A DNA stretch of 64,000 nucleotides, taken from positions 30,066,501 through 30,130,500 of the forward strand of contig NC_092672.1 in NCBI RefSeq assembly GCF_964355755.1. Reading direction: 5' to 3'. The stretch's first letter is position 1. Each line of letters starts with the position of its first letter. Of the stretch, positions 1 to 64,000 are shown one piece after another. The stretch is from Antedon mediterranea. Its lineage: Eukaryota > Echinodermata > Crinoidea > Comatulida > Antedonidae. Under the pieces are notes generated by a model. That model saw only the letters and a program-made list of their open reading frames with translations. It made no database searches and was not told the origin of the DNA. The translations under genes were made by a program, and so were the position numbers.

Positions 1-619
1 CGTGATGGGAAACTTATTCTACAGCTGCGCGCGGCCATGGTTGGTCATTACAAACTTACAGTAGGGCCTACATCAATAACGTATCAAATTTGTTTGTGCG
101 GAGGTACAGCCCGCGACTTTTAAGCTAAGTACAATTATTAACAAATACGAAATTAATTGTATTAATGATAGCGGAGTTCTTAAAATACTTTACCTACTGC
201 AAAACCCTGTATAAATCGACAAAGGCTCGTTTCTTCTCCACATCCGGCAAACACCAACTGAGGTATGAAACAACTAATTGGTATGCAACTAATGCCATAT
301 CTTTGGTATGCATTGAACCACATTCACATTTTCATTTAAATTAAAAACGTGTTAATGACGACGAGAATACAATTTGATTGGATCATTCGCTAATGATATG
401 CAAATGATTTGTGTTGCCCTGTGTATAACTGGCATACCTTTGTTCCTGCTTTTCTGATTTAGGGAACAATATTGTTTTCATCACCAAAACAATATTATAT
501 ATAAATTCAAAAATGGATTATCATGAATAATTATGATACTTTTCTCTGGCTTTTAAATTGGTGAAACGTTGAAAAGTTTTAATTCAGTCCAGATCAATTA
601 GTGTTCATTGTGGTATAGA

Positions 620-760
620 TTTATTGTATGGGAGAGTTTCGTTTTTAATGTATCCCCTAAATGGGTACCACTATTCATGGGACACGCTAAGGAGACAATT
701 ATAATGGGTGTCTTCCCATCTTAATAGGGGTTCTACTGTGGTAAATGCCATAGACATCAG
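620..760. repeat. Dispersed GGGACAC-family repeat
   Basis: Contains GGGACACGCTAAGG and an AATAGGGGTTCTACTGTGG end. Related copies are at about 3660-3785, 37435-37575 and 43220-43370, and an expanded tandem form lies at 22426-22800. Confidence 0.5.
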
Positions 761-3659
761 TTATATTATTGTCAATAGAATCCATATTAAAGGAACATCC
801 TAGTCTCGAATATGTACAGACCTCCTGTGTGTGATCGGGTGTGGTCGTGTTAAAAAACTCCCAATCTGTCCTTTGAATTACGAGTGTCCCAAAGTAGGAG
901 CTGTACTAGGCCTATATCGTTTATGTTTTATTAAAAAATATTATATAAATGTACAGTTATTTATGCCTATTTTGTGATCCACTTCTGTAATCATGACAGT
1001 AGGCCTATGATCTGAAGGATTTGATATCAGTGCACACAACGGGTAGAAATAAATACGTCATTCTATAACGTCAGTTAAACACAGTACTACTTAATAATAA
1101 AAATATTAGTTCATTTATATAAAGCAGGCCTCTCAATGCACTGCACATTATTATTACTTATTGATAGTCGGGGACACGGTGTATACTTTATATTCTTTGT
1201 CGTATTACTTGAAACCATAGTCGATATAAAGTAAAATTGACATGTTTACACTCATTATTTATTTACGTCTAAACGTTCTTTACTGAAACTCTTGATTTGC
1301 TAATTGAAAGCCCCGCCTCCATTCCAAACTTTCCACCTCCAAGGTCTCCCTAGCTTTCTATCAAAGATATTTGAAGTACCCACTATGCTCGATACACGGA
1401 AGTCTTAGTATTGCATACAGCACACAAAAACTTATGACTGTATTGTATCAGTAACATTTTAATTGAATACAATTTACACATAACTAAGATTACAAGAATT
1501 CATGCAAGTGTGTTATGTGTTTGTGTTTGTTAATAATAGTGGAAATTTACCACATAAAACAATAGTGCAGTAGTCATTCGACCATGCTCGACCTACTGAA
1601 AACAGCAAATTAATATGTGTCGAGTAAAATGTTTTGTATAATTGAGTGTAAAATACATGAATAGATAGGATTATCATTAACACACTGTGGATGTGTGAAT
1701 GAATTCCTCAAAACATGGCAAGGAACCTCTTCCACTTTTTATATTGTTTTATATTATTTGGATATATTTACACTTTTAAATAACATATATTTGACACTAG
1801 GCCTAGCCTATAGCTACTGCACTGTCATACAAAAGAAAAATCAAAATTAATGGAAAAGGTTTTAAAGCAAACAGTAGGCTACTCATTTGTGAATTGTTAC
1901 AAAATACAACTATGACCGTCCTTTATTTCATTGCCATCCATTCTTCCCATGGCCGTCTTTTAATATTTACCATCTCATGACTCGATTGCGTTAACTGGTA
2001 CATGAAAAACTGTACTATAGTTATTGTCTGTGAGACAACTTATTTTTAGTCCGAAAATTGAAACGTCTGTTTTGTCTTTTTAATTATCTTTATCTTCTTG
2101 ATCCTGCCTCCTCATCACCAGCTACACCAAGCAATACTGAAAACATTATTTTGTTTTCTTTATAATTTTTACGGAAGTGATAACTTCTTTAAAACTACAA
2201 AATGTCCTACTGATTTATCAAACTGTAATAATCCGAATTGTCTGTCAATTGTACAGCATTTGACTTTATACTCAGAAAGCAATTTATTTACGTTCGTATC
2301 GCCCTCTATGGGCGGCCATGCTTCATTATCAACAAAATCAATACAATTCTTCTGTTTTATGTGCTCGACTGTGTGTGTCACATCGTACGATTTTTTTATT
2401 AATAAAAAAAACGTGACTGTGTTTACAACGGGAGCATTACATAAGGTAATTGAATGTGTTGTTTTTAGTACCCAATGTGCTCAACTAATTTTATTTAACG
2501 AGTTTCACATAAATGATGCATGCATTATTTCAAATTCTACTTCCATCTTCTCCCCGCGCGGCCCCCGTGTGTGTGGTGTGTGAAATCGAGACGAGACAGT
2601 GACCACGTTTTCATTTTTATATTTTTTCACCGCTGTGTGTGGTGAAATCGTAAACCTCCTTTATACGATAAAAGATTTGTTTTGTTTGAAGAAAAAACGT
2701 ATGAGAGGTCGTAAAAATCGTGCTAGCTGAATAGTTGTATACAACATGCAATAATCAATGATCTTGCACATGAATGAAGAAGAAAAAGAACAAACAGCTA
2801 GCTAGGCCTGTCCATACTGTATCCTCTTGCTTGGCGATTGGCGAGTGGATAGACAGAGGCACGGAGAAGGTGTGTCACTACGTCATGCATAATTATTATT
2901 CCGATCTAACTAAACACCGTAGTTCTTTACAATAATTAAGACCTGTCTATGTTGACTGCCATGTTGTTATTATTTATTAATATTAAATGTTATTGACATT
3001 TGTAGTAGTACTGTAGTGTGTAGTAGTAGTACTACACTAGGTTACAATCATTTGTTATGAAACGAAATTGTAAACAATAACACTTGGATGTTGTGGATTT
3101 ATCAATGGCATGATTATAATATCATGCTTTTACGAGTCTATAAAGTAGTAGTATTATTCACTGTACAATGTTTTATTTATTATGTACAAGTTATTTTTAA
3201 TCTACTAACTATACTACAGCTACAGAATGCATTCTAAATGGCTTATTTCTGTATGAATAATTTAAATTTCAGTACGAATAATGATTAATTTATCATATCA
3301 TCTAGTAATAGTGCTTATGTAAATACAACCAACCTCAATTTTATAATCGAAAGACTTCCTGATTCCTGATTCGCTAATTGGTAAACAATAAGCTAGAGCG
3401 TTTTCCCGGCGTAGATAGTAGTAGTGTAGCATAACATGTAAACAATGAATATAATTAAATCAACTGTCCTGTAGCAAAATAATATGCGTGTATGAAGCGT
3501 ATACACTCCCACCTTTTACTATAAAGTATTTATATTTTCTCTATTAAGTATAAAGCACCATCTGTGCATTTACATTATATGAGTTTTTTTAAATAACAGT
3601 GTTAATAGTCCTATTGAAATATATGATTCATAATTATTGTATTTCATTTAATAACCCCT

Positions 3660-3785
3660 CCTTTTGATCTCCTATGTAATGGGGACACCTTTCTATGAAA
3701 CAAAATGAAGGAATGTACATCACTAGGGACACTCGTATATAAGGGACACTTTGTTGGGTCTTGATAGCGGTTCTGCTGTAATACG
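3660..3785. repeat. Dispersed GGGACAC-family repeat
   Basis: Shows GGGGACACC, GGGACACTCGTATATAAGGG and a GCGGTTCTGCTGTAATA end, matching the copy near 620-760. Confidence 0.5.
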
Positions 3786-4136
3786 GTTTAAAAAGTAATA
3801 TCAGTTAATCAATTAAGATTGAATACTAAAAATTACTAAAAGAAATTTTAGGAAACCATTAAACAATTACTATTTAAACAAATGCGTACTTAATATTTTA
3901 AATTCAAATTCATTAAACTAATGAAAACTTGGTCCGTATTATCATTTAATCATACTACTTCTAATCAACATTGTATTTAACTATAGCATTTAAAACCATA
4001 ATGCATAATCTCATAAATATCTTTATAATCTAGTTAGTATAATAATAATATCTCTTTGTTTTATTTAAACAAGATTATTATGAAGAGGACTGTTTAAATA
4101 GACTTTACTGTACAGTCTCAGTTGAAGGGCAGTTTT

Positions 4137-4282
4137 AAAGCTCTGTCTACACTACCAAACTACAGTAATTTGACCAAAAAAGTATGATGTGCCCAAATAT
4201 GGTAGTGATATAACATCATGTCCATATGGGCACGTCACATTTGTTTGTCCTGTAAAGTTTTAATAGTGTAGACAGAGCTTTA
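4137..4282. mobile_element. MITE family A copy (GCTCTGTCTACACTA termini)
   Basis: Starts AAGCTCTGTCTACACTACCA and ends with its inverse TAGTGTAGACAGAGCTTTA. The inside has the family core of ATGTGCCCAAATATGG and CATGTCCATATGGGCAC. Non-autonomous, no coding. Confidence 0.75.
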
Positions 4283-5828
4283 GATTAGTGTGTTTGCATA
4301 ATGGTTTGCAATAATCTGCAATATTCATTAAAATAATGTGCATAACTGTAAATTATTAATTTTAAAGCATACAGTAATTCTAAGAATTTTAAAAATTAAT
4401 TTTCATTTATTATTCTCTGTTTTTTTGTTATGGTTTAATAATATGATTTGGTTTTCTTCTACATTGAAACAAACTACACACACTAAAAAATCATACTTTA
4501 CTGCAGTAATTGTAGTTTACTGCAGTTACCTGACTTTAGATGAATTTTGACTAAAGAAAACAAAATTCAGACTGAAACATTTTACAAAATTGCTATAAAA
4601 ATTATAGTAGAATTTTCAAGGTTAGATTACAAGGAAATAAAAAAATTAAAAGATTCTGACAGAATCAAGAGGTTATATATGCATGATAATGCATACCTAA
4701 TAAAGAAACATATTACTATCAGATGCATACACTTGTTTAATTAAATATTTGAATATTCAAACTTTCCAATTGTATCAACAATTAATTGTAATTAGCCTGT
4801 GGTTCTAAGTTTACAAAACTATTTTGGGACTAAAAAATGATTTTAGAAAATAAATTAAATAAAGACTGTGTTGTTTAGCCATAGGTTAGCAGAAAGCACT
4901 CAGTCTGCATCATTTAATAATTAAACATAATTAATCATAATTAATATAATTATGTACTAGCAACATACACATATGGAAAAGTATAAATTTAGTCAAAAAA
5001 AAAATCACTGAACAATTGTTTTATTACAAATTTGCGCATTTTGAATAAATAAATATATTTTAAATAAACTAGATTACTGTATTAAAAGGAGTCAAAAGAA
5101 TACAGGAAAAAGGAAAGTTCAGATAGAAACAAGATCTGTTGTATTAGAAAACTCATATGGGTTTGAGTTAATTGTAGTTACTCAGAAATTGCAGTAAAAA
5201 TAATGTTGACCTTCAGGCCTAGTACTGTACAATGGTATCCTATAGTATCATCATTTCTATCCTACATAGGCCTATAGATCATTTTAATTCAGTCAGCTGT
5301 TATTCAGTTGTCGTGGATCTGAATTATCAATTTGTGTATGCAGGTAGCCGATTCTACGTTGATTTATACGCAGTAAAGTTAAAGCAATAAAATCTAATGG
5401 CGATATAATACTAGTAGTCGGATACGGGTACCAGGAATATTTTCAATGCTTGTTTTTGTGGTGGAAATGTATTAATTTGTGTGGGTGAAGATGATGTGTA
5501 GGCTGTGAAAAATAAATAATACACGACAACCCTGCTTGTGATGATATATAAATTACAGTACTAAACTGCATTGATTAAATTTATTTTTGGCATGAAATTG
5601 TAAGGAACGGGTAAGTTGTCAATCTGTATTCATTTGTTATAAATTTGACTTTTTTTGTTTTATCCTACTCTTAGTAAATTACTTTTTTTGTCTTGACAAT
5701 GACATACTGTTTACAGGTATTCTCTGAATATCGGACATTGTTGGGGCTGGGCTAAATGTCATTCTATGTCTTCTTGTACAGTACATGGAATCTTTCAAAT
5801 GTATTTTTAGTTGTGTCCAATGCGACTC

Positions 5829-5925
5829 TACAGCTTACTATGTCGGTCGGTCAGTTGGTCAGTAAACACTAACTTAAGCATGCGACTGCAGCCATGTATA
5901 TGGCCTTGTTGATGGTTAAAAAAAA
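5829..5925 (+). repeat. Dispersed repeat with GGTC run, inverse copy at 54285-54385
   Basis: Holds CTACAGCTTACTATGTCGG, a GGTC-type tetranucleotide run, and GCAGCCATGTATATGGCC. The reverse complement of all these blocks appears in order at 54285-54385. Confidence 0.55.
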
Positions 5926-6078
5926 AATGAATTTGGGACCTTTTGGACATAACTGTATTTATTTTTTGTTTCTGGTTTTCAGAGATTCCTGATTTGAAGC
6001 TAGTCATTTAGTGTTTGACTGAGGATAGGATACGTTAGTGAACTCAATCTGTCTGTATAAAACCTAGACAGTGCAGGT

Positions 6079-6712
6079 TTAAAGACCCCTTCCCTGCAAT
6101 TTTGGACGTTTTTTGGAAAATAATACATATATATCACTTTAAAAACATTAAACCATGTCATTCCTTGTCTTAAATGTACGTTTTATGGTAAATTATGATA
6201 AAAAGTGAGAAACAATGCACTACCTAAGTAGCTCGCGGCGATCGACCTCTCGTGGACGGTCTTAGGCCTAGCCTAGCTAGGCTTAGTTTTGTAGGCCTAG
6301 CTGGTAAACATCGGTAACGTACGAACATCGTACGCGAGCTATATACCTAGCCTGACGTTGTATAGTTGCTGCATTAATTGTCTTTCTATTTTTGCCAGAC
6401 TCCGTTGATACAAATTGGGGAAAACCCGGTATTTTTGCTGAAAAGTTAGGAGTCTTCCATTTGTTTTGGCCTCACGATCGATCGAAAAGTGGGCGAATTA
6501 CAGGTGAAAAACAAAAATATCAATCCGCGCGCAATGCATTTTGGGATTTATAGCGGGCCGCTATAATTATTAGAATCGACTTATTTTTCACATTTTTAAC
6601 CGTTTAAAGACGAAAAAAGTTATCGCAATAGGACCATATAGTATTATTTTTACATTAAATATAGTTTGTGATCTTAAATTAGATCTAAAAAACGTAGGGA
6701 ATGGGGCTTTAA
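6079..6712. mobile_element. Terminal-inverted-repeat element, about 630 bp
   Basis: Left end TTAAAGACCCCTTCCCTGC and right end GTAGGGAATGGGGCTTTAA form imperfect terminal inverted repeats of about 20 bases. The interior has no transposase frame. The ends share TTAAAG with other MITE families in this window. Confidence 0.6.
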
Positions 6713-7552
6713 GTAAATAAGAAATGCCTACTTTTCACTATGGTTAAACTGTACTGTAAAAGCATACACAGTATAGATAACTGCTTCATCATCTTGCATT
6801 ATTCTCAAATATTTGTTTAGAAAATGTAAATATACTGTATATAAAGTATAGTAGACTGAAGTGGCCGAAGAAAAATCTTCACTATAACACAGGTATAAGG
6901 TTTTGGGAAATGCCAGACCAGAGTATGGATCTGTCAGTTTTTAAATACCAAGCTAGATTTATGTTAGGAACTGTGAGTGTTGCTGGCTGGTAGAGACAGG
7001 TATACAATACATACACAGTACACAACCATATTGCAATATTAATAACAAGAATTGAATATAGAGCGACTTTTACAGAATTAAGTATAAAAAGATGCTTAAT
7101 TAAAAATGTTGGGCATCGTGTGAATGCTATTATTATTATTATTATTATTATTAAATGTAGACAAGCATATTTTATAATGGCAAAAAAAAGCAAAATATAC
7201 AGTAGTACTTGTATTGTAGCCAATCAAGTGGAAAAATGTAAATAAAGCATTGTGGGTACTGTTTGAATAGTGAATGAATATTGTAGTGTAATTCTAAAGA
7301 AAATACTGTAATTGAGATTTTATCAAGTTAAAGCTTTTTTTTTATGGTGTTTTTTTAATGGAATCATTTCCGTCATACCGCATAATGTTGCATACAATAT
7401 GAATGGTCTGTTCAGTTTGTACTGTACTACATTTTATGAATGTACAAGTTGCAAAAAAAGTTTTGTGTGGCATTTTGCTCACTACACTTTCCACTTTTCA
7501 AAACTATATTACCAAGTACTGACAGTATACTAATAATAAGTACAAATAGTGT
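6713..7552. other. Gene-free stretch with ATT microsatellite
   Basis: AT-rich; a pure ATT/TTA trinucleotide run lies at about 7129-7153. The 113-residue frame crossing it has poly-isoleucine from the microsatellite and is not considered a gene. Confidence 0.5.
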
Positions 7553-7895
7553 GTTAAAGATGTATTGCCTTCCCCCCCCCCCCCCCCAAAAAAAACCCCA
7601 TTAAAATGAAGATTAATCAGACTTTTAACAAGCCATTTTGCAGGTTTTTTTTAACAAAGTCAATCACTTTTGTACAAAAAAAAATTGTTTTAAATTAAAT
7701 GACATTCAACCAAAAACCCATTGACTTCCAATTCCAGTTAATTTGACTATTTTTGCTTTTTAATCTGCAGTTTTTTAAGGTAAATAAATTTTGGTCGATC
7801 CAATTCTTTAATATTAACTGTGTGACATTAAAAAGGCATATTTAACACAAAAAATGTGTAAGATTTTTTTTTCAGGGGGACGACAATACATAAAA
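7553..7895. mobile_element. MITE family C copy (ATTGTCCCCC ends)
   Basis: Starts TTAAAGATGTATTGCCTTCC with a 15-base C run and ends CAGGGGGACGACAATACAT. The internal blocks match the copies at 50430, 53497 and 56750: AATGAAGATTAAT, GCCATTTTGCAG and GTGTGACATTAAAA. Confidence 0.6.
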
Positions 7896-8873
7896 TAAGC
7901 CTAAATCTGTAAAATGGAACTACTGTATTTTAGTCATATTTAGCAAGAATTAGTAAATAATTTGAACACAGGATGGAACGTATAGCATTCACATTGCATA
8001 TAATCTTCCCAGGATATGACCAATACGCTAGCTAATCAAATCAAAGTGTTTTCGTTTAAAAAAAAAAATGTTTTTAGTACCATACGTTTTTTTATCTCAT
8101 ATTATTGTTTGCTGAATGTGAAAACGTGTTGATCAGAAGCTATTGTAGCTGACCTAGATTTTGGATTAAACATTTTGTTTTTGTTTACTACTACTGTAGG
8201 CTGTCGCCACAACAAACTAACACTATTATTTGAAGTCTGTATGTGAGTCCATCCTTGACAAAGACAATCTTGGCTGAACACCAAAACCAATCTAAATTTA
8301 CCAACATAAACTATTGGGGGAACTGTAAGTATTTAAATATCGCATGCTCTGATATGTATTGAATTTCAAACAATGCCTGTATTGTTTTATACTGAATATA
8401 TACTGTCAAATGGATGTGTATACTTGTGGATTACAATTTAAGGTATACAACAGTAGTAGGTGTAATAATAAAAAAAAAACCTGCAAACCTCCAAAAGCTT
8501 CAGAAAAGACAGCAAACCTGATTCAATGAGTCTTATCCACTATCGTGATTAAATCACTTTTTTACTGTATGTTGTTGTTGTTACTGGGAGTTTGCTACTG
8601 TTTGTTGTTTTGCAGGGTTTAGCAATACCCCAATATCAAAAGAATTTTATTGTTAAAATTGTAAAAGATTTAACGTAAATACCACAATTTTCTTTTAATC
8701 AGATGCAAGATTTGCATTGGAACAGTGAGCTGTTGAATGCAAATGTTTAAACTGTACAGTTACATAGCCCTGAAATGTTGCCTAAAGTAGCAGACATGGG
8801 GTCAAAAGGTTAAATTAACAGACCTCTAGTCTTATATAATATAATAAACTGTTTGTTTTTTTATTGCCAATAA

Positions 8874-9366
8874 TAGGGAGGTTTCGCAATCTTGCGAATA
8901 CGATAACGTGTGCGTTACGTATCCCTTTATGTAAGCCAGTAAAAATCTGTTTCGCATGTCAACGAAATATTGAGGGCGCCTCCCAAAATATGACTGTGGT
9001 AAATGTGAGAGAAGCGCAGGTACGTGTTGCTTGGTGCTTGGCTGCCTAGGCCTAGCGTAACATCAAAGCGAGTGAAGATTTTAAAAATTGCTGTTTATCA
9101 AAATTTACCTGGCATTTTAGTAAATTACTTTAGTAAATTACTTTCAATAAAAGTATAATTATATTCTAATCATGAATCATTCCTGATTCAAATGCAAAAT
9201 GTGCAAAATAGATCAAAAACTATACTCGTTTTGTAGTTACGAATATGACTGGTGATATTCGTCAACACGAATACGCTTTACGAATATGAAATGGGGATCA
9301 GCTCAAAAGTTTCACAAATGTGTGACGTATCCGTTTTCGTTATCGTAAGGTTGCGAAACCTCCCTA
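8874..9366. mobile_element. TIR element with AGGGAGGTTTCGCAA ends, about 490 bp
   Basis: Left end TAGGGAGGTTTCGCAATCTT; right end is the inverse, AAGGTTGCGAAACCTCCCTA. The inverted similarity extends through the CGATAACG/CGTTATCG block. Flanking TA on both sides fits a TA target site (Tc1/mariner-type insertion), which is an inference. Confidence 0.7.
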
Positions 9367-10696
9367 ATGGTACTAAAGTGTGACTGGCACTGTTTATACA
9401 GTAGTTCTATAGTTTGCGGAAAAAACAAATCCAAAACAGATTATCGGGGTTTTTCTTTTGCATGAGTTTTCATATTTTTGTTATGATATGATTTTGTGAC
9501 TCAATCTAACCTGTATTTGACCTTGTATGCTAATTTTTTTACATAAGCCTTTGATTGGATAAGCAGGTTCATGTGACTAAATCGTGTATGTTGCCAATGT
9601 ACACTGTTGATTGAATCGTAATAAAAATAGACCTGGCTGGCGATCTAAACTAATAATTACAGAACCCAAGAATGCAAACTGTTTTTTCATAAAGATGTTT
9701 TATGGTTATATATTTTTTTATTCATTACCCTGGCCTTTAGATAAGAATTGAAATACTTTAATTTACGTATATTTTTTTTTCTTTCAAATTAATTTAACAA
9801 TTGAATAATAACAATAATTGTTTAGGATGGCCTGATCTGAAGAAATAGTAATATAGATTTATGTTCTTTTATACTGGTAGGTACTGTTGTCATACCTGCT
9901 GACTATCATACGATATACAGGAACATTTATTATTTCTGATTTGTTTGTTATCTGACTGGCTTAAGACTTAAGAGCTACTACAGTAGGCCTGATTATTCCA
10001 TACTGTGCTGGCCTAAAGTGGGGCCCTTTTTTTAAACTGTTGAACCTACACTGTATACTATACAATAGATCTATCAAAATAGAAGAAAACATCTGTTGTA
10101 TAAATCATTTTAAACAACATCTCTCATAACTCCCCAAAAATTAATTATTGATTTTTGTTTTATACATACTGAACTGCCCTGGGAACTATTAGCTATAGAT
10201 AGATATAGATAAAACTGAGGGCAGTAGACACTTTTGTTGCTTTGCAGCCGGTGACGACAACATCATTGGATTTTGAACAATCTTTTTCTCATTCATACAC
10301 AGTAATATGAAAAACCTTGGCATCTGATTGGTTAATTTTGTATCACATGCGGTTCTATTCCATGGCGAACGTTCTATAATTTAAGGGAGCGTGTCAAAAT
10401 CATTTTTTCGCATGTACCGCATTACATTACAACGCGGTAGCTGCGTTATGAAGGTCATCTTTCGTTAATGAGGTGGCTTGTACTATGTAGTTGTGCTCAA
10501 TGAAACCTACTGTATTACCAATAGTATGGCAGGTTTTTCACGTCCAAAATCAAAGCCCAGATTGACTCTGCCTCATTTAATAGAACAGTTTGTTAGTTTC
10601 CCTCTTCAACTTATTATAAAACATTCATCATTGTACTACAATACTGTACCATTACCAAAAGTTGCATACAAAAAGTTTCAACAAGCTTCCAGTATC
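9367..10696. other. Gene-free stretch
   Basis: No coding exon, RNA gene or clear repeat was recognised beyond short AT-rich runs and single TAGGCCT words. Confidence 0.4.
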
Positions 10697-13055
10697 AGGG
10701 CCTGTTTCTGCTGAGCAGAAATAATCGATTATTAACCGTTTATTTTTTTAATCGATTATTTTTGGGCAGCAGAAACGGCGCAAAATAAAATAACCGATTA
10801 AAAATAACCGATTAAAAACACTCAATCCATTGCGTGTTTTAATCGATTATTTCTTGTTTTAACCGATTATTGCGGAGCAGTTTTGAGCTGCAACACAAAT
10901 AGCGATTATTGACCTCACTTTGACCTCTAGAGTATGACAAACTTATTCACGTAACAAAGCATGCTGTTTTGCGCGATATCGACGACGATCAGCAAAACCA
11001 CGATCGCGATGTATACCGAATAACAATCACAGAGGTCCCAACTTGGGAAAGTCCATTCGCAGGAGATTTTGTCGTGAACCACATTCAATTCGTCGGGGCG
11101 TCGAAAGTCAACGCACGGGGAATCGAAAATCAACACGCGTGTCGTTTACGTCTCCTAATTAACTAAATATGTTACATACAATATATACAATATTTACACA
11201 TAAGTTGGTTTAATTTTTACATAGGTTTATCCATCATTATTTTTACATTCTTATTTTTTTTATGGACACATCCTCAGTACAAAGAATTTAAAAAATAAAT
11301 ACTGTATTTTAACTAAAATTCAGTATATAAAATAATTTAACTTAATTACATAATGTACAATATTTACACGTGATAGTATTGCCCAATAGAATTTACTCAT
11401 TATTTTTAGGCACAGGCCTAGCATAGGGCTTCTACTAGCTAGGCCCTAGCTAGCTACCATTTTAAAACCCCAAAACAATCGAAATAAACTATTCCGAATC
11501 CGTCTTATGCTACACGAGTTAACATATTATTTCAGATGACAAACATTGAGTTTTATATTGTTTTATCCATACGTAATTACACTGGCATTAAAGATATAAC
11601 ATTAAATAAAATGTAGGCCGTTTATGAGCTATTTCGCCGATTTCTTATCGCTGGGAAATTCCCCACCATCGACATCGATCGAGGAGTAGGCTAGAATAGA
11701 ATAGAGGCCTAGCGTGCATGCCGGAACGGGTGGATTATTGCTATATAAATAACAAGTTTGAACAAAAGAGCTTACGACAATCTTAGGTAAAGTTTTATTA
11801 AACGTAGGCCTACTTGCTTGGCGAATCCATATGCCTTTTAAATCATTTTAACATGATCGTATTATCGGATCGTACAGTAAAATCACCTTCATGGATGGTA
11901 AAACCAAATAAAACACCGCCTCAACAACCTCGTGCGATGTGCGACCTGTTGTTCTTTGCAGCGGATCAACATTGGTAGAGTCCATTAATTATGAGGGTGT
12001 TTAAAAATGTAATAACTATTAAAAACGTGTCTCAACCACTGTATAATCAAAGCGTTTATTTAGTTAAAACTTGGATCCTCCCACAATTGATAATCGCGTA
12101 TTCCGGTTACCACGTGATTGATTCACGGTTGGTTGCACGCTTTTTTTTTTCTACGTCCGGCGTGTAGTACCGTGCGGTACGCGAATGTTTATATTATTGT
12201 TACAGTGGCAGTGCATACAAATAAAAATACAATAATAGACCACGGAGACTGCATGAATAGACATTGTTTCAACATCCTGCCTCACTTTTGTATTGACTAT
12301 TGTTGACCTGGGCTGAGCCTGGGCGTAACCGTAAATCAATTTGGCCAAAAATATGGGAAAATTTGAAAATGCGGTAAAAAATTCAAAATGCGGTAGAAAA
12401 CGTCGAGATCGCGGTAGCGCGGTAGATGGGTACTAAAAGCGGTAGACTACCGCGAGTAGCGGTAGACTTGGGACCCCTGCAATCAAATGTTAAACATTTG
12501 ATTTGTATTATTTTGTGGGGGAGAATTATACCGAGAGACTCCAGGATTCTGTGTTACAAGTACACCCGTTACATACCACCAGTCCAGGCTAACGATGTTT
12601 TACATGTCATTTTTTAGGCCTGTTGTCTGTTGACTTGTTTTGGTAGAAATATATAGCCTATAGGCCTAGCAGGCCGAAGGTAGAACCAACGAACGGCGAA
12701 ACGAACTTTTTTCGCCGACGTGTCCTTATTAATATAACATCATTATTCTGTTGTATGTGGTACGGTAGTAGGCCTAGATGTTTATTTTACAAATAATATA
12801 GCTTTACGTAAGAGTAATTTTTAATCCTACATGTGAGAGTTTTAGGCAGCGATACGATGTTAAAACAAACCAACTCTCATCGGCCTTTCATAACTTGAAC
12901 TCCGCTGTGGGGGAATGATGACGTGATTTTAAAAACCGATTACCTGAATAACCGATTAAAGTCGTAGCAATTTTCAATTGCAACGCGATTATTTTTGTGG
13001 TTTGCGGTGATTGGAAAAAATCGATTATTTTGATTTTTTCAGCAGAAACAGACCC
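10697..13055. mobile_element. Large candidate TIR element, about 2.4 kb
   Basis: The left end AGGGCCTGTTTCTGCTG and right end CAGCAGAAACAGACCCT are near-perfect inverted repeats. Both are followed inward by repeated ATCGATTATT/AACCGATTA words. TCA occurs on both sides of the ends. The interior holds CGGTAG-rich sequence at 12360-12475 and no recognisable transposase, so it is a non-autonomous or composite element, perhaps with nested insertions. Confidence 0.5.
12360..12475 (+). repeat. CGGTAG-rich cluster
   Basis: GCGGTAG or CGGTAGA words recur about eight times at uneven spacing of 10-30 bases inside the 10697-13055 element. They could be subterminal binding repeats or a decayed minisatellite. 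Confidence 0.45.
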
Positions 13056-14486
13056 TCAGAACATGACATGACATGACATTCATGATAATAATAATGGAAA
13101 GTGAAACTTATTAATACTGTACTTTTGTTATAATTTATTAACAATATTAGTCATAAACATTGATACTACAGAAGACTATTTTTAGTTATTGTTTATATAA
13201 TAACCAAGCAAAATCATTCACTATCCTTCTATTCTTAAAAGTGGCAATTGTGTTCACAAGACAAACGTACTGTACACACAATATGCTATACATAAACAAA
13301 GTCCTATTAGTATTACACAGTCTTTTGGAGTGGAGAGTACGTTTTAATCATAGTAAACTTTTGTATGATAGTCTATAGATTTGACAAGAAATTTATTAAC
13401 AGTTTTAGGATTGTATTCAATAAGGATGTCATTATTCAGTGGAGTATTTCCTCTAAACACTTTATAGTATTATTTTTAGTAGGATATGAATGAATGTGTG
13501 TCGGTTGATTCCCAATTCGTAGTAAATTCTGCAGGTTTTCTTTCGTCCATCAAAAAAACTGTTTCATAATTATAATTTGGTTACTTATTTTTTTTCAAGT
13601 ATTATTGTTTATTTATTTATGAGACCTGACTTGCAAATAAGTGATTGAGAATAAATTAGTAATAACTAATGCAGCAGAAATGGTACACATTTCGAACAAT
13701 AAGGAGCATTCAACGTGTGAACGTTGCTTCCAACCTCGACACTGGTTTGATGGTTGTAGGTTCAGACGATGACCAATGACACATCAATTGACCTGACCTA
13801 GTTCGGTCATCGCAAATTGAAAGCTCCCTAATAAGGCCTGGTTCACGTCCGTCTGTAATCCAGATCGAGAGCTATTCAATAACTATTCCGATTACAGTCT
13901 GTATGTATGTGTCTACAGTACATGGTAGGCCTAGTGTACACTAATATGTATGGGTTTGACATTATGACATGTTGCTACTGTGTCAAACACGATGATGATG
14001 ATGATGAACCACACTAATTGGTTTGCTCTGGATGGTGTCGCTGGTGAATCAGTCATATTATCAGAATTAGTAAAAGGTGTTCACTTGAATGAATGAAGAA
14101 TGCTTTTTGCATCAGTTGGTCTGAAGAAAAAAAGTTGTGTAATAAACAATTGGGATTAAATCGAAACAACATGAATACATCAGGAAAAAAAAAAACATTT
14201 GAAATATGAGATAGTTGAAACATCAGATTGGTCTTACTTAGCCATATTTTACATACAATAGAAATAAATGAACTATATAGCTGATAACCTTTCACCTGCC
14301 CAACCCCAATGTAGGTATTTCCACACCTGTCCCAAATGGGTTTTATTTAGTTTTTAAAAAATCAACTTGAGTATTAAGAGTAAAGGAATTCAATTTGTAA
14401 ACAACTATGGGACAATATAATATTAAATTGATTCTTTTAAACTTTTATTGATGGTTGTAAAACATTTTTTTTTGTGTAAAATTTGC
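13056..14486. other. Gene-free stretch upstream of the TfR-like gene
   Basis: Contains a (GATG)-type run at 13990-14006 and a copy of the TAGGGAGCTTTC-type repeat end in inverse orientation at about 13811-13834. No promoter element could be assigned. Confidence 0.4.
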
Positions 14487-14546
14487 AGGTTAAAATTTAT
14501 GTGGATGGTTTAACAGTTGGCAGTGTCTGAGGTAGGTGAATAGAGG
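14487..14546 (+). other. 5' leader of the TfR-like gene, possible 5' UTR splice acceptor
   Basis: A T-rich tract followed by TTTGCAG ends at 14488, about 58 bases before the start codon, and would serve as an acceptor for a non-coding upstream exon. The ATG at 14547 sits in GAGGATGG, a good animal start context, and no upstream in-frame coding is visible. The transcription start was not located. Confidence 0.35.
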
Positions 14547-17500
14547 ATGGATCATCGAAACGATACAAATAACTCTGCTGCCACATATACACGCTTCTCT
14601 GGTGGCGGGGATGAGGAACTAGAAACGGGCGTGTATACTTTGGAGAATGAAGTTAGTCTACCAAACGGAAGTCCTAGCCGACCTCGTTTGATGTGGTGTT
14701 CGAACAATCGACGCATCTTGCTGGCCGGTTTTACGATCTTCTTGATTTTCTGTTTCGGTTTTATTTTTGGATATTTGGTACGGAGAAGTGTTCACAGTTA
14801 TGGGAGCACATGTCCGGAAAATGGAACGAATAAAAACCAGACGGATGGGACGGGAACGACTGTGGCTACTCCAACAACAGACGAGATTCTTAGTAATATC
14901 AGTTCTTTGATATCAAAAACTCTAATGACTGACAATAGAAGGTATGATATTGTTTTTACTGTAGAAATAGGATGCGCTCATGCTTTTAGTTAAGGAGCCT
15001 TTATGTCTACATGGAATTCAACTCAACTGAAAGGAACTAGTTGCGCGAGAGAGCTTATGTCAGCATTTTGAAAAACTGAACGAAACTGAACTGAAAGGAA
15101 CCAGTGTGCAAGCAAGTACTTATGTCGACACTGGAACCGATTGTAACTAGTCGTAGTCATAACGCGATTCGTAGTTGTATAGGAATACGTTAAAATAAAC
15201 TGATTGCGGTTACCCATACCGCACATGAGACTCGATTAGGGGTTTTCACTCACGGAAAAAATATAACATGGCAACATTATTTACCTGGGTAAATTTGATG
15301 ATCTACACACCAAAAGTTAGCGAATGAAACCAACTTACCCGAGTAAATAACTAAGCCTACACATGCATATTATAGTTATTCAATTAATATTGCCTTTTAG
15401 CTTTAATTTCCTGTCATTTTAAATGTGCAAATAATTTTTCTGACCATACCAACATAATCACTAAATGGTAACTAAATGTACATTAAAATTTTAAATAATT
15501 TAAATAATGTCAGTAAAATAAAGTGTTTAGATGTATTATTGGTATTAAAAAATACAGAAATGCATTTTTTAAACAGAAAATTATTTCAAAGTTTTCTGTT
15601 CTGATATTTCAATTTCAAGGAAGTTTATAGGACAAATTTGTTTACGTCATTAAACGATTATTATTTTTTGTTTACTGTTTTAGAAAATTCGGTGATGTGC
15701 AACATTTAGCAGCGTCAAATTGGAGCAATGCAATGGCCTCTGAAATACACAAGCAATGGACAGCCCTCGGATTCGAAACTACATTAAAAAAATATAATGT
15801 CACCTTGTCTACTCCAGGCTCGTAAGTGAAACAATATTATATTAAAAATTCAGACTACAAAAGGAAAGATCATACTAGGAGGTTAATAGGTTTCTTGGTT
15901 TGGGTAATTTTTATAGAGGTCATCAATATTCATGAGGTCATTAATATTCATGAGGTCATCAAGTCATAGTCTTACCACACATTAGACTCTTTAGTTTAAC
16001 ATTGAAGTTTTTTTTTTCCAGAAACGTTCTCACTGTTACTGGTTTACCAGGCTTGGCAACGCCGTTGTACAGCTCTGACGTAGGAGTTTACACACCTTAC
16101 AGTGTAAATATGTCAGCATCTGTAAGTATAATTATTCATAATAATACACAATATCCTTGAGATTTGATTGGTTGATTATGTATCGCCTGTCATGTATTAT
16201 GTTGAAAAAGTGCATTTATTTTTATTATATAATAGCAGCAATTGTTATTTTTCTTGTAGGGTCAGCCAATATTTGTAAATTACGGACGTCATAAGGATTA
16301 CACTCTTTTGACCGAGACTGCAAAATATCACTTTGACCAGCATTCTATTGCATTGGCAAGGATGGGCAAGATGCCTCTATCTGTTATGGTATGTTTGCTG
16401 TTTACAAAAGGCCAACTCAGATAGCATCGTATGATGAGCCCTGACGAGACGTCTTGTCAGGATAAGATTAAACATGTTTTAAAGTTCTCACGACAACCTA
16501 AAAACTATGCCTGATGCTAACTCAAGACATCTCTTCTGGATTCAAGTCGGACAGCACCGACGAGTCAACGTTTTGTCAGGCCTCGTCGTACGATCTGAGT
16601 TGGCTTTAACCATTTGTAGCAAACTGTGCTAGAAATGTACTTTTTATCCACTACCAAAATGAGCAACCCAAATAGAAGTTTGTATTAAGATATCTGCATA
16701 AAAAGGTTTAATTGTGTAAATGTTGGCTTGAACTTATTGCATTGGAAGCAGAAAATATTTATAACATACTGTACAGTATACATCCAAAACAATATTTATA
16801 TTTATTTGGTAATTTCTCGGCAAACAGCAAAATAGAATAGATAAAATCTTAAACAATTAATTAATTTTACAAAAAGCTGAATAATTTTACAGGCTGAACT
16901 GGCAGATCACTTCTACTCTGTGCCTACTTTATTTAGACAAAAAACTAACAAACAGCTATATTTTTTTTAATGGAGAGGGACCAAATATGGAATATGGCTG
17001 GACGAAACAGCCAAGCACACAATTAAATCTCTTTAAATACTTTTTTGTTATCTAGGCAAAAATTGCTGAAGAAAATAACATAAAGGGAATGATGGTATTT
17101 GCTGATCCGACGGATTATGCTCCAAATGTTGATTATACAAATGAGAAAACAAAAACATCGCAAGTTTTTCCCAACACTTTAGGGTTGCCACAGCGGACCG
17201 TCGTCCAGGACACAATCCTGACCTCAATGGGAGATCCATTCTCTCCTGGTTTTGCTTCAGGTTTGAAATTTCATTTTTATTCAAGACTTTTTTTCCAATT
17301 GTTTATTATTATTATGAAATGATTTCATTTGGAATCTAATATTATAGAACAGAAATTTTTCTTTTTTTTGATCCAAAATATTAAAGTATTAAAAATGGTA
17401 CTTACAATGATGTTTCACAAACAATCAGTTTCTTTCTCAAATAGATTGTTGATCTTACAGTCTTATTTGCATATTTTTGCAGGTGTTCATTTAGCATTTT

Positions 17501-20500
17501 TTTTTGCATGTACAATATGCTGTAAATTTCAAAACAAATAATTTCATTAATTATTTGAGAAATTTGCCAATACAATATGCAAATTCACCTTTCAATTTAG
17601 TACTGTTGAGAATGCTTAGATATGTTATATATTATATTTAGCTCATTTGCATATTGTTACAGGTGTTCAGCAAATAACATTTAATCAGACAGGATTTGCA
17701 AAAATACCAGTTATATCGGTTGGTTATGAAATTGCATATGCAATTATCAAGTAAGAATAATCAAGGCTATCTAACAACATGATACTGAAATCTGGAGATC
17801 AAAGGGTTTATCTGTGGCTGCCATAAGATCAGTTCCACGCCCCTTAACAGGCACCATGTCCTGTTGTTAGATTGCCTTGGAATAATTAGGTTCTTGCTAA
17901 AACTCAAAGGCATGGTTATAATTTCATTTAAAAAGTTGGCTTTTTATAAGAATACTTATTTTATGTTAATTATTAATTTTAAAAATTATTTATAAAATTT
18001 GCAGTCGAGGCAGTTTCATTCAGTTAAAAGTAAATAGAAATATAATATTTATATTATCTGCGTGTTGGACAAATAAGTGCTTGATTCTCATTTCCAACAT
18101 CATACCACTAGAAGTTAATTGTTCAATCTCGGCACTTCATTCTGAGGGGGAAAATGTATTTTATGACAATTATCCTTGAGGGAAATACAATCTTCAAATT
18201 TGAATTTTTGTTTTTTGTTATGACAGGAACATGCAAGCTGCTGCTCCTCCGAAAGACCAGTTCCCAGATTGGTCGGGAACTTTCGGAGATTATCACATAG
18301 AGGGCGGTACAACTCAGAATATAAATGTAGACTTGGATGTTGACAACAAACTAGAGCAAAAGGAGATTACCAATGTTATTTCTACAATTGAAGGAACAGT
18401 ACAACCAGGTGATTTTTTATTTTATGTACTTTATATTGAGATGTTTTAAGCTCTGTCTACACTATTAAAAAAATGTGATGTGCCCATATATGGACATGAT
18501 GATGTTATATCACTACCATATTTGGGCACAAACTAGTTTGATAGTGTAGACAGAGCTTTAGGTGGGTATCTCCTTTATGGTCAAACTACTCTTACTTTAC
18601 CAAGATGACGAAGATGTTTAAATAATTGACTAGAGAGCAACCTAATGCTAAAGTGATGCCAACAGGACTGTGGCTAAGTGACTGCCGTATATTACTATCT
18701 TCTGGGCTAATGTGATTCAGCCATATCAGGTGACCACTATCCAAATTCCATAACGACTCAACCTGTTTGGACAACCAAATATTAAAATCATCTTAACTTG
18801 GTTCAGGTAACCAGCTACATAGAGACATCTGGTATCCATTGACATAAAGTTGGCATTAGATTAATTTAATTGTACACAATAGAGAGAAATGGCGAACCGC
18901 GATGACGTCACTCAAATTTCACCGAGTGGGTATAGATTGTAAACAAACCATTTCGCCACATGTTTTTGTATGGGAAGTTCCGATGGGTTGAGTTAAAAAG
19001 GAAGGTAGAAAAGAACGTTTAAAACACACATAATAGCAGTATCTTTTTTTTGCAACACCCTTAACAATTTTAATGTTATATGGGCAAATCTTAACATATT
19101 TTATTTTAATTTGGATTGAATTAAGACCCCTTTTTGTTATATACTGTACCCAGCTCTAGGCCCTAGTAGAGATAGTTGGCCTGTATGCTGTAGTACCTCG
19201 AGCCTAGCACGGATTATCGGTTATTATAATACTGTAGTAATAATAATAAGTTATTGCATACTGTACTACTACTACTACTACTTTAGCTAGGGTGCTGCTA
19301 GGCCTCTCCTAGCTAGGTAGTAAGACTAAATAGAGCATCTCTAGTAGATGTAGGCCTAGCATTAGTTTCAGCTTGACAACTGCCATTTTGTTATGTGGCT
19401 AGTGATGCTTCCTGCATGGGGGAGGGGGGGGGGATACCGCCAGTAATGAATACTTGATAACACCATTCTACTATAATACAATAGGCCTAGTCTAATGTAG
19501 ACCTACAGATATGAGATATTTTTAGGAATATGATTGTGAATGATGGATGACTTTTATACATATTTCATTGTTTTATTGTGTAAATACACAAATACAACAA
19601 GAATTATGATGAGTGTTACAGCAACAACATTGGTTAGACGACGCCATGATTCACGTGTATAAACATAGGAAATGTGTCGCCCTCAACGGTTTGTTATGAT
19701 TTTATACCCACTCGGATTTTAGACGTCGGTTCGCCATTTCTCTCTATTGTTTGGGTTTGTTTTTTTGAAAGTGACATACTACAGACATTGCAATAAGTTA
19801 CACAACGTGCTTCCTTGATATTTTATTTATTGCGACTTGCATTTCTGTTTCGTTATAGATCAATATGTGATAATTGGCGGTCATCGTGACTCTGTTAGCG
19901 TTGGTGCCAGTTCACCTGGCACTGGATTAGTGTGCCTTTTGGAAGTGGCTCGTCTCTTGCATTTCTTGATAGATAATCGTGGTATGTATTTTTACTACGT
20001 ATTGTTGTTTTTTGTTTTTATTTTGTACACTTTCTACTTTTATTGTTGTTTGTTTAGTAATTTTAAAGCTCGGGTACAGGCATGAATTTTAAGTATAATA
20101 TTTGGTTAATTGTACTAAAATCAAATACTGGTATGTATATACCATAACTAAATAAACTAATTTTTTTTGTCAGCTGTTTAAAATATTTTCTTAACTTGTT
20201 GCAGGCTAAATGTTAACAAACTGTATTACTGTATGTTGTATTGTTATTATGTTTTTGAGTAAAGATAACAATTTTAATTAAGAAGGTAAAATTTAACATT
20301 TAGTTTATTTTGATTCATTTACTGGTCACTTTTTTACATACTGTATACAATATCAAAAATACATTGCAAAATCAAAAATATTAGTACTTGTGTAACTATT
20401 ACTATATAAAACTTAGGTTGGAAGCCATACCGTAGCATCATGCTAGTCAGCTGGGATGCTGGTGGATCAGGCCAGATTGGCTCAACAGAATGGGTGGAGG

Positions 20501-23500
20501 AGAACCTGAGCCTACTGAAGAAGAGTGTTGTTGCATACATCAACTTGGACAATGCTGTCCCCGGCAATTATTCATTTGATGCCTCAGGCTCACCACTTCT
20601 GTCAAATGTCGTGTATGAAGCAAGTAAAAATGTAAGTTGGTGAGGCGTAGTTTTGTTTGTTTGGGAGAGGCTAGTTTAGCATATAAGCTCAGGAGTTGTG
20701 GCCTGATGGTTATGATGCTTGGCTGCCAATCCAAGGGTCCTGGGTTCAAGTCCTGTCATATGTCAGGATTTTTTCTAATGACAATTTACAACTCCACTCC
20801 CAAAGACTTGTAATAAAGACTTTGTTTATGTAGAGCATTGTGTGTATATGTTTGTCTCGTGAACGGATTGCCACCTTTAAGAAGGATAGTGATTGAATTT
20901 GCTTATGGTTATCCTTGGCAATTTGCCTAAATATATAAAATAAATAAATAAAAATAAATAAATAAAAATAAATAAATAAAAATCACTGCCTTCCTAGGAG
21001 AAAAATGTTCTTGTAGTTGTATAATATAAAGCTCTGTCTACACTATCATCAAACTAGTCTGACAAAATGATGTGCCAAATATGGTAGTGATATGATGTCA
21101 TCGTGTCCATATATGGTCACATCACATTTTTTTTTTGTTACATAAAGTTGCATAGTGTAAACAGAGTTTAACAATGGTACAGTAATTTTTAAAATATTTA
21201 TTTTTTTTTTGCAGGTGAAATGTCCAAGTCATGAAAAAATGAGCATTTATAAAGACTGGATGAACAATGCGGTAGATAAAACACTGGATAAGACAAACCC
21301 AAGGTACTGTATATGTTGTGACAGAGTTTTCCTACAAAATAATGTTTTTTAGACAAATTTCTATGATCCATCTGAACACCAAGTGCTTGGACATTCGCTG
21401 CCTTTTTTACACGTCACACAGTTGGCTCACAGAGGGGTAATACAAATACATTAGACTATAATTGTACTTGTATCGGATTGAATATTTTCAATAATCATCA
21501 ATTGGTAATAATTAGATTGACTATTTGTGTTATTATAGCTTCTGTTCCAACTGCAACCTTTTAAAGTAATTGGTTCTTTTTCAGCTTGAGTATTCCTGGT
21601 AGTGGGTCAGATGACAGTCCTTTCTTTCATCTGGTTGGAGTTCCTACAATATCACCTAGTTACACCTATAATAAGGTCAGATATGGTGCATACTTCAACT
21701 CAACCAATTAATGATGTATTGTCCCCCAAAACATGAACAATAAAGATGAATATCAAACTTTAAATAGGCCATTTTGTAGTGTTCTGATAATTCTACAGTA
21801 AGGGATCCTCTTCCATTGTTCTGATAATTTCACAGTAGGAGACCCTCTTCTAGCGTGCTGATAATTTTACAGTAGAGATCCTCTTCTAGTGTGCTGAACG
21901 TTCTACAGTAGGTAATATGCTTCCATTGTACTGATAACTTTAGATTAGGGGATCCTCATCTTATTTGCTGATCATTTTGAGGGGATCCTCTTTTAATGTG
22001 CTGATAATTTTACAGTAAGGGATCCCCTTCTAGTGTGCTGATAATTTTATAGTAGTTTATCCTTTTCCATAGTGCTGATAATTTTACAGGGATCATCTTC
22101 TGATGTTGTGATAATTGTACCATTACCAGTCATTTTTTATCCTCTACAGAGAAACATAAGAGTTGATAAGCTACCCATATACAACACAAAATTGGATACG
22201 TCTCGACTCATCAACATGACAGATGCTTCTCTTGAATACCATGAAGCTGTCGTCAAAGTGACACTCAGAATTTTGTACGAGATTGCCGATAAACCTGTGT
22301 TACCATTCTCAGTTGTCAACTATGCTGATGTACTTCTTCAAGGCTTACAACTACTCCAAACTTCAAACAACCAAAAGTATTCTGGCCTAGGTAAGGATAT
22401 ACTACTTTTCCTGTTAAGCAACCCTCTGTCAAAGGACACCCATATTAAGGGATATTTCTATTAAGGGACACCCATATTAAGAGATACTTCTATTAAGGGA
22501 CACCCCTATTAAGGAATACTTCTATAAAGGGACACCCCTATTAAGGGACACCTGTTAAGGGACACCCATATTAAGGGATACTTCTATTAAGGGACACCCC
22601 TATTAAGAGATACTTCTATTAAGGGACACCCCTATTAAAGGACACCTATTAAGGAACACCTGTTAAGGGACACCTCTATTAAGGGACACCTCTATTAAGG
22701 GACACCCATATTAAGGGACACCTCTATTAAGGGACACCCATATTAAGGGATATTTCTATTAAGGAACACCCCTATTAAGGGACACACCTGTTACGGGGCA
22801 CATAGCAGAGGCCTCTTTGATTGTCATTATTATTAAACTTCATAGTAGCATTGTAATGTGGTTGTTTTTTGTCTTTTATGGGTTCTTCCCACTTTTATTT
22901 CTTCAAAATAATGTAGCTCATAAATAAATACAGAATTATTGCACAATTAATAGTGTACACTAAAGTTTATCATAAAAATGTTACATTAAGATGAAAAATT
23001 TACACAAAAATATACTGATTGTGGTTGTTAGTAAATATTGTTTGTATTGTAGTTTAAGAGAACGCACCTTTATGCTGAATTGTGCCGCTGTTACAGAAGC
23101 ATATGTTCAAAGAATTATTATTATATCATTATTGATTTTTGTTTTCTTAGATCAACTAGAAACTGGTATCAACAACTTCAGAGCTAGTGCAGTGGAATTT
23201 ACAGAAAAGGTTGATGATGCCATCAAAAATGCTAATACTGATTTGTAAGTCTTATTTTGCACACACAACTAACGTTGCAATTTATAGACTTCGTCGATTC
23301 CAGTGTGTCTGGAAAAATATCAATATTCGTTTAGTATAGGCAAATTCCTAAATATAGTGTAACTTTACTTTAAAAGTGATTGCCATGATAAAGTTGTAAC
23401 ATGTGACAAACATATGATGCTATATCACTTTCCTAATATACTGAGCAAACTAAAATACAATGTGGCAGTATTTGTGTGCAGGCTTAGCCTAAAAATAGAT

Positions 23501-24484
23501 AAACTTTACATGACAACTCTTTCCTATCCATCCACCACTTACAATCTTATTGTCTTTATTCATTGTTTACGATTTTATTTTAACAGATACCCAAGTATCA
23601 ACTACATATTGATGTCTTTAGAAAAGGTATTTTTAAGTAAATTTCAACGTCAACATTTTAAAGAGTACAGGTAAGACCTTTTTTTTGGTGTACCATATTT
23701 GTTTAAATAAACTTTTGGTGTACCATACTTGTTTAATAACCTTTTTAAGTGTATCATACTTGTTTAAAGACCCTGTTGGTGTACCATACTTGTTTAAAGA
23801 CCCTTTTGGTGTTCCATACTTGTTTAATAACCTTTTAAGTGTATCATACTTGTTTAAAGACCCTTTTGGTGTTCCATACTTGTTTAATAACCTTTTAAGT
23901 GTATCATACTTGTTTAAAGACCCTTTTGGTGTTTCATACTTGTTTAATAACCTTTTAAGTGTATCATACTTGTTTAAAGACCCTTTTGGTGTTCCATACT
24001 TGTTTAATAACCTTTTAAGTGTATCATACTTGTTTAAAGACCCTGTTGGTGTTCCATACTTGTTTAATAACCTTTTAAGTGTATCATACTTGTTTAAAGA
24101 CGCTGTTGGTGTACCATACTTGTTTAAAGACCTTTTTTATGTATCATATATTGTACGGATATCGTACTCAACGTACGACAGATTACTCTGCACATGTGTC
24201 AGGCTTACGAACAGTGTTTTAATCATCAAGTTAGTATTTAGGGCATAAAATTTAAACAAATTAAAATCTAGGTATAATTGAAATAATGAGTGTTTGATTA
24301 TCTCTCTATTAGACATATGATGATAGGACCCACGTTACAGAAAGCTTACAGCGGAATAGTGTTTGCTCCTCTCTCAGATGCATTAGAACGAGAACAGACT
24401 GATATTGTAGAAAACACAATCCTGGAAATCATCTCAGCATTGAATCAAGCATCTCAGCTCTTGTCTTTCTCAAACCTGCCTTGA
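14547..24484 (+). CDS. Transferrin receptor-like protein (TfR/GCPII family, inactive peptidase fold), 15 exons
   Basis: Exons: 14547-14941, 15684-15821, 16022-16121, 16260-16388, 17056-17260, 17663-17750, 18227-18408, 19859-19981, 20417-20631, 21215-21303, 21585-21675, 22150-22390, 23151-23244, 23587-23670, 24313-24484. All junctions are GT-AG with matching phases, giving 781 residues (human TfR1 has 760). Order: 56-residue cytosolic tail with YTRF at 14-17, one membrane span about 57-78, stalk with NxS/T sites, protease-like domain with inserted apical domain, then the helical dimerization domain (about 600-781). Against GCPII, zinc ligands H421 and D498 remain, but D387, E425 and H553 are replaced by S431, G470 and N597, and the catalytic base E424 by G469 (SWDAGGSG). 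The INLDNAV...SPLL...NVK stretch is closest to TfR. I infer a non-catalytic endocytic receptor on the plasma membrane; the ligand is unknown. The human RGD transferrin-contact site is not conserved (TGI at 670-672). A GCPII-like dead paralogue is the alternative. Confidence 0.9.
14586..14597 (+). other. YTRF endocytosis signal codons in exon 1
   Basis: Residues 14-17 of the TfR-like protein read Y-T-R-F, followed by S, within an acidic, serine-rich 56-residue N-terminal tail ahead of the membrane span. In human TfR1 the tetrapeptide YTRF at residues 20-23 is the clathrin-adaptor internalization signal. Position, orientation (type II) and tail length all match, so rapid constitutive endocytosis is inferred. 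Confidence 0.75.
16407..16607. mobile_element. MITE in TfR-like intron 4 (AAGGCCAACTCAGAT ends)
   Basis: Left AAAGGCCAACTCAGATAGCA and right TACGATCTGAGTTGGCTTT are inverted repeats. The similarity continues inward through GCCCTGAC/GTCAGGCC. About 200 bp, non-coding. Confidence 0.65.
17761..17882. mobile_element. Short MITE in TfR-like intron 6
   Basis: Left CAAGGCTATCTAACAACATG and right TCCTGTTGTTAGATTGCCTTG form inverted ends of about 20 bases around a 120-bp element. Confidence 0.6.
18447..18562. mobile_element. MITE family A copy in TfR-like intron 7
   Basis: Begins TAAGCTCTGTCTACACTATT and ends TAGTGTAGACAGAGCTTTA, with the core ATGTGCCCATATATGG. It starts within 40 bases of the exon 7 donor. 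Confidence 0.75.
18876..19750. mobile_element. TIR element of about 875 bp in TfR-like intron 7
   Basis: Left end CAATAGAGAGAAATGGCGAA; right end is the exact inverse, TTCGCCATTTCTCTCTATTG. A second inverted block (GAGTGGGTATA / TATACCCACTC) extends the terminal repeat to about 80 bases. The interior has TAGGCCTA words, a TACTAC run and a G run at about 19422, but no transposase. Confidence 0.75.
20687..20992 (+). mobile_element. tRNA-derived SINE in TfR-like intron 9
   Basis: The head has an internal RNA polymerase III box A (TGGCCTGATGGT at 20699-20710) and box B (GGTTCAAGTCC at 20743-20753). A body follows (ACAACTCCACTCCC...AAGACTTG) and then an AAATAAAT repeat tail at 20936-20992. The head resembles a tRNA, but the full cloverleaf is degraded, so this is a SINE rather than a tRNA gene. 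The relative at 53006-53160 shares the body. Confidence 0.75.
21027..21171. mobile_element. MITE family A copy in TfR-like intron 9
   Basis: Starts AAAGCTCTGTCTACACTATC and ends CATAGTGTAAACAGAGTTTA, with the core GTGTCCATATATGGTCACAT. Confidence 0.75.
21715..21785. mobile_element. Truncated MITE family C copy in TfR-like intron 11
   Basis: ATGTATTGTCCCCCAAAACAT followed by GGCCATTTTGTAGTGTT matches only the left part of the family; the right end is absent. Confidence 0.5.
21779..22092 (+). repeat. Minisatellite of about 45-bp units in TfR-like intron 11
   Basis: About seven degenerate units containing GTGCTGATAATTTTACAGTA and GATCCTCTTCTAGT. Each unit carries a TTTTACAG or TTCTAG that imitates a 3' splice site. 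The true acceptor (CTCTACAG) is at 22149, about 60 bases after the array. Confidence 0.75.
22426..22805 (+). repeat. TATTAAGGGACACC minisatellite in TfR-like intron 12
   Basis: Roughly 15- to 30-base units of TATTAAGGGACACCC alternating with GATACTTCTATTAAGG, repeated over 20 times, starting about 35 bases after the exon 12 donor. The core is shared with the dispersed GGGACAC repeats. Confidence 0.85.
23676..24150 (+). repeat. 60-bp minisatellite in TfR-like intron 14
   Basis: At least six near-identical 60-bp units, each made of two diverged 30-bp halves (AAGTGTATCATACTTGTTTA and TTGGTGTTCCATACTTGTTT). The array begins about five bases after the exon 14 donor. The period is a multiple of three, so one frame stays open for 187 codons (VSYLFKDPFGVPYLFNNLL repeats); this is an artefact of periodicity. 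Confidence 0.9.
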
Positions 24485-25139
24485 AGGGGACTAGCAATGG
24501 GGGCTTAATGAATGTCTAGCAAAGGGGCTTAGTGAAGGGGCCTAGCGTCTATGCTTGGTACTGCATTATGAAATTCATCATACAGGAAGATATTTAAGAA
24601 ACATGAATGATATGATGTAGAGGTATGATTTGTTTAGGATTGTATACTTCAAAAGTTAATAAGGATTTTCGTTGATTTTTACAAAATATTATGACAAAAA
24701 AAAATTAATCTTTAGGTTCTGTTGGAGTTTGTTTGTTATAAGTTGCGAAAAGAATAATAATGTGCAATTGGTTATTTATTATTCATTATGCAAATGTTTA
24801 TAACAAAATGAGACGCTCATGTGGCAATTGACGTACGCTACATAGAGTGTTCGCGCTCCACAGAAGCGGTAATACAGGTGAATAAAATATACACGCTTAT
24901 GTCAACAACGGGTACACCAATCTAAATACCTGTGTAAAGCGTGTGTACGCGATCTTCTATAGCATGGTTCAATTGCAGACTATTGCATCCCATCGGTTAT
25001 ATAGTTCTGATATCGTCTAGAAATTCACATGAACTACTGTAAAATATGATACGCAGAAATAATGATTTAAAGTCAAATTTGAAATGAAAACAATTTTGCG
25101 AGGTATTCACTACCGTACTACAAAGAAAAGGTCCAGTCA
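24485..25139 (+). other. 3' UTR and downstream flank of the TfR-like gene
   Basis: Non-coding sequence after the stop codon. A candidate AATAAA polyadenylation signal lies at 24881-24886. A short GGGGCTTAGTGAA-like duplication follows the stop codon. No CAGTGN loop with a C-bulged stem (iron-responsive element) was found by eye, unlike the IRE-rich 3' UTR of vertebrate TfR1. Confidence 0.4.
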
Positions 25140-25545
25140 AAGAAATATTGTAATAGCAGCTGCCTGATAAAACTGTTTTTTAGTGAGGGATGTATACATA
25201 TTTATTCAGTAAAAAATTTGATCGAAGATGATTTTTTCAATTTGCATTTATGGAGCAGTCGAAAAAAAAGTATTGTAATAGCAGCTGCCAAAAACTGATT
25301 GCAATATGTCTGTGATGGATGTACAATGGATGGAACATATACCACACTAGTTCAGTTTAAATTTGAAAATTCAAGTTGATTTTTGCTTTTTGCAATAGCA
25401 GCTGTCTAAGACTGATAAAACGCAGCTGCCAAAACTGATAACTGCTTGCAATACTGTGTGTCCATGATGGTTGTAAGAAGTTTAGAACATGTGCCGCACT
25501 GGTTCAAGCTAAATTTAAAACAGTTATATAAAAAATTTGATGCGA
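25140..25545 (+). repeat. Degenerate tandem repeat around AATAGCAGCTGCC
   Basis: Three or four diverged units of roughly 125-165 bases share TGTAATAGCAGCTGCC, AACTGAT and GATGGATGTA blocks. Non-coding. Confidence 0.6.
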
Positions 25546-25604
25546 TTTTCGTAATGTACATGTGATAAATGTTTAAAAAAAACTACAGCGACAGACTTTA
25601 TGAT

Positions 25605-25672
25605 GAAATATTCAATTTGTTTATTTTTATATTTTCAATATGCTAACTAAATTAGATATACCAAAGGTGTCA
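25605..25672 (+). repeat. Direct repeat, partner at 26329-26396
   Basis: AAATATTCAATTTGTTTATT through ATATGCTAACTAA is repeated with few changes 724 bases downstream. Confidence 0.6.
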
Positions 25673-25750
25673 TGTGCCCAAAATGGTAGTCATTTGTTCA
25701 TATCACTTTTTTTTTTGTTACATAAAGTTTGATAGTGTGAAAGAGCTTTA
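25669..25750. mobile_element. Partial MITE family A copy
   Basis: Only the right half is present: ATGTGCCCAAAATGGTAG ... AAAGTTTGATAGTGTGAAAG and GAGCTTTAG. Confidence 0.6.
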
Positions 25751-26328
25751 GACATTCATACTAAAATCGATTGTTATGTGTTGCTGCATGCTTACTGACA
25801 TTACGCAATGAAGATGTGTAATATTCAACAGAAGGCAGGGTTTTAGTTTTAAATTTGTTTACATGCGTGACACGCTATTACACAGCTATTGAATCATTCT
25901 GTGCATACTACATGTTTGAAAGTGTGTACACAGAATGACTTTTTGACTCACCGGTTGAATTGTCATTAAAAGAAAGAAATATTATGTCTATAGTGTCAGA
26001 ATAGACAGTAGTAGTTAATATTATAATTTAAATTATGGTTATTATTGACACATTATTATTATTATTATTCATTTTTCACTATTATTTACCCTACGAAGAT
26101 ACTGTATAAAAGTAATAAATATTACTATATAAACAACAAATAATGTGGTAAGTCAGGACTACACAGAACAAACATTGATATTATTTTTAAGCTTGTTAAA
26201 TTTTCATAAAACATGATACAATTATTAGTAATAACCTTTTATTATTTAAGCAAATAATTAATGGAATACATTAATTTTCACTCGAGTACATCATGCCTAA
26301 AAGGCCTCAATGCTATGTACTAAAAAAG

Positions 26329-26396
26329 AAATATTCAGTTTGTTCATTTTTATATTTTCAATATGCTAACTAATTTAAATATACCAAGGGTTATGT
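26329..26396 (+). repeat. Direct repeat, partner at 25605-25672
   Basis: Second copy of the AT-rich block containing TATTTTCAATATGCTAACTA. Between the copies there is only AT-rich non-coding sequence. Confidence 0.6.
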
Positions 26397-27608
26397 CAAA
26401 CAGCTATTCCACTCAGGGTTTTTGGACTAAACTTCATTTTTTATTAATTACAGTTTTATTCACAACATACTGTATGAAAATATTATCATGTCATATTGGT
26501 ATTTTTAATATGTTTCTATATTATCTTTTACTTCTATGAAAAAATCTATAAAGGTATTTCATAAAATGTAGTTATTGCCATTTTTTATATTTATAACACT
26601 TGCTTTTTTAAGTCTTTAATTGTTTTAGATTTTTGACTTTTTTGAGTTATTTATTTATTCTCTATTAATAATATTCATAATATTTATATAAAAAAACACA
26701 AACCTAGGGCGGATTGCAATAAAAAGGTAATGATCACCTGGTTTTAGCCGAGACTTTGTAATGTGTTTATACCTACAATAATACACATAAGTAGTGTAAT
26801 ACATGAATAAATAAATATATTTATGTATATATGTACATGAATGGAATACTTAACGTATAATCTTATAATAAAAATAAGGGAGGAGTTAGAATAGGGAGCT
26901 TGCGATTTACGACGACTGTGGAACTAGGAACAAGGTCATGTCAATTTATGTGTCGTCAGTCGCCGTCTGGACCTAGAAACCAACAAAACTCTAGTCGAGG
27001 TGGAGCGAGAGGAAGTGCTTCCTAAATTCCCTGCATTCGTACAATGAAATGACATAACTTGTTAGGTTGCCAATTGTCGCACCAAAAGCTTTCTAATAAT
27101 TAACTTGTGAACAAAATAATTGAAATTTCTTTTATTTACTTTTTTAATATAGTTACATGACTATGATATTGTAATGTACTTTGGCTGTAGACTTTCATGA
27201 AATCCCAAGTCAGGCTTAAGCCCTTATCCTTATATTGCAATCCGTCCCTGAACATGTTACAAAATAAGGGTGCTTACATTTTTTTCCTTTCATTACCGTT
27301 TTAATTTGTAATATAAATATTGAGGTGTTTTGTTGTTGTTTTTTTTTTCAAAATTTGTAAATATTGTAAATACAGATTTCTATACTGCCTACAGAAAATA
27401 AGTGTTTGCAGAATTTTAAATTTTGTTCTAATATGGTTTAAAAATTGTGTTTTTACATGTTAAACAAGAGCTTTCTTTTTAATAATTTATTGCTTACAAA
27501 TAAGAACCTTGGCACCCGCAGGGGTCTGGTTATGTACAAAATTATAAAATGAATTGCTTTCAATCAAGTGGTTAAAAATGTTAAGTATTCATTTGAATGT
27601 TATCTTGT
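26397..27608. other. Gene-free stretch
   Basis: AT-rich. A repeat copy beginning TAGGGAGCTTGCGATTTACG at about 26892 is the only recognised item; its relatives are at 13811, 39928 and 42660. Confidence 0.4.
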
Positions 27609-27757
27609 TAAGCTCTATCTACACTGTCAAACAAGTTTGAAAAGTGTTATGTGCCCAAATGATGGTAGTGATATGCCCAAATATGGTAGTGATGTGATGT
27701 CATCATGTCCATATATGGGCACATCAAATTTTTTGATAATGTAGACAGAGCTTTAAT
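27609..27757. mobile_element. MITE family A copy
   Basis: TTAAGCTCTATCTACACTGTC to AATGTAGACAGAGCTTTAA, with a doubled GCCCAAATATGGTAGTGAT core. Confidence 0.75.
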
Positions 27758-28269
27758 TAGAAACTTACTATTTAAGATAAAGTGACTAATAGTGTTAATT
27801 TGTTACCATAATCATTTTGCCAAATTCGAAAAGGTTTACTTTCTTTAACAATTTAAAGTTTTCTTTTCTTTTTAATTGGAGAATAACAAATCCAATAATG
27901 GATTCTATATTTATCGACTGAAATATTTGTACAAGTTTGTATGCTGCTCTTCCATAGGTTAAAAACATTGTTTGCAGTTCTTGCAGGGTGTTGTTGTTGA
28001 AGTTTTAATGTTTTGCTGTGTTGCAATTTTTCTATGCTGCGTGTATTTTAAGGCAACTGATTTTTTGTTTTTATTGTCTAGTTTTAGTTTACTTGATTGA
28101 TACATGATTGGTATCACGTCTAGCGATGTTAAACATCCTGCTGTATCGTGTCTTCTGACTGCTACCTTCATCCCATGGGATACTGTAGTATAGTAAGAGA
28201 TTATTTAGAAGGTTGTATAAGTTAAAATTTAGGAGTATGCCAACAGCAGACACGATTACAAAAGGATGT

Positions 28270-28455
28270 TTAAGCGTGGTTCCCACTAGCGACGCAACGC
28301 AAGGACGTAACGCAACGCAAGTAAATTGACCAATCACAAGCGATGGCTTATTTGATTGTGATTGCTAACTGTCTATAACTTCGCTTGTCATTGGTCAACA
28401 CACTTACGTTGCGTTTACGTCCTTGCGTTACATTCTAGTGGGAACCAAGCTTTAA
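28270..28455. mobile_element. MITE family B copy (GGTTCCCACTAG termini)
   Basis: Starts TTAAGCGTGGTTCCCACTAG and ends CTAGTGGGAACCAAGCTTTAA. Long inverted arms carry ACGCAACGCAAGGACGTAACG and its inverse, with ACCAATCACAAGCG/CGCTTGTCATTGGT inside. Nearly the whole element can fold on itself. Confidence 0.8.
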
Positions 28456-28969
28456 TGTTGCTGGACATCATACCGTACAAGAATCGGCTGTTTAGTTTTG
28501 CCATCAAATTATTAGTATATAAACATTTTATTTTAGAGGTATAGTTCATGTATATGAGAAAGATAATATAACATAAATTATGCAGTTGAATTTAGATTTG
28601 GTACGACGAGTTTATGCGGGTACTGTACTGTGATCATTTCAGGATATAAACTAATGTGCTAAAAAACCTAAAAGTTTGTGGAAAAAGTTTAATGGGTGTC
28701 TGGAGTACTCAGGTTGGTGGTTGGTATAGTAGTGTTTAAAAAAACATAGAAAATGCATCGAGGTCAATGTTTACTATTTAGGTCAAAGTTTGATGTTGGT
28801 ATATAATATTATTTGTAAATCTGTAAATTGTAAAATATGGTTGTGGACTAAAGTATTAGATAAAGCATAGGCCATAGCTACCAGTATGGTTAGTCCAGTA
28901 TACTAGAAAAACACTAATGTTGTAATAATAATAATAATTAATATATTTATATATAAGCATCCAAAGACA

Positions 28970-29166
28970 AATTACTGAAAAAAATACTGTGGGTATCAGT
29001 GGCTGGATCTCAATGAAGATATTAACTGAAATAAGCAACTGAAAAAAATGACAATGCTGTGGGTATCAGTGGCTGGATCTCAATGGAGATATTAACTGAA
29101 ATAAGCAACTGAAAAAATGACTATGCTGTAGTTATCAGTGGCTGGATCTCAATGGAGATAACAACT
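28970..29166 (+). repeat. 69-bp tandem repeat, about 3 copies
   Basis: Units contain GGTATCAGTGGCTGGATCTC and AATGGAGATATTAACTGAAA followed by AAGCAACTGAAAAAA. Confidence 0.8.
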
Positions 29167-29169
29167 AAA

Positions 29170-31239
29170 ATAAGCAAAAAGCTAAAACAGAATGTAAATT
29201 GCAGAGTTTCCGAGAAACACCAGCCCTTCAGCGTATATATATATATAAAATTAAAAAATTTGAATAACTTGTATGTAAAGTTTTTAGAAATTCAAAAGAT
29301 GCGCCTCCTCTAGGAATGCACTTCTAAACCGCCGTACTACTGGTAGCTACGGCCGTGTAAAGTATCTCGGCTTTCTTTATAATTATATATTCTACTTTTG
29401 ACATTAGATATTCATTTAATTCATATAATCTCTGGTCCATAGAAAGTAACATTACGTACATAAAAATTATTTTAAAAAAATATACTGTACTGACTATTTA
29501 AAATAAGACGCGCTCTCAGGTCAGGATGGTACTTCCCCTGGAGAGCATCTTTGACTCATACAAGACATGTGTACCTTATTCACATCTTAAACAATTGATA
29601 TTAAAATACAATTTACCAAACTTTTTTTTCATAAATTTTACACAGTGGTCTGTAAACAAGGGTCCAGTCCATAAATGCTTTACCTCTTTTGATACTGTAG
29701 TGCAAATATTTGATTACTGTACAATGTGGTTATAAAAGGTAAATCTTATATATGTATGTTGGCATACATAGGGACTTTTTATTTCACTAAACACGGCAAA
29801 TCGTGTTATCGTATGTTATTTTACGGGTAATTGAAAATCTTATTACAGTTCTTTATTGGTCGATTTAATTTCCCAATAGAACCTATTATATGAAATGTAA
29901 ATAGAATGGCACATACCTGTATAAATGAGAACGTAGTATTGTAAAACCAGTGCATAACATCAAGTGTAAATAAAGAACTTGTATAGAGTTACTAAATACT
30001 CAAACACAGTAGTATTTCCTTATGTACTGTATGCCTAAAAAAAGTAAGATGTTAATTAAGATGTAAAACTACTTTCATATTCGCCCTAAAAATACATCAA
30101 TGTTTGTTTTTGAGGGGAGGAATGGTTCTCAATCTAGTTTAATACTTCTTAAAACCGTATATATTTAGATCATTGTGTGTTGCTTTTACATCATTGGCAT
30201 CTCTATGTTGCTTAGGGATCAGGGCAAAGTTTTTCTACTGCAGTAAATGCAGTGACTACATTTTTTAATGCTTAGTTTGTCTCAATGTAGAAGATTTTAA
30301 GTCAGTCAATAAAATAAAAAGTGCATGATTTACCCCAAAAAGACAAGTAGTAAAATGTAGTAACTGCAGTAGAAAAAGTTTGGCTGTGATAATATGACAT
30401 CATCATGTCCATATATGGGCACATCACATTTTTTTGTCCCATAAAGTTTGATAGTGTATACAGAGCTAAAGTGGTGGAGACTGCATGTCCAGCCAACCAA
30501 ACATTGTAGTGTAAAGATACATTATGCAGTAGGTGACGCAGATATCACTTAGGAAATTCAATATCTTGTTGTATACCATCCTAATATTTCCTGATTCACC
30601 GTTAATGTGTATTGCTTAGTACCAATATATTATTGTGATTAAATGTATTAACCAATCATTTCTTTTTTTATTAGTATTTCAATGGTAATGATATGTTATA
30701 TATGGTATTATTGTGAATTCCCAGAAAATCTTAAAATTTATATTTTGTTTGATCTGATATAATTATGTTCAATAAATTTTGGAATTATTTAAGCTATTAT
30801 CTGCTTATATGTGTTTATTATTGTACTGTATGGTGTACATAGGCAATGGTATGCACTATGCACTAGTGGTCCACATCCTTTTTTTTTTTTTTTACAGCAG
30901 GGATGGATGGTCCCCTCACATTTGAATGGTAAACCCATTGTATAAAATAGCTTTATATTGTTGGAAACCCTGTTTTGTTTTGTAGTGTTTTTATTTTATT
31001 TGTTTTGCTTCTCAGATGCCTGTGTCCCCTAATATTTAAAATATAAATGTACATAAATGTCTAGTATCTTGAAGATTAGAACTGGATATAAGCTTATTAA
31101 TTTGACCTTTCTGTCTGCAAAAACATCTTCCTTGAGATCAATATATCGCCCGCTTTACCAACATGGCTTAGTAATAGTTCAACACAAGCCTAGCCTAGAT
31201 TCGTATGCAGCGCATGTTCATTGCTGACTAGCTATCTAG
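29170..31239. other. Gene-free stretch
   Basis: AT-rich, with a (TA) run at about 29239 and a partial MITE family A copy at 30385-30470. No supported coding. Confidence 0.4.
30385..30470. mobile_element. Partial MITE family A copy
   Basis: GTGATAATATGACATCATCA, TCCATATATGGGCACATCAC and TTTGATAGTGTATACAGAGC are the right half of the family; the left end is missing. Confidence 0.65.
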
Positions 31240-31244
31240 GCTCA

Positions 31245-33065
31245 TAGTTGCCATTTCTGGCATTATTATGCTTTTTGGCATTATTTGGAGGCCCACGGCA
31301 TCTGGCATAATGCCGCGGCATTATTTAGCCGTTTTTAGCATAATCTGGCATAATTTTGTGTTTTTTGAACAACCAAAAAAATAATATACCACAGAACAAA
31401 AATAAAATATTTTGTTTATAAATCTTGCAATTTAATACATGTTATCACCTTATACAATATCATATCGTACACAAAACAGATCTGTTCGGGTTTTCCGTAC
31501 AATAGTCCTTCCATCCTTTCGTTTCGGACTTAATCGACTCTTCGGATAGGAAGGCTGCTCAAAAACTACCGTGTGTGCGGCGATATAAGGCAGTACAAAA
31601 AATCCGAAGAGGCTGAGCTATTTGGCCAATTATTGCTCTATTTCAGAGTTCATGCAGGTTATTGGATCCCCATGGGTGTAGAGACAATTGAACGAAAACA
31701 TTATGAAAGGGGTTTTGCTTTTTCAGTTCATAATTATAATATAAGCGGCCGCATCCCTACCCCAACCCTTAAAATGGCAATTTCCGGTAACTTAGAAGCT
31801 CTAATTTTAAAAAGAATTTCTTCTAGAGAATTTGTTTTCCATATTTCAAATTATATTCCATTTGCATCGTCGTAGCAATCCTATTTTCCCAAATGTTCTT
31901 CACCTCTCAGCCCCAGTAGTGACCATAGTGGGCGAGGTAATTTTTATTTCTAATTAAGTGCCATTACCGTCCATTGAGCAGCTCTATTTTTCCAAATTTA
32001 GAGACACTTATACATTTTTATTTCCTATTTTAAATTATAATTGCCATTTTCGAACTATGTGGTGGGCTAAGATCCTGGGGTACTAATAAATATATTTTTA
32101 TTTCATATTTGAAATTAAGTGTCATTTCCGGCCATCGAGCAGCTCTATTTTTCCAAATTTTTTTACCTCAGCCCCAACCGTGGTGGGGCTGAGGTCCTGG
32201 AGACCCTTAATATATATTTGGATTTCCTATTTTCAATTATAATTGCCATTTTCGAACTATGGTGGGCTAAGATCCTAGAGGTACTAATAAATATATTTTT
32301 ATTTCATATTTGAAATTAAGTGCCATTTCCGGCCATCGAGCAGCTCTATGTTCCAAATTTTCGTACCTCAGCCCCACGGTCGGGCTGAGGTCCTGGAGAC
32401 ACTTAATATATATTTTGATTTCCTATTTTCAATTATAATTGCCATTTTCGAACTATGGTGAGCTAAGATCCTGGAGACACTAATAAATATATTTTTATTT
32501 CATATTTTAAATTTAGTGGCATTTCCGGCCATCAGCATTTTTCCAAATTTTCTTATATAAACCATGGTGGGGCTGAGGTCCTGGAGACACTTAATATATA
32601 TTTTTATTTCCTATTTTAAATTATAATTGCCATTTTATAATTATGGTGGGCTAAGATCCTTTCATATTTGAAATTAAGTGCAAAGATCGAGCAGCTCTCA
32701 TACTTCAGCTCAAAAATTTTAAATTTCCATGGCTGTAACAGGTTTTTTTTTGGGAGGTGGGGGGGGGGGGGCGTGGATTGGTGTTGGTGTCATTTTCAAT
32801 TACCATTTTCGCACCCCATATATTTTTAGAATTATTAGTTATTACTCACAAAACTAAAAATATAAATTTTTGAACGACATAGGGATACAATTTTAGGCTC
32901 TATTTTGTGTCAGTTGGGGTTCTACAAACGTTTATTAGACATACAACCGTTGGTGGCGCTGTTTAGGGCCACATTTTGGGGATCTGGCATTATTTTTCCC
33001 AATCTGGCATTTTTTGAGACAGGATCCGGCATAATTTAAATTTTGTCGCTGGCAACGCTGTCTAG
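31245..33065. repeat. Composite repeat block bounded by TGGCATTAT words
   Basis: Clusters of CTGGCATAAT/TGGCATTATT lie at 31253-31352 and again at 32980-33040. Between them are the 200-bp tandem units of 31950-32690 and a G run at 32755-32771. The 100-codon frame at 31573-31875 lies inside and shows no family signature. It may be one large element. Confidence 0.5.
31950..32690 (+). repeat. About 200-bp tandem repeat, 4 units
   Basis: Each unit has GCCATTTCCGGCCATCGAGC, a CCTCAGCCCC...GGGGCTGAGG hairpin, TCCTGGAGACACTTAATATA and GCCATTTTCGAACTATGG blocks in the same order. Confidence 0.75.
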
Positions 33066-33697
33066 GCTTAACTTCACTGACAATAACACATTTTGAAGGT
33101 AGTAGGCCTGCATGATCTATATTTATTTAATCCGCCTATCTATCAAATTTGATCTAGGGTCTAGGCCCTGTTATGTCTAGGCTACATAGGCATCAGGACT
33201 AAACTAGACTGGTCTAGCCTAAGTCAGAGATAAGCTGGTTAGCCTGGCCATCGGGCCTACATCTGCCAGATATGTTGTTGTTGGCATATGAGTTGACATA
33301 CCTTATTTCTAGTTTGGCAGTAATTGACTGCTTATGGTCTCTACATTTTAGTTTTGTACTTCAAATTTATAAACAATTATTACTTTCTTGAATTAATCAT
33401 ACCTTCTTTGCTGAACTTTTGTCGTCTGTTGCATGCTGCATGGCGCGCTCTTATTTGAAAAAAACTTGTTATTACTGTGCTCTGATTGGTTGAATATTTA
33501 GAGAATGTACATGTGACGTATGAAGACACTGGCGGCTAAGTATAAGCAAAGAACCCGTTATGTTCTTTGGTATAAAATTCAGATGTAAGGAATGATGAAG
33601 TAATTCTAAAAAATAAAACAAAATACCGACTCAATAAGTATTGCTTCTCTTTGTATTTCAATGACACTCGTTATCGTATTTAGAGTACATAAGACCT

Positions 33698-33861
33698 TAT
33701 CTGTCTGTCTACACTATATCAAACTAGTTTGACAAAACAAGTGTGATGTGCCCAAATATGGTAATGATATGCCCAAATATGGTAGTGATATAACATCATC
33801 ATGTCCATATAAAGCACATTTTTATGTCGCATAAAGTTTGATAGTGTAGACAGAGCTTTTG
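33698..33861. mobile_element. MITE family A copy
   Basis: CTGTCTGTCTACACTATATC to GATAGTGTAGACAGAGCTTT, with a doubled ATGTGCCCAAATATGG core. Confidence 0.75.
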
Positions 33862-35286
33862 TAGGCCTATTTAATTGCTGGCAAGAGGACGCTTCTTTTG
33901 CCAAAGATTTACTGATTTTCAATCATGTCCATGATTATATATTATTACTAATAGGCCTACAGTAATGGTTTGGTTTATTGTTTAATAAATATTCTCTCTC
34001 AAAACCTTTTAATCCAATATTCGATTAATTTTGTTAAACACACAATTAAATAATTCAGTTCAGGTGGCATTGTAATATAAATTGTTCTGAATAATAAGAC
34101 ATATGCTTACGTCATGGGAAAGTCCCAAAAATTATTAGAGAAAATAATTCCATTATTATAATATACAAAACTAATACCACCACGACCTCGAGTTTGTTTT
34201 CTCTGTTACCGCACGCGATGCATTTTTTTTAAATGTCTTTTTAAATATCCAGGTCTTTCGACTGTAAATACTTAAAGTTTAGTTATTGCGACTCAGCGAG
34301 AATTATTAGTGAATTTCTATTAAGTCTTCAAGAACAGCATTAAGTAATATCTTAGGACCAGACGATTCGAGTGTAATGTTTGAGTAATAAAATATAGCTA
34401 GACTTACCCCCCCCCCCCCCCCACCCCACACCGCACTTCCCGAATTATTCATATTTTGCTGTGTTCGCCCCCTCAAATGTTTTCATTTTTAGTTTATTCT
34501 TTTTAGGCCCAAGCCTTTTCTTTGTTGCATCCAAAGTAACAACAGACATATAGACATGTGTTTTGTAATATTCTTTATTTGTACATTGTTAGCGTTCAAA
34601 AACAAGCACTAGTAACGAAAACAAAGTTCATTGCAAATTAAATAACATAAAAAATAGACAAAATTCCTTATAATATATTGTTGCATTTTTCCATTACATT
34701 CTAATTAAATAAACAAAGTAGGTCTAGTAAAATTAAATCACATCCGTTTTCTTGTCCATGCTTTCTTTAAGGTCATATGTCAATATTATTTGCATAATGA
34801 CAAGGTAAATCCGGGTATGTAAGTAAGTTTGCTTACGTCATTTCCGCACATAACCAATCTTATTTTCCTTCAAAAATGCCATCACAAAACTGGGCAGAAC
34901 ATTGTGTAAAGAAAAAGTCAATTCCAAACATTTTACATTACAATTAAAATACAGAACAGAATTAGTTGGCATAAAATACATTTAAAATGCAGAAGTAGTC
35001 ATTTTGTTGCAAAATGAGGTGGTAGTATTATATACTACACTTTAAAATAATAAGATCAAAGCTACTATTCAAACAATTGGCACTAAGGCGATGTTGCATA
35101 TTTTTACGTTGATCTAATTTTAAACCTAATATACATTTTCTTTTGTTTTGAACTTTTTTTTGATACTTCCCCTAAACGCAATCTACTTATAAACCATAAA
35201 TCGATGATTCCAGTTTAGTAGAATAGCCGTTACAAATATAATAATATTCACTTAAACCCAAATTGTTTCACTTTCGCCCCCCAACG
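33862..35286. other. Gene-free stretch
   Basis: AT-rich with a C run at 34407-34422. No coding or RNA gene recognised. Confidence 0.4.
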
Positions 35287-35585
35287 TCAAACTTTCTCTA
35301 TTCTATAATATGGAACTGACTTTTTCTTTATAATTTCTACCGATTCAATTTTCATTGAAAATACTTTAGAATCAAGTGCGTGTACTTCACGACGAGCTTT
35401 AATTAATAGTTTGTCTTTTTCTTTAAATATTTTGGATAATTCTTGTGGTAATATAACCTAAATCTCGTTCTTACAGAACACCAATCTACTGGCAATCCTG
35501 CTAACACATTACGTACTTTTGGAGAACACAAAACACATAAAACTGTAAACAATCTAACATCACATTCATAAAGAAAAAACTTAAT
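35287..35585 (-). pseudogene. Possible coding remnant with one frameshift, family not recognised
   Basis: Reading down the minus strand from an AG at 35587-35586, an open frame includes ...VRNVLAGLPVDWCSVRTRF; it then needs one extra base at the CC of 35457-35458 (plus strand) to run on as VILPQELSKIFKEKDK... and ...YYRIEKV before a TGA at 35287. The second half is rich in Glu, Lys and Asp and poor in the Phe/Tyr/Asn/Cys mix of chance frames here. The join was made after the fact, and chance open frames of this length are common in such DNA, so support is weak. Confidence 0.22.
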
Positions 35586-38500
35586 CTATATCACACATTT
35601 TACACTTTAAAATGTATACGTATATTTGAGAAAACAAAATATATTATATATACTTTATATATATGAATTAGTTGTAATGCAACTGTAAAGGCAAAATAAA
35701 CCGAATCAAAATAACCTCATAAAAAGAAGCAAATTGTTGTTAGACCTGCCACTTTATGTGTCATCCCCAAATATTAGGAAATACAGTACTGAAGTGGACA
35801 CTCACAATTGTATTTTCAGGTGGTCTCTCTGTACATGTAATCATAGCCATCAACACCACCCCCCCCCCCCCAACCAACTTCCACCTGGTGCACGTACGGT
35901 TAAAATGTTACAGTATCATTTCTAGTGACAATAAACAGCCAACAGTCTCGTGTCTGCTGGCGGCAATCCTTGTAAATTAGAGGACCACTAAATAACATTA
36001 TAACACTCATGAGCCTCTCAGGCATTATTGCTAAAAGTAGGCATATGTATGATCTCCATGCTTAACGTTAGGAGTCAGCCGTCACCAGACACGATACTGC
36101 AGGCTGTTTATTGTCATTGGACTTGATACTATAAACTTTAAAAAAAATCCTGTTGATAGACTATTTGATTTAAAAAAGTACCTATATTGTGAAATTACAT
36201 AATTTTGGAAATTTTAAATGACGTCATCCATCCACTTTGGTGAAGCAGATTTCAAAATGATCTGTTAGTGTTTTACTACGGATATAGATTGTATAGTATT
36301 ATTTTATTATCAAAACAATTTGGTAGCAAATAAGTTTAATTAACAACGGACTGTATCACATGAGAAAAATGTGACACCGGTACTAAACTTACTAAACTGA
36401 TTTGCTGGTTAGGGAGAACAGAAAGTGACAGTTTTGCAGACGGTACAGTGTAGTGCCAGTCACTTTTTTGGCGAACTTTCTTTACTGTACTATCTGAAAT
36501 CACAGTCTTACGTCACGTTTAAAGATAATACATAATCATAAATTAACCTACAGGATGCCCTACCATACCATGGAGCTATACAATTCATATTATAGCTCCA
36601 TGATTCTACTGTCTACTCAGGGATAAATTTATCCATGGTTTACCGTGTGAATCCGGTAATTATATATTTATTTGATAGATGAAAATGTTAAACCCTATCA
36701 TAATCAAAACCACTTTATGGACCATGTAAAGAATTATTCCACTGCAGTTACTTCAGTAATTACCTTTTGTTTATTCTTTAAAACAACCTTTTTTAGATAA
36801 ACATACACACGTCTGTTTATTGCAAGGATAAAACTTCTTAATTGAAAACGTACGTTAGGATTGTTGTAAAACAATGTTATTTACTGCAGTAAACTGCAGT
36901 AGACTAATTTTGACATATTCCATTCTGCTATAGAATTGTGCGTCATAAAAGTATTTAACTCGTAAATTATTCGTAAGTGTAAATAGACAAGGTGTATAAA
37001 TAGACTTCTTTTTACTCCGACGTTTTCTTTGTTGAACGCCCTTAAACTCACAACGGCATAATATAGCCGGAAATACAGTAATCTTAAAAACTAATATTTA
37101 CAAAAATTCATACAATCTAATAATAGGGATTTTTTCTAAGAATTAACGGTAAAGTTTTCTTTCTCAAACTCATCTTGCGCTTCTTATTAGTCCCACTTTT
37201 GTTTAAAACAAACTCACACACGCATGCGTACTGTATGTCTTTGACCCTGAATATGTGACGTCATAAACACCCCGAAGTAAAGTTCGCGTAAAAAGGCGGT
37301 GTTTCAAGATACATTATATGGGAAAACAGTAAAAACATGACTATTTATAGCGTAATTTCACACTTTAAATCTGATGTTTTTTCCCGCAATCTTAAGTTTC
37401 TGCATAGAAATTACAACTGAACCTATCCTTCGGGAAACCTCTATTCATGGAACACTTATTTGAGGAGACTTTCCCATGAAACGAACAAGGGTAAATGGCG
37501 GCCAGTTCATTGGATACTCCTATTAAGAAGACACTGTTGGATCCCGAAAGGTGTACCCTTTCTACTTTCTACTGTAGGCCTATGTGCTTCATAAATAAAA
37601 TTCTATTAGTTATACGCAATGTTCAATAATAATCTGTCTCAGAAATAAAATAATAATAATATTAGTAGGCCCACGCGAGGTCAATATTAAGTACTGATAA
37701 CTATATTATTATCTAACTAGTCAATTCTACCGACTGAAATATTTTTTTCCTATCCTTCTCAAGCAAAAACCATGAATGATAAATTAAGATATTATATATA
37801 AGCATTTAGGCTCCTGTATTAAATAGGTTGTGTAACAGGTTTCTGCAGCTGCTGTTTGGCTCAGTGGTATAGGCTTCAGGTTGTGGACATATCGACTTCT
37901 TCGGCGGGAGAAACATTATTACAAGATACGATAGTCGACCTGTTTCCTAATACAGGCCTTATCAAAATAATTGTGTTTAATGTGACGTCAGAAACACCCA
38001 CAATTCCGCGTAATAATTCTTTTAACATAGGAAATAATTATACTATGCATTATTCATGATTTTTGCCTTGACCAGATAGGAAAACAAATGCGTGTCGTCT
38101 AGCTTAACAAACAATGAAAGACTTTGGTGAGAATAGACAACATAATGCATTTTATGCACTTTAAAGTTTAAATTCTTAACTACTTTCTGCTGTACATAGT
38201 GCATACATAAAATTAAAAGTGCAACAAACACTAACATGACGTCATTGCTATATTAAGAAACAATTATATACACATATTGTATTGTTTTAAACATTGCTTT
38301 TTAAAACTTCAAATCTTTTAAATCTTTAATATAATAATTATTTTTTTTCCTTTTCTCGCAATTTGTATAGCCTGCGTTTAAGCTTACACTATGTACACGG
38401 GTACGTCTGTTCCTATGCACCATAGTTAGCGATAAATGTAAACCGTAAACCAACTTACTTGGGTATATAACTTAATCCTGAATAGGCCAATAGAGAAGAA

Positions 38501-38865
38501 GAGATTGTACTTATTATTTTATGCGATGAAGCAACAACTCGATATTCTCTTCCATTTCAAAATGGAAAGAGTATGGCTATACTTGTTAAATAATTATATA
38601 CATTTTGAGAGGTTAGTCGTAAGGTAGTACAGTCTTCAAGGCACTAAAGAGAGCAATTTTTATAGAGCTTTTCCGCGACACGTGTCAACTGAACATGACA
38701 CTGAAAATACACTATATTTCTGTTTTTTTGTGGCGCAAAAATAAACAATTTAATTACAAAATTCATAGAACTTGTTAAAATCTAGAAATACTCTTTTCTT
38801 GTAAAACGGCCACAGGTTTACACTTCATTAAGTATCGGCAATTACGGCCCGGCCACACACACGAA
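35586..38865. other. Gene-free stretch downstream of the RTP-like gene
   Basis: Contains a C run at about 35861-35870, a 30-base-scale palindrome at 36566-36604 (CATGGAGCTATA and inverse), a GGGACAC-family repeat at 37435-37575, TGACGTCA words at 37256 and 38237, and a minus-strand open frame at 37117-37246 that follows an AG. The 3' UTR of the RTP-like gene must begin at 38865, but no clear AATAAA was picked out. Confidence 0.4.
37435..37575. repeat. Dispersed GGGACAC-family repeat
   Basis: Contains CTCTATTCATGGAACACTTA, CCTATTAAGAAGACACTG and a CTTTCTACTGTAGG end, in the same order as the copy at 620-760. Confidence 0.45.
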
Positions 38866-41800
38866 TTAGGCTCGTATCGTCGTCGTCTTTGGAGGTGGAG
38901 TGGTTTGTATGACTGTCGTTGTAGGCGGCGGCGGTGGTGGTGGTGGTGCTTGTGGAGTAGTGGTTCCTCCACCGGTAGTACTAACTACACCGCTTGCTAC
39001 TGGGTTCGTAGTAGTTCGAGGACGGCTGTCACATTCCCCGTCTTGACAGGCCTGGCAAAGTGCGGCGTTGTGCTGTGTACGGGGTTTGCCTGCCCTACGA
39101 TCATATCTCATCGGAGGTTTTACAAACCCATAATAGGCCTGATAAAGAGAAAAGAAATAACATTATTATATCATTATCAATCAATACTCCGTACACCCAT
39201 GTATGGCCTTTCCTCGTCATCCTCTGAAGCTTTGCTTTCTTTTAGGCTCCTCCACTTTATATTTATATATTTGTAAAGTGAAATAAATAAATAAATGAAA
39301 TGAAATGAAATGAAGAAGAAGTGCCTTTCGTTTGATGCAACACGTCTAGTTAAAACTCATACAGGGTACGTTGGACGCAACACGTCTATTTAACTAAACC
39401 ATCGACGTTTGACGCAGCACGTCTATTTTGACTAAGCTCATACAAGGTACGTCGTTGGACGCAACACGTCTATTTGACTAAGCTCTTACAAGGTATAACG
39501 TTGGACGCAACACGTCTATTCAACTAAACCCTCAACGTTTGACGCAAAACGTCTAGTTAACAAAACTCATACAAGATACGTTGGACGCAACACGTCTATT
39601 TAACTAAACCCTCGACGTTTGACGCAACACGTCTATTTGACTAAGTTCATACAAGATACGTTTGACGCAACAGGTCTATTTTGTTAACCAATTTTTCATC
39701 GAATAATCATTATAACAAGAACCAATTCTTACTCATAGTGTGTCATCGTAATAGCATTTATCTTTTAAGGTGCCCTATTTCGATGAACTGGCGTACGTGC
39801 TACATGCGTTTCACCACTAGTTAGCTGACAGTTTTCTTGGCGACTCTAACATGACTCATTTTTAGAATTTGTGTTTTTCTTTCAAAATAAAATGTGTCGG
39901 TTAACTACTAAGGCAGAAATTAGGGAGCTTTCGATTTTCAACGATCTACAAAATAGTTACGTCATGTTAAAATGCGCATGCATAAAAAATTCTCACTTGA
40001 TTCCTTGACAATTTGGAGTATTCTAGGGCTGCGGTATGCGAATGACGCGGACGTAGATGATCCGTCGCAAACTAACTAGCTTAGCAATTTAGTAGTTACA
40101 ACGATATAGCATTATGCGACCTATATAAATGTAAATCTATACAAATGTAAGTAGGTACACGAACTTTGCAAGTCTAGTGAGTTTTGACTTGAGTATTATT
40201 AAAAAGATGAATGTTTTTGCACAAATGGCGTTTCATACCTATACTACTAAATCTATCACTTTGCATTCTTTTGATGGTTTTACGGACTCGACGTAACGTG
40301 TGCAGAAAGCTAAGAGGGTTATCTAAGCATAATAACTCCTTCCTTAAATAAACGATAGCAACGAGGCAAAGTTACTCAAAACTATGAACGAACAAAATTA
40401 TAATAAATCCACGTGTCTCACCTGGCCAATCCTGTTGTACAGATTACATAAAACCTTGTTGACTTCTTCTGGATACCACATGGCGGTCTCATACATTCCG
40501 TTATTGCACCTTTGACATTGCTGGCCATACAGTTTAAAATGTACAAATCCTTCATAATAAGGATAATTAAGAAAATACCAGAATACAACACGACCTTTCA
40601 TGGAAGTCCATCCGTGGCCACATGTCTAAAGAAAATCAAACATTAAACAATTGTTACTGTTAGGACTACTTGTCAGATGAACCGACTTCTCAATTGAGAT
40701 ATATTCCAAACTCTGACGTGGTTGTGTTCGGAATACCGACACAGTCGGAATTTTGAACACGACTAGATTTTTTAAAATGTTATACAAATCCAATTATAAG
40801 TACTGTTCACCAGATGATCGGTTATTGTAAAGCTCTTTGATCATTGTAAAGGCGCTATAGAAAATGATGTCAATGTAATGAATTACAAAATTGATAAACT
40901 ATATCATTAGGCTTAGGGATGGAGTAACAAGAGTGAGTGAGTTACAATCTTAGCAGTGAGGTTGGGATTGGAAACAAACGATCATGCATGATACAGCTCT
41001 ACTACCACTACGGAGGCGCCTCAGTCCGGGATGACCGGGACACAACTGGTGTTGACCGGGGTTCAATTAGACCAATCATTGGTTAGCGACGAGGGCGTAT
41101 CTCCTTCCTTCGGTTGCGGGGATTTTTTTTTCGGCATGGTTGGAATCCCTTTTATCGTATTAGTGTATGTACAGCGCCTGGAGGTTTCACAACATTAGGC
41201 GCTATATAAATCCAGGATATTATTATTATTAAGTTAGGCACCAACCCCGGCACCAACATTTTCGGGTCAACAACAGTAATTATACCAACCAGATTTGTAA
41301 CGATTTATAATACAATCTACATGATAAATGTATATATAATATTAAAAGCAAAAGCAAGTTTATACTTGAATTGAAGTATTACTATTGATATAATACTGAT
41401 AGCAATTTCTTTATGTTTCACTTTGTAATATCCTGTTTAATTTTTGGTATTAATTCACGTGTCCACCATGCGATATGTTTATATCAATTTATAAAAAAAA
41501 AAAATGTTATGTAGACTTGTCCTAGTTGTTTATCGAAGCGTTCATTACAAAAACACTTGATCACAATCGTCGGGCCATGATTTCATTATTAACGCTTCAT
41601 GACTGATAATTGTGGTAAACGCATTTATTTGACCTAAATATCCTCATCTATCGGCGGTTTATCTTATGTTTCTTATGTTGCTATTCACTTACAATACAAT
41701 ATATACAGCGCAGCCGTGCCGATATAACATTATATTTTCTTACTAATATGAGTAGGATTATTGTAAAAGCTCGGTTCCTACAAGGACGCAAACGCAAGTA

Positions 41801-44800
41801 CGTAAGCGCAACGCAAGTGGGTTGACCAATAACGGCAGACTGTCGCTTATGTAGTATATTGGTAAACACACTTGCGTTGCGCTTACGTCATTACGTACTA
41901 GTGGAAACCAAGCTTTGCTTGTTCGTTGTTTGTTTGATTATTTCATTGTTCATACGTAGGCCTACATTCATTAAAATATATAAATGATTACCATGCGTCT
42001 ATATGATCCCACACAGTGGAAAGTAATAATGGATTAAGAGAGACCCCCTCCCCGCCAACACACCTTCTCTGTAGTAGTTGAAAATGTATATCCGAACAAA
42101 TAATTGCCTTCTGCACCGTGTGTATCGCGTCCGTTTTTTCAACATATCCCATAGTTAAAATCTTTTGGTATAAACTCTCAAGTCTTTTGAGAACCATAAT
42201 TTTAAAGCATGTCTCTGGAGATTCGACAAAGGTTTAGCGGCAGAAAATGTGGGCCTATAGCAATGTGGGCCTATAGCAATGTGGGCCTATATCAATGTGG
42301 GCCTATAGCAATGTGGGCCTATAGCAATGTGGGCCTATAACAATGTGGGCCTATATCAATGTGGGCCTATATCAATGTGGGCCTATAGCAATGTGGGCCT
42401 ATATCAATGTGGGCCTATAACAATGTGGGCCTATAGCAATGTGGGCCTATAACAATGTGAGCCTATAACAATGTGGGCCTATAGCAATGTGGGCCTATAT
42501 CAATGTGAGCCTATAACAATGTTATTCGAAATAACACCAATAGAATACAATAATAACCAGCTTTTGTGTATAATTCACATCCGGGTAGAACCCTGGATAC
42601 GTATATTATTATAATCTTTAATATTACCGCCATGTTTTATAATGAACCGAAGGTCTAAAATAGGGAGTTTTCGATTTGGCGCCGATCTGGGACTTAGTAG
42701 TATTGTTGCCGTCATGTGGATATCTTTTGATTCAAATACGACCAGCATAAATGAACTTCGTATTGTAATCTAAAATCCATCCAGGAAATTAGCTTAAGTG
42801 TATACAGCACACAGTTTAGCATGATGGTGTTGGCTGTACGCACGCACGCACGCACGCGTGGATATTGTTGCTTCGTGAGCTACGTATACTGACGTCATAG
42901 GCACATTACTTTACCCTTGTTCTTTAAACTATTTTAATTTTATTTTATCTATGGCAAGTTTTATAATTTAAAGTACCTTTCCTTCTTATTTGAAACACCA
43001 TTAAGGCCAATTTACACAGACGAGTAGAAAGACGGTAAGCTGAATACCGCGTAGCTTGTTCCACGTTAAATCTTGTCTCTCTGAGTGGTTTTCCGCTCAG
43101 CGATTTGTGTAAATGGTCATAATATAAGAAATAACATATATTTTTATATATTCATATACTTTTTTCCGCTTACTATTTACCGCTTACCGTTACCACTCGT
43201 CTTTGTAAATTGGTCAATACGATAGGGACACTTCCCCGCGAAAGGAACGAGGCGTAATATGTTTCAACACTTCGACCAACCCCTATTTAGAGGACATCCC
43301 TATTCTTCATTCATTTTTCTGGGTCTCGAATGATTCCTCTTAATATGGGTTACTAGTTTATCACACTGCAATACGTTAATCTTTAAATAGCTCCCTCATC
43401 GACTGGGAAGTTTTATAATTTGAGAATCAGTGTTCGTAACAAACATAGAGTACCGTGACCTATTTAAATAAAAAAAGAGTAATCTAAACGTTTATTGTAG
43501 TTTTTAATGATGTTGGTTTTGTAAAACCGGAAGGGAAACAGGAAAGTGCATTATATACAATAATTTATTATAAATAATACTAAAGCTGTGGTTTCTTCAG
43601 GTTCTCACAAAATCGAAAGTTGTTTATGTAAAGAATCAATAGAAAACTGTCTTACCTGGCAACAGAAACGAACTTTCGCACTATCTTTAAAGCGTTTCCA
43701 CCTCGGACTAGGGGAGCCTGGCGTCGGTACCAAGTACCATATGTGCGGGAGGAAAGGAGAAAACACTTTGGCAAATTCTCCATGCCAGATCTCATCCATC
43801 CTACCAGAAAAAAATATAATTGAAAAATATTTGTAAAAATAGATACAGTAGAATTCCTGCTTTGGGACAACCATATTCCGGGGAGCCTTTCCCACGATCC
43901 CATGGTGACCACAACGTATACCATGATCTGCATGTCCTAAAACGGTTGTTACTTTTATTTATTTTTATTTTTTTTTAAGATGGGCCGAAGGCTTTTTCTT
44001 ACAAGAAGTAAAACAAATATTAAGATTAATGAAAATCAATACGAACAAATCTATATTTTAATATCGGTCAACCCATCCATGTGCAGGAGACATCCCTAAT
44101 ATAAGAAATAAAAAATTGAAGATAATATATTTTAAAAATATATTTTTGTTGTTGAATATGCAATTTTAATGTCACATAGGCCTAATAGTTATTCACATTG
44201 ACCAAAAACTGGATCGAAGTGAAATAATTATTTTTGTTTTTCTACAGAATTTTCTCATTTCTTTAAAATATAGGAATAGTATAATAGCCTAAAGACAGTA
44301 AAATCATAGAAATTGATTTCTATATTTAAAAACAAATCAAACTTTTGATCCCCAAAAATGGTAAGCTTAGGAAACGTGTTATTTTGAATAGAAGGAATGC
44401 GCATGCAAATAATCAATCAATCAATCAATCGTTCGATTTATATAGCGCCATTCCAACATTCATTGCTCATGGCGCTGTAAAAAATCAGAAAAGGTGAGTT
44501 TTGAGTAGTGACTTAAAGTTTCAATAATGATGTGTGTTTAATGTTCAAGGGTAGGTGGTTCCAGAGCCTAGGTCCAGCAACACTGAAAGTCCGATCTCCC
44601 CAACTATGTTTGCTCCTTGGAATGTCCAGTAGCACCTGATGACTAGATCTTAGTTCAATGCAACAGGAAAACATACAACTCGGTTCATATTAAATGTCAG
44701 ACTGATAGCTAATTTAACAAAGAAAGAAATGAATAAAAAGACAAAGTTTAACCAAAATCGAATGCATTTAATACATGCGCAGCGGTCGGCGATTTAGTTC

Positions 44801-47800
44801 TATTAAGGCAAATAAGGCACGATTTACAAATCGTTTCTTTCCAGGAGCTATTGGAGCCTTAGACATAATGTAGACACTTTTTTGTAATGTTTTTGTTTTT
44901 GAGTTCGTATTGTGTCCGTTGGATATTGTGCTCCGCCAACAGAGCAAACAGAATTTCTCTAAGTTTTTTCTTAAAACAAATGATAATAAATGATACTTGA
45001 CTTGATATAAATAAATCAATTTCAATATAACAATATACAAGAAAATAAGAACACAATTACAAGCAAATTCTAGAAATTTAAAAGGGTAAACTTCATTAAA
45101 AGCAGATGATAACAGATTGAAGATTAACAAAAATGTAATATATAAATAAATCAATTCCAACAACACAAGACAATAAAATCAAAATTACAAGAAAATTCTA
45201 GTTAAAAAAGTAACCATCATTAAAAGCAGAACGTAAGAGATCAAAGATTAACAAAAATACAATGTATGTATTACATAAATAACTAACCGCCCACCTTTAC
45301 AAGTTATTATTTAAAAACCTTTTGTTGGTGTAGTGCGTATCAGTACCATTCACTATACTAATATTAATAAATGGGAACATCCCCTAGATTTTCTAAAAAT
45401 GGTGTAATTGTGAACTGAATAAAGTGTTATACTATAGCTATGCTGATTTGTGATTGTTAAAAGGTAAATAAAGAAATTCCACAAAAGAAACAACCAGCTA
45501 CCTTTTCATGTTGTCATTTTTTTCGATTCAATCCTGCCTTCAAGGTAAATATAAATAATGTTCTATTTAGTATAAACCTTGATCTTAATAACTATTAAAT
45601 GACTATGAAAATGATATCTTGAGTAGTATACCATCAAACTAGTTTGAAAAAAATTTCACATTTTTCGTCGACATAAAGTTTGATAGTGTAGACAGAGCCT
45701 AAGGCCCACGATTGGCATAGGATACATCCGCAATGTTCATGGTGTCATTTTGATTTAATAAAACCAGAGTGGTGTAAACTCTTTGACGTGTCAATGTCCA
45801 ATTAATGAACAACCAATTAAATAATTATTATTTCGGGTTTAAAGTTCATACGTGCTGGTATAAACTAGATTAAATGTTTCAACAGCAAAGTACCAATACA
45901 AAAATAACTTAATTTGAATTTTCATTAAAATTAGCCTATATTTATTTACGTGATCTTTATTAAGAACCTGTATTTCAAATCAATTAAAAATATTATATTA
46001 TATGAAGATCTTTTTCTATAATAATAACAATAATTGATATCTTGAGAAATGGGTACCGTATACCTTAACTTTAAGCAAAACTTGTAGGGTTCAAACAACA
46101 TGATATTAGAAAGGTAAAGCCTTGTCTACACTATCAAACTTTATGTGACAACAAAATATGATGTGCCCAATGGGCATGATGATGTCATATCACTACCACA
46201 TTTGGCCATATCACTACCATATCACACTTTTTTGTCAAACCAGTTTAATAGTGTATACATAGTTTTAATAGAAAAGAAAACGAAATAAATGTATAAACGT
46301 TGACAATTATAACTTAACTTACTAATTATTTAACATATAATAGTAATTAGCAGCAGCAATGAATTGGTGTAAATTAAAATAATTTATCATTATTTATTTG
46401 AGATCATGCTTGCCAACACATACGGTACATACAACATTGCTTATTCCATATTTTGCAAGAACCACGTTAAAAGTAGCTCCTCTATTTTCAACATCTATTT
46501 CTTTACCAGATGTAGATTTCTTAAATTTGTTTTTCTTTTGTAAAATGTTAGATAAATAATTGAGCGAAACCAAACAAGGTTTTTATCAATAAAATAATTA
46601 TAAAGACGTTATTGTTCTTTAATTAATTAATTATCAATTTCCACGATCAGTTTCAGATGTGTCGTGCATCAACTATATTCAATAATCTCAAGCTTCCTAC
46701 CATTTCTCTAAACAAAGCGTATAACGATGCGTTCCTTGGATTTTTAAATATGTTACGAATTGGAAAGGAAGTTAAGCTTTATTAGGCACAGAAACACTTC
46801 CGTTAAGTTAGTAGGCCAACTAACAAAATGGTTTGTTTTCGTACGATCTTTCATTATTCAATTCTAATTTCTAGGCCTATTTATTTCTTCTTTATACTGT
46901 GTAACCTCCAGTATAAAAATGTTCTTCCACCCAGAGCCAAGTGTATAGAAGTACTATGCATGCAGCACACCGCGCGAAGATTTGAAAGTGTACCAGTTCT
47001 GTGACCGTGCACATGCGCAATATGTGTACACGGGACCACTTGCTTTATATCCCCACCAGAAGAGGCATGCAATGCAATTATAGTATCTTTCGCATAAAGC
47101 TTGGTTCCCACTAGGACGCAGCAACGTATGGACGTAAACTCAACGCAAGCAATGGCAAAGCGACAGTTCGAATAATCCATTAATTGCGATTGGTCAAATT
47201 ACGTTGCGTTGCGTATACGTCCCCGAGTTGCATCCTAGTAGGATTCAAGATTTAGGATACAACAAATATGGCACCGACAGTCCTCGAACACTTTCACATG
47301 CTAGTCCGATATTTTATATCACGTCGTATTGTAGTTACGGCAACGTAAGTTAAGAAATATAAGATAATATTACAATTATGATCAAAATACTTTTTGTTTC
47401 GTATCATATTCAGGGAATTCTATACTGCATCACAAATATCAATCTTGTCATTGTCATATTACTAAATTGAGGGGAAATATTTGAAATCTAAATAATCTAG
47501 ACAATAACGTTTATGATAATAGTTAGCCGGTATCACATCATATTTATTTGTGGCGTCTTGAATTTTCTATTGTTTACTGTAAAATATAAACCTGAACTGA
47601 AATGATAAATGAGATTTGGCTCCGTGAAAATAAGATATCCTCTATTTGTAACATTAAAAAAAGTCGTGCAGAACCGCCACTTTAAACAAATTATTTCACA
47701 GTCGTACTGCTTTGACAGTCGTACTGCTTCACATCTGGGAAAAATAATGGGGGGAGGGGGGTTCCTAGTATCACTGTTACTTTGAAGGCTGATGGTTTAT

Positions 47801-49410
47801 ATCAGTTTGTTTTTCAACGGACATTTTCATTTTACACACGGGGCTACAGTACCTTGTAACGTACAGTAAATGTTTAAAAAAAACACAACTTTCTATCAAT
47901 AATGCACGATCAGGAGGCCTGACCGGTCAAGCGACGAGTCATCGATTGAAATAGAACCGCAAACATGACACATACTGTAACTGTACATCAATACCAAGAT
48001 AAACTTGGCAAAAGTAAAATAGTGAAATATTCGTGAAGAGTTTAGTGTGATCTAGGCTGCAAAAACTATCGATCATAAGACAATTATAAATGGTCTTCAA
48101 ATTGTTTTATGTGTTTAATTATTTTATTTAAATTTACATCATCGATCAAAAACATTGATAATAATCCCACTCTAATTTTAGCGGTCAAATTTTATCCCGT
48201 TGAATAAGATTTGATTTGATTTGATTTGAATTTATTCGGAAGTAGGCCTACACAAACCATTACAATTGGTAAACAAGAACAATTAAAACATACAGTAGTC
48301 TTCCATGGATAACCCAAAAAAGCCGGTAAATATCATTCCAGCTTATTAGAAATCATTAACAAATTGTATTGTATCTTATAATAATTAGATAAAATTCTAT
48401 CTTTCTAAATGAAGATAACTTTAATTTTATTCATCAGAATGTAATGTAATTTAAGCGTTCAAACTGCTATTTAATTAGGTCATATTTATAGTAGTATTAT
48501 AGGTATAGTATGTTGACGTTCCTACATCTTTTAAAATACGGTACGTGTGCCTTCAGCTCTGTCTACACTATCAAACATATTTGACAAAAAAAGTGTGATG
48601 TACCTATATATGGTGATATCCCCAAATATGGTAGTGATATGACAGCATCATCACATTTTGTTGTCACATAAAGTTTGATAGTTTATCTTTAAGCTATAGT
48701 CTACACCGGATAATTTCAGTTTGCAAACGTAACACGAGCAAACTCGCAGTTTGCAAATTAAAGTTTCATAAAGTTTCCAGTAAAGCCCAGTTCACACTAG
48801 GAGTATTAATGTTTTTTCGGCAAACTGCAAGTTTTCTCGGATTGCAAAGTTTGCTAGTGTATCCAGGCTTTAAATTCTGACCACCAAAGTGTGCGACTTT
48901 GGATTATCAAATAAAACAGTAAAATCTTTCTATAGGCCCGTTTTAAGGCTTAGTTATTTACCCAGATAAGTTTCTTTCATGGGCACAGTTATAGTTAACT
49001 TTGGTGGGTACACATTACCCTGGTAAATAGCAAAGCCTGTGCTAGGAAACCATGCATGTATACTGGTGTACAGTACCGAAAATGGGATGACTATATATAT
49101 GATTTAACAACAAATGTATTATATTGCAACACGTCGTGAGTTAAATATTCTCGTAAAATATTTAAATTGACAGACACTGTATTATATATCCTAGCCTACA
49201 ATATGCACCTAATATACCATCATAAAGAAGTAAATGTGACAACATGCTTACTTTAAGAAAGAACTATACAGCCTAGAAATAATTTTACAGATTATTTTGA
49301 CCTAGTATTAGTAACTACATTGTTATTTTATTAATGATAACTAACCTGTCAAATGGTAAATAATCATAAAGATTGTCATTTGTGTCCGTGTATTGGGTAA
49401 TGTAATCCAT
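38866..49410 (-). CDS. 3CxxC zinc-finger protein, receptor-transporting-protein (RTP) type, 4 exons
   Basis: Exons in transcript order: 49410-49346, 43800-43656, 40625-40422, 39138-38866. GT-AG introns with compatible phases (2, 0, 0) give 228 residues. The second exon has the RTP-like W..F......W.L......RWKRF....VRF stretch. Three CxxC pairs follow: C69/C72 (CQTC, split by an intron), C107/C110 (CQRC) and C166/C169 (CQAC), then GEC at C174, as in the zf-3CxxC family. RTPs help chemoreceptors and other membrane proteins reach the surface and bind zinc; some are antiviral effectors in vertebrates. Unlike RTP1-4 there is no C-terminal membrane segment. The protein ends in a Thr/Pro-rich tail with a run of eight prolines. 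The start in exon 1 is preferred because it restores phase into exon 2; the ATG at 43799 is an internal alternative. Exon 1 codes only about 22 residues and is the least certain. Confidence 0.8.
39309..39690 (+). repeat. Minisatellite GACGCAACACGTCTATTT in RTP-like intron 3
   Basis: About nine units of 40-50 bases built on CGTTTGACGCAACACGTCTA followed by TTTAACTAA or TTTGACTAAG and CATACAAGGTA. The array sits 170 bases into the intron after exon 4 in plus-strand order. Confidence 0.85.
40820..40885 (+). mobile_element. LINE/SINE 3'-end fragment
   Basis: AAAGCTCTTTGATCATTGTA then AAGGCGCTATAGAAAATG resembles the GCGCTATATAAAT 3' ends at 41190 and 44440. Confidence 0.4.
41000..41235 (+). mobile_element. 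Retroelement 3' end with ATT tail
   Basis: CAGCGCCTGGAGGTTTCACA followed by GGCGCTATATAAATCCAGGA and a TATTATTATTATT run. A GCGC-flanked hairpin plus a simple-repeat tail is typical of CR1/L2-type LINE 3' ends and SINEs that borrow them. No coding survives. Confidence 0.5.
41765..41917. mobile_element. MITE family B copy in RTP-like intron 2
   Basis: AAGCTCGGTTCCTACAAGGAC to CTAGTGGAAACCAAGCTTTG, with GCAACGCAAGTGGGTTGACC and CACACTTGCGTTGCGCTTAC inner arms. Confidence 0.75.
42248..42525 (+). repeat. 16-bp minisatellite AATGTGGGCCTATAGC, about 17 copies
   Basis: Very regular units of GTGGGCCTATAGCAAT with GC/TC/AA variants at one dinucleotide and GGG/GAG at another. It lies in intron 2 of the RTP-like gene. 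The unit contains GGCCTATA, close to the TAGGCCTA word overrepresented in this genome. Confidence 0.9.
42836..42856 (+). repeat. (ACGC) microsatellite
   Basis: A pure run of about five ACGC units ending in GCGTG. Confidence 0.8.
43014..43215. mobile_element. MITE with GGCCAATTTACACAGACGAG ends
   Basis: Left GGCCAATTTACACAGACGAG continues to GACGGTAAGC; right GCTTACCGTTACCACTCGTC continues to TTTGTAAATTGGTC. These are near-perfect inverted repeats of about 35 bases around a 200-bp element. Confidence 0.7.
43220..43370. repeat. Dispersed GGGACAC-family repeat
   Basis: GATAGGGACACTTCCCCGCG and CCCTATTTAGAGGACATCCC match the dispersed family at 620-760 and 37435-37575. Confidence 0.45.
44395..44680 (-). 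mobile_element. LINE 3' end with degenerate ORF2 C-terminus
   Basis: The minus strand encodes the conserved C-terminal tail of a non-LTR retrotransposon reverse transcriptase: RSSHQVLLDIPRSK, then GDRTFSVAGPRLWNHLPLNI, then a one-base frameshift to FKSLLKTHLF and a stop. It is followed by a GCGCCATGAGCAATG...GGCGCTATATAAAT hairpin-like 3' UTR and an (ATTG)n tail at 44411-44430 in the plus-strand sense (AATC). It is a dead 5'-truncated copy in intron 1 of the RTP-like gene, most like CR1/L2/jockey-type elements. Confidence 0.8.
45005..45265 (+). repeat. About 130-bp tandem duplication
   Basis: Two units share ATATAAATAAATCAATT, AATTACAAG, AAATTCTAG, CATTAAAAGCAGA and GATTAACAAAAATA blocks in order, with the junction near 45137. 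Confidence 0.65.
45630..45702. mobile_element. Short MITE family A copy
   Basis: CATCAAACTAGTTTGAAAAA and AAGTTTGATAGTGTAGACAG mark both ends. The central ATGTGCCC block is deleted and the outer left end is missing. Confidence 0.65.
46115..46270. mobile_element. MITE family A copy
   Basis: AAAGCCTTGTCTACACTATC to AGTTTAATAGTGTATACATAG. The core GATGTGCCCAATGGGCATGA is slightly rearranged relative to the others. Confidence 0.7.
47095..47257. mobile_element. MITE family B copy
   Basis: AAAGCTTGGTTCCCACTAGG to CATCCTAGTAGGATTCAAGA, with GACGTAAACTCAACGCAAGC and ACGTTGCGTTGCGTATACGT arms. Confidence 0.7.
48553..48692. mobile_element. MITE family A copy
   Basis: CAGCTCTGTCTACACTATCA to AAGTTTGATAGTTTATC, with a TGGTGATATCCCCAAATATG core. 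Confidence 0.7.
48695..48874. mobile_element. Candidate MITE next to a family A copy
   Basis: AAGCTATAGTCTACACCGGA ... CAGTTTGCAAACG and GCAAAGTTTGCTAGTGTATC ... CAGGCTTTAAA are imperfect inverse ends, with GCAAACTGC/GCAGTTTGC words inside. Confidence 0.4.
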
Positions 49411-49760
49411 GCCGCTAACACTTTGACAGCTAACTAAGTTTGTTAGAAGCATCCGAAATGTGATCTTCTCCAACCGTATCTCCTAACCGGTGCGTTCCAA
49501 TCACTTACGTCCAATCGGTAAAAACAGGCCTTCTTTCGCGTATAAACTAAATGCATGTAAAAACCTAGCCTCCTAAGATTTTGGCTAAAAGCTCAATTGA
49601 GGGCTTCCCGGGATTAAATCCACCCCGTAAAACCTCAACAAACACGCCGGTAATTCTCTCTTCATGGGGATATGATGTCCACTAGATATCGTCTGCTTAC
49701 TACTGAGGAAGGGTTGATGGTTGTCTCTAGGCCTAGCGCCGGAAACATGCTTGCTTCCTC
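49411..49760 (-). promoter_or_regulatory. Likely 5' UTR/promoter side of the RTP-like gene
   Basis: Upstream of the exon 1 ATG the sequence is noticeably richer in CpG than its surroundings, with several CCGG/ACGT words and an inverted CCAAT (ATTGG). No TATA box at a convincing distance was seen. The assignment rests only on position and composition. Confidence 0.3.
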
Positions 49761-50338
49761 TGACGAACCATCATCGTATTAGTCACCTTATACTAACGTT
49801 TTCCGTGCCAAAATACCTAGTTTTTATGTCATTATCCGTACACTAATAAGTAATTAATACACATCGGCGTCTGTGTGTACCCTTCAACATTCAATTCTTA
49901 AATTTACCTAACGAAAGTTCTAAAATGAATCAAATGTAATTTAGGTTAAGAACGTTTACTATCATTAAGTATCATTGCACTTTCAACACATGTTTAACAG
50001 TGTATTAGTTGTCAGTGACTGGTAAGCCTAGAAATCAATTTAATTTTTTAAAACATGTGAAGTTTCACGTGCTCCATATGACGCATGCTCACAAGTAATT
50101 ATATTTCGTTGTCGCTTCCAAATATGGATTAGTTAAGTCTTTAAATAGATTTTAGTTAATTTATCATATTACAAATGCTACAGTGTATTATTTTTAGATT
50201 CCAGAGCGTTTCTAATCATTCGTCATAGTATAGAACATACGGGCCTATATGTCCTACTATCTTCTATAAATTGGCATCCTTTCCAATTTGCAACAATCAA
50301 AATGCAATTATAATGTTCACAATTAAAAATATTAATAC

Positions 50339-50424
50339 GGTGGCTTGTAAGTGTCACGGAAACTTTAAAAAAATATTACGGCAATCAAAAAAATAAAAAG
50401 TTTCCGTGACACTTACAGGCCATC
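50339..50424. repeat. Inverted repeat, 28-bp arms
   Basis: GCTTGTAAGTGTCACGGAAA on the left and TTTCCGTGACACTTACAGGC on the right, with one mismatch and a loop of about 30 bases. It would fold into a stable hairpin; it may be a MITE remnant. Confidence 0.75.
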
Positions 50425-50429
50425 GTATA

Positions 50430-50727
50430 TTAAAGATGTTTTCCCCCAAAAACATAAAAAATGAATTTTAATAAAACCGACTTTATATATGCCATGCCGT
50501 AGTTTTAAGAAAGTTAATCACTTCCGATCTAAAAATAGAAATAATGTTTTCAGTTATAAAAATACAAAATAAACGGTTAATTCAACCAAAATTCCAATCA
50601 ATTTAACTATGTGTTGCTTTAAAATGTATTCATTTCAGGTAAATAATTTTTCTTTCAAAGTGAATAACTATTGTGTGCCATTAAAAAATAAATATATATT
50701 TTTCTAGGGGACAATATATCTTTAAAT
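50430..50727. mobile_element. MITE family C copy
   Basis: TTAAAGATGTTTTCCCCCAA to AGGGGACAATATATCTTTAA, with GAATAACTATTGTGTGCCATT inside. It abuts the hairpin at 50339-50424. Confidence 0.7.
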
Positions 50728-52402
50728 ACTGTATGTGTTATTCTCTTCTGTATTACCAAAAATAATTTTCTGAAGGTTTCTTTGTTAGACTGAATTAATG
50801 TTAAGAAAACGGTAAATATTTTGGCACATATAGCGTTTTATACGTAAACTACTTCGAAAAGCTGGCTGGTGGACTACATAAAAAAAGACACTAACTACAG
50901 ACTTGGAGCAAGTCTAGATGGTGATGTGCTTTGTTTGTTTTACTTAGGAGCCTTTCTGTTTTCTTTAACCATTTTGCTGGGCTGGTGTTGTGCGCAGATC
51001 TACAGTTTTATATTTAGACGTATTTATGACTAAACATGTCGAATAATCTCTTCTTTCTTCTTTCACTGGTATTGTTTTGGTGATTTCGTTTTTTCGTTTT
51101 ATGATACGAACATCGGAAGTAATATATTATGCCTGTAAAATATTCCTGCGATGTTTGCATAATCGTCACAACAACAAAAGGATGCAAACAACAAAGGCCT
51201 ATTTCAAGTAGGAATATCATTATTATTATTATGATTACACAATACGCTTAAATTCTTATCAAAGAGAATGTATTTGTTCCCCACGCCTGGCTTCAAACAG
51301 ATTTTTAAATACAGCTAACAAATATTTTAAAGAGAGTATTCTGTGCACCTGTAAATTTATGTAAAACTTGTAAATTTTACAAACTCTCTGTACATTGATT
51401 GTCAAATAATTTTCTTAGAGTAAAATAAATTTTTGAATGGACGTTAAGCTCCGTGGTCGATTTGAAGCGCAACCGAATTGATTGGTCACCAATTTTGGTT
51501 ACGTGGTAGGATAAAGAAATCGGTCAGAACCCGTTTCTTTTCTTCTTTAGTTTTGACTGTCGTGATGTGATCGGAAATACCTAGCCTAACGTAGTTCGTA
51601 TCGTATTATAAAGCGCGCCCTCTATATCGTCACACAAAAATGTTGTTTTTAATTAAAATTATGTCCTTGTGTCACGTGATGCCTTTTAAAATAGACACGC
51701 GTATTATTCATTACATTATTTATACGGCAACTCTCCTGTCAGACTAATTAAGTATACGTCAACTACGTTTAATCAATCATAGTGTGTATCTACATCAAAA
51801 TTAATCAATACAAAAAATCCGCTAATATTATACGTTTATTCATTTTTCCATAATAATAATAATAATAACATATTCATGAAAAGCTTTTCTGGTCACATAT
51901 TTAGTAGGCCTAGAGAGACTATTATATATTATATTAACACGCCTATTCTAAGATGTTAATATTTGGTTTTGACTGTAGACGCAGCGCAAGGACGTGCGTA
52001 CGTAATACGAACTTGTGTAAAAAACAATCAATACATCACGTTCAACATACAGATTATTATGAAATATTACATGAAAACCAGGGAAGCATAATATTCATAA
52101 TAGACATTTTATGAAACCTCGGAGAATTCTAAGAAAATAACCGCGTCCTCGATTTGAACAATGGTTCTATTTCTATTGTATGTTAGTGATTGTGTAACGT
52201 ACCAGAGAGTATTATTAACAATAGAAAATAATAAAAAGGTAAATAGTTCGTTGAACCGTTTCGTTTCAACCCTAGGCATTGTTCACACTCTTATTACACA
52301 CAAATACACATACGCACTATGCATATAGTTTTACTTTTCCAAGTATTGTTTACCCTGAGGAATAGAAGTCTTATTTGGAAAGCTTGTTGTCCCCCTGTGT
52401 AA
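50728..52402. other. Gene-free stretch
   Basis: AT-rich with short ATT and AAT runs (51219, 51851). No exon with both splice signals and plausible coding was seen. Confidence 0.4.
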
Positions 52403-52403
52403 T

Positions 52404-52497
52404 AGGCTCTGTCGACACTATCAAACTGTATGTGATAAAGAATGTGATGTGCCCATATATGGACGTGATGATGTCATCTAGTTTGGTAGTGTTAGGC
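52404..52497. mobile_element. Short MITE family A copy
   Basis: GGCTCTGTCGACACTATCAA to TCTAGTTTGGTAGTGTTAG, with ATGTGCCCATATATGGACGT inside. Confidence 0.65.
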
Positions 52498-52636
52498 TAC
52501 ATTTTTAGATTTAGATTATTGCATTTTTTAGCACTTTGCCGTATTTTGTATTTTAAAACTGCAATAATACAATGTGTATTATATAACAAACAATAACTAA
52601 TTTATTCTGGTGGCCATGACTTAAAGTTTGTCTGCA

Positions 52637-52710
52637 AAAAAAATGTGCAGTCGGAGTTCAAAATAAGTTTGGAGACAAACTTATTTTGAACTTCGACTGC
52701 ACATTTTTTT
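52637..52710. repeat. 35-bp-arm hairpin with 4-base loop
   Basis: The left arm (52637-52671) contains ATGTGCAGTCGGAGTTCAAA; the right arm (52676-52710) contains TTTGAACTTCGACTGCACAT. There is one mismatch in 35 pairs and the loop is GAGA. Confidence 0.85.
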
Positions 52711-53005
52711 GTGTAATTTTGTTCTTTCATTGTAAATGTTATGTGTATACAGAAAAACAATACACACAAACATAGGAATATAAGTTGCGTATCGATCGAA
52801 ATGCATTGCATCACGTCCGAAATGAGGTGCGACCGATACTTTTAAATAAACACATATTATGTTCCGTTCATTGTTGACATTATCATGTCCATCTTATTCA
52901 ATGATAATGTCAATATATACAGTATCGACTGCTGATAAGATACACGGTCATTACTCTCCATCGCTGGAAAATGTGACTCATTAAAAAAAATAAATCATAA
53001 TTAAT

Positions 53006-53160
53006 ATTGTGGAGCTGTTTCCTTGTGGTTAACGGGCTTCCATTCCAATCCCATGGTGCAGGGTTCAATCCTGACCTAGTGCTAGGGTTGTAAATAACGA
53101 CTCTTTCAGCTCCACTCACCAAGCCTTAAATGAGACTTATGAGTTTATAAGCATGATATA
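53006..53160 (+). mobile_element. tRNA-derived SINE
   Basis: A box A-like TTGTGGTTAACGGG and box B GGTTCAATCCT (53062-53072) head, followed by a CAGCTCCACTCACCAAGCC body, matches the SINE in TfR-like intron 9. No long A-rich tail. Confidence 0.65.
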
Positions 53161-53430
53161 TTATTAATAGTCTATTCATCCTGTAATTAGCGATTTGCTC
53201 GCTGTTGAATGCGTATGACATAAACAAATTGTAAACAATTTTATTTATTATTATAAAAATATTACCAAATATTTTGTTTAAACCAAAATATTCGGTAAGG
53301 TAACCATTAAATAATTAATTACTTTTTATTTTGTTAATTTTAATAATCCCATTTTCAAAAATGAAATTTTAATACATAGGCATATTTATATAGTTTTTAA
53401 ACCATATTTTATAGTAAAACCATTTTATAT

Positions 53431-53460
53431 TATGTCGAGGAAAACATTTTTCCTCGACAT
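53431..53460. repeat. Short hairpin
   Basis: ATGTCGAGGAAAA and TTTTCCTCGACAT pair perfectly around a CATT loop. Confidence 0.7.
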
Positions 53461-53496
53461 TGCCTGGCTCTTGCGACAAAATACCGTTGATTAATT

Positions 53497-53824
53497 GTGC
53501 CCCTAAAACATGAAAAATGAAGATTAATAAAATCAGACTTTGAATAGGCCATTTTGTAGTTTTAACAAATTTAATCACTTCCGTTGAAAACAAAATCTAA
53601 AAAATAATGTTTTCACTTATAAAATGAACGGTTAACTTCAACCAAAAATCCATTGGCAGGCAGCCAATTTGACTTTAAATTACAATTTTTTCAGTTACAT
53701 AGTTTGGTTTCCGATCCAATTTTTGGTCAAAGTGAATAACTATTAGGCCTACGTGACATTAAAATGGCATAATCAACGAAGCAAATGTACAAAAAAATTG
53801 TTCAGGGGGACAATATATCTTTAA
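53497..53824. mobile_element. MITE family C copy
   Basis: GTGCCCCTAAAACATGAAAA to CAGGGGGACAATATATCTTTAA. Interior shared with the other copies: AGACTTTGAATAGGCCATTT and AAGTGAATAACTATTAGG. Confidence 0.7.
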
Positions 53825-54284
53825 CTTATTTGTAAAAAAATGTATGCTACTCTTTTGGCATCATCAGTATTTTGAACTATTTTATATCATAAATGTAGGT
53901 TAAGCCAGGCTAAGCCATCTATGCCTACTAAATGCACATAGCAAACATTGCAGGTAAAGTGCGGTAATCATTCAGTCATGCGTGAGGATAACAAAACGGA
54001 CACCACTATCAGGATGGGAATTTCCACCGGAATATTTAGAATGCACAAACAGAATCTACTACTACTACTGTAGTCCATATCATAATCCTTTTATAAGGTC
54101 CATTAAATATGTTTATTGTCCACAAAAGCATTGAAAATAATTTCGTAGTTTCAATCACCTTATTCACGTGATATGACAGAAAATGGGCTTCGAATTTTCT
54201 TAAATTACGTGTATCACGTTAACATTTTCTTTATTGGTCACAGTAATAACTATTAAGCGATATAAAAATGGCAGCCTATTCCTA

Positions 54285-54385
54285 TAAAAAAAAACAAGGC
54301 CATATACATGGCTGCAAATGCTCACATTTTAGTTAGTGCTTACCGACCGACCGACCGACCGATATAGTGAGCTGTAGACTAAAAA
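54285..54385 (-). repeat. Inverse copy of the 5829-5925 repeat
   Basis: AAGGCCATATACATGGCTGC, a CCGA tetranucleotide run (54345-54362) and GTGAGCTGTAGAC are the reverse complement of the blocks at 5829-5925. A GGGGACAATATC family C-like end follows. Confidence 0.55.
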
Positions 54386-54564
54386 AGGGGACAATATCTT
54401 TAAAAAAAAATAAAATGCAAAAATAATCATCCAGGCTCCATTACAAAATGATGGAGATCCCGCAATGACCTGATACCGGTGTATTATTTTATGTGTGTTA
54501 GCCTTTTTATTTAAACTTGTTTTTTTCTAATGTGGTGCAATTAATTTTTTAGGCCTAACTATGG

Positions 54565-54835
54565 TACAATAAAATGAATAATAAATAAACAATTGTACAC
54601 TCTTGATGTACCGAATTATGGTTAGATTTGACTGTATTTAAATAAAAATTATATTTAGGCCTACATACGTCGTAAATAATTATAAAAATTATACGACGTA
54701 CGTATCCGAAATAAAAGTAAAATGAAATAAATGAGAAAACAATTGTACAATAGATATATCGAATTAATTGATTTGCATTTAAATAAAAATTTTATTTACA
54801 TACGTCGTAAATAATAAAAATATATTTTCTAGTTT
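54565..54835 (+). repeat. About 150-bp imperfect tandem duplication
   Basis: AAACAATTGTACA, ATTTAAATAAAAATT and ACATACGTCGTAAATAAT occur twice in order (about 54570-54690 and 54735-54830). Between them is a TACGACGTACGTAT palindromic stretch. Confidence 0.65.
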
Positions 54836-56034
54836 TATTCCTATGGTAGGATTTTGTTTGTAATAATAATTTTTTTTCTAACGTCCTTGAGAAAAACCGG
54901 TCGTTAAAGCGTGCATCCGTAATGGTCATACACTAATATACAATTTGGTCTAAGTATAAACTTTCTGGTAAATTCAACTTTCCCAAAATAGATCTGATTT
55001 TGTTGCTGATATTTTCCAGAAACAAAACAAAAAAATGAAATGTAAAAACAATGATAAAAAAAAAGTAGAAATAGCTGGCATTTTCTGAGTATAACATGTG
55101 CCACAATTCATAGATCCCTTCTACAACAATTGTTCAAATTTAGTTAACTCAATACAACTTTTACTACCAGCAGACAGTTATTTGTCTTGGCTAAACAAGG
55201 TTACAGTAGGTCACAACAGGGGTAGTTTTTCTTGATCCTAGGCCTATGTGACGACCAAACTAAAAAACTACGTGTCGCTGCTCAAAGCGGCAATTCCAAG
55301 CGCCTAGACTAGTTATGGTACATTCAAGTAGCCCTGAGCCTACATTATTATATTATTTCTGTGGGACCTGCGACGTGTTTAGTCATGATTTAAGCCTTAT
55401 ATTGCATTCATTATTGTTATGAGGTCATAAAAATGTAATATAATGTACATTAGTGTGTGTGGCCAAATACAAAACACACTATTATTATCTAGATTGCTGT
55501 ACTTAGAAAACCATATACTACCAAAATCAATATTTGTTTTGTGATAACGCCGGAACGCATACATTCCAGCTTGATTTTCAAATCCTATACTGTACTGATG
55601 ATTATTAGGTTTATTGATCATCCAAAGTATAGGTTTGTCCAAGTCAACTATTAAAAATTATTTTTAAAACATCATGCTAAAGTATAAAATGTGCATATTT
55701 CATGTCTAAAGTGTACAATCAGGGAGTAATTGTAATTGATTGTTGTAATTACAACTCCTTGGTACAATCGACCTGCACAGTAATAATAATAAGATAAGAA
55801 TAAAACAATAAACATTTTGGCCTAAAATAAACGTATCGATGTCAAGAAAAATCAAGATGTTCTTCACTTTAACAAGATACTTTATTATTAATTTAGTCAC
55901 AGTCGACGAAGATAAAATATTCATATAAGTAAAATAATTATTAATATATATTTATAAGTAAAAGGTAAGGTAAACTAATTGTGCACCTTGCCTTGGTCAT
56001 CTTAAATCAAAGTGAAGTGACAAGAGATAGATTA

Positions 56035-56480
56035 TTAGAACTGTCGCTTGTTATTGGTCAACGTCTACATCATTGCGATGCGTCTCTTAAGCGTGGTTCC
56101 CACACTAGCGACGCAACACAAGGTCGTAACGCAACGCAAGCGTTTTAACCAATGACAAGCGAAGTTATAGACAGTTAGCAATCACAAGCGAATAAGCAAT
56201 CGCTTGTGATTGGTCAATTCACTTGCGTTGCGTTACGTCCTTGTGTTGCGTCGCTAGTGAGAACCACGCTTTAAGCGTGGTTCCCACACTAGCGACGCAA
56301 CACAAGGTCGTAACGCAACGCAAGCGTTTTAACCAATGACAAGCGAAGTTATAGACAGTTAGCAATCACAAGCGAATAAGCAATCGCTTGTGATTGGTCA
56401 ATTCACTTGCGTTGCGTTAACGTCCCTGCGTTACGTTCTAGTGGGAACCAAGCTTTAGTGGAGTGGGAACCACGCTTTAA
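56035..56480. mobile_element. Tandem cluster of MITE family B copies
   Basis: Two full copies lie head to tail (56088-56274 and 56271-56456), nearly identical and sharing the TTAAGCGTGG junction. A left partial copy ends at about 56086 and a right terminal fragment (GTGGGAACCACGCTTTAA) is at 56463-56480. Confidence 0.8.
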
Positions 56481-56749
56481 TGTTTTATTTAACAGCAATG
56501 TGCGGTACACATTTAATAGTAACAAACTACTATAACCCGTTTCTTTGACGCACCTCCATTTCTTGGAGTGTACCACTGAATTCAACAGGAAACATTTTCA
56601 TAACATATTTTGATTATAAATAATTTAACTACTGATCAAATCTGAATTTGGAGAAAAAATAGTTTTTGTATTTTTGACAACATTATTGCATTGCAAACGG
56701 TGGTATTGTATACACTTTGGCTATGATACACTGTTGCTCAAAATGTTAA

Positions 56750-57104
56750 TTTAAAGATGTATTGTCGACCAAAAAATTAGATTAAAGATTAATAAAACCA
56801 GACTTTGAATAGGCCATTTTGCAGTTTTAATCAAGTTATTTATTTCTGTAGAAAAAAAAATCAACACAAATTATTATTTCACTTATAAAAATATAAAATA
56901 AACGGTTATATTCAATCAAAAACACATTGACTTCTAGTCAATTGACTATTTTTAAATTATAGTTTTTTAGGTAAAACATTTTTTTAGATTCAATTTTTGG
57001 TCAAAGTGAATAACTATTATGTGACATTAAAATGGCATATTGAAATAAATAAATACAAAAAATAAAAAATAATACTAATTTTTCATTGGGACAATATATC
57101 TTTT
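56750..57104. mobile_element. MITE family C copy
   Basis: TTAAAGATGTATTGTCGACC to TTGGGACAATATATCTTTTA, with AGACTTTGAATAGGCCATTT and GAATAACTATTATGTGACAT inside. Confidence 0.7.
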
Positions 57105-57951
57105 ATTACTGATCCATTTGAATTGAAGTAGAAAACATATTTGTTGTATTGTATTTTTCACTATATTTTGACAATTACATAGCAAACGGTGGTATTGACA
57201 CGTACTTTGGCTATGCTTCACTGATGGTCAAAATGGTCATTTAAATAAAATAATGTGTGGGCCATGCCCTTCCTCACTTCAAAATCCTGCATACGTCATT
57301 GTAAATATATAATACTGTATCAATTGTTGATAAATATTATATTATTTATTGATAAAATGTTATAATAAACGCCCATTAAAGTATTAATATCATATAATAT
57401 AAACATGAAATAATAACAGTTTTTGTACTGAAATGGAGAAAAAGAGGAAAAGTAACATTTTAATAAATGTAACTGAAACAAGCTTAGTTTTGATATCACT
57501 AGGCCTACATACATGTACGGTATTATTATTATTGAAAGAGAACTTAACAATTGATTTACTCCTACACAGATTTTATATTCTTTTTATATACTCATATTTC
57601 ATGTTTGTATTGTTTGTTTAATCGAGGGCCCTAATGATCAATTAAGGCCACCCTCATTAAAAATGGTAATAAATAAATAAACTCAGTATGCACTATGTAC
57701 AATGCATTTATCCCTACAAAAACAAGTCTCATTAAAAAATATTATATTCTAACAGTATATATGCTTTATATGCCTGGTATAATACCATCTAAAAGAAGAA
57801 AATCAATTGGATTAAATAAATAACAACCAAATTATTGACTGTTTATTATGGGCCTACAAACAGAAAATGTTTTTAACAAATATATAGAAACAGGCAAAGA
57901 ACATCTTTAATCTAAACCGCCCGGTGATATACTAAAATGTATTTATTAAAT
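57105..57951. other. Gene-free stretch
   Basis: Very AT-rich; nothing recognised beyond chance open frames. Confidence 0.4.
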
Positions 57952-58741
57952 TTAAATAATAAGATGATTGTGGAAAAATCCATGGCCACAGCCTGGTATT
58001 TCGTAGTGACGTAGTGCAACAGGCTCAACAGGCTGGATTGAAGCCACAGTTGCAAATGTTGGTTTCAGTAAATCGTTCAGCTTACCAGGGAAGCTTCGCT
58101 GAACTTAATTAAGGCCTGTATATGCTATACTCTCATTTCATGAAAAATTAAGTATGTTTATATGGATTGGTGTTATATAATTTATACTAGGCATAATAGA
58201 ATAAACAGTGTAACAGTTTTCTCTTATGTTTCTCTGTAAATCAGTTTAATTATGATTTTATTTGTTAGTGATTATTTTTAAATTGTATTTTTATAAAAGC
58301 TGTTGTAAGTATACTATAAAGACTAAAGATGCTATGACCACGGGGTTTCATAGGACAAACAATGGATTAAATATGTATGTGTGACTGTATTTGGATAATA
58401 GAGCAAATAAAGGCCTATTCAGGCTGAAAATGGTGTAAAACCTGAGAGTTGTTCAACAATTGTTTAAATGAATGAATTTAAGGAATTTAACTAACATAAT
58501 ATTAAAAATGAGGGAAATGTGTAGGCCTACAGCAGACCTATAATAAAAGTCTGCTTTAGCACGATCTACACGTGATGTCGGAAAACACCTTGCCTAGTTA
58601 GCCTACTTACATTTCCAGATCCGGCGCCACCAACCCATCCATCTTCATTTGGTTATACCCCATAGCATCGATAACATATTTCGGTAGATCATTTCGATAA
58701 ACACGCTGTACCGCAGCTCCATGGCCTGGCCTATTGTACAT
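57952..58741 (-). pseudogene. Putative small two-exon gene with a one-base frameshift, function unknown
   Basis: Exon 1 (58741-58611) starts with ATG and reads YNRPGHGAAVQRVYRNDLPK..., then needs one extra base near the GG at 58651-58652 to continue as NEDGWVGGAGSGN up to a strong AAT|GTAAGT donor. Exon 2 (58098-57952) begins after TTCAG in the matching phase 0, reads RSFPGKLNDLLKPTF...GCGHGFFHNH and ends at TAA. The joined product would be about 92 residues with no signal peptide or membrane span. I do not recognise the family. The phase agreement and ordinary amino-acid composition in an AT-rich neighbourhood argue for real coding; the indel means a pseudogene or an assembly error in a G/C run. 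Without the shift, translation stops soon after the junction. Confidence 0.4.
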
Positions 58742-59246
58742 ACTTTACGGTAAATAGGCCTAATATGTGAGTGCACATTCAAGAGATAACAATGATTGAG
58801 TACTCTATTACAATCTACCTAATTATTAAATCCTTTACATGTTTACCCTCCGTGTTCCACTGTTTTCAATACAATCAATTACACATCATGTGATATAATA
58901 GCTAAATCGGATTGGTAAGCTCAGTAGTGAATACGTCATGTGAGGTTCGGTGAAAAGTGGGGGATTCCCCTTTACTTCATTATTTCTTTATTGGTCAACT
59001 GCCAAGCTGGTGCATTGTGTGAGACGTATTTTGTTGTCATCGACTAGGCCTATTCTCTATTTTTTTACCACTATTCGGATTTGCTTTAACCTTAATTATG
59101 AATTAAATTTATTTTTTGATTTATAATTTTAATCAAACGATGTTAATATTGCTTTAAAAAAATTATTAACATAAATCTATATATAAAATCAAACATAAAT
59201 TTGAACTCGTCATCAAGACGAGTTAGGTGATCCACAACATGCACGA

Positions 59247-59410
59247 AACCCTGTCAGCACTATCAAACTAGTTTAACAAAAAACGTGTGAAGTGCCTAAA
59301 TATGGTAGTAATATTCCCAAATATGGTAGTGATATGACATCATCATGTCCATATATGAGCACATCAAATTTGATTGTCATAAAGTCTGATAGTGTGAAGA
59401 AGGCTTTAAG
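59247..59410. mobile_element. MITE family A copy
   Basis: AACCCTGTCAGCACTATCAA to AAGTCTGATAGTGTGAAGAA and GGCTTTAA, with a doubled CCAAATATGGTAGTGATAT core. The terminal words are more diverged than in other copies. Confidence 0.7.
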
Positions 59411-61773
59411 CTTACTGCCTATTGTTTCATATAGGAGAACGCCTATAATAAAAATGTTACAGATAAAAGCTAAACGTAACGAAAGGTAATATTTCTTTTC
59501 TGTTTATAAAGCCGGGACTTATATATTTATATTCTTTGTGAATTAATCCCGCGAGGTACCGTAGTTTTGGAAGTTCTTCACCCATACCTTGTGCGTGATC
59601 CTGTTCTATGCTCAGTTTACATTTTAATTGTAATTACAGTACACGATTTTTAAAATGTCTATCCCTGTCTTCATATCAATGGTTGCATTTCTTAATTATG
59701 ATCGGGTTGTGATTTTGAAAAACGGGCGTTTAGCAAGGGTGTGAGGGTAGATGGGTATGATCCACCACCAAAACATTCCCCAACCCCTCCTATTTTTATT
59801 TAAAGGGAGTACAATTTTTGTTTAAAATTGAAACATACATTTTGACCATTGAATGTATTTGCCCTTCTGTTTAATATTTAGGAAGTCGTTTAAACTTCTT
59901 GGGTGAAAATGTATACCGTGTTTTGTTTTATCTTCAAAATTCCGTCCATGTTATGTGTTGGTTAATGTTAATTGAACGGTTCCGTTTAAACCGCCTAGAC
60001 TTGTCATATCAATCGGGTGGCTTGGCTGAAATTGTTTCCGTTTTTCTCTCCCCAAATCCGTCCACTATTACCGTTATGTTATGTGTTGGTTAACGTTACT
60101 TGAACGCTTCTGTTTAGACAACAATTGGGCGGGCGGAAAGGGCGGGCGGAGAGGGAAGATAATCCGCGGCAAGCAGAAAACAATTTATATAGTAGGCCTA
60201 CTGCCTAATCAATTTACCAGTGAACACGGAAAAAGGCCTTATTATTAGGTTATAAATTATATTGTACTTCGTTTCAGTAAAATTATCGTTAATTGGTCCT
60301 CGCGATTAGACGAATATTACACCCGTGTGTAATTAATCTTGAATCTTCTTTATTGTAACCTTTATATTATTACGATATCGCATAAACATCTGTATAGGAT
60401 AACTGGCCATAGTCTTAGGTCTGCGAAAACAATTCTAAGAAAATGCTGAGCAAATACAATGTAACATTCATAATACTCGATATGGTAATTTAATTAATTC
60501 CATATTATTCTTCACATGCAAATTACTTCCAGTTTTCGGGTATTTCCAGTTTTGTTACTAAAAGGACTGAGGGCGGCATACTTAAATAGTTACTTATCAA
60601 AGGACATTGGTAAAGTAAATCGGAATTGCAGGCCAAATGCCGTGTAATTTTTGTTTGACGATTTTGTTGTTGTTGTTGTGAAATAAATAATTGTTTTCGT
60701 TGTTAGTAACTAGTTTTTAACGCATATAAGATGTAAACGACTGTTATTAGTATGAATAGCTGGGGTTAGCGTCAGAGAATATAAAAATAATGTTAATTGT
60801 TTTCACGACACAAAACAACAGTTATTACCTGGTTTAGACGAAAACAAATCTAGAGAGCGTAGTCAATAGTGAGTAACGTAGGCGCGAAACAAACCGTTTA
60901 TAATCTTCACTATAGGCATGAGTCTCTTCTAACTATAAACACTGGCTGGTGAGGTGAGAAAGTTTTTCTTGAGTCCTGTTTTGCTGTGCAAAAGTTTAGT
61001 GCGCCCTCAGTATTACGTGTGAGGCGCATCAACGATCTCAAAGAGTTTAGGTAAATTAGTCGCAAGAGAACAAAATTATGACTCGATTGAGAAGTTAATC
61101 ATCTGGGATTATTTTTTAAAGAGATGGCGGAGCTTTTCGAATGCAACAATACGACACAAGGTTAGAAATAAAGCAAACTCACAAACAATCGAGTGTATTT
61201 AGATGAAACAAGTCAAAACTACTTTTTTTTACTTTTGAAATTTATTATTCCTTTTAATGTATTTTTCCTTGTATACCGTTACATCAAGTCACTGTTATAA
61301 AGTGACCTTTCAGTATAATGATCCAATTAAAAATGTTGTGGTTTTTTTTATATTTAAACAATGGAATCGATTTATGCTAAGTCACTGATTTCACTCAGAA
61401 CGAAAGCTGTAATATTATGTTACATTTCAATGATGTGTTTGTCCTTAATGACTTCACAATCATTGCCTTTGTAATTTTTTCATAATTGATACGTTTTAGT
61501 TTTAGTATTTCCTTATTTAACAAATAATGTATTGATAACGTATTGAAGGCAAAAAGGAATTTCATTTCATATTATTTCCTCGAGTATTGAACACTAATTT
61601 ATGGATCATCATTACACAATAATGTACATCTTCGATATGTCCGACAAGATTGACCAATCCATGCCTCGGATTTTTATCACACGGACGAAATAAATAAACG
61701 CAACATCTTTCAGCTGAACTTTCAATATAGCAGTCGAGGTCCATGCTTTTCACAAGATCTATAAAGCATAAAC
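59411..61773. other. Gene-free stretch upstream of the Msp130-like gene
   Basis: Includes two copies of a GTTATGTGTTGGTTAA / TTGAACG block 120 bases apart (about 59948 and 60077) and two GGGCGG (Sp1-like) boxes at 60126-60145. A short ATG frame at 61124 (MAELFECNNTTQ) runs into a GTTAGA donor-like site. The regulatory role of any of these is unproven. Confidence 0.4.
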
Positions 61774-64000
61774 ATGCCTAGTTCGGGATTTATATTAGGC
61801 CTACTCCTTTTTTACGCTGTATTTGTAGACGGAGTATTTCAGTTAAGACCCATATCAACGATTTATATTCCGTCAGGATACGATTCCGATGATTCTCCGA
61901 GCTACGAAATCGACGGAGGAGCGATCGAGCAAAGCGCGTATGATAATGTCAACAAACTTGTATATGGTGCTGGTAGGTAACAGTGACATTTTAGAAACGG
62001 GGAGCAACGGGGAGTGGACCTAGGTTTTTTTTTTTGTATCCGCGTAGGCCTATGAGAGCAAACATTCGTCGTCAATGGCGCTCCAAAATAACATATTGAT
62101 ATAGTATTATTAGCGTTTGCATAACAAACAAAAATCGTAAAATGCAATATATACTATCTTAGAATTCAGGTTAGTTCGTGTTTGTATTCCAATCCCGGAG
62201 TTCTGGGTTCAAGCTCTTTAATAGGACAGAACGGGCAATGTGCAAATACAAAACAAATATTCGTTTTAGATTATCAGTATTATTTAAAAAAGTAACCCGT
62301 TACGGTCTTTTTCTGCCTTACTTGTGTGGTTATACTTCGCATGGGATGAGTAAGTATAAAAGCGCACCCTGGTAAATGTACTCGTTGGCGTCGCGTGATC
62401 CTGAAGTGCAGTACAGTATACAAACCTCTTCAGAGGACCCACCCAACCAAAATCTTCCCGTGAAACGAGCAATTAATGTTTTTTAACTTTTTAACACTCA
62501 AGCGACAACCCTAATATTGTCATTCCCTTGGCATATACTGAAAATAACTCTTTATGTCTACAGAAGAATTAGCTTCAAGATTTTATTGTGTTCAAATTCG
62601 CAGGTTCTTCCTTCATACACGTGATAGATTTCTCCAACGCATCCAACCCAATCATCATAAAGAAGGTTCACACACCAGGAGTCGCTAATGACATCGAGTT
62701 ATGTGGTGACTTCGTAGCTGTAACTGTCTCCAATAATGATCCATATCAACCAGGGACAGTACTTATATTTAGTTTGTACAACAAGACAGATGACAGTTTC
62801 CAAATTATTCAAAATATAACAGGTTTTGTATCAATATTATTTTGTTCTTCTGACAATCGTTTGAATACGAATTTTAACTTGTAACATTCTACTTTAACGT
62901 TAAAATTGTATCAATGTGATGACAATCCTTTATTTTATTTATATATTACGCTACCTTATGATTTGTGAATGATTAATATGATTTTACTAATGTTATGTAT
63001 ATAAATTGAATTATGCTTAAGTGTAGTTATATTTGTATAATTGCTTTGTATGACATGTACTGTGATCATTTACATCTCAATTGGATTTATAATTCTACTT
63101 CAGTAAAATTAAATTGAACTCACGATACGTTAGATTGAATTATAACTAAATGTAATTACATTGTATGTATTTGTATTAATGTACTATGTGCCTTTTAACA
63201 ATATTGATCTAGTATATCTATCTTTTAATTGTACATATAATTATACTAAATTATAATTGAGTAAAAAGTTAAATTTACTTATATTAAGTATATATATCTG
63301 TATTTGTGATCTGTATAGATATACTAGATCAATATTGTTAAAAGGCACATAGTACATTAATACAAATACATACAATGTAATTACATTTCTTGTTAATTCT
63401 GGAAGATTTAATTGATGTTTCTGTTAGTTGTTTTAAAATGTTGTATTTGTTAATCTGAGGCGCCTTGAAGCTAAGGTGGTTCCATCTTGTAAGGCGCCTC
63501 TGTGTAATATACTGAATAAAAAAAATAAAAAAAATATATATCTGTATGATCATTTACCTTTGAATTATACATACTTAAATTTAATTTATAGCCTACTTAC
63601 TTTTTTTTTAATTATTTTATTTATACTTACTGTATATTTAATCGTATTGTGTTTTCAATAAAAATGCATGCTCCTCTCCAAATCCATTTGATCATTTACC
63701 TCTGAATTGTACTTAAGTAAAATTGTATTTTACGTAAGCAAAATGCTAAGTTATATAGAAGTATACTTAAGTTTATTGTGACGAATAATCGTTCTTATCG
63801 AGTATAAATTAATGTATAAATACATCTTTTTAAAGTTGGCAGCGAACCAGACATGTTAAAGTTTACAAAAAACTGCAGGAGTATTGTAGTTGCGAATGAA
63901 GGCGAGGCATTTACAAGTACTGATGGAAATGATATTGTTAACCCAGAAGGATCGCTATCAATTATTACATTCGCTTCAAACGATCTTTCGAAATCTCCAA
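61774..64000 (+). CDS. Msp130-like cell-surface glycoprotein, 5' part (3' end beyond window)
   Basis: Exons 61774-61972, 62604-62822 and 63836-64000 (running off the end) join in phase 1 at both introns, giving 194 residues so far. Residues 1-20 form a hydrophobic secretion signal (GFILGLLLFYAVFVDG). Then come beta-propeller-like repeats (SSFIHVIDFSNASNP; VANDIELCGDFVAV), and the family signatures VGSEPDML (140-147), VVANEGEA (157-164) and NPEGSLSII (175-183). These are typical of Msp130, the GPI-anchored surface protein of sea urchin skeleton-forming mesenchyme cells, and of the bacterial choice-of-anchor I proteins from which it is thought to derive. It is inferred to act outside the cell in calcium or mineral handling. 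The anchor region is not in view, so GPI attachment cannot be confirmed. Confidence 0.85.
63148..63388. repeat. Perfect 74-bp inverted repeat in Msp130-like intron 2
   Basis: Arms at 63148-63221 and 63315-63388 are exact reverse complements over 74 bases (for example GTACTATGTGCCTTTTAACA and its inverse), with a 93-base spacer. Lack of any mismatch suggests a recent insertion or gene conversion between the arms. Confidence 0.9.
63450..63540 (+). mobile_element. Retroelement-like 3' end with hairpin and A-rich tail
   Basis: GAGGCGCCTTGAAGC ... GTAAGGCGCCTC forms a hairpin, followed by ATACTGAATAAAAAAAATAA. A GCGCC stem plus an A-rich tail looks like a truncated LINE/SINE end. Confidence 0.45.

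Follow-up and report, generated by a model that had tools for sequence, protein, structure and literature searches.

The vertebrate transferrin receptors TfR1 (TFRC) and TfR2 are type II membrane proteins with a long tail, a dead M28-like domain, and a TFR_dimer domain, and in both of them glycine replaces E424, the catalytic glutamate of GCPII. An IRE in the mRNA is a trait of TfR1 only, and RGD binds transferrin in TfR1 as well as in TfR2. Binding by RGD has been described for TfR2 (PMC12045970, PMC6316356), which is reported to have no IRE (PMC12045970). In human TfR1, the tail signal YTRF occupies residues 20–23, with 44 residues between it and a membrane segment that begins at residue 68 (PMC12045970). 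Because Y20H and R22W impair uptake by TfR1 (PMC10811203), YTRF is a working signal where it has been tested. Outside vertebrates, NAALAD2, a GCPII-family protein, has been proposed as a stand-in transferrin receptor in sponges (PMC7034838) and in the razor clam (PMC12896564), an idea akin to the one examined here. Those reports describe the protein as having a peptidase domain and, for one sponge, a 3' IRE; in the parts drawn on here, no dead site is mentioned, and no YTRF tail. Humans have a further dead member, NAALADL2, which is also type II and, in the provisional sequence used here, has a long tail with YQKV at residues 20–23.

Our results reveal a comparable gene within the window, that is, the whole stretch of 64,000 nucleotides that was analyzed. 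The gene lies at 14547–24484 on the + strand, where 15 exons, all with GT-AG borders picked by eye and then joined, yield 2346 nt encoding 781 residues plus a stop, with no internal stops. Two Pfam domains exceeded their cutoffs in the protein, Peptidase_M28 (3.8e-16) and TFR_dimer (2e-12), and together with the 15-exon splice they bear out the coordinates, strand, and features given in the original prediction. The Pfam PA (apical) domain had no match at E up to 1, although a PA-like region does align with its GCPII counterpart. Pfam annotation of six further short open frames in the window returned no domain above the cutoff.

Exon 1 (14547..14941), delimited by our own splice, hydropathy, and its phase-2 end, carries the tail (residues 1–56), a membrane segment (about 57–79, the most hydrophobic 19-residue stretch beginning at residue 57), and a stalk with one cysteine (C89). 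Its frame opens at 14544, with an in-frame stop just upstream. The phase-2 end is common to this gene and the five other family genes found here (junctions judged by eye), which makes an alternative first exon less likely. Splicing guided by GCPII also recovered exons 2 (15684..15821), 5 (17056..17260), 7 (18227..18408), 8 (19859..19981), 9 (20417..20631), 10 (21215..21303), and 11 (21585..21675), and it put the starts of exons 3 (16022..16121) and 6 (17663..17750) elsewhere. The apical/PA-like region falls in exons 4 (16260..16388, identified by alignment) and 5, while the dimerization domain, placed by Pfam, starts in exon 13 (23151..23244) and includes exon 14 (23587..23670). The open frame ends in exon 15 (24313..24484) with a stop codon at 24482–24484. 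Twelve of the 13 later introns match those of three paralogues; exons 7 and 9 each lack one intron that is present in paralogues. A pseudogene was rejected, given a frame that stays open through 15 exons and introns that are conserved. With a single N-terminal membrane segment and the intron layout of the family, the gene encodes an intact member of the TfR/GCPII family whose predicted layout is that of a type II membrane protein.

The active set of GCPII and NAALADL1 comprises H377, D387, E424, E425, D453, and H553, of which four are replaced in the window protein. In exon 8, GGHRD is kept (H421 corresponds to H377 of GCPII) and D387 has become S431. In the SWDAGGSG stretch of exon 9, the catalytic E424 has become G469 and the ligand E425 has become G470, while D498 preserves D453. 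In exon 12 (22150..22390), a residue comparison places N597 at the ligand H553. As had been claimed, then, the catalytic glutamate and most zinc ligands (three of five) are gone. The change of E424 to glycine is common to the window protein, TfR1, and TfR2. Unlike the two receptors, however, the window protein keeps H377 and has serine rather than lysine at D387. The genome encodes a second catalytically dead paralogue, C10c, which has a long tail with no tyrosine and thus no YTRF. Therefore, a dead enzyme is by itself a poor guide to receptor function and does not imply endocytosis.

The tail of the window protein carries YTRF at residues 14–17 (14586..14597, + strand), a YxxPhi-type internalization signal identical to that of human TfR1 (PMC12045970). 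Thirty-nine residues separate F17 from the hydrophobic stretch, close to the spacing in human TfR1, which confirms the motif, the predicted type II orientation, and the near-TfR1 membrane distance of the original prediction. More broadly, a Y-[TQ]-R-[FV] tail signal is common to TfR1, TfR2 (PMC6316356), and the window protein. When the tail was shuffled 200,000 times, any YxxPhi arose in a fraction of 0.26 and the exact YTRF in 0.00038. Since the looser pattern is common by chance, only the exact YTRF is notable, and a chance origin of it is unlikely. YTRF is absent from the paralogues in the genome: the first exons of the five other family genes, selected on hydropathy and on the stalk that they share, give four tails that lack any YxxPhi and one, that of C10a, with YLMF right at the edge of the membrane. 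The tail is also longer, with 56 residues versus 8–24 in the catalytically intact paralogues.

With modest confidence, we favor the view that the window protein, a TfR/GCPII-family member with a dead active site, is located at the surface and endocytosed by AP-2 via YTRF, with its ectodomain as a binding platform. The protein would sit at the cell surface as a type II homodimer, and the mu2 subunit of AP-2 would read YTRF in its tail, leading to uptake through clathrin pits. The dead peptidase, apical, and helical ectodomain may then serve to bind a ligand. A gene for mu2 (AP2M1) was matched at C3:1.104 Mb, on the same contig as the window gene (contigs are labeled C1, C2, and so on), with 75–81% identity to the human letters. 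To this extent, the original prediction of an endocytic receptor outside vertebrates, not a peptidase, is supported: a dead type II protein with a dimerization domain and a TfR1-type signal, in a genome of non-vertebrate appearance, is best read as an endocytosed receptor.

Which branch of the family the gene belongs to is a separate question. Searches with GCPII, TfR1, and NAALADL2 found the window gene on C3, two genes on C7, and three on C10, plus a single low-scoring match on C2 (E 0.31); a search of the contigs with the M28 model added stretches on C6, C10 (16.1 Mb), and C2. On the strength of the C3, C7, and C10 genes, a hidden TfR or NAALADL2 orthologue elsewhere in the genome was rejected, bearing in mind that weak exons may escape such searches. 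The window gene was the best genome match of TfR1 (44% over one exon). Against the five human members, the window protein scored 258 bits with GCPII, 236 with NAALADL1, 175 with TfR2, 144 with TfR1, and 119 with NAALADL2. In a tree it grouped with TfR and NAALADL2 (83/90), and its union with TfR stood at 45/0 when NAALADL2 was included; when NAALADL2 and C10c were left out, it fell beside TfR at 87/89, and for both trees the tool warned of long branches meeting. A union with NAALADL2 was not rejected (p-AU 0.585). The first tree contained 10 of 80 bacterial loci, and the later trees and motif alignment contained six of those 10 (L086, L093, L095, and L097 omitted). In the trees the window protein began at residue 101, C7b ended with its last secure exon, and C10c went in without a 15-residue stretch taken for an intron. 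Paralogue models, like those of the transferrins below, came from our own splicing script and have rough edges. The original prediction had been staked against a place inside the NAALADL or GCPII clades with YTRF absent from close relatives; the outcome is divided, with paralogues that have no YTRF, an unrejected union with NAALADL2, and a grouping with TfR and NAALADL2 together.

Gene order was mixed. Pieces of AP2M1, PI3K, and GNB matched on C3, the last being one GNB-type locus among the 21 scored of 194 candidates, and we take their human relatives to lie on 3q26-29/7q22 with TFRC/TFR2. Pieces of FXR1, TBL1XR1, PCYT1A, MCM7, and DLG had their best matches on C5; presumably, PCYT1A and MCM7 are human neighbors of TFRC and TFR2, and TBL1XR1 of NAALADL2. 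NLGN pieces were also best on C5, but at 33%, with other esterases on C1 and C2 scoring nearly as well. ACTL6A was indistinguishable among the actins, and the PAK2 piece had no match in the genome. With matches split between C3 and C5, gene order decides nothing on orthology, and we rejected it as an arbiter. A vertebrate source was rejected on the single GNB-type locus among those scored and on the best genome match of TfR1 being the window gene at 44% over one exon. The genome also contains two 22-mer copies one letter off sea urchin miR-2012, against none for the reversed control, which points to Ambulacraria.

It is possible, though rather unlikely, that the gene is the invertebrate relative of NAALADL2 and shares its role. 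At the loosest threshold, the window protein shares 15/165 NAALADL2-derived residues, versus 7/139 for C10c, 4/161 for TfR1, and 6/162 for TfR2 (Fisher p 0.012 against the others pooled), but the excess over C10c vanishes at stricter thresholds (6/91 versus 6/81; 5/74 versus 5/66). The unrejected union and the YQKV of the NAALADL2 tail are consistent with this kinship. Yet in pairwise comparison NAALADL2 scores lowest among the five human members, and our first idea, that the gene is simply NAALADL2, was dropped when the scores did not bear it out. Moreover, NAALADL2 has lost D453 and D379, both kept in the window protein, its tail is much longer, identity is 24%, and its presumed neighbor TBL1XR1 matches on C5. 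Under a chance model, residues shared with the window protein exceeded expectation for NAALADL2 (15 versus 5.8), TfR1 (14 versus 6.4), TfR2 (13 versus 5.8), and C10c (9 versus 4.1).

We find it doubtful that the gene is an orthologue or pre-duplication relative of TfR1/TfR2 that takes up iron-loaded transferrin. YTRF, the glycine at E424, by-eye matches to LDNAV and SPLL, the tree without NAALADL2 and C10c, and the company of GNB, AP2M1, and PI3K on C3 all argue for it, as does an iron-competent transferrin gene on C11, which keeps 8/8 iron-ligand positions. However, identity to the two receptors is about 25%, the residues aligned with RGD in the helical domain are INN, and the protein lacks the RLYW stalk motif. 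No IRE was found, either by Rfam at E up to 5 in 13500–27500 or by our own + strand scan of 13001–28000. The window protein shares 4/56 TfR-derived residues, against 4/47 in the dead C10c; support for the TfR union collapses with NAALADL2 present, under the long-branch warning, and PCYT1A and MCM7 match on C5. The TfR label, in the sense of descent or ligand, is thus the part of the original prediction that is not supported.

That the gene is an independent dead GCPII-type copy, with a coincidental YTRF and a role unrelated to uptake, is improbable. In its favor, the window protein scores highest with GCPII and NAALADL1, of the GCPII/GCPIII/NAALADL1 group, and with the local C10a, each of which has a complete catalytic site; the introns follow three such paralogues, and C10c is a second dead member. 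The rarity of the exact YTRF, the long tail, and a tree that groups the protein away from local paralogues (a grouping that long branches may cause) speak against it.

For the endocytic receptor that we favor, a transferrin-family ligand, held by residues other than the vertebrate ones, is possible. Besides the C11 gene, the genome has an iron-less transferrin on C4 that resembles the echinoderm major yolk protein, so transferrin-family cargo is testable. To our knowledge, the receptor for the sea urchin transferrin-related yolk protein is unknown. In sea urchins this protein is endocytosed by oocytes, in an account that nowhere uses the word receptor (PMC5854732). As a long shot, TfR, NAALADL2, and the window protein could all descend from a single ancient endocytic receptor, itself a dead peptidase, with a tail signal, Y-[TQ]-[RK]-Phi, older than vertebrates. 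In ambulacrarians the protein would then be the receptor for cargo of the transferrin family, among it the iron-less yolk transferrin (major yolk protein/toposome) that oocytes endocytose. Should the tail signal prove conserved, uptake by receptors of the TfR/GCPII family would predate both vertebrates and the known transferrin-binding residues, and in echinoderm-like animals the window protein would be a definite candidate for the receptor of transferrin-family cargo.

Window 14547-24484 (forward strand) carries a single intact gene of the TfR/GCPII family. Exon borders that were read by eye and then joined gave a model of 15 exons, 2346 nt, and 781 residues, with no internal stops and with every intron bounded by GT-AG. 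A spliced alignment that took the ectodomain of human GCPII as its guide recovered most of these exons, along with some moved borders and some small spurious exons. Pfam called Peptidase_M28 and TFR_dimer above cut-off in the predicted protein and made no call for a PA domain, and the best PDB matches were GCPII (262 bits), GCPIII (256), NAALADL1 (235), and TfR1 (144). When the genome was searched with this protein (E up to 0.001), all 15 matches were the window gene itself.

Because the case for an endocytic receptor rests on exon 1, that exon was tested in two ways. Its frame opens at 14544, directly after an in-frame stop, so no ATG in the exon precedes the one at 14547. We also picked first exons, by hydropathy and a similar stalk, for the genome's five other family members (C7 and C7b on one contig; C10a, C10b, and C10c on another). 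All five carry a membrane segment and end in phase 2, apparently at an equivalent position in the stalk helix, as judged from junctions read by eye. Twelve of the 13 later introns share their phase with, and lie no more than four alignment columns from, introns of C7, C10a, and C10b; the mismatch in phase is the intron after residue 177. One intron common to these three paralogues is missing from exon 7 of the window gene, and likewise one from exon 9.

The introns also contain repeats. One element in intron 7 (18876-19750) has inverted ends, matching over 24 nt at 100% and a further 31 nt at 81%, that are separated by about 830 nt; it is probably what remains of a DNA transposon, or a MITE. 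The same intron has a short hairpin element with ends AAGCTCTGTCTACACTAT at 18448-18558. A stretch of intron 9 (about 21030-21170) resembles this hairpin by eye; the repeat search gave only an A/T-rich pair there. A tandem repeat in intron 14 (23683-24148; 60 bp in 7.8 copies) creates a spurious 203-codon open frame, and further tandem repeats lie in introns 11 (21780-22120) and 12 (22434-22801). Elsewhere in the window, short coding-like stretches at 61874-63984 (+) look by eye like an MSP130-kind beta-propeller surface protein; Pfam found nothing above cut-off in two pieces of them. On contig C7 (27617213-27617941, +), a 22-mer occurs in two copies 707 bp apart, one letter off sea urchin miR-2012.

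In the window protein, YTRF occupies residues 14-17, with 39 residues between the motif and the hydrophobic segment. Across 200,000 shuffles of the tail, YTRF arose at a frequency of 0.00038, Y-[TQ]-[RK]-Phi at 0.0029, and any YxxPhi at 0.26. The tail of NAALADL2 has YQKV. YxxPhi is absent from four of the five other family tails in the genome; the fifth, that of C10a, carries YLMF at the border of the membrane segment. The hydrophobic core is preceded by 56 residues in the window protein, 55 in C10c, whose tail lacks tyrosine, and 8-24 in the four catalytically intact paralogues. Published work places YTRF of TfR1 at residues 20-23 with the membrane from residue 68 (PMC12045970), describes impaired uptake of TfR1 with Y20H and R22W (PMC10811203), and gives the TfR2 motif as YQRV (PMC6316356).

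Catalytic positions were read off an alignment of 17 proteins in GCPII numbering. The window protein retains H377 and D453 and carries D387S, E424G, E425G, and H553N; glycine at 424 is shared with TfR1 and TfR2. These residues, together with the 15-exon frame and the tail motif, bear out the original prediction of a YTRF-bearing protein that has lost the catalytic glutamate and most zinc ligands. All six positions are intact in C7, C10a, and C10b, as are all five covered in C7b, whose model ends before H553. Since C10c (C10, about 2.079-2.0907 Mb, minus strand; loci L107, L108, and L023) has lost all five zinc ligands (H377N, D387T, E425I, D453N, and H553R) though it retains E424, two family members in this genome appear from their residues to be catalytically dead, through different changes. 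C10c has a long tail and a Thr/Pro-rich stalk, and adjoins a catalytically intact member on the opposite strand.

A 17-row tree placed TfR1/2, NAALADL2, and the window gene in one group (83/90) whose internal order was not resolved, and the program flagged long-branch attraction; union with TfR, found in the best tree, had support of 45/0, and neither union with NAALADL2 (p-AU 0.585) nor with C10c (0.158) was rejected. Removing NAALADL2 and C10c placed the window gene with TfR (87/89), removing TfR and C10c left its position without resolved support, and an earlier 21-row tree gave no resolved placement. At the loosest threshold, residues derived in both TfRs are held at 4/56 sites by the window gene, 4/47 by C10c, and 2/52 by NAALADL2, while NAALADL2-derived residues are held at 15/165 by the window gene, 7/139 by C10c, 4/161 by TfR1, and 6/162 by TfR2; the lead over C10c vanishes at stricter thresholds (6/91 versus 6/81 and 5/74 versus 5/66). 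At doubly derived sites, identities with the window gene numbered 14 for TfR1 (6.4 expected under a simple model), 13 for TfR2 (5.8), 15 for NAALADL2 (5.8), and 9 for C10c (4.1), or 5 (2.7), 8 (2.6), 6 (2.8), and 2 (1.8) at a stricter threshold; TfR1 and NAALADL2 showed no excess with each other (4; 6.1 expected). Trees and derived sites therefore suggest a weak kinship to TfR and NAALADL2 alike, decisive for neither. Gene order, scored for part of the candidates against human map positions, was mixed: matches to AP2M1, PI3K, and GNB lie on C3, the contig of the window gene, but for FXR1, TBL1XR1, PCYT1A, MCM7, and DLG the best match is on C5. Outside the six family genes, a NAALADL2 query weakly matched C2:32706312-32706569 (-; E 0.31, 33% over 88 residues).

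The genome encodes two transferrin-family genes, characterized by their iron-ligand positions. The two-lobed gene at C11:3.036-3.052 Mb (L110-L111) yields a model that aligns at 39% with human transferrin, with eight of eight iron-ligand positions kept and lysine replacing the anion-binding arginine in both lobes. The gene at C4:29.000-29.016 Mb (L112-L113) keeps two of eight, and may possibly encode the echinoderm major yolk protein, or toposome, the iron-less transferrin that it resembles. In the 17-protein alignment the window protein lacks both the RGD that binds transferrin in vertebrates and the RLYW motif of the stalk. With two transferrin-family genes encoded, cargo of that family is possible, through an interface other than the vertebrate one. 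No IRE was found by Rfam in 13500-27500 (E up to 5) or by a plus-strand scan of 13001-28000. Toposome is endocytosed by sea urchin oocytes (PMC5854732), and NAALAD2 has been proposed, in two reports, as an invertebrate stand-in for TfR in sponge (PMC7034838) and razor clam (PMC12896564). Our search, confined to an open-access library, returned no paper linking YTRF to an invertebrate transferrin receptor or major yolk protein to a transferrin receptor in echinoderms; genes of this kind may already be annotated automatically in sequence databases.

Taken together, the window protein is best read as a dead peptidase with an endocytic role, a reading we hold with moderate confidence. This part of the proposed TfR-type receptor survives; that the protein is a transferrin receptor, whether through descent or through its ligand, is unproven. 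The gene is worth following because one genome combines the tail signal with mu2 and two genes of the transferrin family, which opens the question to a simple uptake and binding test.
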